A stretch of 64,000 nt of DNA from Shinella zoogloeoides. GTDB taxonomy: Bacteria; Pseudomonadota; Alphaproteobacteria; Rhizobiales; Rhizobiaceae. The translations under genes were made by a program, and so were the position numbers. Below, in pieces: positions 1 through 64,000 of the stretch. The DNA lies in assembly GCF_022682305.1 (NCBI RefSeq), contig NZ_CP093528.1, forward strand, positions 4,084,501-4,148,500, read 5' to 3'. The notes beneath the pieces are model-generated. The model saw nothing but the letters and a program-made list of their open reading frames with translations. It was not told the origin of the DNA and made no database searches. Positions within the stretch are counted from its first letter, which is position 1; each line of letters starts with the position of its first letter.

Positions 1-14
1 TATCCATTCCCCCC

Positions 15-2993
15 ATGAAAAAAGGTGATCATCTCTTCCTCGTCGACGGCTCGGGCTTCATCTTCCGCGCCTTCCACGCCATCCCGCCGCTCAACCGCAA
101 GTCGGACGGGCTGCCGGTCAATGCCGTCTCGGGTTTCTGCAACATGCTGTGGAAGCTGCTGAAGGATGCGCGCAATACCGACGTGGGCGTGACGCCGACC
201 CATTTCGCCGTCATCTTCGATTATTCCTCGAAGACCTTCCGCAATGCGCTGTACGACCAGTACAAGGCCAACCGCACCGCGCCGCCGGAAGACCTGATCC
301 CGCAATTCGGCCTGATCCGCCAAGCCACGCGCGCCTTCAACCTGCCCTGCATCGAGAAGGAAGGGTTCGAGGCGGACGACCTGATCGCCACCTATGCCCG
401 CCTTGCCGAGGCAGACGGCGCGGACGTCACCATCGTTTCCTCCGACAAGGACCTCATGCAGCTCGTGACGCAGAATGTCTCGATGTATGACGGCATGAAG
501 GACAAGCAGATCTCCATTCCCGAGGTCATCGAGAAATGGGGCGTGCCGCCGGAGAAGATGATCGATCTCCAGTCGCTGACCGGTGACTCGACCGACAACG
601 TGCCGGGCGTGCCCGGTATCGGCCCGAAGACCGCCGCCCAGCTTCTCGAGGAATATGGCGACCTCGATACGCTGCTTGCCCGCGCCGAGGAGATCAAGCA
701 GGTCAAGCGCCGCGAGAACATCGTCGCCAACCGTGAACTGGTGCTCCTCTCCCGCCAGCTTGTCACGCTGAAGACGGACACGCCGCTCGACGTGCCGCTC
801 GACGACCTGAGCCTGCATCCGCAGGACGGGCCGAAGCTCATCGCCTTCCTCAAGGCCATGGAATTCACCACGCTGACGCGCCGCGTCGCGGAAGCCTGTG
901 ACTGCGATGCGGGCGCCATCGACGCTGCCGACGTCCCGGTCGAATGGGGCACCGAGGCGCGCGGCCCCGATCTCGACAAGGGCGAGGCCGCTGCAGCGCC
1001 TGCCGCCGAGGGCAAGGCGGCTGTGGCCGCCGCCGCCGCGCTTCCGGCCGCGAATCCCGGCGAGGCCACGCCGGCGGCGCTTGCCAGGGCGCGCGCGGAG
1101 CGTTTTTCAGCAGCGCCCATCGACCATTCTTCCTATGAGACGGTGCGCGATCTCGCAGCGCTCGACCGCTGGATCGCCGCCGCGCGCGAAGCCGGCCTCG
1201 TCGCCTTCGACACCGAAACCACCTCGCTCGACGCCATGCAGGCCGAGCTTTGCGGCTTCTCGCTCGCCATTGCCGACAATGCCAAGGACCCGACGGGAAC
1301 CGCCATCCGCGCCTGCTACGTACCGCTGAACCACAAGACGGGCGTCGGCGACCTTCTGGGCGGCGGGCTTGCCGAAGGGCAGATCCCGATCCGCACCGCG
1401 CTGGAGCGGCTGAAGGCGCTGCTGGAGGACCCGTCCATCCTCAAGGTCGCGCAGAACCTCAAATACGATTACCTCGTCATGCGCCGCCACGGCATCACCG
1501 TCCAGGGTTTCGACGATACGATGCTGATGTCCTACGCGCTGGATGCGGGCGTCACGACGCATGGCATGGACGCGCTCTCCGAGCGCTGGCTCGGCCACAA
1601 GCCGATCGCCTACAAGGACGTCGCCGGCTCCGGCAAGGGCGCGCAGACCTTCGACATGGTCGATATCTCCCGCGCTACCGCCTATGCGGCGGAGGATGCC
1701 GACGTGACGCTGCGCCTCTGGCATGTGCTGAAGCCGCGGCTTGCGGCCGAGCGCATGACGACGGTCTACGAGCGGCTGGAGCGCCCGCTGGTGCCCGTGC
1801 TTGCCCGCATGGAAGAGCGCGGCATCACCATCGACCGGCAGGTGCTCTCGCGCCTTTCCGGCGAACTGGCGCAGGGTGCGGCCGGTTTCGAGGAAGAGAT
1901 CTACGAGCTTGCCGGCGAGCGCTTCAATATCGGCTCGCCCAAGCAGCTCGGCGATATCCTCTTCGGCAAGATGGGCCTTCCCGGCGCCTCCAAGACGAAG
2001 ACCGGCCAGTGGTCCACCTCCGCGCAGGTGCTGGAGGACCTTGCCGCCCAGGGCATTCCGCTGCCGCGCAAGATCGTCGACTGGCGCCAGCTCACTAAGC
2101 TGAAATCCACCTATACCGACGCGCTGCCCGGCTTCGTGCATCCCGATACGAAGCGCGTGCACACATCCTATGCGCTTGCCGCGACGACGACCGGCCGTCT
2201 CTCGTCCTCGGATCCGAACCTCCAGAACATTCCCGTGCGCACGGCCGAAGGCCGCAAGATCCGCACGGCCTTCATCTCGACGCCGGGCCACAAGCTGGTC
2301 TCGGCCGACTACAGCCAGATCGAGCTGCGCGTGCTCGCCCATGTCGCCGACATCCCGCAGCTCAAGCAGGCTTTCGCCGATGGCGTCGACATCCATGCCA
2401 TGACGGCCTCCGAAATGTTCGGCGTGCCGGTCGCGGGCATGCCCCCGGAAGTGCGCCGCCGCGCCAAGGCGATCAATTTCGGCATTATCTACGGCATCTC
2501 GGCCTTTGGCCTCGCCAACCAGCTCTCCATCGAGCGCTCCGAGGCGAGCGACTACATCAAGAAGTATTTCGAGCGCTTCCCGGGCATCAAGGACTACATG
2601 GACAGCACCAAGGCCTTCGCCCGCGAGAACGGCTATGTCGAGACGATCTTCGGCCGCCGCGCCCATTACCCGGAGATCAAGTCGTCCAACCCGTCGGTGC
2701 GCGCCTTCAACGAGCGCGCCGCGATCAACGCGCCGATCCAGGGCTCTGCTGCCGACGTCATCCGCCGCGCCATGGTGAAGATGGAGCCGGCGCTTGCCGC
2801 CGCCGGTCTTTCGGCCCGCATGCTGCTGCAGGTGCATGACGAACTGATCTTCGAGGTCGAGGACGGTGAGGTCGACAAGACCATCCCCGTCATCGTCGAC
2901 GTGATGGAGAACGCCTCCATGCCGGCGCTTTCGATGAAGGTCCCGCTGAAGGTGGATGCGCGCGCTGCAACCAATTGGGACGAGGCGCATTGA
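15..2993 (+). CDS. polA: DNA polymerase I
   Basis: Repair and lagging-strand polymerase of 992 residues. The 5' nuclease domain occupies about residues 1-290, a proofreading 3'-5' exonuclease about 385-575, and the family A polymerase about 600-992. Exonuclease motifs are intact: DTETT with D399 and E401, NLKYDYL, and YAAEDADV. Polymerase motif A is SADYSQIEL with D765, motif B is RRRAKAINFGIIYG, and motif C is VHDE with D942. Residues roughly 305-360 form a long alanine-rich linker between nuclease and exonuclease domains. The ATG at 15 gives a normal N-terminus (LFLVDGSGFIFRAFHA). Only 14 bases precede it, so its promoter lies outside the window. The GH5 gene begins 27 bases downstream on the same strand. 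Confidence 0.98.
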   Translation: MKKGDHLFLVDGSGFIFRAFHAIPPLNRKSDGLPVNAVSGFCNMLWKLLKDARNTDVGVTPTHFAVIFDYSSKTFRNALYDQYKANRTAPPEDLIPQFGLIRQATRAFNLPCIEKEGFEADDLIATYARLAEADGADVTIVSSDKDLMQLVTQNVSMYDGMKDKQISIPEVIEKWGVPPEKMIDLQSLTGDSTDNVPGVPGIGPKTAAQLLEEYGDLDTLLARAEEIKQVKRRENIVANRELVLLSRQLVTLKTDTPLDVPLDDLSLHPQDGPKLIAFLKAMEFTTLTRRVAEACDCDAGAIDAADVPVEWGTEARGPDLDKGEAAAAPAAEGKAAVAAAAALPAANPGEATPAALARARAERFSAAPIDHSSYETVRDLAALDRWIAAAREAGLVAFDTETTSLDAMQAELCGFSLAIADNAKDPTGTAIRACYVPLNHKTGVGDLLGGGLAEGQIPIRTALERLKALLEDPSILKVAQNLKYDYLVMRRHGITVQGFDDTMLMSYALDAGVTTHGMDALSERWLGHKPIAYKDVAGSGKGAQTFDMVDISRATAYAAEDADVTLRLWHVLKPRLAAERMTTVYERLERPLVPVLARMEERGITIDRQVLSRLSGELAQGAAGFEEEIYELAGERFNIGSPKQLGDILFGKMGLPGASKTKTGQWSTSAQVLEDLAAQGIPLPRKIVDWRQLTKLKSTYTDALPGFVHPDTKRVHTSYALAATTTGRLSSSDPNLQNIPVRTAEGRKIRTAFISTPGHKLVSADYSQIELRVLAHVADIPQLKQAFADGVDIHAMTASEMFGVPVAGMPPEVRRRAKAINFGIIYGISAFGLANQLSIERSEASDYIKKYFERFPGIKDYMDSTKAFARENGYVETIFGRRAHYPEIKSSNPSVRAFNERAAINAPIQGSAADVIRRAMVKMEPALAAAGLSARMLLQVHDELIFEVEDGEVDKTIPVIVDVMENASMPALSMKVPLKVDARAATNWDEAH

Positions 2994-3020
2994 GCGGGCG
3001 AACCGGAACGGAGGCAAGAC

Positions 3021-4049
3021 ATGCGGTTCCTATCCGGGACGGGGCTTTTCCGGCTGGCGGCGGCCGTGGCAGCGATCGCGCTTCCCCTTGAAGCCGGTGC
3101 GGCCGGCCTCAAGGGCGTCAACCTGGCCGGGGCTGAATTCGGCGAGGGGCGCGGTGTCTACGGCAAGGATTACATTTATCCCTCGGCCGAAACGATCGGC
3201 TATTTCGCCGGCAAGGGCTTCAATGCCGTGCGCCTTCCCTTCAAGTGGGAGCGGCTGCAGCCGCGGCTGAACCGCGGCTTCGACAAGGCCGAGCGCACGC
3301 GCCTTGCCGAAACGGTCAAGGCGCTGCGCCGGGCCGGCATGACCGTCATCCTCGATCCGCACAATTACGCCTATTACGACAAGAAGCAGCTTGGAGCCGA
3401 GGGCGGGGTGCCGGATAGCGCCTTTGCCGATTTCTGGCGGCGGCTCGCCGAGGACTACAAGGGTGACGCCGGCGTGCAGTTCGGCCTGATGAACGAGCCG
3501 CACGATGTGCCGGCGGAGCAATGGCTCGCCTCCGCCAATGCCGCCATCGCGGTGATCCGCAAGACGGGCGCGAAGAACCTCGTCCTCGTGCCGGGCACGC
3601 TCTGGACGGGTGCGCATAGCTGGGAAGAGGAGCGGGAAGGCGGCGCCAACGCCACTGTCATGCTCGGCATCGAGGACCCGGCGAACAACCATGCCTATGA
3701 AGTGCATCAGTATCTTGACGCGGACTTCTCCGGCACGGCCAGGACCTGTGAGCGCGCGGACGATGCGGTGAAAGCGCTGGAGCGGTTCACCGACTGGCTG
3801 AAGCGCAACGGCCAGCGCGGCTTCCTCGGCGAATTCGGCGGTTCGTCAGATCCGGCCTGCCTCGACGGACTTGCCCGCATGACGGCGCTCGTCGACAGGG
3901 AGAACGCGGTCTGGACCGGCTGGACCTACTGGGCAGCGGGCGACTGGTGGCCGGCGGACGAACCGCTCAATATCCAGCCGACCGCCGATGGCGACCGGCC
4001 GCAACTGGCCGCGCTTGTCGCCGGCGGCGGGCTTTCCGCCAAGCCGTAA
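3021..4049 (+). CDS. Secreted glycoside hydrolase family 5 (cellulase/endoglucanase-like)
   Basis: A 342-residue exported (beta/alpha)8 glycosidase, probably acting on a beta-1,4-glucan. Residues 1-28 form a signal peptide with a hydrophobic core and an AxA-like end (LEAGAAG). The GH5 signature is clear: the acid/base is E159 in GLMNEPHD and the nucleophile is E271 in FLGEFGG. The aromatic residues of a GH5 cleft (W in WTGWTYWAAGDWW) follow. A CGGAGG ribosome site precedes the ATG at 3021. It follows polA closely and could be read through from it. In rhizobia such enzymes can trim the cell's own cellulose or plant glucan, but the substrate cannot be read from sequence. It lies about 330 bases before the carrier-protein operon, so a link to that operon is only positional. 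Confidence 0.9.
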   Translation: MRFLSGTGLFRLAAAVAAIALPLEAGAAGLKGVNLAGAEFGEGRGVYGKDYIYPSAETIGYFAGKGFNAVRLPFKWERLQPRLNRGFDKAERTRLAETVKALRRAGMTVILDPHNYAYYDKKQLGAEGGVPDSAFADFWRRLAEDYKGDAGVQFGLMNEPHDVPAEQWLASANAAIAVIRKTGAKNLVLVPGTLWTGAHSWEEEREGGANATVMLGIEDPANNHAYEVHQYLDADFSGTARTCERADDAVKALERFTDWLKRNGQRGFLGEFGGSSDPACLDGLARMTALVDRENAVWTGWTYWAAGDWWPADEPLNIQPTADGDRPQLAALVAGGGLSAKP

Positions 4050-4381
4050 GCCTCCCCCGGCCCGGCCCGAAGAGGTGTTTTTGCGCGCCGGACCGCTTTT
4101 CCACTGCGCTTTCATTCTATGGATAACGAAGCCTGAATCCTCCGGGTCCGTATCGTTATGGAACGGCGACCGTAGCGTGCAATCCCCGGGAAAACCGGAC
4201 GTGCTCAACTTTCCTTCATGAAGGGCCGGACGCGCGCGTTTCAGGGCGATGCAGTTTTCCCGGCGGCTTCACGAAATCTTATCCATGTCCCTTCAGGTGA
4301 TCTTATACAGCGAGGGCTATGCCTGTCGGGAATGATGAACAGGCCAGCTTTCCGGCTGCAAAGAAAGCGATGGAGAAGAAC
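4050..4381. promoter_or_regulatory. Intergenic region upstream of the carrier-protein operon
   Basis: A 332-base stretch without a convincing gene. The short reading frames here lack ribosome sites and family similarity. It presumably contains the promoter of the five-gene operon. Just before the operon, a nine-base direct repeat (ATCTTAT followed by A/C and C) starts at 4276 and again at 4300, 24 bases apart. No clear sigma-70 or EcfG promoter could be assigned. Confidence 0.4.
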
Positions 4382-4636
4382 ATGAAGCAGAAGATCCGTG
4401 ACATTCTGGGCAAGCACGGCGGTCTCCCGGTGCCGGTCGACACGCTTTCGGACGATGCCGATCTCTATGCGGCCGGTCTTTCCTCCTTTGCTTCCGTGCA
4501 GGTGATGCTCGGCATCGAGGAGGCCTTCGACGTCGAATTCCCGGACAGCCTGCTCAATCGCAAGTCGTTCCAGAGCGTCGATGCCATTGCACGGGCGGTC
4601 GCAAGCCTCGTCGGCAATGCGGAGGCCGCCGAATGA
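4382..4636 (+). CDS. Acyl/aminoacyl carrier protein of the aa:CP ligase system
   Basis: An 84-residue phosphopantetheine carrier protein. The expected attachment serine is S35 in AAGLSSFASVQ, where the usual DSL is replaced by SSF, a form I associate with carrier proteins paired with amino acid:[carrier protein] ligases. The ATG at 4382 is chosen because GGAGAAG lies just upstream and the length fits the family. In-frame ATGs at 4319 and 4370 would add 21 or 4 unusual residues. Its stop overlaps the next ATG by four bases (ATGA), which indicates tight translational coupling with the flavoprotein. By analogy with the Bradyrhizobium and Agrobacterium proteins (Mocibob et al. 2010), the downstream ligase should load its cofactor arm with a small amino acid. 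It is unlikely to be the housekeeping fatty-acid AcpP, whose motif and neighbours differ. Confidence 0.88.
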   Translation: MKQKIRDILGKHGGLPVPVDTLSDDADLYAAGLSSFASVQVMLGIEEAFDVEFPDSLLNRKSFQSVDAIARAVASLVGNAEAAE

Positions 4637-5805
4637 CCCTCACCGTCGGTTCCAGCCTCGTCGAGCGTGCCGAGCGCGTTTCCGCCGTGGCTGCTGCGCA
4701 TGCCGACGACGTGGACGTCAAGGGCCGCTTCCCGCGGGAAGCGGTCGATGCGATGATCGCCGAGCGACTGCTGTCGATCCAGATTCCCGCTGCCCTCGGC
4801 GGCGAAGGTTGTTCCCTTTCCGAGATCGCCGAGGTCTGTTCGCTACTCGGCCAGGGCTGCTCGGCCGCGGCCATGATCTTCGCCATGCACCATATCAAGC
4901 TGTCCAGCCTCGTCACGCACGGGCAGGAGAGCGCCTGGCACGCCGCTTTCATGCGCCGCGTCGCGGACGGACAGCTCCTGCTCGGCTCGGCGACGACCGA
5001 GGGCGGCATCGGCGGCAACCTGCGCAACAGCATCTGCGCCATCGAGGTCGAGGGCGACACCTGCCGCCTGACCAAGGATGCGACGGTCATCTCCTACGGG
5101 GCCGAGGCCGACGCGATCCTCATCACCTCGAGAGCCCATGCGGACGCAGCCTCGACCGACCAGGTCATGACGGTCTTCACCAAGGACCAGTACACGCTGG
5201 AGCGCACCCATGTGTGGGACACGCTCGGCATGCGCGGCACCTGCTCGGACGGCTGGCTCTTCAAGGGCGAGGCGCCGAAGGCGCAGATCTTCCCGAAGCC
5301 CTTCGCCGAGATCGCCGCCCAGTCGATGCTCGCCACCTCGCATCTGCTTTGGAGCGCGGTGTGGTACGGTATCGCGGTCAACGCGGTTTCCCGCGCGCAG
5401 GCCTTCGTGCGCGCCGCGGCCCGCAAAAGCCCGGGCGTCACGCCGCCCGGTGCGCTGCGCCTCGCCGAAGCCTCGAACCTCCTCCAGCTCCTGAAATCGA
5501 ACACGATCGCGGGCCTGCGGGAATACGAGGTGGCCAAGGCCGATCCGGACCGGCTCTCCTCCATGGGCTTTGCGGTTGCGATGAACAACGTGAAGATCGC
5601 CTCCTCCGAGACGATCCTGGTCATCATCAACCAGGCCATGCTGATCTGCGGCATCATGGGCTACAAGAACGGCACGCCCTACAGCCTCGGCCGGCACCTG
5701 CGCGATGCGCATTCCGCCCAGCTCATGATTTCAAACGACCGTATCCTCGGCAACACCTCGAACCTCCTGCTCGTTCACAAGCAGGACACCAGCCTGATCG
5801 GGTGA
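4633..5805 (+). CDS. Acyl-CoA dehydrogenase-fold flavoprotein
   Basis: A 390-residue protein with the acyl-CoA dehydrogenase layout: N-terminal helices about 1-115, beta barrel about 120-225 ([12 protein letters not shown] matches the FAD/substrate region), and C-terminal helical bundle to the end. It overlaps the carrier-protein stop by four bases and ends four bases before the ligase, so it belongs to that operon. Likely role by inference: oxidation of an aminoacyl or acyl group held on the carrier protein, as PltE-type enzymes do with prolyl-carrier proteins. One oddity: the position where most family members have the catalytic glutamate (YEG-T) reads [10 protein letters not shown] here, so that glutamate is missing. 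The enzyme may use another base, or act as an oxidase or monooxygenase. The substrate is unknown. Confidence 0.85.
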
Positions 5806-5809
5806 CACT

Positions 5810-6724
5810 ATGGACATGCAGACCTCCCTTCTCGACCGGCTCTTCGATACGGGCCTCCTCATCGATACGGGCGTCGAGGGCCTTTACGGCCGCAGCGGCG
5901 CCTTCGAGGACGTCATCGCCCGCTTCGAGCGGCTGATCGACGCCTATGGCGGCGACGATGGCGCAGAAGCCATGCGTTTCCCGCCGGGCATGAACCGCGC
6001 GCATTTCGAATCCTCCGGCTACATGAAGAGCTTCCCGCAGCTTGCCGGCACCGTGCACAGTTTCTGCGGCGGCGAGCTGGATCATATGAGCCTTCTGCAG
6101 TGCATGGAGGTCGGTGGCGACTGGACGAAGGACCAGAAGGCGACGGAGATCGTGCTGACGCCGGCGGCCTGCTATCCGCTCTATCCGACCATCGCCAGGC
6201 GCGGCCGCCTGCCGATGAAGGGCGGTCTCTACGATCTCCAGTCCTACTGCTTCCGCCACGAGCCCTCCAACGACCCGGCGCGCCAGCAGCTCTTCCGCAT
6301 GCGCGAATATGTCTGCATGGGCACGCAGGAGCACGTCACGACCTTCCGCCAGACCTGGATGGATCGTGGCCTTGAAATGATGGCCAAGGTCGGCCTCGAC
6401 GTGACGATGGATGTGGCGAACGACCCGTTCTTCGGCCGCGCCGGCCGCATGCTCGCCAACAACCAGCGCGACCAGAACCTGAAGTTCGAGCTGCTCATTC
6501 CGGTGACGTCCGCCGCCAAGCCGACGGCCTGCATGAGCTTCAACTACCATCAGGATGCCTTCGGCGCGAAATGGGGTCTGAACCTCGAAAACGGCGACGT
6601 CGCGCACACCGCCTGCGTCGGCTTCGGCCTGGAGCGCATCGCGCTGGCGCTCTTCGCCCGCCATGGCCTCGATATCGCGGCCTGGCCGGCGGATGTCCGC
6701 AAGGTGCTGGGATACCAGGACTGA
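5810..6724 (+). CDS. Amino acid:[carrier protein] ligase (class II aaRS homologue)
   Basis: A 304-residue seryl-tRNA-synthetase-like catalytic core without a tRNA-binding arm. This is the hallmark of enzymes that adenylate a small amino acid and transfer it to a carrier protein instead of tRNA. Motif 2 is [20 protein letters not shown] and motif 3 is [16 protein letters not shown]. The zinc ligands known from the Bradyrhizobium enzyme (Cys131, Glu176, Cys279) correspond to Cys121 in TPAACYP, Glu166 in MREYVCMG and Cys269 in HTACVGFG, each shifted by exactly ten residues. The carrier-protein substrate is encoded two genes upstream. Characterised homologues prefer glycine or alanine; specificity here is inferred from similarity. 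It sits in the middle of the operon, four bases after the flavoprotein. Confidence 0.93.
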
Positions 6725-6725
6725 C

Positions 6726-7694
6726 ATGGCCGCCGTCTTCGCCGGGGCCGTTCCCGAGAGCTACCGGCCGCACGCGCTTCACGATCCCGAACGCATGTGG
6801 CCGGAGACGAACTGCTATGTCGATCTCTGGATCGAGGTGCTGAACGCCTTCGGCGCCGCCCCCGAGGCGATGCTCGGCTTCTCGCTGACGCAGGATTTCG
6901 AGGGCGACCAGTTCACCTTCTTCAAGGTGCCGCTGGAAGACCTCGAAACGCTCTATGGCATCCGCTGCACCGAGCTTGCCATCTTCGACCGGGTGGAGGA
7001 CCACGTCGCGACCCAGATCGCGCGCGGCCGCCTGTGCCTTCTCGAGATGGACAGCTTCTACATGCCCGACACCCGCGGCGTCGCCTACGGCCAGGAGCAT
7101 GGCAAGACGACCATCGCCATCAACCGGCTCGATCTTGCGAACAAGCGGCTCGACTATTTCCACAATGCCGGTTTCTTTCGGCTGGAAGGCGAGGATTTCG
7201 ACGGCTTGTTCCACCTGAACGACGGCCCGGGGGATCTGCCCTTCCTACCCTATACGGAATTCGCCAAATTCCCGGCAAGCCGGCCGGACGAGGCGCATCT
7301 GCGCCGTGAGGCGAGCCGCCTCGCCGCTTTCCATTTCGCCCGTCGCCCGGCTGAAAACCCGGTTGCGGCCTTTGCCGCGGTCTTCCCGAAGCAGGTCGAG
7401 GCCGTGGCGGACCGTCCCTTCGGCTTCTTCCACAAATACGCCTTCAACACGCTGCGCCAGCTCGGGGCCAATTTCGAGCTGGCCGGCAGCCATCTCGACT
7501 GGCTCGCGCCGGACGGAAGCCTCTCCGAGGCCGCCGACGCCGCGCGAAAAATTTCCGAGACGGCGAAGTCCGTGCAGTTCCAGCTTGCCCGCGCGGTGAC
7601 GCGCCGCAGGTTCGATCCGCTGGCCACGGCGCTCGATCCGGCCGCCGAGGCATGGGACAGGCTGATGGCGACGCTCGCCGCGCGCCTCGGCTGA
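6726..7694 (+). CDS. DUF1839 protein, candidate carrier-protein acyltransferase
   Basis: A 322-residue protein of the DUF1839 family that accompanies aa:CP ligases. Its function is not established to my knowledge. The ATG at 6726 starts one base after the ligase stop; an in-frame ATG at 6663 would overlap the ligase and encodes an unrelated N-terminus. The N-terminal half reads like the BtrH N-terminal family: Cys30 in ETNCYVDLW, then LNAFGAAPEAMLGF, a D-x-F-Y-x-P segment (MDSFYMPDT), His125 in YGQEHGKTTIAI and Asp143 in KRLDYFHNAGFF. This order suits a papain-like Cys-His-Asp triad. BtrH moves an acyl group from a carrier protein to an aminoglycoside, so I infer transfer of the aminoacyl group to an acceptor. 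No membrane segment or signal peptide is visible. The family call is firm; the transferase idea needs testing. Confidence 0.82.
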   Translation: MAAVFAGAVPESYRPHALHDPERMWPETNCYVDLWIEVLNAFGAAPEAMLGFSLTQDFEGDQFTFFKVPLEDLETLYGIRCTELAIFDRVEDHVATQIARGRLCLLEMDSFYMPDTRGVAYGQEHGKTTIAINRLDLANKRLDYFHNAGFFRLEGEDFDGLFHLNDGPGDLPFLPYTEFAKFPASRPDEAHLRREASRLAAFHFARRPAENPVAAFAAVFPKQVEAVADRPFGFFHKYAFNTLRQLGANFELAGSHLDWLAPDGSLSEAADAARKISETAKSVQFQLARAVTRRRFDPLATALDPAAEAWDRLMATLAARLG

Positions 7695-7705
7695 AGGAGG
7701 TGGGG

Positions 7706-10150
7706 GTGTCTTCGACCGGAAAAGCGCTCTCGGACGGCTGGCGCATGATCCTGACGCCGGCCGGTGCCGTCACCGGGCCGGCAGGGCTTGAAACCTTTTC
7801 CGATTCTGTCGACGCTCCCGTACCCGGCACGGTCGCCGGGGCGCTGGAGCGCGCCGGCCGCTTCGACCGGACGGCGCCCGAGCCGCTCGATCATCTCGAT
7901 GCCTGGTATGTGCTGGACCTGGAGGGCGAGAGGCCCGGCGAGGCCGTCCTGCATTTCGACGGGCTTGCGACCGTCGCGGAGGTCTGGTGGAACGGTGCGC
8001 TGCTGCTTTCCTCCGACAGCATGTTCGTCCGCCACGATCTGCCCGTCACGCTCACGGGCGAAGACCGGCTTGCTCTCTGCTTCCGCGCGCTGAAACCGCA
8101 TCTGGAAAAGCGTGGCCCGCGCGCCCGCTGGCGGCCGCAGATGATCACGCCGCAGGGCCTGCGCCTCGTGCGCACCACGCTGCTCGGCCGCATGCCGGGC
8201 TGGTGCCCGGAGGTTCACGCTGCCGGTCCCTGGCGGCCTGTCCGTCTTTCGCGGTGCGGGTCGGCATGGCCCGCCGATATCCGCATCGCTGCCCGACTGG
8301 AAGAAGACGGTGCGGGCCGTCTCGATGTCCGCTTCGGTTTCGAAGGTGAAGCGCCGACCGTGGAATGCGCCGGTGTGACCGCCGTGGCCGTGCCCGAGGG
8401 AGAGGGCCGGTTCAGTGCGCGCCTTTCCATCCCGGATGTCGAGGCATGGTGGCCGCGAACGCATGGCAATCCCGCCCTGCACGATGTTTTCCTGACCCTG
8501 AATGGCGAGCGCCGGAGGATCGGCCGCACCGGCTTCCGCCGCATCGGGATCGACCGTGGCGCGGATGGCCGGGATTTCGCCCTTCGCGTCAATGGCGTGA
8601 CGGTCTTCTGCCGTGGCGCGGTCTGGACCAGTGCGGACATCGTCGATCTTCCCGGCAGCCGCGCGCATTATGAGCCGCTGTTGCGGCTGGTGGCGGACGC
8701 CAACATGAACATGCTGCGCATCGGCGGCACCATGGCCTACGAGACGCCGGATTTTTTCGCGTTGTGCGACGAACTGGGCTTGATGGTCTGGCAGGATTTC
8801 CAATTCGCCAATTTCGATTATCCGGCTAATGATCCGGCTTTTGTCGATAATGTGCGTCGCGAGGCGAGCCAGTTTCTCGATGCGACGATTGCCTCGCCGT
8901 CGCTGGCTATCCTGTGCGGCGGCAGCGAAATCGACCAGCAGGCGGCGATGCTCGGCCTGCCGGAAGCCGCTCGGGCCGGCCCGCTTACCCGCGAGATCCT
9001 GCCGGAAATCGCCGCCGCGCACCGGCCGGACGCGCCCTATGTGGAGAATTCGCCGAGCGGCGGGGCGATGCCTTTCTCGCCAAACGCCGGCGTGACGCAC
9101 TATTACGGCGTCGGGGCCTATTGCCGGCCGCTGGAGGATGCGCGCAGGGCAGAGGTTCGCTTTGCCGCCGAGAGCCTCGCCTTCGCCAACGTGCCGGAGC
9201 AGCAGACCCTCGAGGCGCATCTGCCGGTGCCGGCGGTGCATGATCCACGCTGGAAGGCCCGCGTGCCGCGCGACCGCGGGGCGTCCTGGGATTTCGAGGA
9301 TGTGCGCGAGCACTATCTCGCCCTCCTCTACGGTGAGGACCCGGTCCGCCTGCGCCGCGAGGACCCGGCCCGCTATCTCGATCTTTCCCGCGCCGCGGTC
9401 GGCGAGGTGATGGAGGCGACCTTCGCGGAATGGCGGCGGCCGCAATCCACCTGCAACGGCGCGCTGGTCTGGACTTTCCAGGACCTTTTGCCCGGCCCCG
9501 GCTGGGGCGTGGTCGATGCGACGGGCCTGCCGAAATCCGCCTGGCACGCGCTGCGCCGCGCTTTCCGTCCGGTACAGGTCATCCTGTCCGACGAGGGCAC
9601 CAACGGGCTGGATATCCACGCCGTCAACGACAGTGCGCACGAACGGCGGCTGACACTGGAACTCGCCTGCCTGCGCCACGGCCGCCAGCCGGTCGTCTCC
9701 GGCCGCAAGGACATGATCCTTGCGCCCCATTCGGCCGGGACGCTACCGGCGACCGATCTCTTCGGCGCGTTCTTCGATACGACCTATGCCTTCCGCTTCG
9801 GTCCGCCTTCCCATGACGTGACCGTCTGCCGGCTGCTCGATGCGGAGGGAGTGGTGATCGCGGAAGCCTTCCATTTCCCGCAGGGGCGGGCGAAGGCCAT
9901 CCATTCCGCCGTGCTTTCCGCGGCGCTGCGGCAGGATGGGGGGGAGTGGCTGCTGGATCTTTCGGCGGATCGCGTCGTGCAGTCCGTGGCGATCGAGGCC
10001 GAAGGTTTCCTGCCGTCCGATAGCTGGTTCCATCTTGCGCCGGGCGGCGTGAGGAGCGTGCGCCTCGTGCCCCGCGCGGGCATCGATCCGGCTGCAAGGC
10101 CGGCCGGCATGGTTCGCGGCCTCGGCGCGGAGGCCGTCCTCTCGTTCTGA
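7706..10150 (+). CDS. Glycoside hydrolase family 2, beta-mannosidase-like
   Basis: An 814-residue protein with the GH2 order: a jelly-roll sugar-binding domain (about 1-170), an immunoglobulin-like domain, a TIM barrel (about 280-560) and C-terminal beta domains. Beta-mannosidase traits include GWCPEVHAAGPWRPV, MLRIGGTMAYETPDFF and VWQDFQFANFDYP. The probable acid/base is E408 in CGGSEIDQQ and the probable nucleophile E489 in FAAESLAF, though the usual NGNNE and SEFG motifs are altered. The start is a GTG at 7706, placed because AAGGAGG overlaps the DUF1839 stop and ends five bases before it. There is no signal peptide, so it should be cytoplasmic. As last gene of the carrier-protein operon it implies a glycoside substrate or acceptor in that pathway. 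The changed motifs leave open altered specificity. Confidence 0.87.
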   Translation: MSSTGKALSDGWRMILTPAGAVTGPAGLETFSDSVDAPVPGTVAGALERAGRFDRTAPEPLDHLDAWYVLDLEGERPGEAVLHFDGLATVAEVWWNGALLLSSDSMFVRHDLPVTLTGEDRLALCFRALKPHLEKRGPRARWRPQMITPQGLRLVRTTLLGRMPGWCPEVHAAGPWRPVRLSRCGSAWPADIRIAARLEEDGAGRLDVRFGFEGEAPTVECAGVTAVAVPEGEGRFSARLSIPDVEAWWPRTHGNPALHDVFLTLNGERRRIGRTGFRRIGIDRGADGRDFALRVNGVTVFCRGAVWTSADIVDLPGSRAHYEPLLRLVADANMNMLRIGGTMAYETPDFFALCDELGLMVWQDFQFANFDYPANDPAFVDNVRREASQFLDATIASPSLAILCGGSEIDQQAAMLGLPEAARAGPLTREILPEIAAAHRPDAPYVENSPSGGAMPFSPNAGVTHYYGVGAYCRPLEDARRAEVRFAAESLAFANVPEQQTLEAHLPVPAVHDPRWKARVPRDRGASWDFEDVREHYLALLYGEDPVRLRREDPARYLDLSRAAVGEVMEATFAEWRRPQSTCNGALVWTFQDLLPGPGWGVVDATGLPKSAWHALRRAFRPVQVILSDEGTNGLDIHAVNDSAHERRLTLELACLRHGRQPVVSGRKDMILAPHSAGTLPATDLFGAFFDTTYAFRFGPPSHDVTVCRLLDAEGVVIAEAFHFPQGRAKAIHSAVLSAALRQDGGEWLLDLSADRVVQSVAIEAEGFLPSDSWFHLAPGGVRSVRLVPRAGIDPAARPAGMVRGLGAEAVLSF

Positions 10151-10170
10151 GAGGCGAGGTGCCGGAAATT

Positions 10171-10398
10171 TCAGTAGAAGACGTGGATCGGCCACTGTAC
10201 CGGGCGGCGGGAGGCTGAAAGCCGGCTGCCTTCCAGCGGGAGCCTTTCCCCGGTTGCCGGGGCGGCCTTGGCGTCGCTGCCGGCCGTCTCGGTCTTCGGC
10301 TGGAAGCCGACCGGATAGAGATTGAAGTAACCGAGCGTCACGCCACCGAGATACATCATGCCATCGTCTCCGTCCTTGTACGATCCTGCCGACATCAT
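10171..10398 (-). CDS. Small hypothetical protein
   Basis: A possible 75-residue protein I do not recognise. It contains a hydrophobic, aromatic-rich stretch (MMYLGGVTLGYFNLYPVGF) followed by a polar tail ending PIHVFY. The more likely start may be the methionine at residue 14, because AAGGACGGAGA lies upstream of it, which gives a 62-residue product. It converges on the GH2 gene (20 bases apart) and is divergent from the YigZ-like gene. Evidence is the open frame, the internal ribosome site and its fit in an otherwise empty gap. Confidence 0.4.
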   Translation of the reverse strand: MMSAGSYKDGDDGMMYLGGVTLGYFNLYPVGFQPKTETAGSDAKAAPATGERLPLEGSRLSASRRPVQWPIHVFY

Positions 10399-10436
10399 GG
10401 CAAAATCGTGGCGGCTGTCAATAGTCTATAGAATTA

Positions 10437-11102
10437 GTGTTCTATTCGACGCTTGAAACGGCGGCCGCCGGAAGGGTAGGAGACGGGTTCAACCGCAACG
10501 CAACCACCCGGGAACCGGCCTTGTATACGTTGGATCGCGTCGAACGCTTCGAGCAGGAAATCCGCAAGAGCCGCTTCCTTGCGATCGCCTGCCCGGTCGA
10601 GAGCGAGGCGGAGGCGAAGCAGTATCTGGTGGAGGTTTCCGATCTTTCCGCCAGCCATAATTGCTGGGCCTACCGTATCGGCCAGACCTATCGTTTCAGC
10701 GATGACGGCGAGCCGAGCGGCACGGCGGGAAAACCCATCCTGCAGGCCATGGACGGCCAGGCGCTCGACCGCACGCTGGTCGTCGTCACGCGCTGGTTCG
10801 GTGGTATCCTGCTGGGCAGCGGCGGGCTGATCCGCGCCTATGGCGGCACGGCGGCCCTGTGCCTGCGCGCCGCCGCCAAGACGGAATATGTCGAGCGCGT
10901 CACGCTCGGCGTGTCGCTCGGCTTCTCCGATCTGGCGCTGGTCAAGGCGCGGCTCGGGTCCTTCGCGGGGCTTGTGATGGACGACGAGACCTATCACGAT
11001 ACCGGCGCGCGCCTTGCCTTCCGTGTGCCGGCGGAAAGGGCGGAGGAGGTCGGTCGGATGATCGTCGACCTGACGAGCGGGCGCGCCGAAATCGATGCCT
11101 GA
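10437..11102 (+). CDS. yigZ: YigZ/IMPACT family protein
   Basis: A member of the IMPACT/YigZ family, two-domain proteins of about 200 residues whose bacterial function is not settled. The N-terminal domain has the family core: KSRFLAIACPV, a conserved NCWAYRIG, then DDGEPSGTAGKPIL and RWFGGILLGSGGLIRAYG. The C-terminal half is a ferredoxin-like DUF1949-type domain. The open frame begins with GTG at 10437 (221 residues). A TTG at 10521 would give a 193-residue protein starting LYTLDRVERFEQEI, closer to the family's usual beginning, so the start is uncertain. Confidence 0.88.
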   Translation: MFYSTLETAAAGRVGDGFNRNATTREPALYTLDRVERFEQEIRKSRFLAIACPVESEAEAKQYLVEVSDLSASHNCWAYRIGQTYRFSDDGEPSGTAGKPILQAMDGQALDRTLVVVTRWFGGILLGSGGLIRAYGGTAALCLRAAAKTEYVERVTLGVSLGFSDLALVKARLGSFAGLVMDDETYHDTGARLAFRVPAERAEEVGRMIVDLTSGRAEIDA

Positions 11103-11350
11103 CGGCGGAATCTGAAAATAAAATCGACTTTTCCCGGCGCGGCCTCTCCGGGGAACGGTTTGGCGTCGGGCGGGCGGGACGCCGAAAGCCTTCTTGCGGC
11201 GCGCGTGTTCGGCGCAAAGTTGCGCTCCCTTGCGGCGTCGCGCGGCAGCCTGCCGCTATAGGCAAGCCGGTTTTTTCGTTCTATCTACCGCCCGGATGTA
11301 TTTTCGCGGGTCGTGTCCCGCGCTCCCCGCATGGAAGAAAGGACGACCCC

Positions 11351-12010
11351 ATGAGCCTTCGCATCAACGACATCGCGCCGGACTTCACCGCCGACACCAC
11401 CGCTGGCGAGATCGGTTTCCACGAATGGATCGGTGACGGCTGGGCCGTGCTCTTCTCGCACCCGAAGAACTTCACCCCGGTCTGCACCACCGAGCTTGGC
11501 GCCATGGCCGGCATCGAGGGCGAATTCCGCAAGCGCGGCGTCAAGATCATCGGCATCTCCGTCGACCCGGTCGACAGCCATACCAAGTGGAAGGCCGACA
11601 TCCGCACTGCCACCGGCTTCGACGTCGAGTACCCGCTGATCGGCGACAAGGACCTCAAGGTCGCAAAGCTCTATGACATGCTGCCCGCCGCCGCCGGCGA
11701 CAGCTCGGAAGGCCGCACGCCCGCCGACAACGCCACGGTGCGCTCGGTCTTCGTCATCGGCCCGGACAAGAAGATCAAGCTGATCCTCACCTACCCGATG
11801 ACGACGGGCCGCAATTTCGCGGAGATCCTGCGCGCCATCGACTCGATCCAGCTCACCAGCAGGCATCAGGTCGCGACGCCGGCCAACTGGCAGCAGGGCG
11901 ACGACGTCATCATCACCGCTGCCGTCTCCAACGAAGATGCCATCACGCGCTTCGGCTCCTTCGACACGGTCCTGCCCTATCTGCGCAAGACCCGCCAGCC
12001 GGCCGCCTGA
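11351..12010 (+). CDS. 1-Cys peroxiredoxin (Prx6 type)
   Basis: A cytoplasmic thiol peroxidase of 219 residues that reduces hydrogen peroxide or organic hydroperoxides. The peroxidatic cysteine is Cys45 in FTPVCTTELGAM, and it is the only cysteine in the protein, which makes it a 1-Cys enzyme needing an external reductant. The long C-terminal domain (TYPMTTGRNFAEILR onward, PANWQQGDDVII) is typical of the Prx6 group. AAAGGA lies upstream of the ATG at 11351. The 248 bases before it hold no gene and presumably the promoter. A strong terminator follows the stop codon. Confidence 0.96.
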   Translation: MSLRINDIAPDFTADTTAGEIGFHEWIGDGWAVLFSHPKNFTPVCTTELGAMAGIEGEFRKRGVKIIGISVDPVDSHTKWKADIRTATGFDVEYPLIGDKDLKVAKLYDMLPAAAGDSSEGRTPADNATVRSVFVIGPDKKIKLILTYPMTTGRNFAEILRAIDSIQLTSRHQVATPANWQQGDDVIITAAVSNEDAITRFGSFDTVLPYLRKTRQPAA

Positions 12011-12031
12011 GCGAGTGGTATCGGACAAGGG

Positions 12032-12061
12032 AAAGCCGGGGTCGCAAGACCCCGGCTTTTT
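12032..12061 (+). terminator. Intrinsic terminator after the peroxiredoxin gene
   Basis: A perfect 12-bp stem, AAAGCCGGGGTC paired with GACCCCGGCTTT around a GCAA loop, followed by T residues. It lies 22 bases past the stop of the peroxiredoxin gene and also touches the end of the convergent small membrane protein gene, so it may serve both. Confidence 0.9.
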
Positions 12062-12297
12062 CATTTTGCGCGCAGGATGAAGCCGGCGAAGCGCTTCTGC
12101 ACGAAGGGCGAGACGACGAAGACCATGGCGGAAACCATGATCGGCGTGATGACGGCGGTGCGCTGCCAGATCGTCCAGCCCTCCGTCAGCGGCAGCACGA
12201 TGTAGAGGATCGTGGTGATCAGCGGATAGACGGGCAGGAGCATGGCAAGCGCCAGATGCGGCTTGGAAAGCGTGCGGACGGGGGAGGAAGCGGTCAT
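12061..12297 (-). CDS. Small membrane protein paired with a TetR regulator
   Basis: A 78-residue protein with two predicted membrane segments (LALAMLLPVYPLITTILYIV and TAVITPIMVSAMVFVVSPFV). Its look recalls DUF2798-type small membrane proteins, but I cannot assign a function. The start at 12297 is preferred over the longer frame to 12357, because AAAGG precedes it and the longer form would be coded from the operator palindrome. It is divergent from the TetR gene at 12396 and shares the intervening palindrome, so it is the probable repression target. Confidence 0.75.
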   Translation of the reverse strand: MTASSPVRTLSKPHLALAMLLPVYPLITTILYIVLPLTEGWTIWQRTAVITPIMVSAMVFVVSPFVQKRFAGFILRAK

Positions 12298-12313
12298 GGG
12301 AGAAACCTTTATA

Positions 12314-12355
12314 GAACGGAACGTTTCGTTTATATAGAAACGAAACGTTCCGTTC
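12314..12355. promoter_or_regulatory. Perfect 18-bp inverted repeat, probable TetR operator
   Basis: The left arm GAACGGAACGTTTCGTTT at 12314-12331 and its exact reverse complement at 12338-12355 flank a six-base spacer. Each arm also contains the shorter nested palindrome AACGTT. It lies between the divergent membrane-protein gene and the TetR gene, where an autorepressing TetR protein would bind. The link to this regulator is inferred from position. Confidence 0.8.
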
Positions 12356-12395
12356 AAGTGGCTTTCGTGCTACAGCGGAAAAAAAGGAAACAGGC

Positions 12396-13004
12396 ATGAC
12401 CGAGGCAGAAACGAAGCCCGCCCGTCGCTCGATTGGCGCCACGCGCAATCCGGCCAGCCAGGAGGCGATCCTCCAGGCGGCGGAGGCGGTGCTATTGGAA
12501 AACGGCCTTTCCGGCTTTTCCATCGAGGCGGTGGCGCGACGCGCGCGGGCGGGAAAACCGACGATCTATCGCTGGTGGCCCTCGCAGGCGGCGCTCCTGC
12601 TCGACGTCTACCATTGCCGCAAGAAGGTCGATTTCAACTATCCCGATACGGGGAATATTCGCGATGACCTGCGCGCCTATCTCAAGGGGCTGCTCGCGAC
12701 CTGGCAGGGATCGAGCGGTGAGATATTCCGCTGCGTGGTGGCCAAGGCCCAGGGCGAGCCGGAGGCCTTCGCCGCCCTTTCGGCCTACATGACCGATCGC
12801 CGCGTCCAGAGCCGCCGGCTGGTCGAAAAGGCGCAGGAGCGCGGCGAGGTGCGGGCGGACGTGCGCCCCGAGCTGGTCACGGAAATGCTCTCCAGCTTTG
12901 CCTGGGGCCGGCTGCTGACGGGACGGCTGGATATTTCCGATGCGGATATCGACGCCGTGATCGACACGGTTCTGGCCGGCATCATGCCGGAGCCGGCCGG
13001 CTGA
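12396..13004 (+). CDS. TetR/AcrR family transcriptional regulator
   Basis: A 202-residue one-component repressor. The N-terminal helix-turn-helix is typical (ILQAAEAVLLENGLSGFSIEAVARRARAGK followed by PTIYRWWPSQAALL); the C-terminal part is the ligand-binding and dimerisation domain with a TetR_C-like layout. AAGGAAA precedes the ATG at 12396. It is divergent from the small membrane protein gene across a perfect 18-bp palindrome, which it probably binds. The inducing ligand is unknown. Confidence 0.93.
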   Translation: MTEAETKPARRSIGATRNPASQEAILQAAEAVLLENGLSGFSIEAVARRARAGKPTIYRWWPSQAALLLDVYHCRKKVDFNYPDTGNIRDDLRAYLKGLLATWQGSSGEIFRCVVAKAQGEPEAFAALSAYMTDRRVQSRRLVEKAQERGEVRADVRPELVTEMLSSFAWGRLLTGRLDISDADIDAVIDTVLAGIMPEPAG

Positions 13005-13008
13005 TCGC

Positions 13009-13761
13009 TCAGCCTGCGGTCCGTATGAGCCGCAGCCGGCCGTCGCCGTCCACCACGGAGGCGACGCCCTCGTAATTCTCCAGTTTCGGATGGCCGGTCT
13101 CGATGGGATGGTGATGCGTCGCCGTTATCACGGCCACATGCGCGCCCGCGCCCTCGCCGGCAAGGATACCGGCCGGTACGTCCTCGAAGACGAGGCAATC
13201 GGCCGGGTCGAAGCCGAGGCGCGCGGCTCCGAGCCTGTAGCCGTCGGGGGCGGGCTTGCCCTTTGTCACGTCTTCCGCCGTCACGATGACTTTCGGCAGC
13301 GGAATGCCGGCGGCCGCAAGGCGGCGACGGGCGAGCGCCGCCGGCGCGGAGGTCACGATGCCCCAGCGGTCGGCGGGCAGCGCGGAAAGGAAGGCGATAG
13401 CGCCGGCAATCGGCACGACGCCGTCGACATCCTCCATCTCGCCCTGTTCCACTTCCTTCACCTCGGCGGCTGGATCGACGCCCGGCAGTCCGAGTTGGGT
13501 GATCGTGTCGATGCCGCGCCTGCCGTGCATGGTCGGCAGGAAGGTCGCGACATCGAGGCCGTGCTTGAGCGCCCAGCGCGTCCAGACGCGCTCGGTGGCC
13601 AGGATGGAATTGAGGAGTGTGCCGTCCATGTCGAACAGGAAGGCGGAGAAGCTGCGGTCGAAAACGGGGCGTGCGGACAAGGAAGAACCTGCTTGCTTGG
13701 GAGGGGAGGATGCAAGGTGCGGGCGGGCCTCTGGATTAGCCGTTGCCGGCCGCGCAGGCAA
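13009..13761 (-). CDS. HAD superfamily phosphatase
   Basis: A haloacid dehalogenase-type phosphatase. Motif I is FLFDMDGTLLNS, motif II a TSAPAALARRRL region, motif III the lysine of KGKPAPDGYRLGA, and motif IV FEDVPAGILAGEGAG. The cap is of the helical subclass I type, as in sugar-phosphate or glycerol-3-phosphate phosphatases (Gpp, beta-phosphoglucomutase relatives). The first 37 or so residues are proline/alanine-rich and not family-like, so a later start such as the TTG near 13680 (LSARPVFDRSF) is possible. It is divergent from recF and ends four bases after the TetR stop. Confidence 0.88.
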   Translation of the reverse strand: MPARPATANPEARPHLASSPPKQAGSSLSARPVFDRSFSAFLFDMDGTLLNSILATERVWTRWALKHGLDVATFLPTMHGRRGIDTITQLGLPGVDPAAEVKEVEQGEMEDVDGVVPIAGAIAFLSALPADRWGIVTSAPAALARRRLAAAGIPLPKVIVTAEDVTKGKPAPDGYRLGAARLGFDPADCLVFEDVPAGILAGEGAGAHVAVITATHHHPIETGHPKLENYEGVASVVDGDGRLRLIRTAG

Positions 13762-13874
13762 CCACGCTCACGCGCTTGTGTCGCGCGTCGTGACGCCCCA
13801 TCTTTCTGTTGCTCACCCACGAATGTGCCGCGGGGTGATTCCACTGAAGCGAAAAATGCTCTAGCTCTCACGCC

Positions 13875-14999
13875 ATGCCGCACAAGGTTTCCTTTTCCCG
13901 CCTCAAGCTCACGGATTTCCGCAATTATGCGGGTCTGTCGCTGCCGCTCGACGGCCGGCATGTCGTGCTGACGGGGCAGAACGGGGCGGGCAAGACCAAT
14001 CTCATGGAAGCGGTCTCCTTCCTGTCGCCCGGCCGCGGCCTGCGCCGCGCCGCCTATGGCGACGTGCCGCGCGCTGGCAGCGATGGCGGCTTCTCCGTCT
14101 TCGCGACGCTGGAGGGCATGCAGGGCGAGGTGGATATCGGCACCGGCACGGAAGGCGGTGAGGACGGGCAGTCGCGAAAACTCCGGCTCAACGGCACGCC
14201 CGCCCGTACCGTGGACGAGCTTCTCGATCACCTGCGCGTCGTCTGGCTGACCCCCGCCATGGACGGACTGTTCACCGGTCCCTCCGCCGATCGCCGCCGC
14301 TTCCTCGACCGGCTGGTGCTGTCGCTCGATCCCGAGCACGGCCGCCGCGCGGCGGATTTCGAAAAGGCGATGCGCGGCCGCAACCGCCTGCTCTCCGAGC
14401 ACCGGCCCGATCCCGCCTGGCTGACGGCGCTGGAAAAGCAGATGGCCGAACTCGGCATCGCCATGGCCCATGCCCGCCACGAACTCGTCGGCCTCATTTC
14501 CGGCCTCGTCGAGGCGGCCCGCGATGACGGGCCGTTCCCTTCCGCCAGCATGCGGCTCTCCGGCTTCCTCGACGGGGAATGGCAGCGCCCGGCCTACGAG
14601 ATCGAGGACATCTACCTCGGCATGCTGCAGGAAGGCCGCTACCGCGACGCCGCCGCCGGCCGCACGCTGGATGGCCCGCACCGCGCCGATCTCCTCATCC
14701 GCCACCGCGAGAAGGATATGGAGGCCGAGCGCTGCTCGACGGGCGAGCAGAAGGCGCTGCTGGTCGGCCTCATCCTCGCCCATGCCGGGCTGGTCGCGGG
14801 CATGACCGGCCATGCGCCGGTGCTGTTGCTCGACGAGATCGCCGCCCATCTCGACGAGGGGCGCCGCGCCGCGCTGTTCGACCGGGTCGACGCGCTCGGC
14901 GGGCAGGCCTTCATGACCGGCACGGACCGGGCCATGTTCGACGCGCTCGGCGAGCGCGCCCAGTTCCTCACCGTCTCGAACGGAGGCATCCTGCCATGA
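13875..14999 (+). CDS. recF: DNA replication and repair protein RecF
   Basis: A 374-residue SMC-like ATPase that loads RecA at gaps with RecO and RecR. Seen are the N-terminal KLTDFRNYAGL, Walker A in GQNGAGKTNLMEA, the RecF region GPSADRRRFLDRLVLSLDP, the signature CSTGEQKALLVGLILAH, and Walker B in VLLLDEIAAHLD. Length is normal. It overlaps the following moeB gene by four bases (ATGA), so the two are co-translated. dnaA and dnaN are not adjacent, as is common in rhizobia. Confidence 0.97.
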   Translation: MPHKVSFSRLKLTDFRNYAGLSLPLDGRHVVLTGQNGAGKTNLMEAVSFLSPGRGLRRAAYGDVPRAGSDGGFSVFATLEGMQGEVDIGTGTEGGEDGQSRKLRLNGTPARTVDELLDHLRVVWLTPAMDGLFTGPSADRRRFLDRLVLSLDPEHGRRAADFEKAMRGRNRLLSEHRPDPAWLTALEKQMAELGIAMAHARHELVGLISGLVEAARDDGPFPSASMRLSGFLDGEWQRPAYEIEDIYLGMLQEGRYRDAAAGRTLDGPHRADLLIRHREKDMEAERCSTGEQKALLVGLILAHAGLVAGMTGHAPVLLLDEIAAHLDEGRRAALFDRVDALGGQAFMTGTDRAMFDALGERAQFLTVSNGGILP

Positions 15000-15760
15000 C
15001 CGATCCGCTGACCTCGGAAGAAATCGACCGCTACCGCCGCCATATCGTGCTTGCCGAGATCGGCGGCGCGGGCCAGCAGAAACTCAAGGCGGCCAATGTG
15101 CTGATCGTCGGGGCGGGCGGCCTCGGCGCGCCGGTCATCCAGTACCTCGCCGCCGCCGGCATTGGCCATATCGGCGTCCTCGACGACGACACGGTCTCGC
15201 TATCCAATCTCCAGCGCCAGGTGATCCACGACACGGCGGGCCTCGGTACGACGAAGATCGCCAGCGCCGAGGCGGCGGTTTCCCGCCTCAACCCGCATGT
15301 CCGCTTCACCGGCATTGCCGAGCGGCTGATGCCGGACAATGCCGCTCGCCTCCTCTCCGGCTACGACCTTCTGATCGACGGCTCGGACAATTTCGGCACC
15401 CGCTATGCCTCGGCGGATGCGGCGGAAGCCGCGCAAATTCCGCTCGTCACCGGCGCCGTCGGCCGCTTCGATGGTTCGGTGACGGTACTGAAGCCCTATG
15501 AGGCCGGACCGGACGGCGCGCTCAATCCCGCCTACCGCGACCTCTTCCCCTCCGCCCCTCCGCCCGGCGTCGTGCCCGCCTGTGCGGAAGCCGGCATCGT
15601 CGGCGCGCTGACGGGTGTCATCGGCACGCTGATGGCGATGGAGGCGATCAAGCTGGTGACGGGGGCGGGCGAGCCGCTGGTCGGCCGCCTGCTGCTCTAC
15701 GATGGACTGGCGGCGCGATTCGAGACGCTGAAGTACCGGCGGCGCAAGAGCGGCTCCTGA
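14996..15760 (+). CDS. moeB: Molybdopterin-synthase adenylyltransferase family protein (MoeB/ThiF)
   Basis: A 254-residue E1-like enzyme that adenylates the C-terminal glycine of a ubiquitin-like sulfur carrier (MoaD or ThiS). Seen are the nucleotide fold GAGGLGAPVIQYLAAAG, the residues SLSNLQRQVIH and the DGSDNFGTRY motif, and a PACAEAGIVGAL segment containing the usual catalytic-loop cysteine. The two CxxC zinc pairs of E. coli MoeB are missing: PAYRDLFP stands where a CxxC would be, and the C-terminus lacks the second pair. No sulfurtransferase (rhodanese) domain is attached. The ATG at 14996 overlaps the recF stop. No carrier gene is nearby, so MoeB versus ThiF assignment rests on overall similarity. 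Confidence 0.87.
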   Translation: MTDPLTSEEIDRYRRHIVLAEIGGAGQQKLKAANVLIVGAGGLGAPVIQYLAAAGIGHIGVLDDDTVSLSNLQRQVIHDTAGLGTTKIASAEAAVSRLNPHVRFTGIAERLMPDNAARLLSGYDLLIDGSDNFGTRYASADAAEAAQIPLVTGAVGRFDGSVTVLKPYEAGPDGALNPAYRDLFPSAPPPGVVPACAEAGIVGALTGVIGTLMAMEAIKLVTGAGEPLVGRLLLYDGLAARFETLKYRRRKSGS

Positions 15761-15775
15761 TATCCCCGGCTGGAC

Positions 15776-16780
15776 CTAAACCCGGCTCGGCAGCACCCGG
15801 TCCGGCGGCCGGTGGCCGTCGAAGAAGGTGCGGATGTTGATCACCACCTTCTCGCCCATGTCCACACGGCCCTCGATGGTGGCCGAACTCATATGCGGCA
15901 GCAGCACGACCTTGCCGTCGGCGGCAAGCTTCAGGAGCTTCGGATTGACCGACGGTTCGTTCTCGAAGACGTCGAGGCCGGCGCCGGCGATCTTGCCTTC
16001 CCGCAGGCACTTGATCAGTGCCGTCTCGTCGATGATGCCGCCGCGCGCCGTGTTGACGATGTAGCTCGTCGGCTGCATCAGCTCGAGCCGGCGGGCCGAA
16101 AGCAGATGGAAGGTGGCGGGCGTCGAGGGGCAGTTGACCGAGACGATATCCACGCGGGCGAGCATCTGGTCGAGGCTGTCCCAGTAGGTCGCCTCCAGCG
16201 CGTCTTCGGTGTCCGGATGCACGCGGTTGCGGTTGTGATAGTGGATGGAGAGACCGAAGGCGCGGGCGCGCTTGGCGACGGCGGTGCCGATGCGGCCCAT
16301 GCCGACGATACCGAGGCGCTTGCCCCAGATGCGCCGGCCGAGCATCCAGGTCGGCGACCAGCCCGACCACTCGCCCCGGCGGTCCGTCAGGATGCGCGCG
16401 CCTTCCGCAAGGCGACGGGGTGCGGCGAGGATCAGCGCCATTGTCATGTCCGCTGTGTCCTCTGTAAGCACGTTCGGCGTGTTGGTGACGGTGATGCCCT
16501 TTCGCGCGGCCGCTTCCACGTCGACATTGTCGACGCCGTTGGAAAAGCAGGCGATCAGCTTGAGCTGCGGCCCGGCCTGCTCGATCAGCGCGGCGTCGAT
16601 CCGGTCCGTCAGCGTCGGCACAAGAACGTCCGCGCTCTTCACGGCGGCGACGAGTTCGGGCTGGCTGCGCGGTGTGTCGTCGATGTTGAGTTCGGCGTCG
16701 AACAGTTCGCGCATCCGGGTCTCCACCACCTCGGGCAGGCGGCGGGTGATATAGACCTTCGGTTTTTTCTTCTGCGTCAT
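15776..16780 (-). CDS. D-2-hydroxyacid dehydrogenase (glyoxylate reductase-like)
   Basis: A 334-residue NAD(P)-dependent dehydrogenase converting 2-keto acids to D-2-hydroxy acids. The nucleotide-binding loop is GIVGMGRIGTAVAKR. The catalytic set is Arg in NTARGGIIDE, Glu in DVFENEPSV and His in LLPHMSSAT. The overall layout matches glyoxylate/hydroxypyruvate reductases and formate-dehydrogenase-like proteins. It ends 15 bases after the convergent moeB gene. A second member of this superfamily, ghrA, lies at 39402. Exact substrate is not readable from sequence. Confidence 0.92.
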   Translation of the reverse strand: MTQKKKPKVYITRRLPEVVETRMRELFDAELNIDDTPRSQPELVAAVKSADVLVPTLTDRIDAALIEQAGPQLKLIACFSNGVDNVDVEAAARKGITVTNTPNVLTEDTADMTMALILAAPRRLAEGARILTDRRGEWSGWSPTWMLGRRIWGKRLGIVGMGRIGTAVAKRARAFGLSIHYHNRNRVHPDTEDALEATYWDSLDQMLARVDIVSVNCPSTPATFHLLSARRLELMQPTSYIVNTARGGIIDETALIKCLREGKIAGAGLDVFENEPSVNPKLLKLAADGKVVLLPHMSSATIEGRVDMGEKVVINIRTFFDGHRPPDRVLPSRV

Positions 16781-16961
16781 GGGGTGTTCCGGCGTCCTGT
16801 TGACGGGTCCTTAACCAAGTTGGGCAAGGATTGCTTCATCAGGGGCATTTTCTACCAGACCCGGTCGCGAAGACAATCCGCCCAAGGGGCCGTTCCCGCG
16901 ATTTGCCTGCCAGTACCGGTCCGGCAGCCCGATGTCCTTCAAAAAATTGTGCGGATCACCC

Positions 16962-17501
16962 ATGCGTAACCTTGTCGTGCGTTTCAGCCTCGCCGCCCTT
17001 GCGGGCCTCCTCGTCTCCGTCGCGGGCATCCAGTTCGCCCATGCCCAGGCGGGCAAGGGGCCGAGCGGTCTGCCGCTGCCCCGCTTCGTCAGCCTCAAGG
17101 CCAAGAGCGTGAACCTGCGCGTCGGCCCGAGCGTCGACTACGCCGTTTCCTGGCGCTACATGAAGTCCGGCGTGCCGGTCGAGATCATCCAGGAATACGA
17201 TAACTGGCGCCGCATCCGCGATGCGGACGGTACGGAGGGCTGGGTCAACCAGGCGCTGCTCTCCGGCGAACGCACGGCCGTGACCGCCCCGTGGATGCGC
17301 GGCAAGGGCGACGGCATCTTCGTCAACATGCGCCGCGAGGCGCTGCCCAACGCCACGCTCGTCGCCAAGATCCAGCCCGGCGTCGTCGTCAAGGTCGGCG
17401 AATGCAACGGTGACTGGTGCCGTGCCGAAGTGGACGGCACGGCGGGTTGGGTCTCGCAGAACGAGATCTGGGGCGCCTATCCGGGCGAAGCCTTCAAATA
17501 A
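16962..17501 (+). CDS. Exported protein with bacterial SH3 domains
   Basis: An exported protein of 179 residues with a signal peptide (hydrophobic core LAALAGLLVSVAGIQ, cleavage after AHAQA). Two SH3b repeats follow: the first from SLKAKSVNLRVGPSVDYAV to TEGWVNQALL, the second from GIFVNMRREALPNATLV to AGWVSQNEIW. SH3b domains usually bind peptidoglycan or peptides in the periplasm. The ATG at 16962 places the signal peptide correctly; an in-frame ATG at 16932 would add ten residues and cannot be excluded. The stop overlaps the convergent kinase gene by eight bases. Confidence 0.87.
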   Translation: MRNLVVRFSLAALAGLLVSVAGIQFAHAQAGKGPSGLPLPRFVSLKAKSVNLRVGPSVDYAVSWRYMKSGVPVEIIQEYDNWRRIRDADGTEGWVNQALLSGERTAVTAPWMRGKGDGIFVNMRREALPNATLVAKIQPGVVVKVGECNGDWCRAEVDGTAGWVSQNEIWGAYPGEAFK

Positions 17502-18486
17502 GGCCGGCTTTGCGGCCCTCTTCCGCCAGCGACAGCAGCGGGCGGGGACCGATCTGCTGGATGACCAGCCCGGCGGCAAGGCTGCCGAGCCGGCCGCAAT
17601 CGGCCAGCGACCGTCCGGTCGTATAGCCGTAGAGGAAACCAGCGGCGTAGAGATCGCCCGCGCCCGTCGTATCGACCACGCTCGGAATGCTGATCGCGTC
17701 CACCTTCGTGCGCTCGCCCTTCGTCAGGATGACGGAGCCTTCCTCGCTCATCGTCACCGCCGCCATCCGGCAATCCTCGGCGATGCGCCTCAATGCCTCC
17801 TCGAAATCCTCGGTCTCGTACAGCGCCAGCGTCTCGGCCTTGTTGGCGAAGACGATGTCGATCGTGCCGGAGCGCATCAGGTCGAGGAATTCGCTGCGGT
17901 AGCGGTGGACGCAGAAACTGTCCGACAGCGTCATCGAGACTTCGCGGCCGTGCGCGTGGGCGATACGGGCGCATTCGCGGATCGCATCCTTGGCGCGCGG
18001 CGGATCCCACAGATAACCCTCGAAATAGGTGACCTTGGCTTCCGCCACGACCTCTTCTTCCACGTCCTCGGGGCCGAGTTCCACGCAGGCGCCGAGATAG
18101 GTATTCATCGAGCGTTCACCGTCGGGCGTCACGAAGATCATCGAGCGGGCGGTCGGCGGCGTGCCCTTGAGCGGCTTCGTCTCGAAATGCACGCCTTGGG
18201 CGCGGATGTCGTGGATGAAGATATCGCCGAGCTGGTCGTTCGCCACCTTGCCAAAATAGGCGGCCTTGCCGCCGAAACTGGCGACGCCCGCGGCGGTGTT
18301 GCCGGCGCTGCCGCCGGAGGCTTCGAGCGCGGGACCCATGCGGGAATAGAGCAGTTCGGCGCGCTCGGCGTCGATGAGGTTCATCGCACCCTTGATGATG
18401 CCGTTGTCGGTGATGAAGGCCTCGTCGCAGCGCGCGATGATGTCGACGATGGCGTTGCCGACCGTCAGCACGTCGAATTTGGTCAT
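17494..18486 (-). CDS. PfkB-family carbohydrate kinase (adenosine kinase-like)
   Basis: A ribokinase/PfkB-fold kinase of 330 residues. Seen are the N-terminal TVGNAIVDIIARCDEAF, the substrate motif GGSAGNTAAGVASFGGKAAYFGK, and the C-terminal anion-hole/catalytic motif DTTGAGDLYAAGFLYGY with the catalytic aspartate. Rhizobial members of this type are commonly annotated as adenosine kinase; other nucleoside or sugar substrates remain possible. The methionine at 18486 is chosen, because the upstream 20 residues of the open frame are unlike the family. The 3' end overlaps the convergent SH3 gene by eight bases. Confidence 0.9.
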   Translation of the reverse strand: MTKFDVLTVGNAIVDIIARCDEAFITDNGIIKGAMNLIDAERAELLYSRMGPALEASGGSAGNTAAGVASFGGKAAYFGKVANDQLGDIFIHDIRAQGVHFETKPLKGTPPTARSMIFVTPDGERSMNTYLGACVELGPEDVEEEVVAEAKVTYFEGYLWDPPRAKDAIRECARIAHAHGREVSMTLSDSFCVHRYRSEFLDLMRSGTIDIVFANKAETLALYETEDFEEALRRIAEDCRMAAVTMSEEGSVILTKGERTKVDAISIPSVVDTTGAGDLYAAGFLYGYTTGRSLADCGRLGSLAAGLVIQQIGPRPLLSLAEEGRKAGLI

Positions 18487-18550
18487 GCGGGATTCCCGTC
18501 TCGGTTTCGTAAGAGCCGGGATTTGCTCATAACGGATTTTGCGCAAGTTG

Positions 18551-18589
18551 AAAGAAAAAAGCCGCCGCGCCGTTTCCGGCGGGCGGCTT
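18551..18589 (-). terminator. Intrinsic terminator of efp
   Basis: On the minus strand, AAGCCGCC-type arms (18559-18566 with 18582-18589) plus an inner GC stem form a long hairpin followed by a run of six T residues. It begins about 20 bases past the efp stop codon. Confidence 0.9.
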
Positions 18590-18610
18590 GATGCATCGGT
18601 GCAAGACCGA

Positions 18611-19180
18611 TCAGTCCTTGGCGCGCTCGACGTAGGAGCCGTCTTCCGTCGCGATGACGACGCGCGTGCCGGCCGTGATGTGCGGCGGAACCAGCGTGCG
18701 GACGCCGTTCGAAAGGATCGCCGGCTTGTAGGAGGAGGAAGCCGTCTGGCCCTTCACGACCGGCTCGGTCTCGGTGATCTCGAGCGTGACGTGGCGCGGC
18801 AGGTCGATGGCGATGGCGACGCCTTCGTGTACCGACAGGATGACCGTCATGCCTTCCTGGAGGTAGGCCTTGAGGTCGCCGATGTCTTCCTGCGACATGG
18901 TCAGCTGGTCGTAGCTTTCCGGGTTCATGAAGTGGAAGCCGTCGGCATCGTCATAAAGGAAGTTGTGCTCGCGGTCTTCCACGAAGGCGCGCTCGACCTG
19001 CTCGGTCGTGCGGTAGCGCTCGGAAACCTTCACGCCGTCGGAGATGCGGCGCATGTCGACCTGCGTGACCGGCGTGCCCTTGCCCGGGTGGAAGTTCTGC
19101 GCCGTCAGCACGACATAGAGCTTGCCTTCGACCTCGAGGACATTGCCCTTGCGGACGGAAGAGGCGATGATCTTTACCAT
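18611..19180 (-). CDS. efp: Translation elongation factor P
   Basis: A 189-residue three-domain EF-P that relieves ribosome stalling at polyproline stretches. The modification loop reads NFHPGKGTP with Lys34, the residue beta-lysylated by EpmA and EpmB. Domain II/III features include [14 protein letters not shown] and the conserved C-terminal [20 protein letters not shown]. The ATG at 19180 gives the standard N-terminus ([13 protein letters not shown]); the upstream extension of the frame is spurious. It is divergent from epmA-epmB with 151 bases between them, which places the factor and its modification enzymes side by side. Confidence 0.98.
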
Positions 19181-19331
19181 AAGTCTTCCTTGTAACTGGA
19201 TGGATCGCGTCGTAGAGGACCGCCACAAGACGCTTCCGCGAACGCTGAAAATACGTTTTCGGGGCCGCAACTACCCTATATTCCGGCAAAAGACCAGTCT
19301 TGCCGCCGGCATCGCCGAAGAAACCTGTCAC

Positions 19332-20396
19332 ATGAGCGCCACAAGCCTGAAGCCCTCGCCCTGGTGGACGCCCGACGTCCATGCCGACCGCCGGCCGTTC
19401 CTGATGGCGCGAAACCGCATCCAGGCAGCGCTACGCGGCTGGTTTTCCGCGCGCGATTTCATCGAGGTGGATACGGCGACCTTGCAGGTCTCGCCCGGCA
19501 ACGAGGCGCATCTGCACGCCTTCGAAACCGCCGCCATCGGCCATGCAGGCACAAAGACGCCGCTCTACCTGCACACCTCGCCGGAATTCGCCTGCAAGAA
19601 GCTGCTGGCGGCGGGCGAGCGGCGCATCGCCTGCTTCGCCCATGTCTACCGCAACCGCGAGCGCGGCCCGCTGCACCATCCCGAATTCACCATGCTGGAA
19701 TGGTATCGCGCCGGCGAGACCTATGACGTGCTGATGGCCGATTGTGGCGAGATGCTTGCTTTGGCGGCCGAAGTGGCCGGCGTCTCCCAACTCGCTTATC
19801 GCGGCGCGACGTGCGATCCCGCGCTATCGCCCGAACGGCTGAGCGTGGCGGATGCCTTCACGCGCCATGCAGGCATCGACCTCCTCGCGACAATCCGCCT
19901 CGATGGTACGACGGACCGCGAGGCCCTTGCCGCCGCCATGCGGGCCAGGGGGCTGCGCGTCGCTGACGACGACACCTGGGCCGATCTCTTCAGCCGCGTG
20001 CTGGTGGAGAAGATCGAGCCGGAACTCGGCTTCGGCCGCGCCACCATCCTGTGCGAGTACCCGAGCGCCGAGGCCGCGCTGGCGCGCCCCGCCCCGCACG
20101 ATCCGCGTGTCGCAGAACGCTTCGAGCTTTATGCCTGCGGGGTGGAACTTGCCAATGCCTTTGGCGAACTGACGGATGTCGCGGAGCAGCGCCGCCGCTT
20201 CGAGCTGGAAATGGCGGAAAAGGCCCGCGTCTATGGCGAGACCTATCCGCTCGACGAGGATTTCCTAGCCGCGCTCGCCCTGATGCCGGAAGCGAGCGGC
20301 ATCGCGCTCGGCTTTGACCGGCTTGTCATGCTGGCAACGGGCGCATCGCGCATCGACCAGGTGCTCTGGGCGCCCGTCGCGGAGACCGCGCCGTGA
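19332..20396 (+). CDS. epmA: EF-P beta-lysylation protein EpmA (GenX/PoxA)
   Basis: A 354-residue paralogue of the lysyl-tRNA synthetase catalytic domain without the anticodon-binding domain. It activates (R)-beta-lysine and attaches it to Lys34 of EF-P. Class II motifs: motif 2 FAHVYRNRERGPLHHPEFTM, and motif 3 ALGFDRLVMLATGA. EVDTATLQVSPGNE and YLHTSPEFACKKLLAAG are family hallmarks. The ATG at 19332 is selected because the longer frame begins inside the efp gene. Its stop overlaps the GTG of epmB, so the two enzymes are coupled. Confidence 0.96.
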   Translation: MSATSLKPSPWWTPDVHADRRPFLMARNRIQAALRGWFSARDFIEVDTATLQVSPGNEAHLHAFETAAIGHAGTKTPLYLHTSPEFACKKLLAAGERRIACFAHVYRNRERGPLHHPEFTMLEWYRAGETYDVLMADCGEMLALAAEVAGVSQLAYRGATCDPALSPERLSVADAFTRHAGIDLLATIRLDGTTDREALAAAMRARGLRVADDDTWADLFSRVLVEKIEPELGFGRATILCEYPSAEAALARPAPHDPRVAERFELYACGVELANAFGELTDVAEQRRRFELEMAEKARVYGETYPLDEDFLAALALMPEASGIALGFDRLVMLATGASRIDQVLWAPVAETAP

Positions 20397-21442
20397 CCGC
20401 CACCCTGACCACGGTCGCCGAACTTGCCGCCACCGGTCTCCTGTCGGAAGCGAAGCGGGCGGGCGCCGCCGCCGTCGCGGAGCGCTACGCCGTCGCCGTC
20501 ACCCCCGCGCTCGCCGCGCTGATCGATGCGGACGATCCGCTCGATCCCATCGCCCGCCAGTTCATCCCCGATGCTGCTGAGCTTGTCACCCTGCCGGAAG
20601 AACGCGCCGATCCCATCGGCGATCTCGCGCACAGTCCCGTCGAGGGCATCGTGCATCGTTATCCGGATCGGGTGCTGCTCAAGGCCGTGCATGTCTGCCC
20701 GGTCTATTGCCGTTTCTGTTTCCGCCGTGAAATGGTCGGGCCGGAAGGACTGGGCACGCTCTCCGCCAAGGCGCTCGACACGGCCATCGCCTATATCGCG
20801 GAGCGGCCCGAAATCTGGGAGGTCATCCTGACGGGCGGCGATCCGCTCGTCCTCTCCCCGCGCCGCCTGCAGGCGATCATGGAGCGGCTTGCCGCCATCG
20901 ACCATGTGAAGATCGTGCGCTTCCATACGCGCGTTCCCGTTGTCGATCCCGACCGGATCGACGCCGCGCTCATCGAGGCGCTGAAGGCCTCCGGCAAGAC
21001 GACCTATGTGGCGCTTCACGCCAACCATCCGCGCGAATTCACGACGGAAGCCTCAGCCGCCGTCGCCCGCATCGTCGATGCCGGGATCGTGATGATCAGC
21101 CAGACGGTACTTCTCAAGGGCGTCAACGACGATGCCGGGGTGCTGGCCGCCCTCATGCGCACCTTCGTCGAGAACCGCGTGAAACCCTACTACCTGCACC
21201 ACCCGGACCTTGCCCCCGGCACGGCTCATTTCCGCCTGTCGCTCGCCGAAGGTCGGGCGCTGGTGGAAAGCCTGCGCGGCCGCGTTTCCGGTCTCTGCCA
21301 GCCGGCCTATATCCTCGACATCCCCGGCGGCCACGGCAAGGTGCGGGCGGATTCGGTGGCGGTAGAGGAGGCGGACGACGGCTGTTTCCGCCTGCGCGAT
21401 TTCCGGGGACGGACGCACGCCTATCCGCCGGAAGAAGGCTAG
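20393..21442 (+). CDS. epmB: EF-P lysine 2,3-aminomutase EpmB (YjeK)
   Basis: A 349-residue radical SAM, PLP-dependent aminomutase that makes (R)-beta-lysine for EF-P modification. The [4Fe-4S] motif CxxxCxxC is HVCPVYCRFCFRRE (Cys102, Cys106, Cys109). The likely PLP lysine is Lys316 in LDIPGGHGKV. YYLHHPDLAPGTAHFRLS is typical of the family. The GTG at 20393 overlaps the epmA stop (GTGA). It lacks the extra C-terminal domain of catabolic lysine 2,3-aminomutases, and its neighbours identify it as the EF-P enzyme. Confidence 0.96.
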   Translation: MTATLTTVAELAATGLLSEAKRAGAAAVAERYAVAVTPALAALIDADDPLDPIARQFIPDAAELVTLPEERADPIGDLAHSPVEGIVHRYPDRVLLKAVHVCPVYCRFCFRREMVGPEGLGTLSAKALDTAIAYIAERPEIWEVILTGGDPLVLSPRRLQAIMERLAAIDHVKIVRFHTRVPVVDPDRIDAALIEALKASGKTTYVALHANHPREFTTEASAAVARIVDAGIVMISQTVLLKGVNDDAGVLAALMRTFVENRVKPYYLHHPDLAPGTAHFRLSLAEGRALVESLRGRVSGLCQPAYILDIPGGHGKVRADSVAVEEADDGCFRLRDFRGRTHAYPPEEG

Positions 21443-21457
21443 ATTTAAAGGCGCGCC

Positions 21458-23011
21458 TCAGAACTCTTCCCAGTCTCCCTCATCCCCCTTGTCCTGCCGC
21501 ACCCCAAGCGCGCCGGCGAGCTTGTCGCTGAGCGCGAGGGCGGGGGAGGTGACGGGGCGGGATTTGTCCGTGACGGCCTTGATGTTCCACTGGCCGGGCG
21601 ATTTGCGGGCGACCTTCGGCTCAGGCGCGGGCGGCGGCGTGGAGGGAACCACATGCAGGTGCGGCGCGCGTACGGTGCGGCCGGCGGCTGTGGAGCCGCC
21701 GATGCCGAAGCGGCCGAGCAGCGTGTTCAGCGCCTGCACGTCCGAGGAAAGGCCGTGGCTGGCCGCGGTCGTCTCAGCCACCATGGCGGCGTTCTTCTGT
21801 ATGCCCTGGTCCATGGCGTGGACGGCGGTGTTGATCTCCTGAAGGCCGTTCGACTGTTCGCGGGCGGACCCGACGATCGCCTGCACGTGGCCGTTGATCT
21901 CCTCGACCTCGGTGACGATGGTCTGGAGCGAGCGGCCGGTGTCGCCGACCAGGGCGACGCCCGTGCGCACCTGTTCGCCCGAGGTGGTGATCAGCGATTT
22001 GATCTCCTTGGCGGCCTTGGCCGAGCGCTGGGCAAGTTCGCGCACCTCCTGGGCGACGACCGCGAAACCCTTGCCGGCCTCGCCGGCCCGCGCGGCCTCG
22101 ACGCCGGCATTGAGCGCAAGCAGGTTCGTCTGGAAGGCGATCTCGTCGATGACCCCGATGATGCTGTTGATCGCGCTGGAGGATTTCTCGATTTCCTGCA
22201 TGGCGGCGACGGCGCGGCGCACGATCTCGCCGGATTTCTCCGCGCCCGTGCGGGTACGGGCGACGAGGGAGCCTGCCTCTTCCGCCCGGCGGGTGGAATC
22301 CTTCACGGTGGTGGTGATCTCCTTCAGCGCGGCGGCGGTCTCTTCGATGGAGGCGGCCTGCTGCCCGGTGCGGCGCGACAGGTCGTCGGCGGCCGTGCGG
22401 ATCTGGCCGGCGCCGGCATCGATGGCGCGCGCGTTCTCGCCGACGTCGCGCAGCGCATCGCCGAGCCGCGCGACGGCAGCGTTGAAATCCTCGCGCAGCC
22501 GGTCGAGATCGCCGGAGAAGGGCTTTTCGATGCGGCAGGACATGTCGCCGCCGGCAAGCCTGCCGAGCGCGTCGGCAAGGCCGGCGACAGCCTCCTGCAC
22601 GCGACCGCTCTCGCGGGTGTGCTCGGCCTCGCGCGCCTGCCGCTCGCCATCGGCGCGGTGGCGCTCATCCTCGTTGAGGCGGTCGCGGCGCTGGCGCTCG
22701 GCGGCATCGTCGCGAAGGGCCGTCACGGCAAGCGCCAGAGCGCCGATCTCGTCGCCCCGGTCGGCATGGGGAATGGCGACCGCCGTATCGCCCGCGGCCA
22801 GACGCCGTACGGCGCCGGCAAGCTCGTCGAGCGGTGTAGCGACGCGGCGCTTGGCAAGGATGGCGGCGGCAAGCGCGAGGCCGATGGCAGCGGCGGACAA
22901 GGCCCAGCCCGACGGGAAGGCAGCGCCGCCGAAGAGACCCTGCAATCCGGCCGGAACGGCCACGAGGACGAAGAGCGCGGGCAGGAGCCTGCTGATCGGG
23001 ACATGACGCAT
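21458..23011 (-). CDS. Methyl-accepting chemotaxis protein without periplasmic sensor domain
   Basis: A 517-residue chemoreceptor. Two membrane segments (about 6-27 and 33-52) are separated by only a few residues, so there is no periplasmic ligand domain. A HAMP domain follows (about 53-105), then a second HAMP-like stretch (about 140-195) and the signalling coiled coil, whose hairpin tip is [21 protein letters not shown]. The C-terminal end is DWEEF, a pentapeptide like the CheR/CheB tether of E. coli receptors. CAGGAAACC precedes the ATG at 23011. A TTAA-N7-TTAAC site lies 64-78 bases upstream. The missing sensor suggests it senses a membrane or internal cue, or works in mixed arrays. Confidence 0.93.
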
Positions 23012-23074
23012 GACGGTTTCCTGATATGGCGCGCACAGCTCCGTGCGGGTGCGCGGGAGTCTAGGAGCGGTCCT

Positions 23075-23089
23075 TTAACGAGGTCTTAA
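23075..23089. promoter_or_regulatory. CtrA-type box upstream of the chemoreceptor gene
   Basis: TTAACGAGGTCTTAA followed by C fits the alphaproteobacterial CtrA consensus TTAA-N7-TTAAC exactly. It lies between the divergent chemoreceptor (start 23011) and CysZ-like (start 23160) genes. CtrA often controls motility and chemotaxis genes, so the chemoreceptor is the likelier target. Binding is inferred. Confidence 0.6.
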
Positions 23090-23159
23090 CGGAGGGGGCG
23101 CCGCCCGTCTTGCCGGGGGCTTTTCCACACCCTACATGCGGGGCGAACAGGAGCTTCCG

Positions 23160-23885
23160 ATGATCGTCCACGCCGTCCGGCTTTCGCTCGCCAATCTCTT
23201 CGCGCCCGAGACGCGCAGCGTCTTCTGGAAGGTCCTGGGGCTGACGCTCCTGGCCCTCATCGGCATCTGGTTCGGGTTGCGGGAAAGCTTCATCGCCTTC
23301 GCCTGGCCCTGGCTCGAAGGCGCGATGATGCCGAACCTGCCGGATTGGGCGGGTTGGCTCACCTTCGTCTTCGGCATCGTCGCCAGCCTCGGCCTCGCGC
23401 TCGGCCTCGCCTTGCTGCTGGCGCCGGTGACGGCGATCATCGCCGGCTTCTTCCTCGACGACATCGCCGAGGTGATCGAGACGCGCGACTATCCGGGCGA
23501 GGCGGCGGGCACGGCGCTGCCGCTCGGCCAGGCCATCGCGGGGTCGCTGAAATTCCTCGGCGTGGTCATCCTCGGCAACCTCGTCGCCCTCTTCCTGCTG
23601 TTCATTCCCGGCGTGAATCTCGTCGCCTTCTTCCTCGTCAACGGTTACCTGCTCGGCCGGGAATTCTTCGAATTTGCCGCCATGCGCTACCGCACGCCCG
23701 CCGAGGCGCGCCTGTTCCGCGCCAAGCACGCCTCCACAGTCCTCCTTGCCGGCTTCGTCATCGCGGCATTCCTGGCGGTCCCCATCGTCAACCTGATGAC
23801 GCCGCTCTTTGCGGCCGGCCTCATGGTGCATCTCCACAAGGCGCTGAGCCGCAGGGATCCGGGCTTCTCACTGCGGCAGAACTGA
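23160..23885 (+). CDS. EI24/CysZ-like membrane protein
   Basis: A 241-residue inner-membrane protein of the EI24 (formerly DUF540) family that includes the sulfate transporter CysZ. About four to six hydrophobic segments are visible (for example [76 protein letters not shown]). The central [21 protein letters not shown] and [30 protein letters not shown] are family traits. AGGAGC precedes the ATG at 23160; the frame's earlier ATG at 23136 lacks one. Whether it moves sulfate here is inferred only from family. The 3' end overlaps the convergent VOC gene by 18 bases. Confidence 0.87.
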
Positions 23886-24296
23886 CGCGTCGTAGAGGGC
23901 CGCATAGTCGGCGCTCGGCGGGATCGGCTTGATCACGTCGATCATCACGCCGTTCGGATCTGCGGTGATGAAGTGGCGCTGGCCGAAATCCTCATCACGG
24001 ATGGCAAGGAGGATCGGCAGGCCGGCGGCGCACGCGGCGTCATGGACGGCGTCGACATCCTCGACCTCGAAGTTGAGGAGCAGGCCGGAGACCTTTTTAC
24101 CCCGGCCGGCGGCCGGAATGGTCTCATGGTTGTGGTTGAGCACGGCGAGCGTCACCTTCTCGTCCTCTCGGGACTGGAGATGGATGTACCAGTCGCTGGT
24201 AAAGAGCGCCTCGAAGCGGAAATGCGCCGTGTAGAAGGCGGCGGTGCCGGCGACGTCGTCGGTCATGATGACGGGATAGTAGCTGGTCGTTTTCAT
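23868..24296 (-). CDS. VOC (glyoxalase/bleomycin-resistance fold) protein
   Basis: A 142-residue vicinal-oxygen-chelate protein with two beta-alpha-beta-beta-beta repeats: [22 protein letters not shown] ... WYIHLQSRE, then [22 protein letters not shown] ... [16 protein letters not shown]. The conserved C-terminal NGVMIDVI is a normal metal/substrate region. The true start is the methionine at 24296 with GGGAAAGAG upstream; the longer frame reads from the operator. It is divergent from a TetR regulator across an inverted repeat, so it is probably repressed by it. The substrate (dioxygenase, antibiotic or toxin) is unknown. Confidence 0.87.
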
Positions 24297-24373
24297 CTCT
24301 TTCCCTTTCGGTCTGGTGCAGCCCGGGACGTGAGGCCCGCTGCACGCTTTTGCTGGAATTGCTGTCAGAAAAA

Positions 24374-24423
24374 ACATACAGTCTGCATGTTTCTATCAAA
24401 TAACATACATGCAGTTTGTATGT
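24374..24423. promoter_or_regulatory. Inverted repeat between VOC and TetR genes, probable operator
   Basis: Arms ACATACAGTCTGCATGT (24374-24390) and ACATGCAGTTTGTATGT (24407-24423) are reverse complements except for two central positions, separated by 16 bases. Each arm resembles a half-operator of its own. The location between divergent genes, 11 bases before the TetR start, suggests binding by that regulator. Confidence 0.7.
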
Positions 24424-24434
24424 AAAGAGGCGAG

Positions 24435-25007
24435 ATGGCACGCAGCAACAAGGAACGCACCGAGGCGACGCGCCTCGCCCTGATCGAAGCCGCCCGGCGG
24501 CTCTTCGTGGAGAAGGGGTATGCGGAAACCGCGACACCCGACATCGTGGCAGAAGCCGGGGTAACGCGCGGCGCGCTCTACCATCATTTCGAGGACAAGA
24601 AGGCGCTGTTCCGCGCCGTGGCGGAGCGCGAGGCGGAAGCCGTCGCAGAGCGGATCGAGGCGGTATCGCTGCCGGCCGGCTCGCCGCGCGAAGCGCTGCT
24701 TCTCGGTGCAGCGGCCTATTTCGACGCCATGGCCGCGCCCGGCCGCACGCGTCTCCTGCTTCTCGAAGCCCCCGCCGTACTCGGCTTCGAGGGGGCAGGG
24801 GCAATCGACCGGGACAATGCCGAGAGCACGCTCGAAACGGGGCTGTCTGCTTTTTTGGAGCCGGATGTCGGCGCGAAAAAACTGGCGGCGCTGACCGGCC
24901 TCCTCTCCGCCGCCTTCGACCGTGCGGCCATCGCCATCGAGGCCGGTGCCGACCGAAAGGTCTATGAGGCCGCGATTGCCGACCTGCTGGACGGACTTAG
25001 GGCGTAG
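24435..25007 (+). CDS. TetR/AcrR family transcriptional regulator
   Basis: A 190-residue repressor with a standard N-terminal DNA-binding domain (ALIEAARRLFVEKGYAETATPDIVAEAGVTR then GALYHHFEDKKALFRAV). The C-terminal domain has a TetR_C-like helical pattern. AAGAGG precedes the ATG at 24435. It is divergent from the VOC gene with a shared inverted repeat, so it probably represses both. Its end overlaps the convergent nth gene by 11 bases. The ligand is unknown. Confidence 0.93.
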   Translation: MARSNKERTEATRLALIEAARRLFVEKGYAETATPDIVAEAGVTRGALYHHFEDKKALFRAVAEREAEAVAERIEAVSLPAGSPREALLLGAAAYFDAMAAPGRTRLLLLEAPAVLGFEGAGAIDRDNAESTLETGLSAFLEPDVGAKKLAALTGLLSAAFDRAAIAIEAGADRKVYEAAIADLLDGLRA

Positions 25008-25761
25008 GGCCGAACATTTGCGCCGGAAGCTCTACCAGCGGGGCGGGCACGTCGCAGGTCTTTTCCGGCGACTTGCAGAGATCGGCGATGACGCAGCGCT
25101 CGCATTCCGGCTTGCGCGCCTTGCAACAGTACCGCCCGTGCAGGATCAGCCAGTGATGCGCGTGGTAGAGATATTCGTCGGGGACGATGCGCATCAGCTT
25201 TTCCTCCACCTCGTCCGGCGTCTTGCCGGGAGCGAGGAGCAGCCGGTTGGCGATGCGGAAGATATGCGTGTCGACCGCCATCGTCGCGTGCCCGAAGGCC
25301 ATGGAGAGCACGACATTGGCCGTCTTGCGGCCGACGCCGGGCAGCATCACCAGTTCCTCCCGGGTGCGCGGCACCTCGCTGCCGAAGCGCTCGACCAGCA
25401 TCCGGCTGAGCGCGATGACGTTCTTGGCCTTGTTGCGGTAGAGACCGATGGTCTTGATATATTCGCGGACCTTCTCCTCGCCGAGAGCGAGCATCTTCTC
25501 CGGCGTATCTGCGATCTTGAAGAGGGCGCGCGTCGCCTTGTTGACGCCGGCATCCGTCGCCTGTGCGGAAAGCGCGACGGCAACGACGAGCGTGAACGGG
25601 TTCACATGCTCCAACTCGCCCTTCGGCTCGGGCCGCTGGATGGAGAAACGCCGGAAGATTTCCTTCAGCTCGTCCTGCGAATAGAGGCTTTTTACCCTTG
25701 CGGGCGCCTTGCGGCGCGGTGGCGCCGAGGGCGTTTTCTTCCGGGTCTTCACGCTATCCAT
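24997..25761 (-). CDS. nth: Endonuclease III
   Basis: A 254-residue bifunctional DNA glycosylase/AP lyase removing oxidised pyrimidines. The helix-hairpin-helix is VMLPGVGRKTANVVLS with the catalytic lysine, and the catalytic aspartate lies in AVDTHIFRIANRL. The [4Fe-4S] cluster cysteines are in CKARKPECERCVIADLC near the C-terminus. The first 25 residues are basic and proline-rich, an extension beyond the E. coli enzyme that is common in rhizobia. It is divergent from the DUF2244 gene and overlaps the convergent TetR gene by 11 bases. Confidence 0.97.
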   Translation of the reverse strand: MDSVKTRKKTPSAPPRRKAPARVKSLYSQDELKEIFRRFSIQRPEPKGELEHVNPFTLVVAVALSAQATDAGVNKATRALFKIADTPEKMLALGEEKVREYIKTIGLYRNKAKNVIALSRMLVERFGSEVPRTREELVMLPGVGRKTANVVLSMAFGHATMAVDTHIFRIANRLLLAPGKTPDEVEEKLMRIVPDEYLYHAHHWLILHGRYCCKARKPECERCVIADLCKSPEKTCDVPAPLVELPAQMFGPTP

Positions 25762-25827
25762 GATGCCTCCGATGCGGGCCGCAAAACCGCTACACAGTCC
25801 CGCGCGGCTTGCTTATAATCAAGCGTC

Positions 25828-26328
25828 ATGACCCAAGGCAACGCCGACACAACGATGAACGACCGGCCGGTCTTCTCCGCCGAGCTGCATCCCTATCGCT
25901 CGCTGGGGCGGAACGGGCATCGCGTCTTCTTCCTCATCGCGGGCGCGCTCAGCGTCGCTCATATGGCCGTCTTCATGATTTCGGGCGCCTGGCCGGTGGT
26001 CATGTTCTTCGGCGCGGATTTCCTCATCCTCTTCGGCGCCTTCTGGCTCAACAACCGGGCGGCAAGGGCTAAGGAAGTCGTCTCGCTCTCGCGCACCAAT
26101 ATCTCGATCCGCAAGGTCACCCCGTCCGGCAAGGAGACGGAATATGCCTTCAACCCGTTCTGGGCGCGCTTCCTCGTCTCGCGCAAGCCGAAGATCGGCA
26201 TCACCGCCATGCATCTGAGGGGCAATGGCCGTGAGACCGATATCGGCGCCTTCCTGCCGCTCGACGACCGCGAGCGCTTCGCTTCCGCCTTCTCCGGCGC
26301 GCTGGCGCGGGTGAAGCGCGGCTATTGA
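25828..26328 (+). CDS. DUF2244 membrane protein
   Basis: A 166-residue protein of the DUF2244 family. Two adjacent membrane segments (VFFLIAGALSVAHMAVFMI and WPVVMFFGADFLILFGAFWL) are followed by a soluble C-terminal domain with SLSRTNISIRK and a WARFLVSRK stretch. Function is unknown. The methionine at residue 10 (MNDRPVFSAEL) is a possible alternative start. It is divergent from nth. Confidence 0.85.
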   Translation: MTQGNADTTMNDRPVFSAELHPYRSLGRNGHRVFFLIAGALSVAHMAVFMISGAWPVVMFFGADFLILFGAFWLNNRAARAKEVVSLSRTNISIRKVTPSGKETEYAFNPFWARFLVSRKPKIGITAMHLRGNGRETDIGAFLPLDDRERFASAFSGALARVKRGY

Positions 26329-26396
26329 GAGGCTTGCAGGAAACGGGTGGCGGGCGCGCCAAGGGCGTGCTTTTCTGGCGGCACAGGAGAAAAGCG

Positions 26397-27269
26397 ATGA
26401 ACATTGCCGCGACTTTGCAAACCGACATCACGCCTGAGGGCGACGACTACGCGACCGTCCGCCGGGTCATCGAGATGATCACCGAGGATTATCGCGCCCA
26501 GCCGGGCCTTGAAGACATTGCAAGCCGGCTCGGCCAGTCGCCGACGCAGTTGCAGAAGACCTTCACCCGCTGGGCCGGGCTTTCGCCGAAAGCCTTCCTG
26601 CAGGCCGTGACGCTCGACCATGCCAAGCGCCTCTTGCGCCAGGAGGAACTGCCGCTGCTCGAAACGAGCTTCGAGGTGGGCCTTTCCGGTCCCGGCCGGC
26701 TGCACGATCTCTTTGTCACGCATGAGGCCATGTCGCCGGGTGAGTGGAAGGCGCGCGGCGCGGGCCTGACGATCCGCTACGGTCTGCATCCCTCGCCCTT
26801 CGGCCGGGCATTGGTCATGATCACCGACCGGGGCCTTGCCGGCCTCGCCTTCACCGACGAGCCGGGCGGCATGGATGCCTTCGAGGACATGTCCTCCCGT
26901 TGGCCGAATGCCCATTATGTCGAGGATAGCGGTGCGACGGCCGCCTATGCCGCGCGTGTCTTCGATCCGAAGCGCTGGGATCCGAAGGAGCCGCTGCGCG
27001 TGGTGCTGATCGGCTCGGATTTCCAGGTCCGCGTCTGGCAGGCGCTGCTGCGCATCCCCATGGGATGTGCCGTCACCTATTCCTCCATCGCCGAAGGCCT
27101 CGGCCAGCCGACGGCTTCACGTGCCGTCGGCGCGGCGGTCGGCCGCAACCCCATTTCCTTCGTGGTCCCCTGCCACCGTGCGCTGGGCAAGAGCGGCGCG
27201 CTGACCGGCTATCATTGGGGCCTCACACGCAAGCGGGCCATGCTGGGCTGGGAATCGGGCAAGGCCTGA
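26397..27269 (+). CDS. Ada-like protein: AraC-type HTH fused to methylated-DNA cysteine methyltransferase
   Basis: A 290-residue fusion. Residues about 15-115 form an AraC-type DNA-binding domain (LEDIASRLGQSPTQLQKTFTRWAGLSPKAFLQ). Residues about 120-285 form an O6-alkylguanine-DNA alkyltransferase with the acceptor Cys259 in VVPCHRALG, and the DNA-binding RAVGAAVGRNP region. The E. coli Ada N-terminal zinc domain, which senses methylphosphotriesters, is absent, so the usual switch for Ada activation is missing. AGGAGAA precedes the ATG at 26397; the upstream frame is spurious. It probably repairs O6-methylguanine and may regulate transcription. A bidirectional terminator follows. Confidence 0.93.
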   Translation: MNIAATLQTDITPEGDDYATVRRVIEMITEDYRAQPGLEDIASRLGQSPTQLQKTFTRWAGLSPKAFLQAVTLDHAKRLLRQEELPLLETSFEVGLSGPGRLHDLFVTHEAMSPGEWKARGAGLTIRYGLHPSPFGRALVMITDRGLAGLAFTDEPGGMDAFEDMSSRWPNAHYVEDSGATAAYAARVFDPKRWDPKEPLRVVLIGSDFQVRVWQALLRIPMGCAVTYSSIAEGLGQPTASRAVGAAVGRNPISFVVPCHRALGKSGALTGYHWGLTRKRAMLGWESGKA

Positions 27270-27274
27270 AACGC

Positions 27275-27304
27275 AAAAAGGCCGGCGAGAGCCGGCCTTT
27301 TCCG
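27275..27304. terminator. Bidirectional intrinsic terminator
   Basis: AAAGGCCGGC (27277-27286) pairs with GCCGGCCTTT (27291-27300) around a GAGA loop. A-rich and T-rich flanks occur on the two sides. It sits between the convergent Ada-like and gpmA genes and can serve both. Confidence 0.88.
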
Positions 27305-27326
27305 TTGGAGGCGGTGGGCAGAGCGC

Positions 27327-27962
27327 TCAATGCGCGCCCGACATGTCCCCGAGCACGTTCTTCGACTTCACCGTCGAATCGGCGTTCAGCGTGTAGACCA
27401 TCGGCACGCCGGTCGCGAGATTCAGCTTCAGGATCTCGTCCTTCGTCAGCTTGTCGAGCACCATGACGAGCGAGCGCAGCGAGTTGCCGTGGGCGGCGAC
27501 CAGCACCTTTTCGCCGCGCAGCACGCGGGGCAGGATTTCCGTGAGGTAGTAGGGCCAGACGCGTGCGCCGGTGTCGCGCAGGCTTTCGCCGCCCGGCGGC
27601 GGGATGTCGTAGGAGCGGCGCCAGATATGGACCTGCTCCTCGCCCCACTTGGCACGGGCATCGTCCTTGTTGAGACCGGAGAGGTCGCCGTAGTCGCGCT
27701 CGTTGAGGGCCTGGTCGCGGATCGTCTCGAGGCCCGGCTGGCCGATCTGGTCGAGGATGAGCTTCAGCGTCTTCTGCGCGCGGGTGAGGTCGGAGGTGAA
27801 CGCGATGTCGAACTTGATACCCGTGTCGGCGAGCGCCTTGCCACCGGTCTTGGCCTCTTCGACACCGAGGTCGGTGAGATCAGGGTCGCGCCAGCCGGTG
27901 AAGAGGTTTTTCAGGTTCCATTCGCTCTGGCCGTGGCGAACGAGGACGAGGGTTCCGCTCAT
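27327..27962 (-). CDS. gpmA: 2,3-bisphosphoglycerate-dependent phosphoglycerate mutase
   Basis: A 211-residue glycolytic mutase interconverting 3- and 2-phosphoglycerate. The phosphohistidine lies in [10 protein letters not shown], followed by [28 protein letters not shown], and the second histidine in VAAHGNSLR. Length is the short type found in alphaproteobacteria. It starts 23 bases after dapB on the same strand and ends the mgsA-glk-ABC-dapB-gpmA run. Confidence 0.96.
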
Positions 27963-27985
27963 ATGGTCTGTCTCCTGATGCTGAT

Positions 27986-28804
27986 TTAGTTGAGCCCGAG
28001 CACGTCGAGCATGGAATAGAGGCCGGGCTTCTTCTCACGCGCCCAGAGCGCCGCCTTGACGGCGCCGCGGGCGAAGATCGAGCGATCCGTCGCGCTGTGC
28101 GACAGCGTTACCGTCTCGCCCTCGCCGGCAAGCAGCACCGAATGTTCGCCGATGACGGAGCCGCCGCGCAGCGTGGCGAAGCCGATCGTGCCGGCGGGGC
28201 GCGGGCCAGTATGGCCGTCGCGCACGCGTACCGAATTTTCCGCCAGCGAAATGCCGCGCCCCTTGGCGGCGGCGTTGCCGAGCAGCAGCGCGGTGCCCGA
28301 GGGGGCGTCGACCTTGTGCCTGTGGTGCATTTCCAGCACCTCGATGTCCCATTCGGCGGCGTCGAGCGCGCGTGCGGCCGTCTCGGACAGCACGCCGAGC
28401 AGATTGACGCCGAGGCTCATGTTTCCTGACTTCACGATGCGCGCATGACGGGCGGCGGCCTTGATCTTCTCGCCGTCCGCCGCCGAGCAGCCGGTGGTGC
28501 CGATGACGTGCACGATGCGCGCCTGCGCGGCAAGGCCGGCGAATTCGATGGTGGCGGCGGGGGCCGTGAAGTCGAGCACGCCCTCGGCCGCTACGAAGAC
28601 TTCCAGCGGCTTGTCGGTGACGGGAACGCCGATCGGGCCGAGGCCGGCGAGTTCCCCGGCGTCGCGGCCGACGAAGGGCGAGCCCTCACGCTCGATGGCG
28701 GCAAAGACCTCCGCGCCCTCGATGGCGTGGATGGTGCGGATGAGCGTCTGGCCCATGCGGCCCGCGGCGCCTACGACGACCAGCTTCATTGCGTTGCCGC
28801 TCAT
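27986..28804 (-). CDS. dapB: 4-hydroxy-tetrahydrodipicolinate reductase
   Basis: A 272-residue enzyme of lysine and diaminopimelate synthesis. The N-terminal nucleotide loop is [13 protein letters not shown] and the substrate/catalytic motif is [14 protein letters not shown] with the conserved H-H-x-x-K-x-[11 protein letters not shown] and [10 protein letters not shown] are family traits. The start at 28804 is chosen with GGACGGAAAG upstream; the longer frame would run into the ABC transporter gene. It lies 22 bases after that gene and 23 before gpmA, so the three are probably one transcript. Confidence 0.97.
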
Positions 28805-28826
28805 GTCTTTCCGTCCTGTCCTGTGA

Positions 28827-30620
28827 TTACGTGCCCGTGCTGCCGGCGGGCGCCTGAAGGTTGTTGAGGCGAGCGTAAAGGCCGTTCTCGCGGGCCGCAA
28901 GCGCGGCATGCGTGCCCTCCTCGGCGACCATGCCGTCCTGCATGACGATGATCTTGTCGGCGCGCACGACGGTCGAAAGGCGATGGGCGATGACGACGAC
29001 GGTGCGCCCGCTCATCGCCTCGTCCAGCGCCTTCTGCACGGCCTGTTCCGATTCGGTGTCGAGCGCGGAGGTCGCCTCGTCGAGCAGGAGGATCGGCGCG
29101 TTGCGCACCAGTGCGCGGGCAATCGAGAGCCGCTGCCGCTGGCCGCCGGAAAGCGTCACGCCGTTCTCGCCGACGGGTGTGTCGTAGCCGAGCGGCTGGG
29201 CGAGGATGAAATCATGCGCATAGGCATGGCGCGCGGCTTCCTCGATTTCGGCGTCCGTCGCATCCGGACGGCCGTAGCGGATGTTGTCGCGAATCGTGCC
29301 CTCGAAGAGATAGGGCTGCTGCGAGACATAGGCGATGCCGTTGCGGAGCGACTGCTTGGTCACATGGGCGATATCCTGCCCGTCGATCAGGATCGCGCCT
29401 TCCGTGGGATCGTAGAAGCGCGGGATGAGGCTGATCACGGTGGACTTGCCCGCGCCGGACGGGCCGACGAGCGCCGTCGTCCTGCCGCCCTCGGCGGTGA
29501 AGGAAACGCCCTTGAGGATCGTCTCGTTTTCCGAATAGCCGAAGCGCACGTTGTCGAAGCGGATCGTCGCGTCGGAAATGGCGAGCGATCCGGCGTCGGC
29601 CCGGTCGGCCTGGCGCGGCTTCAGGTCGAGGATCTCGTAGATCATGCGGGCGTTGACGGCGGCGCGCTCCAGCGAGACCTGCAGGCGGGCGAGGCGGCGG
29701 GCCGGGTCGTAGGCCATCAGCAGCGCGGCCACGAAGGCGAAGAAGGCGCCGGGCATAACGCCGGCATAGATCGAGCGATAGGCGGCATAGGCGAGCACGC
29801 CCGAGATGGCGAAGCCCGCGAAAGTCTCGGTCATCGGCGCGGTGCGCTCGGTCAGCCGCGCGATGCGGTTGGAGCGGCTTTCGGCCTCGCCGATGATGGC
29901 TTCCACCTTGTTCTTAAGCTCGGCCTCCATGGTGAAGGCCTTGACGATGGTGATGCCCTGGATCGTCTCCTGCATGGCGCCCAGAACGTGGCTGTTCAGC
30001 TCCACCGCCTCGCGCGTCGCGTTGCGCAGGCGCTTGGAGACGTAGCGCAGGCCCAGCAGCAGCGGCGGCGCGACCAGGAAGACAAGCAGCGTCAGCAGCC
30101 AGTCCTTGGAGATCATCACGCCGATCAGCGCGACGAGGGTCAGCACGTCGCGGGCAAGGGACGTCACCGTCATGTTCAGCACGTCGCGGATGCCGGTGAC
30201 GTTCTGGCTGATCTGGGCGGCGAGATAGGCCGAGCGCGACTCGTTGTAATAGCTGACGCTGAGCGCCATGAGATGCGAATAGAGCCGGCGCTGGTAGCGC
30301 GCGACGATGTTGTTGCCGATCTTGGAGAGGATGACGGCTTCGTAATAGGTCGCGATGCCGCGCAGCACGAAGGCGGCGAAGATCGCGCCGCAGATGATCA
30401 TGACGAGGTCGGCGCGCTTGTTGGCGAAAGCCTCGTTGACGACCGATTCCATGATCCAGGCGGTGAAGGCCGTCGTCAGCGCCACGACCATGAGGCAGGC
30501 GATGGCCACGGCGTAGCCGCGTACATGTTCACGGCCGTTTTCGGCGATGACGCGCTTGAGCACGGTGGCGACGGTGTCGGCGCTGACGGGATGGCGCTCG
30601 GAGCGACTCTTATCGGCCAA
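28827..30620 (-). CDS. ABC exporter, fused permease and ATPase (MsbA-like)
   Basis: A 597-residue half-transporter: six membrane helices over about 40-330 and an ATPase domain over about 350-590. Walker A is GPSGAGKST, the signature [15 protein letters not shown], Walker [13 protein letters not shown], and the switch histidine is in IAHRLS. The family includes lipid A flippases (MsbA) and multidrug exporters; the lack of a ligand-specific feature prevents a closer call. It lies upstream of dapB with 22 bases between, and 120 bases after glk. It may be an inner-membrane lipid or drug exporter. Confidence 0.93.
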
Positions 30621-30740
30621 TGGCTTGACTTTCCTGCACTGTCTCGACGGCGGCCGGCTGAAACCGGCCCCTTGGCCGCTCTATAGGGGGTCGGTCCGCC
30701 TTTGGCGAGTCCGCGCGGCGGTGAAGCTGCGCCGCGGCCG

Positions 30741-31766
30741 TCACCTTTTCCAGTGGCGTCCCTCGGTTGCAACACCGAATCGGTCCGGCATGCGGGCGAA
30801 GGCGGCAAGGCCGGCGAGCGCGGCGACCGGATGGGTGACGACATAGGTCGGGATCGAGGCGAGGAGCGCGCTGTGCGGCGCCTTGTCCTCGAAGGCCGCG
30901 CGGAATTCCGGCCCGCGCAGCGCGGGAAGGATCTTCTGCGAGATGCCGCCGGCCAGGAACACGCCGCCCTTGGCCATGAAGATCATCGCCATGTCGCCGG
31001 CGACACGGCCGAGATAGGTCGAGAACAGCGAGACGGTCTCGATGGCCATGCGGTCTTCCTGCGCCAGCGCCTTGGCGGTGACGTCGGCGGGCGTTTCAAG
31101 CGTCGCGTCGACGCCGTCGGCGGCGGCGATGGCGTGGTAGATGTTCATGATGCCGCGCCCGCACAGGAGCTGCTCGGCGGAGATGCGCCCCTCGATGGGT
31201 TCGAGGAAGGGCCAGATCCGGTAGTCGCGCTCGCTGCGCGGGCCGACATCGACATGGCCGCCCTCGCCGGGAACCGGAATCCAGCTCTGGCGCGCGTGGA
31301 CGAGACCGGCGACGCCGAGGCCGGTGCCGGGGCCGAGCACGGCGCGCGAGGCCGAATGGCGCTCGATGCCGGGGCCGATCTTCTCCCGGTCCTCGTCGCC
31401 GAGCGAGGCGACGGCGAGCGCCTGCGCCTCGAAATCGTTGACGAGCACCACGTCCTCGAAGCCGAGATTGGCGATCATGTCGCGCGGGCGCACCACCCAG
31501 GGGCAATTGGTCAGCGGCACCTCGTCGCCCTCGATGGGACCGGCGAGCGCCAGGATCGCCGAGCGCGGCTGCACCGAGGTCGTATCGAGGATGCAGCGCT
31601 GCAGCGCATCGTCGATATTCGGGAAATCCGCCGTCTGGACGATGGGGAACTGCTTCGGCTCGGCGAAGGCGTCGATGAGCAGCGCGAAGCGTGCATTGGT
31701 GCCGCCGATATCGCCGACGAGGATGGGGAAGGGGAGGTTCGTGTCGTTGTCGCCCGGCCGTGCCAT
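30741..31766 (-). CDS. glk: Glucokinase
   Basis: A 341-residue glucokinase phosphorylating glucose with ATP. Motifs: phosphate loop [13 protein letters not shown], the substrate region LTNCPWVV and [10 protein letters not shown] with the catalytic aspartate, [12 protein letters not shown], and [14 protein letters not shown] for adenosine binding. The methionine at 31766 ([10 protein letters not shown]) is used as the start; a TTG at 31823 overlaps the mgsA stop (TTGA) and is a possible alternative start. It is the second gene of the mgsA operon. Confidence 0.95.
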
Positions 31767-31819
31767 CAAGCTGTCCCGTTCGTTGTAGGTGGGTGATCCG
31801 TTGTCGCCGTAAATTGCCG

Positions 31820-32200
31820 TCAATCGGCCGCGAAGTCGAGGAGCTGTTCGGCCGTCGCCCGGTTCAGCGCCATCGGAATGTCGTAGACGATGGCGAGCCG
31901 CATCAGCGCCTTCACGTCCACGTCATGCGGCATGGGGGTCAGCGGATCGACGAAGAAGATGAGGAGATCGACCTCGCCGGTCGCGATCAGCGCGCCGATC
32001 TGCTGGTCGCCGCCGAGGGGGCCGCTCTTCAGGCGCGTCACGTCGAGGCCGGGGCAGGCCTCCAGCACCCGGCCGCCGGTCGTGCCGGTTGCCACGATCT
32101 TCGCCTGCGACAGCACCTTTTCGTGCTGTGCGGCAAAGGCCGCCATGTCGTCCTTCTTCTCGTCATGCGCGATGAGCGCAATGCATTTCCGGCGCGACAT
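31820..32200 (-). CDS. mgsA: Methylglyoxal synthase
   Basis: A 126-residue enzyme turning dihydroxyacetone phosphate into methylglyoxal, a bypass of lower glycolysis that drains phosphate-rich sugars. Seen are [15 protein letters not shown], the phosphate-binding [15 protein letters not shown], and the catalytic aspartate in [15 protein letters not shown]. It precedes glk closely, so entry of glucose and the bypass share a transcript. A terminator just upstream separates it from mepA, so it probably has its own promoter at about 32200-32240. Confidence 0.96.
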
Positions 32201-32241
32201 GGGCGTTCCTCGATGATTTTAAATCGATTTGAACGCCTTAT

Positions 32242-32275
32242 ACAAAAGCGGCGGAGCCTTGAAAAGCCCCGCCGC
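32242..32275 (-). terminator. Intrinsic terminator of mepA
   Basis: On the minus strand GCGGCGGGGC pairs with GCTCCGCCGC (32266-32275 with 32248-32257, one mismatch) around an A/T-rich loop and is followed by TTTTGT. It lies directly after the mepA stop and before mgsA, so mgsA needs its own promoter. Confidence 0.85.
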
Positions 32276-32283
32276 CGGATCGG

Positions 32284-33348
32284 CTATCGGAACGGTCGCG
32301 GAAGGGGGATCGGCACGATGGCCGGCAGCGCCGTGTCGGCGGCGATCACCGCTTCGATGCTGCTGCCCGCATCCCCGCCATTGCCGGAGAAGGCGAGCGC
32401 GGTGGAAGTGCCGCCATTGCCCTGATAGGTCACTTCCATCTCGGAAGAGGGCGAGGCGCTGGCGAGAACCGTACCGCAGGCTTTCGGCAGGTCCGACATC
32501 TTGACGTACCAGGGCTTTACCGGCTTGGCGTCCTTCTTCGGCTTCGGCTTTTCCCACGGCTCCTTGGTGAACCACCAGGCGAGCGATTTATCGCAGCCGT
32601 CGCCGGCCGGCACCCGCGCCTGCGGCTTGCAGCCCGCCGCGCCTTCCGGGCACTTGATGCGGATGTGGAAATGCTCGTCGTGGCCGTAGATCGGCCGCAC
32701 CTTGCCGAGCAGCGAGCGGTCGCCCTGCCAGGTCTCGCAGAGTTTCTTCTTGATCGCCGGATTGACGAAGACGCGGTCGACCTGCGGATAGCTCGCCGCC
32801 TTCATGACGAGGCGGGCATGGGTGGCGGTCCAGCGGCGCGAATCGACCGTCAGGAACCTGCTCTTGTCGAGCATGGAGGTGAAGGGCAGCTTTTCCCGCT
32901 CCTCGGCGGACATACGATGGTCCGGCATGGGTGTGAACCAGATGTCCGCGTCGAGGCCGACCTGGTGGGAGGCGTGGCCCGAGAGCATCGGCCCGCCGCG
33001 CGGCTGCGATATGTCGCCGAGAAGGAGGCCCGGCCAGCCGAGTTGCTGCGCATCCTGCGAGAACTGCTCCAGCAGCGCGATCATGTTGGGATGACCCCAG
33101 CGCCGGTTGCGTGACAGGCGCATTGCCTGCCAGGCCGGGCCGTCCGTCGGGATCGCCACCGCGCCGGCGATGCAGCCCTTGGCATAAGAGCCGTACGGCG
33201 CCGACACCATCTTGGCCGGCAGGCGCTTGGCGCCAAACAGTTCCTTGGCCGGCCGTTCCTCGGCCGCAAGCGGCGAGGCGAGCGCGGTCAGCGCAAGGCC
33301 GGCGGCGAGAAGGCCGGAAATCAGGCGGGGGGTCAGGCGGGAAAGCAT
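32284..33348 (-). CDS. mepA: Penicillin-insensitive murein endopeptidase
   Basis: An exported zinc LAS-family endopeptidase of 354 residues cutting the D-alanyl-diaminopimelate cross-links of peptidoglycan. The signal peptide ends near LTALASPLAAE. Metal ligands are seen in SGHASHQVGLDADIWF and in HDEHFHIRIKCP. The ATG at 33348 places the signal peptide directly at the start; an ATG five codons upstream at 33363 is an alternative. It is divergent from yejA with a 15-bp palindrome in the gap. Confidence 0.93.
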   Translation of the reverse strand: MLSRLTPRLISGLLAAGLALTALASPLAAEERPAKELFGAKRLPAKMVSAPYGSYAKGCIAGAVAIPTDGPAWQAMRLSRNRRWGHPNMIALLEQFSQDAQQLGWPGLLLGDISQPRGGPMLSGHASHQVGLDADIWFTPMPDHRMSAEEREKLPFTSMLDKSRFLTVDSRRWTATHARLVMKAASYPQVDRVFVNPAIKKKLCETWQGDRSLLGKVRPIYGHDEHFHIRIKCPEGAAGCKPQARVPAGDGCDKSLAWWFTKEPWEKPKPKKDAKPVKPWYVKMSDLPKACGTVLASASPSSEMEVTYQGNGGTSTALAFSGNGGDAGSSIEAVIAADTALPAIVPIPLPRPFR

Positions 33349-33399
33349 GGAATGGGCTGGCATTATCCGGTCTCGAAGTCGCAATGGTTGCGAAAGATT

Positions 33400-33414
33400 A
33401 AAGGATCATCCTTT
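33400..33414. promoter_or_regulatory. Short perfect palindrome between mepA and yejA
   Basis: AAAGGATCATCCTTT has two exact seven-base arms around a central C. It lies in the 195-base gap between divergent mepA (start 33348) and yejA (start 33544). It could be an operator or an RNA hairpin; no regulator is encoded beside it. Confidence 0.4.
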
Positions 33415-33543
33415 CGTCAAGGTGAATCCCTGAGGGCAATAGGCGCGGCAAAAACCGCCGCTTTGATGGCGGGCCTGTCATTTGCCCGGATTTTGCCTAT
33501 TCTCTCGCCCATGCTTCGGCAGAAGATACGAAAGGGAAACGGA

Positions 33544-35394
33544 ATGCGGGCAGCCTTCGGGAAAATGGTGTTCACCACGGCGCTGGCCTTGTCGCTGGCG
33601 CTTGCGGCCGGTGCGAAGGCTGAGGGGACCGCGGAGCCGGTCTGGCACGGCGGCCTTTCCACCATCGGCGAATTGAAGCACCCGGATGGTTTTGCGCATT
33701 TCGACTACGTCAATCCCGACGCGCCCAAGGGCGGCGAGCTGAAGCTCTCCGAAACCGGCACCTACGACACGTTCAACCCGATCCTCTCCAAGGGCGAGGC
33801 GGCGTCCGGCGTCTCGTCCCTCGTCTTCGACACGTTGCTGAAATCCGCCGAGGACGAGATCACCACCGCCTACGGCCTGCTGGCCGAGGGCGTTTCCTAT
33901 CCCGACGACATCTCCTCCGCGACCTTCCGTCTTCGGGTCGAGGCGAAATGGGCGGACGGCCAGCCGGTGACGCCCGAGGACGTGATCTTCTCCTTCGAAA
34001 AATCGAAGGAGCACAATCCGCTGCTCGCCAATTACTACAAGCATGTCGTCTCGGCAGAGAAGACCGGCGAGCGCGACGTCACCTTCCGCTTCGACGAGAA
34101 GAACAACCGCGAGCTTCCGAGCATCCTCGGCCAGTTCCAGATCGTGCCGAAGCACTGGTGGGAGGGAACCGACGCCAAGGGCAACAAGCGCGATATCGGC
34201 CGCACGACGCTGGAGCCGGTCATGGGATCCGGCCCCTACAGGATCGCGGCCTTCCAGCCGGGTGGCTCCATCCGCTTCGAGCGGCGCGACGACTATTGGG
34301 GCAAGGACCTCAACGTGAATGTCGGCCAGAACAATTTCGACGCGATCACCTACACGTTCTTCGGCGACCGGAACGTGGAGTTCGAGGCCTTCCGCGCCGC
34401 CAATGTCGATTTCTACCGCGACAACTCGTCCAGCCACTGGGTAACGGCCTATGATTTCCCTGCTGCAAAGGACGGTCGCATCATCCGCGAGGAAATCGCC
34501 AATCCGCTGCGCGCCACCGGCATCATGCAGGCCTTCGTGCCGAACATGCGCCGGGAGAAGTTCAAGGACCAGCGGGTGCGCGAGGCGTTGAACTACGCCT
34601 ACGACTTCGAGAGCCTGAACCGCAATCTCTCCTTTGGCCGGCTCAACCGCATCGACAGCTATTTCTGGGGCACCGAGCTTGCGTCTTCCGGTCTGCCGGA
34701 AGGCCGCGAGAAGGAAATCCTGGAGGAACTGAAGGACAAGGTTCCGCCCGCCGTCTTCACCACGCCCTATGTCAATCCCGTCTCCGGCGACCCGAAGAAG
34801 ACGCGTGAGAACCTTCGCAAGGCCATGACGCTCTTCAAGGAGGCGGGCTATGAGCTGAAGAACCGCAAGCTGGTGAACGTGAAGACCGGCGAGCCTTTCG
34901 CCATCGAGATACTGCTGTCCAACCCCTCGCAGGAGCGCACCGTCCTGCCCTATGTGAAGAGCCTCACCGATATCGGCATCGACGCCCGCATCCGCACGGT
35001 CGACGCCTCGCAATATACCAACCGCGTCCGCAGCTTCGACTACGACATGATCTACGGCATCTGGGCGCAGACGCTCGTGCCAGGCAACGAGCAGGTCGAC
35101 TACTGGGGCTCCTCCTCGGTCGACCAGCAGGGTTCGCGCAACTATGCCGGCATCGCCGATCCCGCCGTCGACGAGCTGATCCGCCGGATCATCTTCGCTC
35201 CCGACCGCGCCGAGCTGGTGGCGACCGTCAAGGCGCTGGATCGCGTTCTTCTCGCCCATCATTACGTGGTGCCGATGTTCTATTCCAAGTCGGTGCAGAC
35301 CGCCTACTGGAACCACCTCGCCCATCCGCAGGAGCTGCCGTATTACGGTCTTGGCTTCCCGGAGGTCTGGTGGTCGAAGAACGCGGCCAAGTGA
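33544..35394 (+). CDS. yejA: Peptide ABC transporter, periplasmic binding protein YejA
   Basis: A 616-residue family 5 extracellular solute-binding protein. The signal peptide is MRAAFGKMVFTTALALSLAL to about AKAEG. The mature part has the SBP_bac_5 pattern: NPDAPKGGELKLSETGTYDTFNPIL, WADGQPVTPEDVIFSFE, VMGSGPYRI and DYWGKDL. AAAGGGAAA precedes the ATG at 33544; the open frame's earlier codons run in from outside. It is the first gene of yejABEF, an importer of peptides such as microcin C. In Sinorhizobium meliloti the yej system affects tolerance to plant NCR peptides. Separated from yejB by 149 bases. Confidence 0.94.
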   Translation: MRAAFGKMVFTTALALSLALAAGAKAEGTAEPVWHGGLSTIGELKHPDGFAHFDYVNPDAPKGGELKLSETGTYDTFNPILSKGEAASGVSSLVFDTLLKSAEDEITTAYGLLAEGVSYPDDISSATFRLRVEAKWADGQPVTPEDVIFSFEKSKEHNPLLANYYKHVVSAEKTGERDVTFRFDEKNNRELPSILGQFQIVPKHWWEGTDAKGNKRDIGRTTLEPVMGSGPYRIAAFQPGGSIRFERRDDYWGKDLNVNVGQNNFDAITYTFFGDRNVEFEAFRAANVDFYRDNSSSHWVTAYDFPAAKDGRIIREEIANPLRATGIMQAFVPNMRREKFKDQRVREALNYAYDFESLNRNLSFGRLNRIDSYFWGTELASSGLPEGREKEILEELKDKVPPAVFTTPYVNPVSGDPKKTRENLRKAMTLFKEAGYELKNRKLVNVKTGEPFAIEILLSNPSQERTVLPYVKSLTDIGIDARIRTVDASQYTNRVRSFDYDMIYGIWAQTLVPGNEQVDYWGSSSVDQQGSRNYAGIADPAVDELIRRIIFAPDRAELVATVKALDRVLLAHHYVVPMFYSKSVQTAYWNHLAHPQELPYYGLGFPEVWWSKNAAK

Positions 35395-35543
35395 ATTGGT
35401 GGAAATGAGCCGGGGCTTGCGCCGCCCGGCGTCCTCGGCTCCATATAGCGGGAACGAATCACCGTCGCGGCAGGCGGCAGAACGGAAGGGTTGGGCTTGA
35501 CCGGCTGGACATCCATGCAAGCTATCAGGGCGGGTGCTCGCTG

Positions 35544-36620
35544 ATGGGCGCCTATATCCTGCGCCGCATCCTGCTGATGATCCCGACGATCTTCGGCATC
35601 ATGGCGATTTCCTTTGCGATCGTGCAGTTCGCGCCGGGCGGTCCGGTCGAGCAGGTCATCGCCGACCTGACGAGCCAGGGCGGCGGCGATCGCCTGTCCG
35701 GCGGCGGCGACATGCTGCAGGAGGTCGGGCAGGACAGCGCCTATCGCGGCGCGCGCGGCCTCGATCCCGAATTCATCGCCAAGCTGGAAAAGCAGTTCGG
35801 CTTCGACAAGCCCCCGCTCGAACGCTTCTTCTCGATGATGTGGGACTATATGCGCTTCGATTTCGGCGAGAGCTTCTTCCGCAACACGGCGGTGCTCGAC
35901 CTCATCGCGCAGAAGATGCCGGTCTCCATCTCGCTCGGCGTCTGGATCCTCCTCTTCTCCTATGCCATCTCCATCCCGCTCGGCATCCACAAGGCAGTCA
36001 AGGATGGCTCGGCCTTCGACGTCTGGACCTCGGGCATCATCATCGTCGGCTATGCGGTGCCGAGCTTCCTTTTCGGCATCCTGCTCATCGTCGTCTTCGC
36101 CGGCGGTTCGTTCCTCGACTGGTTCCCGCTGCGCGGCATCGTCTCCGACAATTTTGACAGCCTCGCCTGGTGGCAGAAGCCGCTCGATTACATGTGGCAC
36201 ATGACGTTGCCGCTGATCACCTTGCTGCTTTCCGCCTTCGCCACGACGACGCTTCTGACGAAGAACTCCTTCATCGACGAGATCAAGAAGCAGTATGTCA
36301 CCACCGCCCGCGCCAAGGGCCTGACCGAGGGCCAGGTGCTCTACGGCCACGTCTTCCGCAATGCCATGCTGATCATCATCGCCGGCTTTCCCGGCGCCTT
36401 CATCTCGGCCTTCTTCACGGGCTCGCTGCTGATCGAATATATCTTCTCGCTCGACGGTCTCGGCCGCCTCGGCTACGATTCCATCGTCCGGCGCGACTAT
36501 CCTATCGTCTTCGCCACGCTCTTCATCTTCTCGCTGATGGGCCTCGTCGTCAGCCTCGTCTCCGACCTCATCTATACCTGGGTCGATCCGCGCATCGATT
36601 TCGAGCGGAGGGACGTCTGA
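35544..36620 (+). CDS. yejB: Peptide ABC transporter permease YejB
   Basis: A 358-residue inner-membrane permease of the DppB type, with the typical N-terminal [20 protein letters not shown] and LAPGGP-like [10 protein letters not shown]. The EAA loop is [20 protein letters not shown]. The last membrane segments ([21 protein letters not shown]) are family-like. The stop TGA shares a base with the yejE ATG (TGATG), which implies translational coupling. The 149 bases between yejA and yejB hold no gene. Confidence 0.95.
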
Positions 36621-37759
36621 TGAGCACCGTCACGCATACGACCCCCATCGCCCCGCCACGAAAGGGCCTGCTCTCGCCGACCAACAAGCGGCGCTGGGAG
36701 AACTTCAAGGCGAACCGGCGCGGCTACTGGTCGCTCTGGATCTTCCTCGTCATCTTCGTGCTCAGCCTCTTTGCCGAATTCATCGCCAACGACCGGCCGA
36801 TCCTCGCCTCCTACCGGGGCGAATTGCTCTTCCCCGTCGTCATCGATTACCCGGAAGAAAAATTCGGTGGCTTCCTCGCCGAGACGGACTACCGCTCCGA
36901 CTTCATCACCGAGGAGATCGAGGCGAATGGCTGGATGATCTGGCCGCCGATCCGCTATTCCTACAGTTCGACCAATTCCAACATCCCGCATTCCGCGCCG
37001 ACCGCACCGTTCTGGTTGATGTCGAAGGAGGAGCGCTGCGCCGGCTATCCGGCCGGGGCAGACGATCCGAACTGCAATCTCAGCAACCTCAACTGGCTCG
37101 GCACGGACGACCAGGCGCGCGACGTGCTCGCCCGCGTCATCTACGGTTTCCGCATCTCCGTGCTCTTCGGCCTCGCGCTGACGATCTGCTCGGCCGTGGT
37201 CGGCGTTACGGCCGGTGCCGTGCAGGGCTATTTCGGCGGCTGGACGGACCTCCTGATGCAGCGCTTCATCGAGATCTGGTCCTCGATGCCGGTGCTCTAC
37301 ATCCTGCTCATCATCGCCGCGATCCTGCCGCCTGGCTTCTGGATCCTGCTCGGCATCATGCTGCTCTTCTCCTGGGTCGGCTTCGTCGGCGTGGTGCGCG
37401 CCGAGTTCCTGCGCGCGCGCAATTTCGAATATGTCCGGGCCGCGCGGGCGCTGGGCGTCGGCAATGCGACGATCATGTACAGGCATCTCCTGCCGAACGC
37501 GATGGTCGCCACGCTCACCTTCCTGCCCTTCATCCTCTCCGGCTCGATCACCACGCTCACCTCGCTCGACTTCCTCGGCTTCGGCATGCCGCCCGGCTCG
37601 CCCTCGCTCGGCGAGCTGATCGCGCAGGGCAAGGAGAACCTTCAGGCGCCGTGGCTCGGCCTCACTGCCTTCGTCGTCATGTCCGTCATGCTGTCGCTCT
37701 TGATCTTCGTCGGCGAAGCGACGCGCGACGCCTTCGATCCGAGGAAGACCTTCCGGTGA
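36620..37759 (+). CDS. yejE: Peptide ABC transporter permease YejE
   Basis: A 379-residue DppC-type permease partner of YejB. The N-terminal NKRRWENFKANRRGYWSLWI and a large periplasmic loop after the first helix (about 60-150), which contains two cysteines that could pair (ERCAGYPAGADDPNCN), are features of YejE. The EAA loop is EYVRAARALGVGNATIMYRHLLPN. It begins at 36620, immediately after the yejB stop, and overlaps the GTG of yejF by four bases. Confidence 0.95.
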   Translation: MSTVTHTTPIAPPRKGLLSPTNKRRWENFKANRRGYWSLWIFLVIFVLSLFAEFIANDRPILASYRGELLFPVVIDYPEEKFGGFLAETDYRSDFITEEIEANGWMIWPPIRYSYSSTNSNIPHSAPTAPFWLMSKEERCAGYPAGADDPNCNLSNLNWLGTDDQARDVLARVIYGFRISVLFGLALTICSAVVGVTAGAVQGYFGGWTDLLMQRFIEIWSSMPVLYILLIIAAILPPGFWILLGIMLLFSWVGFVGVVRAEFLRARNFEYVRAARALGVGNATIMYRHLLPNAMVATLTFLPFILSGSITTLTSLDFLGFGMPPGSPSLGELIAQGKENLQAPWLGLTAFVVMSVMLSLLIFVGEATRDAFDPRKTFR

Positions 37760-39390
37760 GCGCTCCCGAAACTATCCTTTCCGTCCGCGACCTGTCGGTG
37801 GCCTTCCATCAGGGCGGCAACACCTCGCTCGCCGTCGACCGCGTCTCCTTCGAGATCCATCGCGGCGAGGTCGTCGCCCTCGTCGGCGAATCCGGCTCCG
37901 GCAAGTCGGTAACGGCGAACTCGATCCTGAAGCTGCTGCCCTATCCCGCCGCAAGCCATCCCTCCGGCGAGATCCTCTTCAAGGGCAAGGACCTCCTGAA
38001 GGCCTCGGATGCGGCGCTGCGCGAGGTGCGCGGCAACGACATCACCATGATCTTCCAGGAGCCGATGACCTCGCTCAATCCGCTGCATTCCATCGAGCGG
38101 CAGATCGGCGAGATCCTGAAGCTGCACCAGGGCATCGAGGGCGCGGCGGCCCGTATCCGCATTCTGGAACTTCTCAACCAGGTCGGTATCCGCGAGCCGG
38201 AAAAGCGCCTTGCCGCCTATCCGCACGAGTTGTCCGGCGGCCAGCGCCAGCGCGTCATGATCGCCATGGCGCTCGCCAACCGCCCGGAACTCCTGATCGC
38301 CGACGAGCCGACCACCGCGCTCGACGTCACCGTGCAGGCGCAGATCCTCGAACTCCTGAAAAACCTCAAGGAAGAGCACGGCATGTCCATGCTCTTCATC
38401 ACCCACGACCTCGGCATCGTGCGAAAATTCGCCGACCGCGTCTGCGTGATGACGAAGGGGAAGATCGTCGAGACCGGCCCGGTCGAAGAAATCTTCTCCA
38501 ATCCGCAGCACGCCTATACACGCCACCTGCTCGCCTCCGAGCCGAGGGGTGAGCCGCGCCCTGCCGACGACAGCCAGCCCGTCGTCGTGGAGGCGGAGGA
38601 CGTGAAAGTCTGGTTCCCGATCAAGGCCGGCTTCATGCGCCGCGTCGTCGATCATGTGAAGGCCGTGGACGGCATCGACCTGAAACTGCGCGCCGGCCAC
38701 ACGCTCGGCGTCGTCGGCGAATCCGGCTCCGGCAAGACGACGCTCGGCCTCGCGCTGACGCGCCTCATCTCGTCCAAGGGCCGCATCGCCTTCGTCGGTC
38801 AGGATATCGCCGGCCGCACCTTCGCCGAGATGCGGCCGCTGCGCCGGCGCATGCAGATCGTCTTCCAGGATCCCTTCGGCTCGCTCTCGCCGCGCATGTC
38901 GGTCGCCGATATCGTCGCGGAGGGGCTGAAGGTCCACGAACCGTCGCTCTCCGAGGCCGAGCGCGACCGCCGTGTCGCCGCCGCGCTTGAGGAAACCGGC
39001 CTCGATCCTTCGACCCGCTGGCGCTACCCGCACGAATTCTCCGGCGGCCAGCGCCAGCGCGTCGCCATTGCCCGCGCCATGGTGCTGAAGCCCGAATTCG
39101 TCATGCTGGACGAGCCGACCTCGGCGCTCGACATGAGCGTGCAGGCGCAGGTGGTCGAGCTGCTGCGCGACCTGCAGGCCAGGCACAATCTCGCCTATCT
39201 CTTCATCAGCCACGACCTTAAGGTCGTGCGGGCGCTCGCCAACGACATCATCGTCATGCGCGGCGGGCGCGTGGTGGAAAAGGGCAGGGCGAAGGATATC
39301 ATCGAGCGGCCGGGCGAGGCCTATACCAAGGCCCTCATGGCCGCCGCCTTCAACCTCGAAGCCGTGCGCAGCGAGACCATCAGCCAATAG
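37756..39390 (+). CDS. yejF: Peptide ABC transporter, double ATPase YejF
   Basis: A 544-residue fusion of two ABC ATPase domains (about 5-260 and 280-540). Both have Walker A GESGSGK followed by S or T, signatures LSGGQRQR and FSGGQRQR, and Walker [13 protein letters not shown] and [12 protein letters not shown]. It energises YejB and YejE. The GTG at 37756 overlaps the yejE stop, and the N-terminus ([17 protein letters not shown]) starts directly in the ATPase fold. Confidence 0.95.
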
Positions 39391-39401
39391 CAGGAACCAG
39401 C

Positions 39402-40361
39402 ATGTCGACGAAAAGCCCCGTCATCATCGATCTGAAATTCGATCAGGAGCAGGTCGCCGCCGCGCTCAAGGGTGCTTTCCCCGATCGCGAGGTGATCAAC
39501 CTGCTGCACCCGGCAAACCGCAACCGCGACCTCTCGGGCATCGACTACGCCGTCGTCTGGAAGCCGGGTGCCGACCTCTTCTCCCGGGCGAAGGACCTCA
39601 AGGTCGTCTTCTCGGGTGGCGCGGGCGTCGATCATGTCCTTACGCTGCCCGGCCTGCCGGACGTGCCGCTGGTGCGCTTCGTCGACGAGACGCTGACGAC
39701 GCGCATGAGCGAATGGGTGGTCATGCAGTGCCTCCTGCACCTTCGCCAGCACGGGGCCTATGAGGCGCAGCGCCAGAAGCGCATCTGGCGTGAACTCAAC
39801 CAACCGGAGGCGAAGGAGATCACCGTCGGCATCATGGGCTTCGGCGTGCTCGGGCAGGATTCGGCGCGCAAGCTGAAGACGCTCGGCTTCAACGTCATCG
39901 GCTGGTCGAAGAGCGGCCGCAAGGTCGAGGGCTTCGAGACCTATGACGAAAAGGGTCTCGACGCCTTCCTCGGCAGGACGGATTTCCTCGTCGGCCTGCT
40001 GCCGCTGACACCAGATACACGGAACATCTACAATACCGGCCTCTTCACCCGCCTCAGCCGCAAGGGTCCCTTCGGCGCGCCGGTCTTCATCAATGCCGGC
40101 CGCGGCGGCAGCCAGGTCGAGGCGGATATCGTCGCCTCCGTCAACGACGGCACGCTGCACGGGGCCTCGCTCGACGTGTTCCAGCAGGAGCCGCTGCCGC
40201 TTGAAAGCCCCTTCTGGTCGATGGATAAGGTCCTCATGACCCCGCATGCCTCCGCCGCCTCCGACGTTGCCGCCCTCTTCCGCCATGTCGCCCAGCAGAT
40301 CGGGCGGCTGGAAAGCGGCAAGCCGCTGGAATATCTGGTGGATCGTGGCGCGGGCTACTGA
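39402..40361 (+). CDS. ghrA: Glyoxylate/hydroxypyruvate reductase A
   Basis: A 319-residue D-2-hydroxyacid dehydrogenase of the GhrA type. It reduces glyoxylate and hydroxypyruvate with NADPH. The nucleotide loop is GIMGFGVLGQDSARKL; catalytic residues are Arg in FINAGRGGSQVEAD, Glu in VFQQEPLPLESPFW and His in LMTPHASAA. It follows yejF by 11 bases and precedes ybaK by three, so it probably shares the transcript. AGGAA precedes the ATG. Confidence 0.93.
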   Translation: MSTKSPVIIDLKFDQEQVAAALKGAFPDREVINLLHPANRNRDLSGIDYAVVWKPGADLFSRAKDLKVVFSGGAGVDHVLTLPGLPDVPLVRFVDETLTTRMSEWVVMQCLLHLRQHGAYEAQRQKRIWRELNQPEAKEITVGIMGFGVLGQDSARKLKTLGFNVIGWSKSGRKVEGFETYDEKGLDAFLGRTDFLVGLLPLTPDTRNIYNTGLFTRLSRKGPFGAPVFINAGRGGSQVEADIVASVNDGTLHGASLDVFQQEPLPLESPFWSMDKVLMTPHASAASDVAALFRHVAQQIGRLESGKPLEYLVDRGAGY

Positions 40362-40364
40362 GCC

Positions 40365-40838
40365 ATGTCGAAGACCACCCGCGCGACACAGGCCCTGACG
40401 AAAGCCGGCGTCGTCTTCACCGTCCACACCTACGACTACGATCCGGGTGCCGACCGTGTCGGCATCCAGGCTGCCGAGGCGCTGGGGGAGGATCCCGCGC
40501 GCGTCCTCAAGACGCTGATGGCGGAGGTGGACGGCAAGCCGGTCTGCGTCATCGTGCCCTCGGATCGCGAGGTCAGCATGAAGAGGCTGGCAAGCGCCTT
40601 CAAGGGCAAGTCCGCCAACATGATGAAGCCGGCCGATGCCGAGCGGCTGACCGGCTTCGTTGTCGGCGGCATCAGCCCCTTCGGCCAGAAGAAGCAGGTG
40701 CCGACCGCCATCGAGGAGGCGGCGCTGGCGCACGAGGCCGTCTACATGAACGGCGGCCAGCGTGGCCTTCAGGTGCGCCTTGCCCCGCGCGATGTGGTGA
40801 CGGCGCTGAAGGCGATAACCGCGTCCGTCATCGCCTGA
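40365..40838 (+). CDS. ybaK: Cys-tRNA(Pro) deacylase YbaK
   Basis: A 157-residue trans-editing enzyme that hydrolyses Cys mischarged on tRNA(Pro). Seen are TRATQALTKAGVVFTVHTYD, RVLKTLMAEVDGK with the conserved lysine, SMKRLASAFKGKSANMM and VGGISPFGQKKQVP, all family traits. It is only three bases after ghrA. Length is normal. Confidence 0.94.
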   Translation: MSKTTRATQALTKAGVVFTVHTYDYDPGADRVGIQAAEALGEDPARVLKTLMAEVDGKPVCVIVPSDREVSMKRLASAFKGKSANMMKPADAERLTGFVVGGISPFGQKKQVPTAIEEAALAHEAVYMNGGQRGLQVRLAPRDVVTALKAITASVIA

Positions 40839-40899
40839 TCTTCTCATTGCCGCTTCGGCGCACTACGTTTCCCGCATCGATTCCAGAAAGCAGGCTGCC

Positions 40900-42138
40900 A
40901 TGACCAATCCCTCCATCGATCCGCAAAAGCTCGAAAAACTCGCCGAAGTCGCCGTGCGCGTCGGCCTCCAGCTCCGCAAGGGGCAGGACCTCGTGATGAC
41001 CGCGCCGATCGCCGCGCTGCCGCTCGTCCGCCTCATCACCAAGCACGCCTATATGGCCGGCGCGGGCCTCGTCAGCACCTTCTATGCCGATGAGGAGGCG
41101 ACGCTCGCCCGCTACCGCCATGCCCCGGACGAAAGCTTCGACCGCGCGACGGACTGGCTCTACGAGGGTATGGCCAAGGCTTACGCCAACGGCGCGGCGC
41201 GCCTTGCGATTGCCGGCGACAACCCGATGCTGCTTTCGGCCGAGGACCCGGCCAAGGTCGCTCGCGCCAACAAGGCCAATTCGACCGCCTACAAGCCGGC
41301 GCTGGAGAAGATCGCCAATTTCGACATCAACTGGAATATCGTCTCCTACCCGAACCCGTCCTGGGCCAGGCAGGTCTTCCCGAACGATCCTGAGAACGTT
41401 GCTGTCGAAAAGCTCGCCAATGCCATCTTCGCCGCCTCGCGCGTCGATGTCGCCGATCCGGTCGCCGCCTGGGCGGAGCACAATGCCAACCTTGCCAAGC
41501 GCTCGGCCTGGCTGAACGGCCAGCGTTTCTCGGCCCTGCATTTCAAGGGACCGGGTACGGACCTGACGGTCGGCCTCGCCGACGGGCACGAATGGCACGG
41601 CGGCGCCTCCACGGCGAAGAACGGCATCACCTGCAACCCGAACATCCCGACGGAAGAGGTCTTCACGACGCCCCATGCGCTGCGGGTGGAAGGCCATGTC
41701 TCCTCCACCAAGCCGCTCTCCCACCAGGGCACGCTGATCGACGATATCCAGGTCCGCTTCGAGGGTGGCCGCATCGTCGAGGCGAAAGCGTCGAAGGGCG
41801 AGGCGGTGCTGAACAAGGTGCTGGACACGGACGAGGGCGCGCGCCGGCTCGGCGAAGTGGCGCTGGTCCCGCATTCCTCGCCGATCTCGGCGAGCGGCAT
41901 CCTCTTCTACAACACGCTGTTCGATGAGAATGCCTCCTGCCACATCGCGCTCGGCCAGTGCTATTCCAAGTGCTTCCTCGACGGCGCGGGCCTTTCGCCG
42001 GATGAGATTCGCGCGCAGGGCGGCAATGAAAGCCTCATCCATATCGACTGGATGATCGGCTCCGACAAGGTGGATATCGACGGCATCCGCGCGGACGGAA
42101 GCCGCGCCCCGGTCATGCGCGCCGGCGAGTGGGCCTGA
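40900..42138 (+). CDS. Aminopeptidase, M29 family (thermophilic aminopeptidase type)
   Basis: A 412-residue metallo-aminopeptidase of the M29 family (AmpS/PepS/aminopeptidase T). Candidate metal ligands are in PTEEVFTTPHALRVEGHV, the VLDTDEGARRLGEVALVPHSSPIS region, NASCHIALGQCY and HIDWMIGS. It probably removes N-terminal residues from peptides in the cytoplasm. A short gap of 61 bases follows ybaK. The peptide importer Yej lies nearby, so imported peptides could be its substrates (inference). Confidence 0.93.
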   Translation: MTNPSIDPQKLEKLAEVAVRVGLQLRKGQDLVMTAPIAALPLVRLITKHAYMAGAGLVSTFYADEEATLARYRHAPDESFDRATDWLYEGMAKAYANGAARLAIAGDNPMLLSAEDPAKVARANKANSTAYKPALEKIANFDINWNIVSYPNPSWARQVFPNDPENVAVEKLANAIFAASRVDVADPVAAWAEHNANLAKRSAWLNGQRFSALHFKGPGTDLTVGLADGHEWHGGASTAKNGITCNPNIPTEEVFTTPHALRVEGHVSSTKPLSHQGTLIDDIQVRFEGGRIVEAKASKGEAVLNKVLDTDEGARRLGEVALVPHSSPISASGILFYNTLFDENASCHIALGQCYSKCFLDGAGLSPDEIRAQGGNESLIHIDWMIGSDKVDIDGIRADGSRAPVMRAGEWA

Positions 42139-42144
42139 ACCCCG

Positions 42145-42735
42145 TCAAATCCGGTCGATGAGCTTTTCGACCCTGGCGAGGTGCGCCTTGCGCCTCGCCG
42201 CATCGATGCGGTCCATGTCGTGGAGCGTGACCATCCGGAAATCCAGCCCCTTGGCGCAGAAGGCGGCGATGCCGCGCTTCAAGAGGCGTTTTACCGGATT
42301 GCCCATGTAGAGGTTGACCACCCACCAGGGCGATCCCGTCGTGGTGAAGGCCCAGAAGAGGTGGATATTGCCGAGCCGCGGCTGGATGCGTCCGCCGTCC
42401 GGATCGTTCTCGAAGGCGACGCCCGGTGCGAAGACCCGGTCGAAGAAGCCCTTCAGGATGGCCGGGAAATTGAACCACCATTGCGGAAACACCAGCACCA
42501 GCCCGTCCGCCTGTTTCAGCCGGGAGACATAGGGTTCCGCCTCGGATGGATCGTAGGCCGGCTCGAAATAGCGCGCGCGCTCGCAATGGCTGAGCCGTGG
42601 GTCGAAGCCTTCGCGGTAGAGGTCGAGCAGGTCGACCGTATGGCCGTTCGCCGTCAGCTTCCGGCGCACCGTCTCGGCGACGCTTGCGGCAAAGCTTTCC
42701 TCCAGCGGGTGGGCGAGCACGACAAGGATGCGCAT
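42145..42735 (-). CDS. NAD(P)H-dependent oxidoreductase (flavodoxin-like quinone reductase)
   Basis: A 196-residue FMN or FAD-binding flavodoxin-fold enzyme of the KefF/MdaB/NQO1 group. The N-terminal VVLAHPLEESFAASVAETV is the pyrophosphate region; LVFPQWWFNFPAILKGFFDRVFAPG and ITTG-like FTTTGSPWWVVN are signature segments. It reduces quinones or similar electron acceptors. It starts seven bases after the end of xseA and probably shares its transcript. It converges on the aminopeptidase gene. Confidence 0.91.
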   Translation of the reverse strand: MRILVVLAHPLEESFAASVAETVRRKLTANGHTVDLLDLYREGFDPRLSHCERARYFEPAYDPSEAEPYVSRLKQADGLVLVFPQWWFNFPAILKGFFDRVFAPGVAFENDPDGGRIQPRLGNIHLFWAFTTTGSPWWVVNLYMGNPVKRLLKRGIAAFCAKGLDFRMVTLHDMDRIDAARRKAHLARVEKLIDRI

Positions 42736-42742
42736 GGCGGCC

Positions 42743-44323
42743 TCAGAACAGCGAACCCTGGCGCGACGCGGGCTTTACCGCCTCCGCCTTCGCCGGCTTC
42801 TTCCTCGGCGCGCCGCCGCCCGATCCGGTAACGGCATCCACCGCGCCGTCGGCGAATTCGATGGCGATGGCGCGGCCGGGGCCGAGTTCCGCCGCGCCCT
42901 TGACCGGCGCGCCATCCTCGTCGCGCACCAGCGCATAGCCGCGCTTCAGCACGTTGCGGTAGGAGAGCGACTGCAACACGCGGTCCTGTGCCAGAAGCAG
43001 GGCGCGCCGCCGGGAAAGATCGCCGGAAAGCGCGCTTTCGGCCCTGAGCGCAAGGCCGCTCAGCCGGTCGCGGGCGCGTTCCGTCTGTGTCTTGATCCGG
43101 GCGGGTGTGGCGCGCAGCGATACGTCGAAAGCCGAAAGCCGGGCGCGAAAATGATCGAGCCGGCGTTCGACGATACGCTCGGCCCTGAGCAGCCGGTCGG
43201 CGACGCGCTGGCGGCGCTCGGCGATGCGGGTGATGAGCATGTCGGGCCGCAGATGCGCCGCCGTCCGCTCGAAGGCGCGGCGCTTGTTCGCCGTGTTCAT
43301 CTGGAGGCCGCGCCCGAGACCGGCCGATGCCTCGTCGAAGCGGCGGCGCGGCAGGGCGAGAAGCTGGTCGAGCGAGGGGAGCGCCCGGGCGAGCGCGCGC
43401 ACGCCCTGCCGGCGGTTGTCCATCTGGCGGGCCGTCGCCCCGCGCAGCCGCGCGGCGAGCGAGGCGATCTCCGCATCGAGATCGGCCTTCACCGGAACGG
43501 CCATTTCGGCCGCGCCCGTCGGCGTCGGCGCGCGGCGGTCGGCGGCGTGATCGATCAGCGTCCAGTCCGTCTCGTGGCCCACGGCGGAGATCAGCGGGAT
43601 GTGCGAGGCGGCGGCGGCGCGCACCACGATCTCGTCGTTGAAGCTCCAGAGGTCCTCGAGGCTGCCACCGCCGCGCGCGACGATCAGCACGTCCGGCCGC
43701 GGGATCGGCCCGAGCGGGTCCAGCGTGTTGAAGCCCTCGATGGCCGCCGCGACCTCCTGGCCGGACCCCTCGCCCTGCACCTTCACGGGCCAGACGACGA
43801 CATGGACCGGGAAACGGTCGGCGATGCGGTGGAGGATATCGCGGATGACCGCGCCGGTCGGCGAGGTGACGACGCCGATCACCCTCGGCAGGAAGGGCAG
43901 CGGCTTCTTGCGGTCCGCATCGAACAGTCCCTCGGCGGCAAGCTTGCGGCGGCGCTCTTCCAGCAGCGCCATCAAAGCGCCCGCGCCGGCCGGCTCCAGC
44001 GTCTCGATGACGATCTGGTATTTCGAGGAACCGGGGAAGGTGGTGATCTTGCCCGTGGCGATCACCTCCATGCCTTCTTCCGGCTTGAAGCGCAGGCGCG
44101 AGAAGCTGCCCTTCCAGATCACCGCGTCGATGCGGGCCTTGTCGTCCTTCAGCGAGAAATAGGCATGTCCCGAGGAATGCGGGCCGCGATAGCCGGAAAT
44201 CTCGCCGCGCACCCGCACCTGGTCGAACGCCTGCTCGACGGTGCGCTTGATGGAGCCGGACAGCTCCGACACCGAATATTCGGCAAGGTTCGACGGCGAA
44301 TCGTTTTCGGAAAAGAAGCTCAT
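42743..44323 (-). CDS. xseA: Exodeoxyribonuclease VII large subunit
   Basis: A 526-residue XseA with an N-terminal OB-fold domain ([33 protein letters not shown]...), a nuclease domain with [37 protein letters not shown] and [28 protein letters not shown], and a long helical coiled-coil region from about 290 to 470. The last 100 residues, ending RQGSLF, are longer than in E. coli and rich in alanine and glycine. It degrades single-stranded DNA together with XseB, which is not in the window. Confidence 0.96.
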
Positions 44324-44390
44324 GGGGCAAGTGTAGTGCGTTTCGCCCGCGATGACAGGGCGGCGCGCGCGGCATCCCCAGCCTGCGCGC

Positions 44391-46223
44391 CTATTCCGGC
44401 CTTACCCGGTAGAGCCGCAGCGATGCGTTCTCCGTTCCGGCGACCGGCCCCAGATAGTCCGGCACCCTGCCTTTGAGAAGATCGGCATAGAGGCCGCCCG
44501 GTTCCGCCTTCGCAAGGTCGCGGGTCTGCGTGTCATCCGGGCAGAAGGCGAGCAGCGTCACATGCGCCCCGCGCAGGAAGGCTTCCGCCTGCCGCGGATT
44601 GGAAAGGCCGATATGCAACTCCGTCAGCATGCCGCCCTGGTTCCGGTGGTAAGGCGCGGACAGCACGCGATGGCCCGTATAGCGCAGGATCGGCGCCCCG
44701 AGATTGGAGGCCCCGGCGACAACGCCGACAGGCTCGGCGGCAAGCGGTGCGATGGAGGCTTCGGCGATGCAGGAAAGGCGCGGCGCCGGGGCGGTCGACA
44801 GGCCGGCGGACAGTTTCTGTTGCGAGCGGCCGGGCAGCATTGCACCGGCCAGCGCCCAGCTCGCGGGCACGGAGGCGAGCGTCAGGGCGATGAAGGCCAG
44901 CCCCAGCTTGAGGTTCTTCGGGTCGGCGTTGGAGGCCTTCCGCATATCCGCGATGGCAAGGCCGAGCGGCAGGGCGGAGAGCATGTTGGAGAAGATCGCG
45001 CCGCGGATCTGGATGAGCGAGACGGCGAAGGCGACGGCAAGGAGGGCGAACACAAGGAGATGCGCTTCGGCTTTCTCCCCGCGCCGGACGCGCCACAGGC
45101 AGACCAGCATGGCGAGAAGGCCGGGCGCGTAGAAGCTGCCGATCGATCCCGGCTCGAGCCTGAACTGCGCCACCGCCGACTGCGCCTCGATGACGCCCGA
45201 AAGCCAGAAGGTCTTCAGCAGCGGGTCGAGCGTGTCGAGCGGATTGGCAAGGCAGCCGGGTGCGATGACCAGCACCGCGGCGGCGATGACGACACCCGCG
45301 CCGGCAAGGGCGGTGAGCCGGCCGCGGAGAGACCGGCCGCTCGCCAGCGAGGCCGTCAGGAACAGCGCGCCGCCGCCGAGCGTCGCCAGTGCGTAGAAGC
45401 CGTAGGAAAGGCTGTCGCAGGTCACCTGTGTATAGCGCGACGGTGCGACGGTGGCGAAGAAGGCAAGCGTGATCGTCAGCGCCAGCGAAAGGCCGAAGGC
45501 GGCCGCCGCCTCGCGGAAGGCCGGCCCATGCCAGACCCAGCGCAGCGCGACGACGAGGCAGACCGCGCCGGTCAGCGGTGTCGTTTCCGCGCCGATGGCG
45601 ATGGCAAGGCCCGAAAGCAGGCCGGCCACCGCATGGTCGCGCGCCCGCATCCCGGGGTCGAGCAGCATGGCGGCGATGCCGGCGACGAGTGCGAGCTGGA
45701 CATTGTGATGGTCGATGGAGCCGGGCTGGAAGCGGTTGAGCGCCACGACGAAGACCGCGGTCAGCACCAGCGTCGCATGCATCGCCATGGCGCCGCCGAG
45801 CCGGTAGGCGGCAAGCCCCATGCCGGCCAGCACAGGCACGACGAGCAGCGCCGGCCAGACCGCGAGCGCGATCGCCTCGGCGTGCGCCTGATCGGTAAAC
45901 AGTAAGAAGAAGCTGATGAGATTGGCGATGGGCAGATCGACCAGGCGCGACCAGTGCATCAGCGTGCCGCCGTCGAGGCCGAGGCGGTATTGCGTCGTGT
46001 CGAACCAGCTCTGTCCGGCGAGAAGGTCGCGCACCACGACGAGCCGCATCGCATCGTCGTTGTCCGCCCCGACATAGTCGGTGGCGAATGGCAGCGAGAT
46101 GGCGAGTACCAGTGCGATGGCGACGAGGCTGTAGAGGGCGAGCACGCCGGGTGTCAGCCCCTGGCGGCGCGCCGGGGCCTTCGAGGGGGCATCAGAGAGC
46201 GCCGCAGGCGTGGATTTCGACAC
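44391..46223 (-). CDS. Polytopic membrane protein, probable GT-C glycosyltransferase
   Basis: A 610-residue integral membrane protein with about 11-13 hydrophobic segments and a soluble C-terminal domain from about residue 470. The first periplasmic loop carries an acidic motif [19 protein letters not shown], and the following loop has [16 protein letters not shown], a pattern recalling STT3/PglB-type oligosaccharyltransferases (DHH) and other GT-C enzymes. It is divergent from a GtrB-like glycosyltransferase and GtrA flippase, so it may place the lipid-linked sugar they make. The acceptor (LPS, teichoic or protein glycan) is not known. This is an inference; no catalytic residue can be proven. 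Confidence 0.75.
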
Positions 46224-46338
46224 GAACAGCCCTTTCGTCCGCCGTTGGAAGCCAGCCGAAACCTAGCCTTAACCTTCTCAAGAAATAGTAAAATCCGGGG
46301 TCGCATAAGGCGGCCTGCCCCTCGGAGAGCGCGCCGTC

Positions 46339-47337
46339 ATGACGCAAGCCTTGCTGGAAGACCTGGATATCGCCGTGCTGCTGCCCTGCTATAACGAGGC
46401 GCAGACGATAGGCGACGTCGTGACCGGGTTCCGCGCCGCGCTGCCGACGGCCCGCATCTATGTCTACGACAACAATTCCACCGACACCACGGCGCTACGC
46501 GCCGCGCTTGCCGGCGCGACCGTCGTGCGCGAGCGCCGCCAGGGCAAGGGCAACGTGGTGCGCCGCATGTTCTCCGATATCGAGGCGGATATCTATATCA
46601 TGGCCGACGGCGACGGCACCTATGCCCCTACCGATGCGCCGGAACTGGTCCGCACGCTTGTCACGGAAGGCGCCGACATGGTCGTCGGCACGCGCCGGGG
46701 CGTGCATGCCGATGCCGGCCGCCAGGGCCACGCCTTCGGCAACCGCCTCTTCAACACGCTCTACCGCTCGCTCTTCGGCAACGACTTTTCCGATATCTTC
46801 TCCGGCTACCGCGCCTTCTCGCGCCGGTTCGCGAAAAGCTTCCCGGCCGTCTCCGGCGGCTTCGAGATCGAGACGGAGATGTCGGTGCATGCCTCGCGGC
46901 TGCGCCTGCCGGTCGCCGAACTCGAACTCGACTACGGCCGCCGCCCGGAAGGCTCGCATTCCAAGCTCTCCACCTTCCGCGACGGTGGAAAGATCCTCTG
47001 GATGTTCGCCATGCTGATGAAGGAGACGCGTCCCTTCACCTTCTTTGGCGCGATCAGCGGCGGTTTCATGGGAGTGAGCCTCGTCTTCATGGCGCCCGTC
47101 CTCCTGGCCTATTTCCAGACCGGCCTCGTCGACCGGATGCCGACCTGGATCTTCTCGCTGGTGCTGATGATGATCTCCTTCCTCGTCTTCTCCGCCGGCA
47201 TGATCCTCGATTCGCTCGCCCGCGCCCGGGCCGAGCAATTGCGCATCCACTATATGAGCCTGCCTGCCGGCCACGCCGGCCACCGCCGCCCCGCGCGCGC
47301 CGCCGAGGAGACGCCGGCGCGCTCGCGCGCGGCATGA
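46339..47337 (+). CDS. GtrB-like family 2 glycosyltransferase
   Basis: A 332-residue GT2 enzyme with a cytoplasmic catalytic domain (about 1-235) and two C-terminal membrane helices (about 239-263 and 272-298). Motifs: VLLPCYNEAQTIGDVV, VYDNNSTDTT, and the metal-binding DGDGTYAPTDAPE. This layout matches enzymes that attach a sugar to a polyprenyl phosphate (GtrB, DPM1-like). GtrA follows with a four-base overlap, so flippase and transferase are coupled. The divergent GT-C-like gene may complete a three-component modification system. Confidence 0.9.
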   Translation: MTQALLEDLDIAVLLPCYNEAQTIGDVVTGFRAALPTARIYVYDNNSTDTTALRAALAGATVVRERRQGKGNVVRRMFSDIEADIYIMADGDGTYAPTDAPELVRTLVTEGADMVVGTRRGVHADAGRQGHAFGNRLFNTLYRSLFGNDFSDIFSGYRAFSRRFAKSFPAVSGGFEIETEMSVHASRLRLPVAELELDYGRRPEGSHSKLSTFRDGGKILWMFAMLMKETRPFTFFGAISGGFMGVSLVFMAPVLLAYFQTGLVDRMPTWIFSLVLMMISFLVFSAGMILDSLARARAEQLRIHYMSLPAGHAGHRRPARAAEETPARSRAA

Positions 47338-47723
47338 GGCGCATCCTCCTCTTCGCGCTCGTTGGCGGCGCCGGCTTCCTCGTCGATGCCGGCGTCCTGG
47401 CGCTGCTGCTTCATGCCTCGCCGCTCGGCCCCTTCAGCGCGCGGATTGTCGCCATCGCGGCGGCCATGCTCGTCACCTTCTGGCTGAACCGTACCTTCAC
47501 CTTCGGCCGCAGCGACCGGAGCCTTGCGGTTGAGGGCACGCGCTACGGCGGCGTCGGCATCAGCGCCGCGCTCCTCAACTATGCGGTCTACGCAGTCATC
47601 CTGCTGGTTTTCCCGGCCGTCTGGCCGGTTCTCGCCGTCGCCGTCGCCTCCGTTGTGGCGATGGTCTGGTCCTTCCTCGGCTATTCCCGCTTCGTCTTCG
47701 GCGCGTCTGCTTCCTCGAAGTGA
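47334..47723 (+). CDS. GtrA family flippase-like membrane protein
   Basis: A 129-residue four-helix GtrA protein. Such proteins are proposed to flip polyprenyl-phosphate sugars to the periplasm. Segments: ILLFALVGGAGFLVDAGVLALLL, IVAIAAAMLVTFWLNRTFTF, GISAALLNYAVYAVILLVFP and VWPVLAVAVASVVAMVWSFL. The conserved FWLNRTFTF is typical. The ATG at 47334 overlaps the stop of the glycosyltransferase. Its last 43 bases overlap the convergent regulator gene. Confidence 0.9.
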   Translation: MRRILLFALVGGAGFLVDAGVLALLLHASPLGPFSARIVAIAAAMLVTFWLNRTFTFGRSDRSLAVEGTRYGGVGISAALLNYAVYAVILLVFPAVWPVLAVAVASVVAMVWSFLGYSRFVFGASASSK

Positions 47724-48481
47724 GAACGCGTTCCGGCATCGGCCGGGAAGAAGCTCTCGATCAGCACGCCCTGCACCAACGCATCCTGTGCCGAGCCGAA
47801 GGAGGTGAGCGTGGTGATCCAGTTGAAGCGCTTCGCGCCGATCTTCATCTCGATGGGCAGGATCGGCAGCCGGTCGCTTTCCGGGAAAGCCTCGAGCGCG
47901 GCCTTGATATCCTCCGTTGCCGCCAGCCGCTCGATACGCTTCACGAGCGGGCTGCGCGGCCCCTGAAGCCAGGCCTCGGCGCGGATGCGGCGCACGAGGT
48001 CGGCGGCCGATTGCGCCCAGTTGACCACGATGGAGCGCAAGGGCGTCGGGCCGAGATAGGCGTCGAGGAAATTGTCGCCCGGCGCAACCGCGATGCCTGC
48101 CATGCCGGCAAGGCCGAGAAAGGCCTGGTTGGCCGTCAGCACGTTGTATTCGTGGTCGAAGACGACGCCTGGATAGGGATCGTGGCGGGCGAGGATCAGG
48201 CCGATGGCCTCGGCCACTGCCGGCGGAAAGGCCGAAAGGCTGGCGGCCGGCGCGGTCGCGAAACGCGGCCGGAAGCCGGCGGCGGAAAAGAGCAGGCCCT
48301 GGTCGCGCGCGGGAATGTCGAGCACGGCGGAGAGCCGCAGGATCATGCCCTCGGACGGGCGCGCGCGGCCCGTCTCCAGGAAGGAGAGGTGCCGGGCGGA
48401 AATGCCCGCCTCGCTCGCCAGCTCCAACTGGCTGAGACGCCGGTGGCTGCGCCATTCCTTGAGATGTTCGCCGAATTCCAT
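47681..48481 (-). CDS. XRE-type transcriptional regulator with MmyB-like ligand domain
   Basis: A 266-residue regulator. An N-terminal helix-turn-helix (LKEWRSHRRLSQLELASEAGISARHLSFLETGRARPS) is followed by a PAS-like MmyB ligand-binding domain (YPGVVFDHEYNVLTANQAFLGLAGMAG...; LGPTPLRSIVVNWAQSAADLVRRIR), described in this family as binding fatty acids or similar. AGGGAGG precedes the ATG at 48481. It is divergent from a four-helix membrane protein gene with an inverted repeat between, so that gene is its probable target. Confidence 0.9.
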   Translation of the reverse strand: MEFGEHLKEWRSHRRLSQLELASEAGISARHLSFLETGRARPSEGMILRLSAVLDIPARDQGLLFSAAGFRPRFATAPAASLSAFPPAVAEAIGLILARHDPYPGVVFDHEYNVLTANQAFLGLAGMAGIAVAPGDNFLDAYLGPTPLRSIVVNWAQSAADLVRRIRAEAWLQGPRSPLVKRIERLAATEDIKAALEAFPESDRLPILPIEMKIGAKRFNWITTLTSFGSAQDALVQGVLIESFFPADAGTRSHFEEADAPKTKRE

Positions 48482-48534
48482 GCGTGCCTCCCTGCGTGTC
48501 CGCCGCAATAGACAGGAGAGGCGGCGGAATTTCC

Positions 48535-48551
48535 ATTACCTCCAAGGTAAT
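48535..48551. promoter_or_regulatory. Inverted repeat, candidate operator of the MmyB-like regulator
   Basis: ATTACC (48535-48540) and GGTAAT (48546-48551) flank TCCAA. It lies in the 127-base gap between the divergent regulator and membrane protein genes, 57 bases before the latter's start. The assignment rests on symmetry and position. Confidence 0.6.
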
Positions 48552-48608
48552 TGGTTTGCCTCCTTCGCCGAGGCAGGTTGGTCCCATCGACAACGAAAGG
48601 AACCAACC

Positions 48609-49019
48609 ATGTTCGCAGCCCTCAACCGCAATCTCCTGAAATCCGTCATGCTCGCCGACGGCGTCTTCTCCCTCGTCGCGGGCATCGCCCTCTTCGCCTT
48701 CGCCGGTCCGCTAAGCGATCTTGTCGGCCCCCATGCGACGCCTGCCATTCTTACCGGCTTCGCCGTCTTCTTCCTCCTCTGGGGCGCGTTCCACCTCGCC
48801 GTCGGCCGGCAGGAGCGGCCCTCGCAAGCCGCGGTGCGCTTCGCGATCGCGGGGGATGGGCTCTGGGTGCTCGGCAGCGTCGCCGTTCTCCTCCTTGCCC
48901 GCGGCGGGCTGACGCTGGCGGGCATGGGTCTCATCGCGCTCGCCGCCGTCGCGGTCGCCGACATACTGCTCCTCAAGCAGATCGGCCTCGGCCGCCAGCA
49001 GCGCGCCGCCATCGCCTGA
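48609..49019 (+). CDS. Four-helix membrane protein next to MmyB-like regulator
   Basis: A 136-residue protein with four predicted membrane segments (VMLADGVFSLVAGIALFAFAG, ILTGFAVFFLLWGAFHLAVG, AGDGLWVLGSVAVLLLA, LTLAGMGLIALAAVAVADILLL). I do not recognise a defined function; it resembles small conserved hypotheticals of rhizobia. GAAAGGAACC lies before the ATG at 48609. The upstream part of the open frame belongs to the regulator's strand and is spurious. Probably controlled by the divergent regulator. Confidence 0.78.
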   Translation: MFAALNRNLLKSVMLADGVFSLVAGIALFAFAGPLSDLVGPHATPAILTGFAVFFLLWGAFHLAVGRQERPSQAAVRFAIAGDGLWVLGSVAVLLLARGGLTLAGMGLIALAAVAVADILLLKQIGLGRQQRAAIA

Positions 49020-49115
49020 GCGGTCGCGAATGGCTGTCTCCTACCCCGCAGGGGAGATTCCCCTTCCGGCAAAAATGCACTACCGTCGCGCCGAACGAGA
49101 AATGGGGAGCCTTTC

Positions 49116-50141
49116 ATGCGCGTTATCTTTTCCGAGGACCACAAGCTCAGGAACGCCCGCAGCGAGCTTTACGGCGGCGAGCTGGTGCCGCCCTTCGAAG
49201 CGCCGTTCCGGGCGGAATGGATCCTGGCGGCGGTCAAGGACGCCGGTTTCAGCGATGTCGCCGCGCCCGATCACTATGGCCTCGAAACCGCGCTGAAGGT
49301 ACACGACGCCGGCTATCTCGCCTTCCTCGAAACGGCCTGGGACCAGTGGAAGGCCGCCGGCTACAACGGCGAGGCCATCGCCACGTCCTTCCCCGTGCGC
49401 CGCACCTCGCCGCGCATCCCCACCCAGATCGATGGTCTCCTCGGTTACTATTGCAACGCCGCCGAAACGGCGATCTCGCCCGGCACCTGGGAGGCGGCGC
49501 TGTCCTCCATGCGCACGGCGCTTACGGCCGCCGATATCGTGGCAGGCGGCGCGAAGGCCTCTTTCGCGCTCTGCCGCCCGCCGGGACACCATGCCGGCAT
49601 CGACAGCTTCGGCGGCTACTGCTTCATCAACAACGCCGCCGTCGCTGCCCAGCGCCTCCTCGACAAGGGCGCGAAGAAGGTCGCGATCCTCGACGTCGAT
49701 TTCCATCACGGCAACGGCACGCAGGATATCTTCTACGAGCGCGGCGATGTCTATTTCGCCTCGCTGCACGGGGACCCGGCCGAAGCCTTCCCGCATTTCC
49801 TCGGCTATGCGGAGGAGACCGGCAAGGGGGCGGGCGCGGGCACCACGCAGAACTATCCCATGTCGCCCGGAACGCCCTATCCCGTCTGGGAGGCGGCGCT
49901 GCTCGACGCGCTGAAGCGCATCTCCGCCTTCGGCGCGGAGGTCATCGTGCTCTCGCTCGGCGTCGATACGTTCGAGCAGGACCCGATCTCCTTCTTCAAG
50001 CTGACCTCGCCGGACTACGTCACCATGGGCCGGGCGGTCGCGGCGAGCGGCCTTCCCGTGCTCGTCGTCATGGAAGGCGGCTACGGTGTGCCGGAAATCG
50101 GCCTCAACGTCGCCAACACGCTGAAGGGCGTTGCGGGCTGA
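49116..50141 (+). CDS. Histone deacetylase-family hydrolase (acetylpolyamine amidohydrolase-like)
   Basis: A 341-residue zinc amidohydrolase of the arginase/deacetylase fold. The conserved histidine pair is in ALCRPPGHHAGIDSFGGYC, zinc ligands in ILDVDFHHGNGTQDIFY and VLSLGVDTFEQDP, and the C-terminal EGGY motif is VVMEGGYGVPEIG. In bacteria such enzymes remove acetyl groups from polyamines (AphA) or small molecules. The N-terminal insert PFEAPFRAEWIL resembles the AphA loop. GGGGAG precedes the ATG. The substrate is inferred from similarity. Confidence 0.9.
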   Translation: MRVIFSEDHKLRNARSELYGGELVPPFEAPFRAEWILAAVKDAGFSDVAAPDHYGLETALKVHDAGYLAFLETAWDQWKAAGYNGEAIATSFPVRRTSPRIPTQIDGLLGYYCNAAETAISPGTWEAALSSMRTALTAADIVAGGAKASFALCRPPGHHAGIDSFGGYCFINNAAVAAQRLLDKGAKKVAILDVDFHHGNGTQDIFYERGDVYFASLHGDPAEAFPHFLGYAEETGKGAGAGTTQNYPMSPGTPYPVWEAALLDALKRISAFGAEVIVLSLGVDTFEQDPISFFKLTSPDYVTMGRAVAASGLPVLVVMEGGYGVPEIGLNVANTLKGVAG

Positions 50142-50241
50142 CCCGGCTCCCAGCATCAATTTCATTGAAGCAAGGCGTCACGATTATCCATTTGCCGGGT
50201 GGCTGACCCTCCTCTAGGACTGGGCGCCGGAGGAGGGTCCA

Positions 50242-51117
50242 ATGGCAGAGCAACAGGTTTTATCGCAGCAGAACAATGCGGGCCTCGCCTCCGGCATCCT
50301 GCTCTGTTTCGCCTCCATGTCGTGCATCCAGTTCGGCGCGGCTTTCTCCGCGACGGCGATCGATGCCTACGGGCCGTCGGCCACGACCTTCCTGCGCCTC
50401 GTCATGGCGGCGGCGGTGCTGGCGCTGATCGTGCGCCCGCCCATGCGCTCCTACAGCCGCGAGCAATGGAAGAGCGCTCTCCTGCTCGGCGCGACCATGG
50501 CGGCGATGACCCTGTTCTTCTTCGCTGCCATCGACCGGATTCCGCTCGGCCTTGCCGTGGCGATCGAGTTCCTCGGGCCGCTCGCCGTCGCCACCTTTTC
50601 GCTCGGCGGCGGGTGGCGGCTGGTCTGGCCGCTGGCGGCCTTCGTCGGCGTCGCGCTGCTCTCCCATGACGGCGAGGGCTGGATCGGCGATCCGGTCGGG
50701 GTGCTCTTCGCCTGTGGCTCCGGTGTCGGCTGGGGCGCCTATATCGTCCTCATGAAGAAGGCGGGCAAAGCCTTCCGCGGCCTAGAGGGCCTTTCCATGT
50801 CGCTGATCGTGGCGGCGGTCGTCGCCGCGCCCTTCGGTCTGCCGCGCGCGGGCGAGGCGATGAACCCGGAGGGGCTGGCCATGATGTTCGGCCTTGCCCT
50901 TCTGGTGCCGCTGCTTCCCTATGCGCTGGAGATGACGGCGCTGCGCCGCATGCCCATGTCGGCCTTCGGCATCCTGATGAGCCTGGAGCCGGCGCTCGGC
51001 GCGCTGGCCGGTTTCCTCGTGCTGAGCCAGCCGATGACGCCGCTGCAGATGCTCGGTACGGCGCTGGTGGTCGCGGCGAGCGCCGGTGTCACTACCAGCG
51101 GAAACGGGAAGACCTAG
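50242..51117 (+). CDS. rhtA: EamA/DMT transporter, RhtA-like threonine/homoserine exporter
   Basis: A 291-residue membrane protein with ten predicted helices in two EamA repeats (about 15-140 and 150-285). Segments such as ATTFLRLVMAAAVLALIV, IDRIPLGLAVAIEFLGPLAVA and GWGAYIVLMKKAGKAF, and the C-terminal GILMSLEPALGALAGFLVL, match the RhtA type that exports threonine, homoserine and other amino acids. AGGAGG lies 14 bases before the ATG at 50242, longer than optimal. Confidence 0.85.
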   Translation: MAEQQVLSQQNNAGLASGILLCFASMSCIQFGAAFSATAIDAYGPSATTFLRLVMAAAVLALIVRPPMRSYSREQWKSALLLGATMAAMTLFFFAAIDRIPLGLAVAIEFLGPLAVATFSLGGGWRLVWPLAAFVGVALLSHDGEGWIGDPVGVLFACGSGVGWGAYIVLMKKAGKAFRGLEGLSMSLIVAAVVAAPFGLPRAGEAMNPEGLAMMFGLALLVPLLPYALEMTALRRMPMSAFGILMSLEPALGALAGFLVLSQPMTPLQMLGTALVVAASAGVTTSGNGKT

Positions 51118-51195
51118 CAAAAGGCGAGGCCCTTTCATGTTGCTGCCGCAATCGCTAGGTTGAAGCAGACGCATCGATATATCCGGGGACCATAC

Positions 51196-51861
51196 ATGTA
51201 CAAGAAAGCCGTGATCGTCGCGCTGGCCGCGACCTATCTCTCCGCCTGCACGACGACCGATCCCTATACGGGCGAGCAGAAGGTCTCCAACACGGCCGGC
51301 GGCGCGGCCATCGGCGCCGGCATGGGCGCGGTGGCGGGCCTGCTGATCGGCAACAATCCGGTGCAGCGCCGCAACGCGGCCCTCATCGGCGCGGGTGTCG
51401 GCGCGCTGGCCGGCGGCGCCGTCGGCAATTACATGGACACGCAGGAAGCGGAACTGCGCGCGCAGCTCCAGGGCACCGGTGTCTCGGTCACGCGTGCGGG
51501 CGACCGCATCATCCTCAACATGCCGTCGAACGTCACCTTTGCGACAGGCGACGACCGGGTCAGCCCGGACTTCTATCCGACGCTCGATTCCGTCGCCATC
51601 GTGCTGCGCAAGTTCGACCGCACGCTGATCGACGTGGATGGCCATACCGATTCGGTCGGCAACGCGGCCTTCAACCAGGACCTTTCCGAACGCCGCGCCA
51701 ATTCGGTCGCCAACCATCTCGCCTCGCGCGGGATCGACCAGCGCCGCATGTCCGCCGTCGGCTACGGCCTGGAGCGTCCCATCGCCTCCAATGCGACGGA
51801 AGCCGGACGCGCGCAGAACCGCCGCGTCGAAATCGCGATCTCGCCGCTCAGGCAGGGCTGA
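51196..51861 (+). CDS. OmpA-like lipoprotein with glycine-zipper segment (YiaD type)
   Basis: A 221-residue outer-membrane lipoprotein. The lipobox is LSAC with Cys16 or so after MYKKAVIVALAATY. A glycine-zipper region follows (GGAAIGAGMGAVAGLLIGNN to GAGVGALAGGAVGNYMD). The C-terminal OmpA domain binds peptidoglycan: PSNVTFATGDDRVSPDFYPTL ... VDGHTDSVGNAAFNQDLSERRA ... SAVGYGLERPIASN ... GRAQNRRVEIAI. The ATG at 51196 is chosen with GGGGA upstream. It converges on the truncated haemoglobin gene nine bases away. Confidence 0.93.
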   Translation: MYKKAVIVALAATYLSACTTTDPYTGEQKVSNTAGGAAIGAGMGAVAGLLIGNNPVQRRNAALIGAGVGALAGGAVGNYMDTQEAELRAQLQGTGVSVTRAGDRIILNMPSNVTFATGDDRVSPDFYPTLDSVAIVLRKFDRTLIDVDGHTDSVGNAAFNQDLSERRANSVANHLASRGIDQRRMSAVGYGLERPIASNATEAGRAQNRRVEIAISPLRQG

Positions 51862-51870
51862 TACAGCCGC

Positions 51871-52332
51871 TCAGGCGCGGTTTCGCGCCGGATCGTCGTC
51901 GGCCGGGTTGTAGAAGAGGGAGAGCACCAGGCTCTTCGCGATCCGCTCTGCCGTCGCCATGAACCACGCCTTCGCCTCCGGCGAGGGCGCGATGTCGTCA
52001 AGCGTGGCGGAGAAGAGGCCGAGCCAGGTCTCGAACAGCGGCGGGTTGATGCCCTGAACGCCCTGATGCGCCATTACCGGCTTGCCGCCATAGCCGCCGT
52101 CCTTGAAGGCGACGGCGGACCAGAAGCGCTTCATCGTCTCCATATGCTCCGGCCAGCGCCCTCGCAGCCGGCCGTCGAAGACCGGGCCAAGCTCGGGATG
52201 CGCCTGCACGCGGCCGTAGAAGGTCTCCACCAGCAGCGGGATGAAATCGGCGGTAACGCCGATGGCGTGCATCTCCGCTTCCGCGCGGGTGCGGATGGCG
52301 GCGAAATGGGAGAGGCGTTCGGGATCGGTCAT
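51871..52332 (-). CDS. Group III truncated haemoglobin
   Basis: A 153-residue globin of the trHb group III. The fold elements are FIPLLVETFYGRVQAHPELGPVF, then MKRFWSAVAFKDGGYGGKPVMAHQ with the presumed proximal histidine in MAHQGV, and FETWLGLFSATLDDI. Such globins bind oxygen or NO in the cytoplasm; function in rhizobia is little known. It is encoded between the YiiX-like and OmpA genes and does not appear to share a transcript with either beyond spacing of 58 bases from the former. Confidence 0.9.
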   Translation of the reverse strand: MTDPERLSHFAAIRTRAEAEMHAIGVTADFIPLLVETFYGRVQAHPELGPVFDGRLRGRWPEHMETMKRFWSAVAFKDGGYGGKPVMAHQGVQGINPPLFETWLGLFSATLDDIAPSPEAKAWFMATAERIAKSLVLSLFYNPADDDPARNRA

Positions 52333-52390
52333 GGCGCAAGGATAGGGCGGTCGCGCCGCGCCCGCAATCCGGCCGATCGCCGCAGGCAGC

Positions 52391-53215
52391 CTATGGGCCT
52401 TCCCGGCCCGGCGCCCATTCCAGCCGCTTGTAGTCGAAGCCGTATTTCAGCGTCGGCTTGACGATCTCGAAATAGGGGGAGAGGTCGAAGTCGCGCGGCG
52501 TATAGAGCGAATGGTGGCGGATATGCAGGATCTCCTGGCGCGAATAGGTCGAGGTCGCCGCCGCGTGGCCGGGGGCGCGGGTAATGTCGGGCAGGATGGG
52601 ATAGCGGATCGCCTCGAAGGCCTCGGCGATCAGCGTGGAGCAGATCGCCCGCGTCGGGTCGCCTGAGCCGAAGGCGATCATCCGCCGCCGCCAGCGCACC
52701 GGAATGGGCGGCGTCGGCAGGAAATAGCGCAGCATGTCGGTGATGTTCTTCATGTCGTATTTCAGCCCGAGCCGGGAGACCATGAAGGTGAGCACCGTAT
52801 CCCGGTCCTCCGGCGTCAGGCCGATGGGCCGGCAGATGCGCGTATTGTAGGTCCGGTACTTGGTAAGGGGCACGGCGACGCACCCTTCGCCGAGATTGAC
52901 CTCGATGAGCTGCGGCCGCTCCGTCGCCGGCAGCGCCGCCTGGTCGAGCGTCAGCGGCGCGGCCTCGCCCACGAAGAGCGCGGCATGGGACCAGGTGGAT
53001 TGCGTCAGGTACTTGATCGCCGCCGAGACCTTCTGGTTGCCCTCGACGAGCAGGATATCGCCGGGCCGCAGCGTGCGCGCCAGGGTCTCGGGATCGGAAG
53101 GCGTATAGGGCTCGTAGCCGGAGGTCTGGCCTTGCAGCCGGTCGGCGAGGCGGCGGCCGAGGCGGTCCAGCAGCGTGTCGCGGCTTGCGGAAAGCGGCTT
53201 CAAGGCAGCGGTCAC
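52391..53215 (-). CDS. YiiX/YebB-like NlpC/P60-superfamily cysteine hydrolase
   Basis: A 274-residue protein of the YiiX family, a circularly permuted papain-like cysteine hydrolase group. Candidate catalytic residues are His in TQSTWSHAALFVGE and Cys in TRAICSTLIAEAF. Preceding PGDILLVEGNQKVSAAIKYL is a family trait. The GTG at 53215 with AAGGACG upstream is chosen; the open frame continues to 53287 without a good ribosome site. It is divergent from mbfA, with the ICE box in the 120-base gap. Its target, perhaps a lipid or peptide amide, is unknown. Confidence 0.8.
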   Translation of the reverse strand: MTAALKPLSASRDTLLDRLGRRLADRLQGQTSGYEPYTPSDPETLARTLRPGDILLVEGNQKVSAAIKYLTQSTWSHAALFVGEAAPLTLDQAALPATERPQLIEVNLGEGCVAVPLTKYRTYNTRICRPIGLTPEDRDTVLTFMVSRLGLKYDMKNITDMLRYFLPTPPIPVRWRRRMIAFGSGDPTRAICSTLIAEAFEAIRYPILPDITRAPGHAAATSTYSRQEILHIRHHSLYTPRDFDLSPYFEIVKPTLKYGFDYKRLEWAPGREGP

Positions 53216-53304
53216 GTCTCGTCCTTCATGGGTATCCTGTGACGCCACTCTAGCCTTAGCCGCGACGTCCTGTCGAGCTTGACGCAATCGGTCATGCTCC
53301 TATA

Positions 53305-53321
53305 TTTAGAATAATTCTAAA
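53305..53321. promoter_or_regulatory. Iron control element (ICE) for Irr upstream of mbfA
   Basis: TTTAGAATAATTCTAAA is palindromic except at its central base and matches the ICE motif bound by the rhizobial heme-sensing regulator Irr. It lies 14 bases before the mbfA start. Irr represses mbfA at low iron in Bradyrhizobium and Agrobacterium. The site could also affect the divergent YiiX-like gene. Confidence 0.85.
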
Positions 53322-53335
53322 ATGGATTTCAGCCG

Positions 53336-54319
53336 ATGCTCTCCCGCCTTCTCCGTCCCGGCAAACGCAGCCTCGAATCCCTCAGCGAACAGGAGGTCCT
53401 GGCGCTCGCCATTTCCTCCGAGGAGGATGACGGCCGCATCTACCTCGCCTATGCCGATGCGCTGCGCGATGCCTATCCCCATTCGGCCCGCGTCTTCGAG
53501 GAGATGGCGGAGGAGGAAAGCCATCATCGCCAGATGCTGATCGACCGTCACATTGCCCGCTTCGGTGACCGTATCCCGCTCGTCCGGCGCGAATATGTGC
53601 GCGATTTTCCCGAGAGGAAGCCGGACTGGTTGATCGGCAACATGTCGATCGAGAAGATCCGCGAGCAGGCCGAGGCGATGGAGGAAGCGGCGCACCGCTT
53701 CTATCTCACCGCCGCCGCGCGCACGGGCGACGCCGCCACGCGCAAGCTGCTCGGCGATCTCGCGCTGGCGGAGAAGTCGCACGAATCTCTTGCCCGCCGG
53801 CTCGGCGAGGAGCACACGCCCGTCGATGTGAAGGCGGAGGAGGACGAGACGGCGCGGCGGCAGTTCCTCCTGACCTATGTGCAGCCCGGCCTTGCCGGCC
53901 TGATGGACGGCTCGGTCTCGACGCTCGCGCCGATCTTCGCGGCCGCCTTCGCCACGCAGGATACCTGGCAGACCTTCCTCGTCGGCCTGTCGGCCTCCGT
54001 GGGTGCGGGTATCTCGATGGGCTTCACGGAAGCGGCCCATGACGACGGCAAGCTTTCGGGACGTGGATCGCCGGTCAAGCGCGGCCTTGCCTCGGGCATC
54101 ATGACGGCGCTCGGCGGCCTCGGCCACGCGCTGCCCTATCTCATTCCGAATTTCATGCTGGCGACCACCATTGCCGTCGTCGTCGTCTTCATCGAGCTCT
54201 GGGCCATCGCCTTCATCCAGAACCGCTACATGGAAACGCCGTTCTTCCGCGCCGTGATGCAGGTCGTGCTCGGCGGCAGCCTCGTGCTGGCCGCGGGCGT
54301 GCTGATCGGGAACGCATAA
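53336..54319 (+). CDS. mbfA: Membrane-bound ferritin MbfA (erythrin-VIT1 fusion)
   Basis: A 327-residue iron exporter/ferritin fusion. The N-terminal ferritin-like (erythrin) domain, about 1-155, has paired EExxH motifs: AISSEEDDGRIY, FEEMAEEESHHRQML, AEAMEEAAHRFYLTAA and LALAEKSHESLARR. The C-terminal VIT1/CCC1 domain, about 175-325, has several membrane helices (FLVGLSASVGAGISMGFTEA, GLGHALPYLIPNFMLATTIA, IAVVVVFIELWAIAFI, VMQVVLGGSLVLAAGVLIGNA). It sequesters and exports iron under high-iron conditions. The overlapping ICE box explains its regulation by Irr. Confidence 0.94.
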   Translation: MLSRLLRPGKRSLESLSEQEVLALAISSEEDDGRIYLAYADALRDAYPHSARVFEEMAEEESHHRQMLIDRHIARFGDRIPLVRREYVRDFPERKPDWLIGNMSIEKIREQAEAMEEAAHRFYLTAAARTGDAATRKLLGDLALAEKSHESLARRLGEEHTPVDVKAEEDETARRQFLLTYVQPGLAGLMDGSVSTLAPIFAAAFATQDTWQTFLVGLSASVGAGISMGFTEAAHDDGKLSGRGSPVKRGLASGIMTALGGLGHALPYLIPNFMLATTIAVVVVFIELWAIAFIQNRYMETPFFRAVMQVVLGGSLVLAAGVLIGNA

Positions 54320-54334
54320 GGGGGAGAGGGTGCT

Positions 54335-54439
54335 CTAGCGCCGCGTCGGGCGGTTCATGTCGCGCACCACCCAGCGGAAGAAGATATAGACGCCGACGCC
54401 CATGATGGCGACAGGCAGGAGATTGGCAGCAGTATCCAT
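54335..54439 (-). CDS. 34-residue single-pass membrane protein
   Basis: A small gene missed by length filters. The protein starts MDTAANLLPVAIMGVGVYIF and ends MNRPTRR: one hydrophobic helix followed by a positively charged C-terminal tail, consistent with a small inner-membrane protein. TGAGGTC lies seven bases before the ATG at 54439. A consensus CtrA-type box lies 32-46 bases upstream. The stop codon is 16 bases past the convergent mbfA stop. Function unknown. Confidence 0.75.
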   Translation of the reverse strand: MDTAANLLPVAIMGVGVYIFFRWVVRDMNRPTRR

Positions 54440-54470
54440 TTCGACCTCAAATGCCCTCCCGGAGCGGGAG

Positions 54471-54485
54471 TTAAGGTCTCGTTAA
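54471..54485. promoter_or_regulatory. CtrA-type box upstream of the 34-residue gene
   Basis: TTAAGGTCTCGTTAA, followed by CC, fits TTAA-N7-TTAAC on both strands. On the minus strand it reads TTAACGAGACCTTAAC, differing from the chemoreceptor box at 23075 (TTAACGAGGTCTTAAC) in only two positions. It is placed for the minus-strand small gene. Confidence 0.6.
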
Positions 54486-54529
54486 CCAATTTGCAACATG
54501 CAGGCCGGTGACAAACCGTTCACAAAACG

Positions 54530-54555
54530 GAAAGCGGGGCGTTACCGCCCCGCTT
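54530..54555 (-). terminator. Intrinsic terminator of pheT
   Basis: AAGCGGGGC (54532-54540) and GCCCCGCTT (54547-54555) form a nine-base-pair stem around a six-base loop. On the minus strand it is followed by TTTCCGTTTTGT. It begins nine bases past the pheT stop. Confidence 0.88.
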
Positions 54556-54564
54556 CGATCCTCA

Positions 54565-56991
54565 TCAGGCGCGCAGCGTGGCGCCGGTGGTCTTCACCAC
54601 ATTGCCGACGATCTTGCCCGTCAGCGCCTCGAAGTCCTCGTCCGTCAGCGTCTTGTCGACCGGCTGGATAACGACCTCGATGGCGATGGACTTCTTGCCC
54701 TCGCCGAGCGAAGCGCCTTCGAACACGTCGAAGACGTTGACGGCCGTGATCAGCTTGCGGTCGGCGCCGGTGGCCGCGCGCACGATGGCGCCGGCTTCCA
54801 CCGTCTTGTCGACCACGAAGGCGAAGTCGCGCTTCACCGCCTGGAAGGGCGAGAGGTCGAGCGCCGCCTTGGTGCGGGTCGCCTTCTTCTTCGGCTCCGG
54901 CATGGCGTCGACGAAGATCTCGAAGCCGCAGAGCGCGCCGGAGACGTCGAGCGCGCCGAGCGCCTTCGGATGGAACTCGCCGAAGTAGCCGAGAACGATC
55001 TTCGGACCCATCTTGATCGTGCCGGAGCGGCCCGGATGGTACCAGGAGGGTGCGCCCGGCTCGATCTGCACATTGCCCATCGGCAGGCCGCAGGCCTCGA
55101 TCACGGCGAGCGCATCGGCCTTGGCGTCATAGACGTCGACCGGCTTGCCGCCGCCCTTGACCGCGTTCGACCAGAGACGGCCGGAACCCGAAAGCGAGGC
55201 GGTGCCACGGCGAACGCCGCCGGCAACGCGGCGCTGTCCTTCGGGCCGGTCGTTCTCATAGGTGCCGGAGACTTCGAAGATCGCGACGTCGCCATAGCCT
55301 TTGTCGGCATTGCGCTGTGCGGCCGCCAGGAGGCCCGGCAGCAGCGAGGGGCGCATGTCGGACATGTCGGCCGCGATCGGGTTCGACAGCGCCAGCGAGG
55401 CCGCGCCGCCGCCGAAGAGCTCGGCATGCGCCTTCGGGATGAAGGACCAGGTGACGGCCTCCATCATGCCGCGCGAGGCAAGTGCACGCCGGGCCAGCCG
55501 CGAGCGGATCTGCAGCGTGGTGAGGATGCGGCCGTTGACCGAGCCGTGGCTTTCCAGCGGCGCGGGCTTGATATTGTCGACGCCGTGGATGCGCATGACC
55601 TCTTCCACGAGGTCCGCCTTGCCGTCCACATCGGGACGCCAGGAGGGAACCGCGACGGAGACGCGCTCGCCCGAACCCGTGACGGTGAAGCCGAGGCGGG
55701 TCAGGATATTCGTGCTTTCAGCCTCGGAGACGTCGACGCCCGTCAGGCGGCGCACTTCCGAGAACGGGAAATCGACGATCTTGGCGTTAAAGTCCTTGTA
55801 GCCGACGACGTCGGTCTTGGCCGGCGTGCCGCCGCAAAGCTCCAGCACCAGTTCCGTCGCGCGCTCGAGGCCCGCAACCATGTATTCCGGGTCCACGCCA
55901 CGCTCGAAGCGATAGCGCGCATCGGTGATGATGCCGTGCGCGCGGCCGGTCTTGGCGACGTTCATCGGATCCCAGAGCGCCGATTCGATCAGCACGTCGA
56001 CGGTGTTCTCGTCGCAGCCCGAATGTTCGCCGCCCATGATGCCGCCGATGGATTCGACGCCGTTATCGTCGGCGATGACGATATTGGACGGGTTCAGCGT
56101 GTATTCGCGCGTATCGAGCGCCAGCACCGTCTCGCCCTCGGCCGCGCGGCGCACGACGAGGTCGCCCTTCACCTTGGCCGCGTCGAAGACGTGCAGCGGA
56201 CGGCCCTGGTCGAAGGTCATATAGTTGGTGATGTCGACGAGCGCGTTGATCGGGCGAAGGCCGATGGCCAGAAGCCGCTGCTGCATCCAGCGCGGGCTGG
56301 GGCCGTTCTTCACGCCGCGCACGAGGCGGAGCGCGAAGCCCGGGCACAGATGATCGTCGCCGCCAAGCTCCAGCTTCACCTTGACCGGCGTCTCGCCTTC
56401 CACCTTGAAGGAGGGAGCCTTCGGGGTCTTCAGCGTGCCGAGGCCGGAGGCAGCGAGGTCGCGGGCAATGCCGTAGATGCTCGTGCAGTCCGGACGGTTC
56501 GGCGTCAGGTTGATCTCGATGACCGGGTCGTCGATGCCGGCATAGGCCGCATAGCTCGTACCCACGGGCGCATCGGCCGGAAGGTCGATGATGCCGTCAT
56601 GGTTGTCGGAGATTTCCAGTTCCTTCTCCGAGCACATCATGCCGCGGCTCTCGACGCCGCGGATGATGCCGACGGCGAGCGTCACGTCGATGCCGGGCAC
56701 ATAGGTGCCGGGTGCGGCAAACGCGCCGATAAGGCCGGCGCGCGCATTCGGCGCGCCGCAGACGACCTGGATCGGGTCGCCCTTGCCGGTATCGACCATC
56801 AGCACGCGTAGCTTGTCCGCGTTCGGGTGCTGCTCGGCGGAAACCACCTTGGCGATGACGAAGGGCTTGAAGGCCGCCTTGTCGTCGACCTCCTCCACTT
56901 CAAGGCCGATCGCCGTCAGCTTCGCGCAGATTTCCTCCAGCGAGGCGTCGGTGTCGAGGTGATCCTTCAGCCAGGAGAGCGTGAATTTCAT
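54565..56991 (-). CDS. pheT: Phenylalanyl-tRNA synthetase beta subunit
   Basis: An 808-residue beta subunit of the alpha2-beta2 enzyme. N-terminal [21 protein letters not shown], the tRNA-binding EMAP-like domain (about 40-150; [28 protein letters not shown]), B5 and B3/4 domains, the catalytic-like class II domain ([41 protein letters not shown]) and the anticodon-binding FDX domain near the C-terminus (PSWYHPGRS..., [16 protein letters not shown]) are all present. It lies 22 bases after pheS. A terminator follows. Confidence 0.98.
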
Positions 56992-57013
56992 TGTCTTTCT
57001 CCTTGGATGCCGG

Positions 57014-58099
57014 TTACGCGCTGAGGCCGCCGAACAGGGTCGGCATGTCGAGCGGGCGGAAGCCGTAGTGGCTCAGCCAGCGGACGTCGGCGTTGAAGAA
57101 GTCGCGCAGGTCCGGCATGCCGTATTTCAGCATGGCGATGCGGTCGAGGCCCATGCCCCAGGCAAAGCCCTGATATTCGTCCGGGTCGAGGCCACCGGCA
57201 CGCAGCACGTTCGGGTGGACCATGCCGCAGCCGAGGATTTCCATCCAGTCCGTGCCTTCGCCGAACTTGACGATCGGGCCCGACGAGCGGTCGCACTGGA
57301 TGTCGACTTCGAAGGACGGCTCGGTGAAGGGGAAGAAGGACGGGCGGAAGCGCATGGTGACGCTGTCGACCTCGAAGAAGGCCTTGCAGAACTCTTCCAG
57401 CACCCAGCGCATGTTGGCGACATTCGCAGTCTTGTCGACCACGAGGCCTTCCACCTGGTGGAACATCGGCGAATGGGTCGCGTCACTGTCCTGCCGGTAG
57501 GTCTTGCCGGGGATGATGATGCGGATCGGCGGCTTCTGCGCCTCCATGGTACGCACCTGCACGGGCGAGGTGTGCGTGCGCAGCACCTTGCGCTCGCCGT
57601 TCTCGTCCGCGGGGAAGAAGAACGTGTCGTGCATCTCGCGGGCCGGGTGACCCTCGGGGAAGTTCAGCGCCGTGAAGTTGTAGTAGTCCGTCTCGACATC
57701 CGGGCCTTCGGCAATCGAGAAGCCCATGTCGCCGAAGATCGCGGTGATCTCGTCGACGATCTGGCTGATCGGATGGATGCGGCCGCGCTCGGCGGGCGAG
57801 GAGCGGACCGGCAGGCTGACATCGACCGTCTCGGCCGCAAGGCGGGCCTCGATGGCGGCGTCGCGCAGCGCGCTCTTGCGCTCGCCAATGGCGTCGGTCA
57901 CGCGCGTCTTCATGGCGTTGATTGCCGCGCCGCGCGTCTGGCGCTCTTCCGGCGACATGGTGCCGAGCGTCTTCAGGAGTTCCGAGACGGAGCCTTTCTT
58001 GCCGAGCGCGCCGACGCGCACGGCTTCGATCGCCGCCTCGTCGGAGGCCGCGGCGACGTCGGAAAGGAGCCTAAGTTCCAGTGTGTCGAGTTCAGTCAT
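57014..58099 (-). CDS. pheS: Phenylalanyl-tRNA synthetase alpha subunit
   Basis: A 361-residue catalytic subunit. An N-terminal coiled coil (about 1-95) precedes the class II core: [21 protein letters not shown], motif 2-like [44 protein letters not shown], and motif 3 [21 protein letters not shown]. The methionine at 58099 gives the family N-terminus ([14 protein letters not shown]). The upstream kinase-like gene overlaps this start by eight bases, so both are translated together. Confidence 0.98.
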
Positions 58100-58958
58100 C
58101 TTTACCTGCTTTGCTTGCGTCGGCCGGGCGGGGAGGCAGAAGAACCCCCTGGAGATAGCGGGTTGCGGCGAGGAAGCGTCGCAGATCACTACCCATGTGC
58201 ACGCGCCCGATCAATCGGGTTGGCGACAAAAACTTGCCGAGGAACCGGAGCATTTCTCTCAGTTCCGCCTCGGCGGCGGGCGGCGCGTTGGTGCGCCAGG
58301 CGGCATAGGCTTTCTGAGCCGTCGCTTCGCCGAGGCGGGCGCGGTCGGTAAGCTGGAGGAAGAGCAGCCAGAGGTCGCGCGCCTGGGCGGTGGCGAGCGG
58401 CATGGCAGCCTCCGGCTCCTCCTCGAAATCCATGAAGCCGATACTGCGTTCGCCGGCCACGAAGAAGTCGCGCGGATGCGGGCGGCCATGGCAGAGGCCC
58501 TTGCCGTGCAGCGCGCCGAGATGGGCGGCGCAGGCGACGAGCAGGGCGTCATGGGCGGCAGGTTCCGTATCGTGCAGCACGTCGAGGCGGGCGGTCACGG
58601 TCGGCGCGACGTCGGAAAGCACGAGCGCGGAGCCGGAAGAATAAAGCACCTTCGGAACGGGCACGCCTTGGGCGGCGAAGGCCCCGATACGGCGGATTTC
58701 CCGCGCGATCATGCCCTTGCCGTCGAGAGAGGGCGAGGGGCGCAGGAACGGCTGGCCGAAGAGGCGGGCAAGTGTCGTCTGCGCCTTCGTCCAGATCGGA
58801 GGACGCTCCGTGCCGTAGCGCTTGATCCAGACGGCGCCGAAGGAAAGCTCCACGCGCTCGACCCGGCGGGTCTCGCGCGTCAGCGCGGCCAGCAGCCTCT
58901 CGACGTCGCCGTCGGTCATGTCGGGGATCGCGTTGAGGTCGGTCAGCGTGCCGTCCAT
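58092..58958 (-). CDS. Kinase-like (APH/RIO fold) protein coupled to pheST
   Basis: A 288-residue protein with a eukaryotic-type or aminoglycoside-kinase fold. Seen: candidate ATP lysine Lys46 in VWIKRYG, candidate helix-C glutamate Glu87 in REIRRIG, catalytic-loop analogue [10 protein letters not shown] (157-166), and a DFG-like FMDFEEE (Asp177). In usual members the loop is HGDLHPGN, so the catalytic aspartate position is Arg159 and the asparagine position is Asp164. It may be an altered kinase or an inactive relative. It is next upstream of pheS and overlaps it by eight bases. Substrate and role are unknown; a link to translation is only positional. Confidence 0.78.
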
Positions 58959-58982
58959 GGTTCAGTTCCGAAATCCAAACAA

Positions 58983-59012
58983 AAACCCGCACCGGTTCCC
59001 CGGCGCGGGTTT
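58983..59012 (-). terminator. Strong intrinsic terminator after rplT
   Basis: On the minus strand AAACCCGC..CCGG pairs with CCGG..GCGGGTTT around a GGAA loop and is followed by TTGTTT. It starts about 34 bases past the rplT stop, but lies only 24 bases before the kinase-like gene. It can therefore end rplT transcription and may limit read-through into pheST. Confidence 0.9.
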
Positions 59013-59045
59013 CACAACGAAGCGAAGATTTGTTGTGAGCGCCGG

Positions 59046-59450
59046 TTAGTTGACGGCCGCCTCAAACTCGTTCTTCGTGCCGGAATCCTTGAGGTATTCC
59101 AGAGCCTTCTTGGCGGCTGCGACGAGCGCGCCGAAAGCTGCGGTCTCATGGATCGCCATGTCCGAAAGCACCTTGCGGTCGACTTCGATGCCAGCCTTGT
59201 TCAGGCCGTCGATGAAGCGGCCGTAGGTCAGGCCGTGCTCGCGGACGGCAGCGTTGATGCGCTGGATCCAGAGAGCGCGGAAGTTGCGCTTGTTGACCTT
59301 GCGGTCGCGGTAGGCGAACTGCTTGGAACGATCAACCGCAGCCTTGGCGGCGCGGATGGTGTTCTTGCGGCGGCCGTAGAAACCCTTGGCTGCCTTCAGC
59401 GTCTTCTTGTGCTTGGCGTGGGAAGTAACGCCGCGTTTTACACGTGCCAT
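59046..59450 (-). CDS. rplT: 50S ribosomal protein L20
   Basis: A 134-residue L20 with the standard N-terminus ([29 protein letters not shown]) and the conserved [38 protein letters not shown]. It binds 23S rRNA and is essential for large subunit assembly. It follows rpmI by 38 bases, the usual arrangement. In several bacteria L20 represses its own operon by binding the leader. Confidence 0.98.
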
Positions 59451-59488
59451 GTCATGATCTCCTTAACGTATCAATTGCGCGATGAGTC

Positions 59489-59692
59489 TCAGAGACCGTT
59501 CGGCAGGTAGTTCTTGATGACCTTCTTGCCATCGGGCTCAGCCAGCACCATGGTGCCGCGGGCGTCGCGAATGAACTTGTTGGTACGCTTGATCATGCCG
59601 TGGCGCTTGCCGGCAGCGGCAGCGACGACCTTGCCGGTCGCGGTGATCTTGAACCGCTTCTTGGCAGACGACTTCGTCTTCATCTTGGGCAT
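59489..59692 (-). CDS. rpmI: 50S ribosomal protein L35
   Basis: A 67-residue L35 with [20 protein letters not shown] and [16 protein letters not shown], matching the family. It is first gene of the rpmI-rplT pair; a terminator after infC and a leader hairpin precede it. Confidence 0.97.
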
Positions 59693-59742
59693 TTTGCTAC
59701 TCCATTCTTCTTGAATTCGAGAGGCACTGACGAAGGCGCCTC
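59693..59742 (-). promoter_or_regulatory. Leader of rpmI-rplT with a hairpin
   Basis: The 50 bases before rpmI contain GAGAGGC and GCCTCTC (about 59720-59745) flanking a ten-base loop, so a seven-base-pair hairpin can form in the leader mRNA. L20 autoregulation acts through such leaders in other bacteria. Which element binds L20 here cannot be told from sequence alone. The remaining stretch up to 59861 holds no gene. Confidence 0.3.
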
Positions 59743-59861
59743 TCCAGCGTAAAGAACGGCCACGGCATGCCCTGCCGGACCGTTCGGACGGCGGCTTGTA
59801 ACCGATGTCCCCGAAAAGCGCAACCGGATTCCTCGGAAAGCGTGGATTCCGGCCGGAAATG

Positions 59862-59887
59862 GAAAAGCCGCCCCGGAGGACGGCTTG
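59862..59887 (-). terminator. Probable terminator of infC
   Basis: AAGCCGTCC and GGCGGCTT-type arms (one mismatch, 59862-59887) form a hairpin, followed on the minus strand by TTTTCCATTT. It lies just after the infC stop at 59920, between infC and rpmI, and indicates that rpmI-rplT can have a separate promoter. Confidence 0.6.
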
Positions 59888-59919
59888 ATCCGTTCAGTGC
59901 ATGGCGCCGGCGACGGGGC

Positions 59920-60456
59920 TCACTTGGGAGCGAGCACCATCATCATCTGGCGGCCTTCGAGCTTCGGCTCGGCTTCGACCTTGGCGATGGCCAGGGTGTC
60001 TTCCTTCACCTGCAGCAGCAGCTTCATGCCGAGTTCCTGGTGGGCCATTTCGCGGCCGCGGAACTTCAGCGTCACCTTGACCTTGTCGCCTTCGTCGAAG
60101 AAGCGGTTCATGGCCTTCATCTTCACCTCATAGTCATGGGTGTCGATGTTCGGGCGCATCTTGATTTCCTTGATCTCGACGATCTTCTGCTTCTTGCGCG
60201 CTTCGGCCGCCTTCTTCTGGTTGGCGTATTTCAGCTTGCCAAGGTCAAGGATCTTGCAGACAGGCGGTTCGGAGTTCGGCGAGATCTCAACGAGATCGAG
60301 GCCGGCTTCTTCGGCCATGCGAAGTGCCTGATCTGTCGGAACGGTGCCGTGGTTGGTGCCTTCGGCATCGATGAGCTGGACGCGGGGAATCCGGATTTCC
60401 CTGTTGGAACGCGGGCCGTCTTTGACGGGGGCTTCCGCTTTGAAAGGTCTGCGAAT
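59920..60456 (-). CDS. infC: Translation initiation factor IF-3 (AUU start)
   Basis: A 178-residue IF-3. The reading frame must start at ATT at 60456: the N-terminal domain ([20 protein letters not shown] then [17 protein letters not shown]) lies upstream of the first ATG and no other start fits. GAGGAG precedes the ATT by nine bases. The N- and C-domains ([28 protein letters not shown] [13 protein letters not shown]) match. AUU starts let IF-3 repress its own translation. The ATG at 60318 would give only 132 residues, lacking the N-domain. Confidence 0.95.
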
Positions 60457-60689
60457 GGTCGTGGTCTCCTCGACTGTTTCGACGGGTATGAATCTGTGCG
60501 ACGATCGGGCCGTTTCGCCCGAAATGCGGCGTTTGTCGGCAATGTGTTGATCGCGCTTGGGAAGTCAATAGCATGCCCCGCGGAAAAAATCACCACCTGT
60601 CCTTGCGAGGGCGAATCTGGTCTAGCTCTCGGCAAAAGGCCGGTCGGCACGCGGTTTTCCGCCGGTGGGCGCACGAAAAGGAGATATGT
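60457..60689. promoter_or_regulatory. Intergenic leader between infC and the alpha/beta hydrolase
   Basis: A 233-base gap shared by two divergent genes: the infC leader on the minus strand and the hydrolase promoter on the plus strand. I see no further gene here. AAGGAGATATGT before 60690 is a strong ribosome site. Confidence 0.5.
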
Positions 60690-61508
60690 ATGACGATGGC
60701 GAACGGTAATGGCGCGGCGGCGGATTTCATCACGGTCGGCGAGGGGGATGACGCACGGCGCATCGCCGTCTCGCTTGAGGCGCCGGCTTCCGGCAATGCG
60801 CTCGCCCATTTCGTCTGGCTCGGCGGCTATCGCTCCGACATGTCCGGCACCAAGGCCGTGGAGCTTGCTGCCCTTGCCGCCCGCCTCGGCACCGGCTGCG
60901 TGCGCTTCGACTATTCGGGCCACGGCGTTTCCGGCGGCGCCTTCGTCGACGGCACCATCTCACGCTGGCTGGAAGAGTCGCTCGCCGTGATCGATCATGC
61001 CGCCAAAACCATCGGGTCGCGCCGCCTCGTCCTCGTCGGTTCGTCCATGGGCGGCTGGATCGCGCTGCGCGCCGTCGCGGAACTTGCCGGCAGGAACGGC
61101 ATCGAGGTCGCCGGTCTCGTCCTCATCGCCCCCGCGCCGGATTTCACCTCCGAGCTGATCGAGCCGAACCTGACGGAGGCCGAGCGCACGGCGCTTGCCG
61201 AGCGCGGCCAGTTCGAGGAGCCGACGCCCTATGGCCCCGATCCGAACATCTACACGCTGAAGCTCATCGAGGACGGAAGGGCGAACCGCGTGCTGACCGG
61301 CATCATCGAGACCGGTTGCCCCGTGCATATCCTGCAGGGCATGGCCGATCCCGACGTGCCCTATGCCCATGCCGTGCGCCTGATGGAGCATCTTTCCGGC
61401 GACGACGTCGTGCTGACCATGATCCGCGACGGCGACCATCGCCTGTCGCGCCCGCAGGATATCGCGAAGATCCTCGAGGCCGCGGAGACCCTCGCCCGCG
61501 GAGCGTAA
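60690..61508 (+). CDS. Alpha/beta hydrolase
   Basis: A 272-residue cytoplasmic serine hydrolase of the alpha/beta fold. The nucleophile elbow is VGSSMGGWIAL, with an oxyanion region in HFVWLGGYRSDMSGTKA. Aspartate and histidine partners are likely in ADPDVPYAHAVRL and RDGDHRLSRPQDI. The family includes esterases and serine aminopeptidases. AAGGAGATATGT lies directly before the ATG at 60690. It is divergent from infC. Substrate unknown. Confidence 0.88.
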   Translation: MTMANGNGAAADFITVGEGDDARRIAVSLEAPASGNALAHFVWLGGYRSDMSGTKAVELAALAARLGTGCVRFDYSGHGVSGGAFVDGTISRWLEESLAVIDHAAKTIGSRRLVLVGSSMGGWIALRAVAELAGRNGIEVAGLVLIAPAPDFTSELIEPNLTEAERTALAERGQFEEPTPYGPDPNIYTLKLIEDGRANRVLTGIIETGCPVHILQGMADPDVPYAHAVRLMEHLSGDDVVLTMIRDGDHRLSRPQDIAKILEAAETLARGA

Positions 61509-61592
61509 GGCGCGGGCGCGCCGGATCGGTCGCATTTTAACCATAATCCAGCTTCGCGAATTCTGATGATTGACGAAAGGTCCTTCTCACCG

Positions 61593-61607
61593 TTAACTCT
61601 TTGTTAA
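61593..61607. promoter_or_regulatory. CtrA-type box upstream of the transglutaminase-like gene
   Basis: TTAACTCTTTGTTAA followed by C fits TTAA-N7-TTAAC. It lies 18-32 bases before the ATG at 61625, so it overlaps the core promoter or leader. Confidence 0.6.
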
Positions 61608-61624
61608 CGATTAGGGGACGTTCC

Positions 61625-62239
61625 ATGGCACGAATGATTGGTGCGAAGGCTGGGATTGCGGCGGTTCTCGCAGTTCTCGTTTCTTCTTCCTCGGCTTTCA
61701 CCGCACCGGCATCGGCGCTGTCCATGAAGGTGGGCGGCGTCACCTCGCAGCCGATCGGCCATTACGAATTCTGTCAGACCCACAAGTCCGAATGCCGCGC
61801 CGGTGTGCGCACCGCGCCCGCCAAGGTCACGGATTTCGGCTGGTCCATCGTGCGCGAGATCAATGCCAGAGTGAATCGCGACATCACCCCGATGACCGAC
61901 AAGGAATTGCACGGCGTCGATGAGATCTGGTCCTATCCGGACGGCGCCGGCGACTGCGAGGACTTCGTGCTCCTCAAGCGCCGGATGCTGATGGAAAAGG
62001 GCTTTGCCGCCGGCGATCTCCTGATCACCGTCGTGCGCAAGCCCGACGGTGAAGGCCATGCCGTCCTGACCCTGCGTACCGCCCAGGGCGACTACATCCT
62101 CGACAACCTCAACAACGAGGTGAAGCTGTGGACCGAGACGCCCTATCGCTACCTGAAGCGCCAGGCGTCGTTCCACGCCGGCCGCTGGGTCTCGATCGAA
62201 AACGGCGACGCCGTCATGGTTTCGTCGGTCGGCCAGTAA
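61625..62239 (+). CDS. Bacterial transglutaminase-like cysteine proteinase (BTLCP)
   Basis: A 204-residue exported protein of the BTLCP/Peptidase C93 family. The signal peptide (AAVLAVLVSSSSAFTAPASA) is followed by FCQTHKSECRAGV, catalytic Cys in PDGAGDCEDFVLLKRRML, His in KPDGEGHAVLTLR and Asp in YILDNLNNEVKLW. AGGGGACG precedes the ATG at 61625. In related bacteria (LapG), such periplasmic proteases release surface adhesins, but this member lacks an obvious partner here. A CtrA-type box lies upstream. Confidence 0.9.
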   Translation: MARMIGAKAGIAAVLAVLVSSSSAFTAPASALSMKVGGVTSQPIGHYEFCQTHKSECRAGVRTAPAKVTDFGWSIVREINARVNRDITPMTDKELHGVDEIWSYPDGAGDCEDFVLLKRRMLMEKGFAAGDLLITVVRKPDGEGHAVLTLRTAQGDYILDNLNNEVKLWTETPYRYLKRQASFHAGRWVSIENGDAVMVSSVGQ

Positions 62240-62261
62240 GCAGGTTGCATCATGGAATATG

Positions 62262-62292
62262 AAAAAGGCCGCGGAGCGATCCGCGGCCTTTT
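62262..62292. terminator. Bidirectional intrinsic terminator
   Basis: AAGGCCGCGGA (62265-62275) pairs with TCCGCGGCCTT (62280-62290) around a GCGA loop, with A and T runs on the two flanks. It lies between the BTLCP gene and the convergent lepA gene. Confidence 0.9.
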
Positions 62293-62316
62293 CCGTCTCT
62301 GTAGTGGGGCTGCCCC

Positions 62317-64000
62317 TTATTCGTCGCCCATCTTGAGCGCCGCGATGAAGGCTTCCTGCGGGATTTCCACCTTGCCGAACTGGCGCATGCGCTTCTTGCC
62401 GGCCTTCTGCTTGTCGAGCAGCTTGCGCTTGCGGGTGGCGTCGCCGCCGTAGCACTTGGCGGTCACGTCCTTGCGCAGCGCCGAGATGGTCTCGCGGGCG
62501 ATCACGTTGCCGCCGATGGCGGCCTGGATCGGGATCTTGAACATGTGCTTCGGGATCAGCTCCTTGAGCTTCTCGCACATGTCGCGGCCACGCTTTTCGG
62601 CGGCCATGCGGTGCACCATCATGGAAAGCGCGTCGACCGGCTCGCCGTTGACGAGGATCGACATCTTCACCAGATGGCCTTCCTGGTGGTCGGTGATCTG
62701 GTAGTCGAAGGAGGCGTAGCCCTTGGAAATCGACTTCAGGCGGTCGTAGAAGTCGAAGACGACTTCGTTGAGCGGCAGGTCGTAGGTCAGCATGGCGCGC
62801 GTGCCGACATAGGTCAGTTCGACCTGGATGCCGCGGCGGTCCTGGCAGAGCTTGAGGATGCCGCCGAGATAGTCGTCCGGCGTCAGGATCGTTGCACGGA
62901 TCCACGGCTCGTGGATTTCCGAGATCTTCACGACGTCGGGCATGTCGGCCGGGTTGTGCAGCTCGCGCATCGAGCCGTCGGTCATGTAGAGCTGATAGAC
63001 GACCGAAGGTGCGGTCGCGATCAGGTCGAGGTCGAATTCGCGCTCCAGGCGCTCCTGGATGATTTCGAGATGCAGGAGGCCGAGGAAGCCGCAGCGGAAG
63101 CCGAAGCCGAGCGCCGCCGAGCTTTCCATCTCGAAGGAGAACGAGGCGTCGTTGAGGCGCAGCTTGCCCATCGCCGAGCGCAGGTCCTCGAAATCGGCCG
63201 CATCGACCGGGAAGAGGCCGCAGAAGACGACCGGCTGGGCCGGCTTGAAGCCCGGCAGGGCCTTGGCGGTCGGGCGCTTGTCCTCGGTGATCGTGTCGCC
63301 GACGCGGGTATCGGCCACTTCCTTGATCGAGGCGGTGATGAAGCCGATCTCTCCCGGGCCGAGCGAATCCATCGCCACCATCTTCGGCGTCAGCACGCCG
63401 ACGCGCTCGACGGTGTATTTCGCGTCCGTGCCCATCATGCGCACGGTCTGGCCCTTGGAAAGCCGGCCCTCGATGACGCGCACGAGAACCATGACGCCGA
63501 GATAGGTGTCGTACCAGCTGTCGACCAGCAGCGCCTTCAGCGGTGCCTTCTCGCCGCCCTCGCTCTTCGGCGCGGGCAGGCGCTGGACGATGGCTTCCAG
63601 CACGTCGGGAATGCCGAGGCCCGTCTTGGCCGAGATGAGCACGGCGTCGGAGGCGTCGATGCCGATCACTTCCTCGATCTGCTCCTTGATGCGGTCCGGT
63701 TCGGCCGCCGGCAGGTCGATCTTGTTGAGGACGGTGACCAGTTCGTGGTTGTTGTCGATCGCCTGGTAGACGTTGGCGAGCGTCTGGGCTTCCACGCCCT
63801 GGGAAGCGTCGACCACCAGCAGCGAGCCTTCGCAGGCCGACAGCGAGCGCGAGACCTCGTAGGCGAAGTCGACGTGGCCGGGCGTGTCGATGAGGTTCAG
63901 CACATAGGTCTCGCCGTCATTGGCCTTGTAGTGCAGGCGCACCGTCTGGGCCTTGATGGTGATGCCGCGCTCGCGCTCGATATCCATGTTGTCGAGAACC
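62317..64000 (-). CDS. lepA: Elongation factor 4 (LepA), 5' end outside the window
   Basis: LepA, a translational GTPase that back-translocates or assists initiation. The visible part begins in [20 protein letters not shown] (G2 region) and includes [10 protein letters not shown] (G3) and [14 protein letters not shown] (G4), the EF-G-like domains II and III, domain V and the unique C-terminal domain ([35 protein letters not shown]). The Walker A (G1) and true start lie beyond base 64000. No internal defect is visible in the part shown. Confidence 0.97.

Follow-up and report, generated by a model that had tools for sequence, protein, structure and literature searches.

Five genes, all open and intact on the forward strand, lie at positions 4382–10150 of the window, the 64-kb stretch of the Shinella zoogloeoides genome in which open reading frames were checked. 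The first (4382..4636, +) encodes a carrier protein of the PRK07081 type with its phosphopantetheine serine at Ser35 (PP-binding 34.3 bits; NF005480 120.2 bits against a cut-off of 72); an alternative in-frame ATG at 4370 is a possible start. It overlaps by 4 bases the gene for an acyl-CoA-dehydrogenase (ACAD)-fold flavoprotein (4633..5805, +), in which the ACAD N-domain scores 39.3 bits (cut-off 22.9) and the C-domain barely exceeds its cut-off (23.1 against 22.4 bits). After a 4-base gap follows an amino acid:[carrier protein] ligase with a class II aminoacyl-tRNA synthetase (aaRS) catalytic core (5810..6724, +; NF005479 508.9 bits, cut-off 357), then, 1 base further on, a DUF1839 protein (6726..7694, +; 452 bits) that we predict to be a papain-fold, carrier-dependent amide synthetase acting through Cys30. 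The last gene, 11 bases downstream, has a GTG start and encodes a GH2 beta-mannosidase-like enzyme (7706..10150, +), which lies above its family cut-off through the N-terminal domain only. A previous reading of the sequence alone (the sequence-only reading) had named these five genes and described them as coupled by overlaps or short gaps; every frame is open, the families match, and the junctions consist of one 4-base overlap and gaps of 1–11 bases. The operon's neighbours in the window are a GH5 enzyme (3021..4049, +; Cellulase 183 bits), associated but non-core, and a UPF0029 protein; no glycosyltransferase or flippase adjoins it.

Conservation of the operon

Genes were counted by tblastn in an order sample of 199 genomes, the window's included, and in a phylum sample that overlaps it by 6 positives and some negatives. 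The five genes occur in identical order in all 26 order-sample genomes that have DUF1839 and in 10/10 further positives of the phylum sample (36/36 over both). In the order sample, a GH2 orthologue above 660 bits (next best match 191) accompanies DUF1839 in every one of the 26 genomes and is found in 0/173 others. Among the named loci, which are the best 80 of 551 confirmed loci and mostly from Rhizobium, 79 hold the five genes in order, and the exception (L141) is only a 1.9-kb fragment. Rhizobium johnstonii 3841 (L136) is among the carriers of the operon. Five-gene co-occurrence and the synteny of DUF1839 with GH2 genes, to which the sequence-only reading had tied its proposal, are thus borne out. 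GH5 was rejected as a core member, being found at E 1e-20 in 8/26 operon-positive and 8/173 operon-negative genomes of the order sample.

A ligase above cut-off is found in 36 genomes of the order sample, a count that omits four below-cut-off matches (G037, G104, G032 and G029), and 10 of these 36 carry a Bradyrhizobium-type ligase. This type differs from the operon in that its 10 genomes gave no DUF1839, no GH2 above 660 bits and no two-domain alpha/beta hydrolase (described below) at E 1e-25, and in its divergent carrier gene, which was found in 8 of the 10; no carrier gene was found beside the Bradyrhizobium-type ligases L078 and L083. Common to the operon and to the ligase systems of Bradyrhizobium and Agrobacterium, reportedly described by Mocibob et al. 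in 2010 and 2013, are the ligase family, three ligand residues, a free-standing carrier and a flavoprotein neighbour. The flavoprotein gene adjoins the ligase in 36/36 order-sample genomes with a ligase above cut-off, and bll0957 and bll0958 acd are listed as adjacent (PMC10888616).

Activation and oxidation

The ligase matches the solved structures 4h2w (E 9.8e-99) and Bll0957 (3mey, E 5.3e-94), with residues 8–303 of 304 aligning to 4h2w 40–333, that is, to the aaRS core without the tRNA-binding domain. Cys121, Glu166 and Cys269 correspond to Cys151, Glu196 and Cys299 of 4h2w, which we take to be the zinc ligands, and are found in 33/33 aligned ligases (33 of 48 sequences, picked for diversity), in agreement with the sequence-only reading that the core and its three zinc ligands are intact. 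Ser35 of the carrier is likewise invariant in 29/29 aligned carriers (29 of 43, picked in the same way), and from their residues both proteins look intact. Relatives of the ligase load Ala, Gly or Ser on a carrier, according to a table in PMC9437257.

The flavoprotein models as an ACAD fold, and its alignment covers 33 of 46 loci, picked for diversity. The catalytic Glu of ACADs presumably sits either at the place of residue 376 of MCAD or at the helix-G position; by hand counting, the former is Ile366 in 33/33 sequences, and the latter, position 236, is Ser in 22, Ala in 10 and Cys in 1. His237 is invariant, and in a profile search of solved structures the nitrososynthase DnmZ ranks third. 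The absence of the dehydrogenase Glu from all 33 weakly favours nitrogen oxidation, and on these residues oxidation at the amine (hydroxylation or imine formation) appears somewhat more likely than C=C formation. The flavoprotein could instead form an alpha,beta-unsaturated (dehydro) aminoacyl-carrier with another base, such as His237 or Asp369, which we consider a lesser but real possibility. Dehydrogenases are its top family matches and, in the profile search, its two top solved matches; structure comparison gives Z to dehydrogenases as high as to monooxygenases and does not separate the classes; and the solved ACAD-fold enzymes 4irn (prolyl-ACP dehydrogenase) and 7xp7 (ColB1) work on carrier-bound amino acids. 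The missing Glu is not decisive either, because the best solved sequence match, the dehydrogenase 7p98, has Thr at that place. However, Glu stands at neither usual base position, and the flavoprotein is equally conserved beside the Bradyrhizobium-type ligase, which loads glycine, an amino acid without a beta carbon.

DUF1839 and GH2

The DUF1839 model (pLDDT 93) combines a papain-like fold with a helical C-terminal half, as in amide synthetases of the CcbD/CtaG type, and its full-length fold matches are CcbD, CtaG and an AziU3/U2 chain. By sequence, the DUF1839 profile found nothing significant among solved structures, and no Pfam match to BtrH_N was obtained even at E 10. In the alignment (28 of 38 sequences, picked for diversity), His125 and His146 are invariant, Thr129 is present in 26/28, and Cys30 likewise in 26/28, where it begins a helix; the sequences without Cys30 are in-operon copies (L102 and L103) whose genomes each hold a second, Cys-bearing DUF1839 copy. 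By its fold, DUF1839 is a predicted carrier-protein-dependent amide synthetase. CtaG and AziU belong to antibiotic pathways, as does BtrH, an acyl carrier protein:aminoglycoside acyltransferase that is papain-like as DUF1839 is. A chemical precedent, the lincosamide synthetase CcbD/LmbD, shares the full-length fold at 10–13% identity; CcbD uses a catalytic Cys to hand an amino acid from its carrier to an amino sugar (PMC12945683). The triads would differ, with Cys-His-Glu (Cys19) in CcbD and a reported model of Cys-Thr/Ser-His in DUF1839 (PMC10318531).

The GH2 family profile matches beta-mannosidase 5n6u at 290 bits. Glu408 and Glu489, which we take to be the catalytic pair (acid/base and nucleophile), are kept in 26/26 aligned sequences (26 of 36, picked for diversity); Glu489 aligns with a Glu of 5n6u and Glu408 with a position that is Cys in the 5n6u chain. 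The DWGP and RVWGG of 5n6u, of which the former and the Trp of the latter are presumably mannose-site motifs, are replaced by G(W/F)xP and R(V/I/L)(G/S/P/A)G. No signal peptide was seen by eye. Glycan trimming, as the sequence-only reading had it, is therefore possible in view of the conserved Glu pair, but with no visible signal peptide and with altered residues around the sugar site any assignment of a substrate would be tentative.

A co-inherited hydrolase and its neighbourhood

A two-domain alpha/beta hydrolase (E 1e-25) occurs in exactly the DUF1839 genomes of the order sample (26/199), and in 16/16 positives against 1/382 negatives of the phylum sample, which overlaps the former (Fisher 4e-33 and 1e-27, respectively, with relatedness ignored; at most 6 and 3 candidates per genome were scored). 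It is a fusion of homologues of the exosortase A-associated hydrolases 1 and 2 (TIGR03100 and TIGR03101; 86.0 and 63.9 bits) and is not a member of either family, given that both scores fall below the curated cut-offs of 168 and 203. In 6/26 genomes the gene is unlinked to the operon, sometimes on another contig. This is so in the window's genome, where the hydrolase (a hit at 34–36% identity) shares only 36% of its residues with its counterpart in a second Shinella (L118), against 88% for DUF1839 of the two, and hence may be a diverged paralogue; by the phyletic profile, it may nevertheless serve as the sixth gene.

Polysaccharide genes recur around these loci. Judged by cluster membership, 7/8 loci around unlinked or distant hydrolase copies hold a gene of at least one of four kinds (flippase, GH5, WecG-type, Wzz-like), and scanned operon neighbours in other genomes include flippases, GT2 and GT4 glycosyltransferases, a sugar transferase of the Bac_transf family and an enzyme of GDP-mannose. 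Flank queries of the best 80 of 551 loci found the hydrolase at 54, GT4 at 43 and GH5 at 13, and the five genes alone at 22. In one Agrobacterium the series consists of the five genes, the hydrolase and an ABC exporter, with a UDP-sugar dehydrogenase and a glycosyltransferase farther along, and corresponds by ORF count to Atu2574–2583. This region belongs to a cluster for an uncharacterised glycan that is reported to be required for phenazine tolerance (PMC9790009); Atu2577, 2582, 2583, 2590 and 2592 are the genes named in the accessible text of that report, and none is one of the five operon genes. As an observation that runs against a polysaccharide model, gene neighbourhoods point to no single acceptor.

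Discussion

On balance, we slightly favour a reading in which the five genes form an amino-acid-derived acyl group and join it by an amide bond to an amino sugar, the sugar being part of a surface polysaccharide or of a precursor. By analogy with its relatives, the ligase would use ATP to activate a small amino acid and would charge the carrier pantetheine with it, after which the flavoprotein would oxidise the carrier-bound amino acid. DUF1839, because of its CcbD-like fold and near-invariant Cys, would take the acyl group onto Cys30 and pass it to the amino group of a sugar, giving an amide. The phyletic profile and neighbourhood of the hydrolase suggest that the acceptor would be a surface or exported polysaccharide, or a precursor, from loci of the kind that contain the hydrolase. 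In the weakest step, GH2 would trim or recycle the sugar precursor in the cytoplasm. The sequence-only reading was right in part: its order of activation, oxidation and transfer fits the intact-looking ligase and carrier, the adjoining flavoprotein gene and the amide-synthetase fold, but it overlooked both the two-domain hydrolase and the connection to polysaccharide loci, and it was unaware that the conserved neighbourhood and the idea of amide ligation were already in print.

Both appeared in 2010 in a note added in proof (Biol Direct, PMC2922099) on a predicted StRS–carrier–Atu2574 system, the same genes as the operon. It describes conserved neighbourhoods with a carrier, a redox enzyme, a conserved unknown protein, a glycosidase and genes for liposaccharides. 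It further proposes that the aminoacyl group is monooxygenated and that Atu2574 joins the amino acid, through an amide bond, to a sugar of the cell surface. In its accessible text, the Atu2574 fold, counts and the unlinked sixth gene do not appear, and the redox enzyme is given a Rossmann fold, in contrast to the ACAD fold of our model. Given this precedence, the present reading is a sharpened, testable version and not a new kind of proposal. No experimental study of the operon's product was found among the literature matches listed.

More tentatively, the system could be a tRNA-free, aaRS-derived Gram-negative pathway that attaches an amino acid, oxidised to an N-hydroxy or imino form, to an exported polysaccharide through an amide bond. 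It would be run by six co-inherited genes, the hydrolase being the sixth, with a lincosamide-synthetase-like transferase that has a rearranged triad. Such a pathway would resemble Dlt teichoic-acid D-alanylation, in that a carrier-activated amino acid decorates an envelope polymer. DltA is not known to be related to class II aaRSs and transfer in Dlt is carried out by membrane proteins, whereas the operon's ligase is homologous to class II aaRSs and its five proteins include none of the DltA or Dlt-membrane type.

Although we judge it unlikely, the product might instead be a soluble small molecule that joins an amino acid to an amino sugar, as in lincosamides or mycothiol, with GH2 processing or recycling the glycoside in the cytoplasm and the polysaccharide neighbourhood being secondary. 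A GH2 with its Glu pair and no visible signal peptide, the small-molecule sugar that CcbD itself uses as acceptor, the window operon without an adjoining glycosyltransferase and the 22 of 80 named loci without any queried flank gene are consistent with this. However, the co-occurring hydrolase sits among polysaccharide genes in nearly all loci around its unlinked or distant copies, and in other genomes a flippase, a glycosyltransferase and GH5 lie beside the operon. It is improbable that DUF1839 is a papain-type hydrolase or peptidase that either detaches the oxidised amino acid from its carrier or cuts a glycan amide, although the papain-like fold with its near-invariant Cys, Foldseek matches to staphopains that are weaker than the others (E 8.5e-3) and the glycan processing at the cell wall proposed for DUF1839 from genomic context (PMC10318531) would suit it. 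A supply of nonribosomal peptide synthesis, the original proposal for the ligase–carrier pair, is very improbable: the loading chemistry resembles that of an adenylation domain (PMC9437257) and two AMP-binding ligases in the vicinity of related loci hit the model for amino-acid adenylation domains (264 bits at L114 and 72.6 at L076, below the cut-off of 317), but no multi-domain synthetase was named among the scanned selection of flanking proteins, and DUF1839 resembles a stand-alone amide synthetase.

Since the transferase fold has a well-defined precedent in known chemistry, a sixth gene is inherited along with the five and there is a link to a glycan cluster with a reported phenotype, the polysaccharide-decoration model is open to bench testing. 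If it is true, amino-acid amides, perhaps oxidised, would join the known decorations of rhizobial surface polysaccharides, and the oxidised-amide pathway would give Gram-negative bacteria a functional equivalent of the alanylation of teichoic acids. Such decoration could be relevant to root attachment, redox stress and symbiosis.

Results

Five genes occupy positions 4382-10150 of the window on the plus strand, separated by overlaps or gaps of 1-11 bases, and a family scan of their products returned a carrier protein, an acyl-CoA-dehydrogenase (ACAD)-fold flavoprotein, an amino acid:[carrier protein] ligase that scores well above its curated cut-off, a DUF1839 protein and a GH2-containing protein, for which the assignment concerns the N-terminal domain. 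The same scan places a GH5 gene upstream (3021-4049) and a UPF0029 gene downstream; further upstream is an ORF that we take to be polA (15-2993). Among 199 genomes of the order, DUF1839 was found in 26 and the ligase above its cut-off in 36, with neither in the control genomes (0/14 for DUF1839). A strong GH2 orthologue (>660 bits; next-best match 191) occurs in the same 26 genomes as DUF1839 and in no others. With the DUF1839 surroundings of the other 25 positives fetched, the order carrier, flavoprotein, ligase, DUF1839, GH2 is seen in 26/26 genomes, window included. Of 398 genomes across the phylum, 16 carry DUF1839, six of them already in the order sample; the ten additional genomes all have the five genes in order and a ligase above the cut-off, which was reached in 0/12 DUF1839-negative genomes checked. 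Among the 80 best of 551 confirmed loci, a named set made up mostly of Rhizobium, 79 also show the complete order. The exception, a contig of Rhizobium leguminosarum Vaf-46 (L141), holds only a 1.9-kb operon fragment, from mid-ligase to early GH2; the remaining contig sequence has no match in the R. johnstonii 3841 locus (L136), which may reflect rearrangement or misassembly. Across 36 loci, pairwise distances between the five proteins correlate (r 0.72-0.90), as expected if the genes are inherited together. The five genes are one conserved unit.

A two-domain alpha/beta hydrolase is encoded close to the operon at 54 of these best 80 loci. It joins homologues of exosortase A-associated hydrolases 2 and 1 in one protein and scores below both cut-offs. 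At E 1e-25 it is present in exactly the 26 order-sample genomes that carry DUF1839, at a distance of 10 kb or less in 19, about 16 kb in one, about 225 kb in one and on different contigs in five, some being drafts. In the phylum sample it occurs in 16/16 DUF1839-positive versus 1/382 negative genomes, the one negative (G497) having no ligase. Fisher P values are 4e-33 (order) and 1e-27 (phylum), for overlapping samples and with relatedness ignored. GH5 is merely enriched, in 8/26 operon-positive versus 8/173 negative genomes of the order. The copy in the window's own genome (G000:C2:393566-395290) is among the five on another contig. It is only 36% identical to the copy of another Shinella (L118), against 88% for DUF1839 between the same two genomes, and so may be a substituting paralogue.

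The nearest named relatives, among the best 80 of 551 loci, are eight Shinella (DUF1839 identity 82-91%), five of which have a polA homologue upstream; this makes Shinella the probable source of the window. Close to the operon, GH5 is found in five (L117, L118, L120, L121, L122), GT4 in four (L118, L120, L121, L122) and the hydrolase in three (L118, L120, L122); in the window and at L117, GH5 is present but GT4 and the hydrolase are not. Shinella flanks (window 3021-4049; L115-L122) thus differ from one locus to another.

Scanned neighbours of the operon or hydrolase include flippases, GT2 and GT4 glycosyltransferases, a Bac_transf sugar transferase and a GDP-mannose enzyme. By cluster membership, with representatives of the clusters scanned, seven of eight loci around unlinked or distant hydrolase copies have a flippase, GH5, WecG-type or Wzz-like gene; none of these was seen in L196, and the Wzz-like cluster member of L195 has no Pfam match. 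The own-genome hydrolase, a diverged copy, sits in a polysaccharide locus (L113 and L114, G000:C2:380001-415000) beside a flippase, a Wzz/GNVR protein, glycosyltransferases and a sugar epimerase. Further from it are an acyl-CoA ligase (404 bits to TIGR03098, cut-off 592) and an asparagine-synthase-type amidotransferase (401 bits to TIGR03108, cut-off 817; above the asparagine synthase cut-off), which resemble exosortase-system proteins while falling under those cut-offs; no exosortase was among the proteins scanned. An 87-aa ORF without a Pfam match occupies a carrier-gene-like position there.

In one Agrobacterium (L203, L204), the five genes are followed by the hydrolase, an ABC exporter and, at a greater distance, a UDP-sugar dehydrogenase and a glycosyltransferase. 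With Atu2574 taken as the DUF1839 gene (PMC2922099), counting ORFs makes the exporter 2577, the dehydrogenase 2582 and the transferase 2583, in agreement with the functions given to these tags in PMC9790009. That paper describes the product of the cluster as probably an uncharacterised glycan, cites a 2019 study for its need in phenazine tolerance and reports that insertions in the cluster benefit a yejABEF mutant; the genes named in its accessible text include none of the operon's five.

In the ten order-sample genomes with a ligase over the cut-off and no DUF1839, the flavoprotein gene always adjoins the ligase (41-49% identity), and a carrier gene, divergent in each case, is present in eight (none was seen at L078 and L083). 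We call this the Bradyrhizobium type because the L077 ligase, judged by eye, closely resembles the solved Bll0957-type ligase. Ligase and flavoprotein are thus a constant pair (36/36), and DUF1839 and GH2 are gained jointly or both absent, which suggests that the flavoprotein acts on what the ligase makes. For a B. diazoefficiens phaR mutant at low oxygen, a table in PMC10888616 lists both the ligase gene bll0957 and the flavoprotein gene bll0958 as changed (value 3.0). An AMP-binding ligase and a FabG-like SDR recur at five Bradyrhizobium-type loci (L076, L079, L080, L084, L085; L076 copies scanned), perhaps a second use of the aminoacyl-carrier; some of these loci also share further ORFs without assigned function.

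Second, divergent DUF1839 genes with Cys30, the predicted catalytic Cys, and the KTT motif (L101:88-1095, L103:12732-13709) adjoin a GDP-mannose enzyme gene in two genomes of one genus (g261, family f109) outside the order. The copies within the operon (L102:8435-9421, L103:7901-8881) have Arg or Gln for Cys30 and no KTT motif, so that a pseudo-enzyme/enzyme pair is possible.

Of the roles proposed in the model, that of GH2 is the least secure. In a profile search it is closest to beta-mannosidases (5n6u, 290 bits); both catalytic Glu are kept in 26/26 aligned sequences, in which the DWGP motif and the Trp of RVWGG of 5n6u are replaced.

Discussion

The ligase and carrier are members of a known family. 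To this our analysis adds the fold of CcbD/CtaG, carrier-dependent amide synthetases, for DUF1839, the absence of the usual base from the flavoprotein, a division into two system types, a counted co-occurrence with a sixth gene that is at times unlinked, and a tie to a glycan cluster for which a phenotype has been reported.
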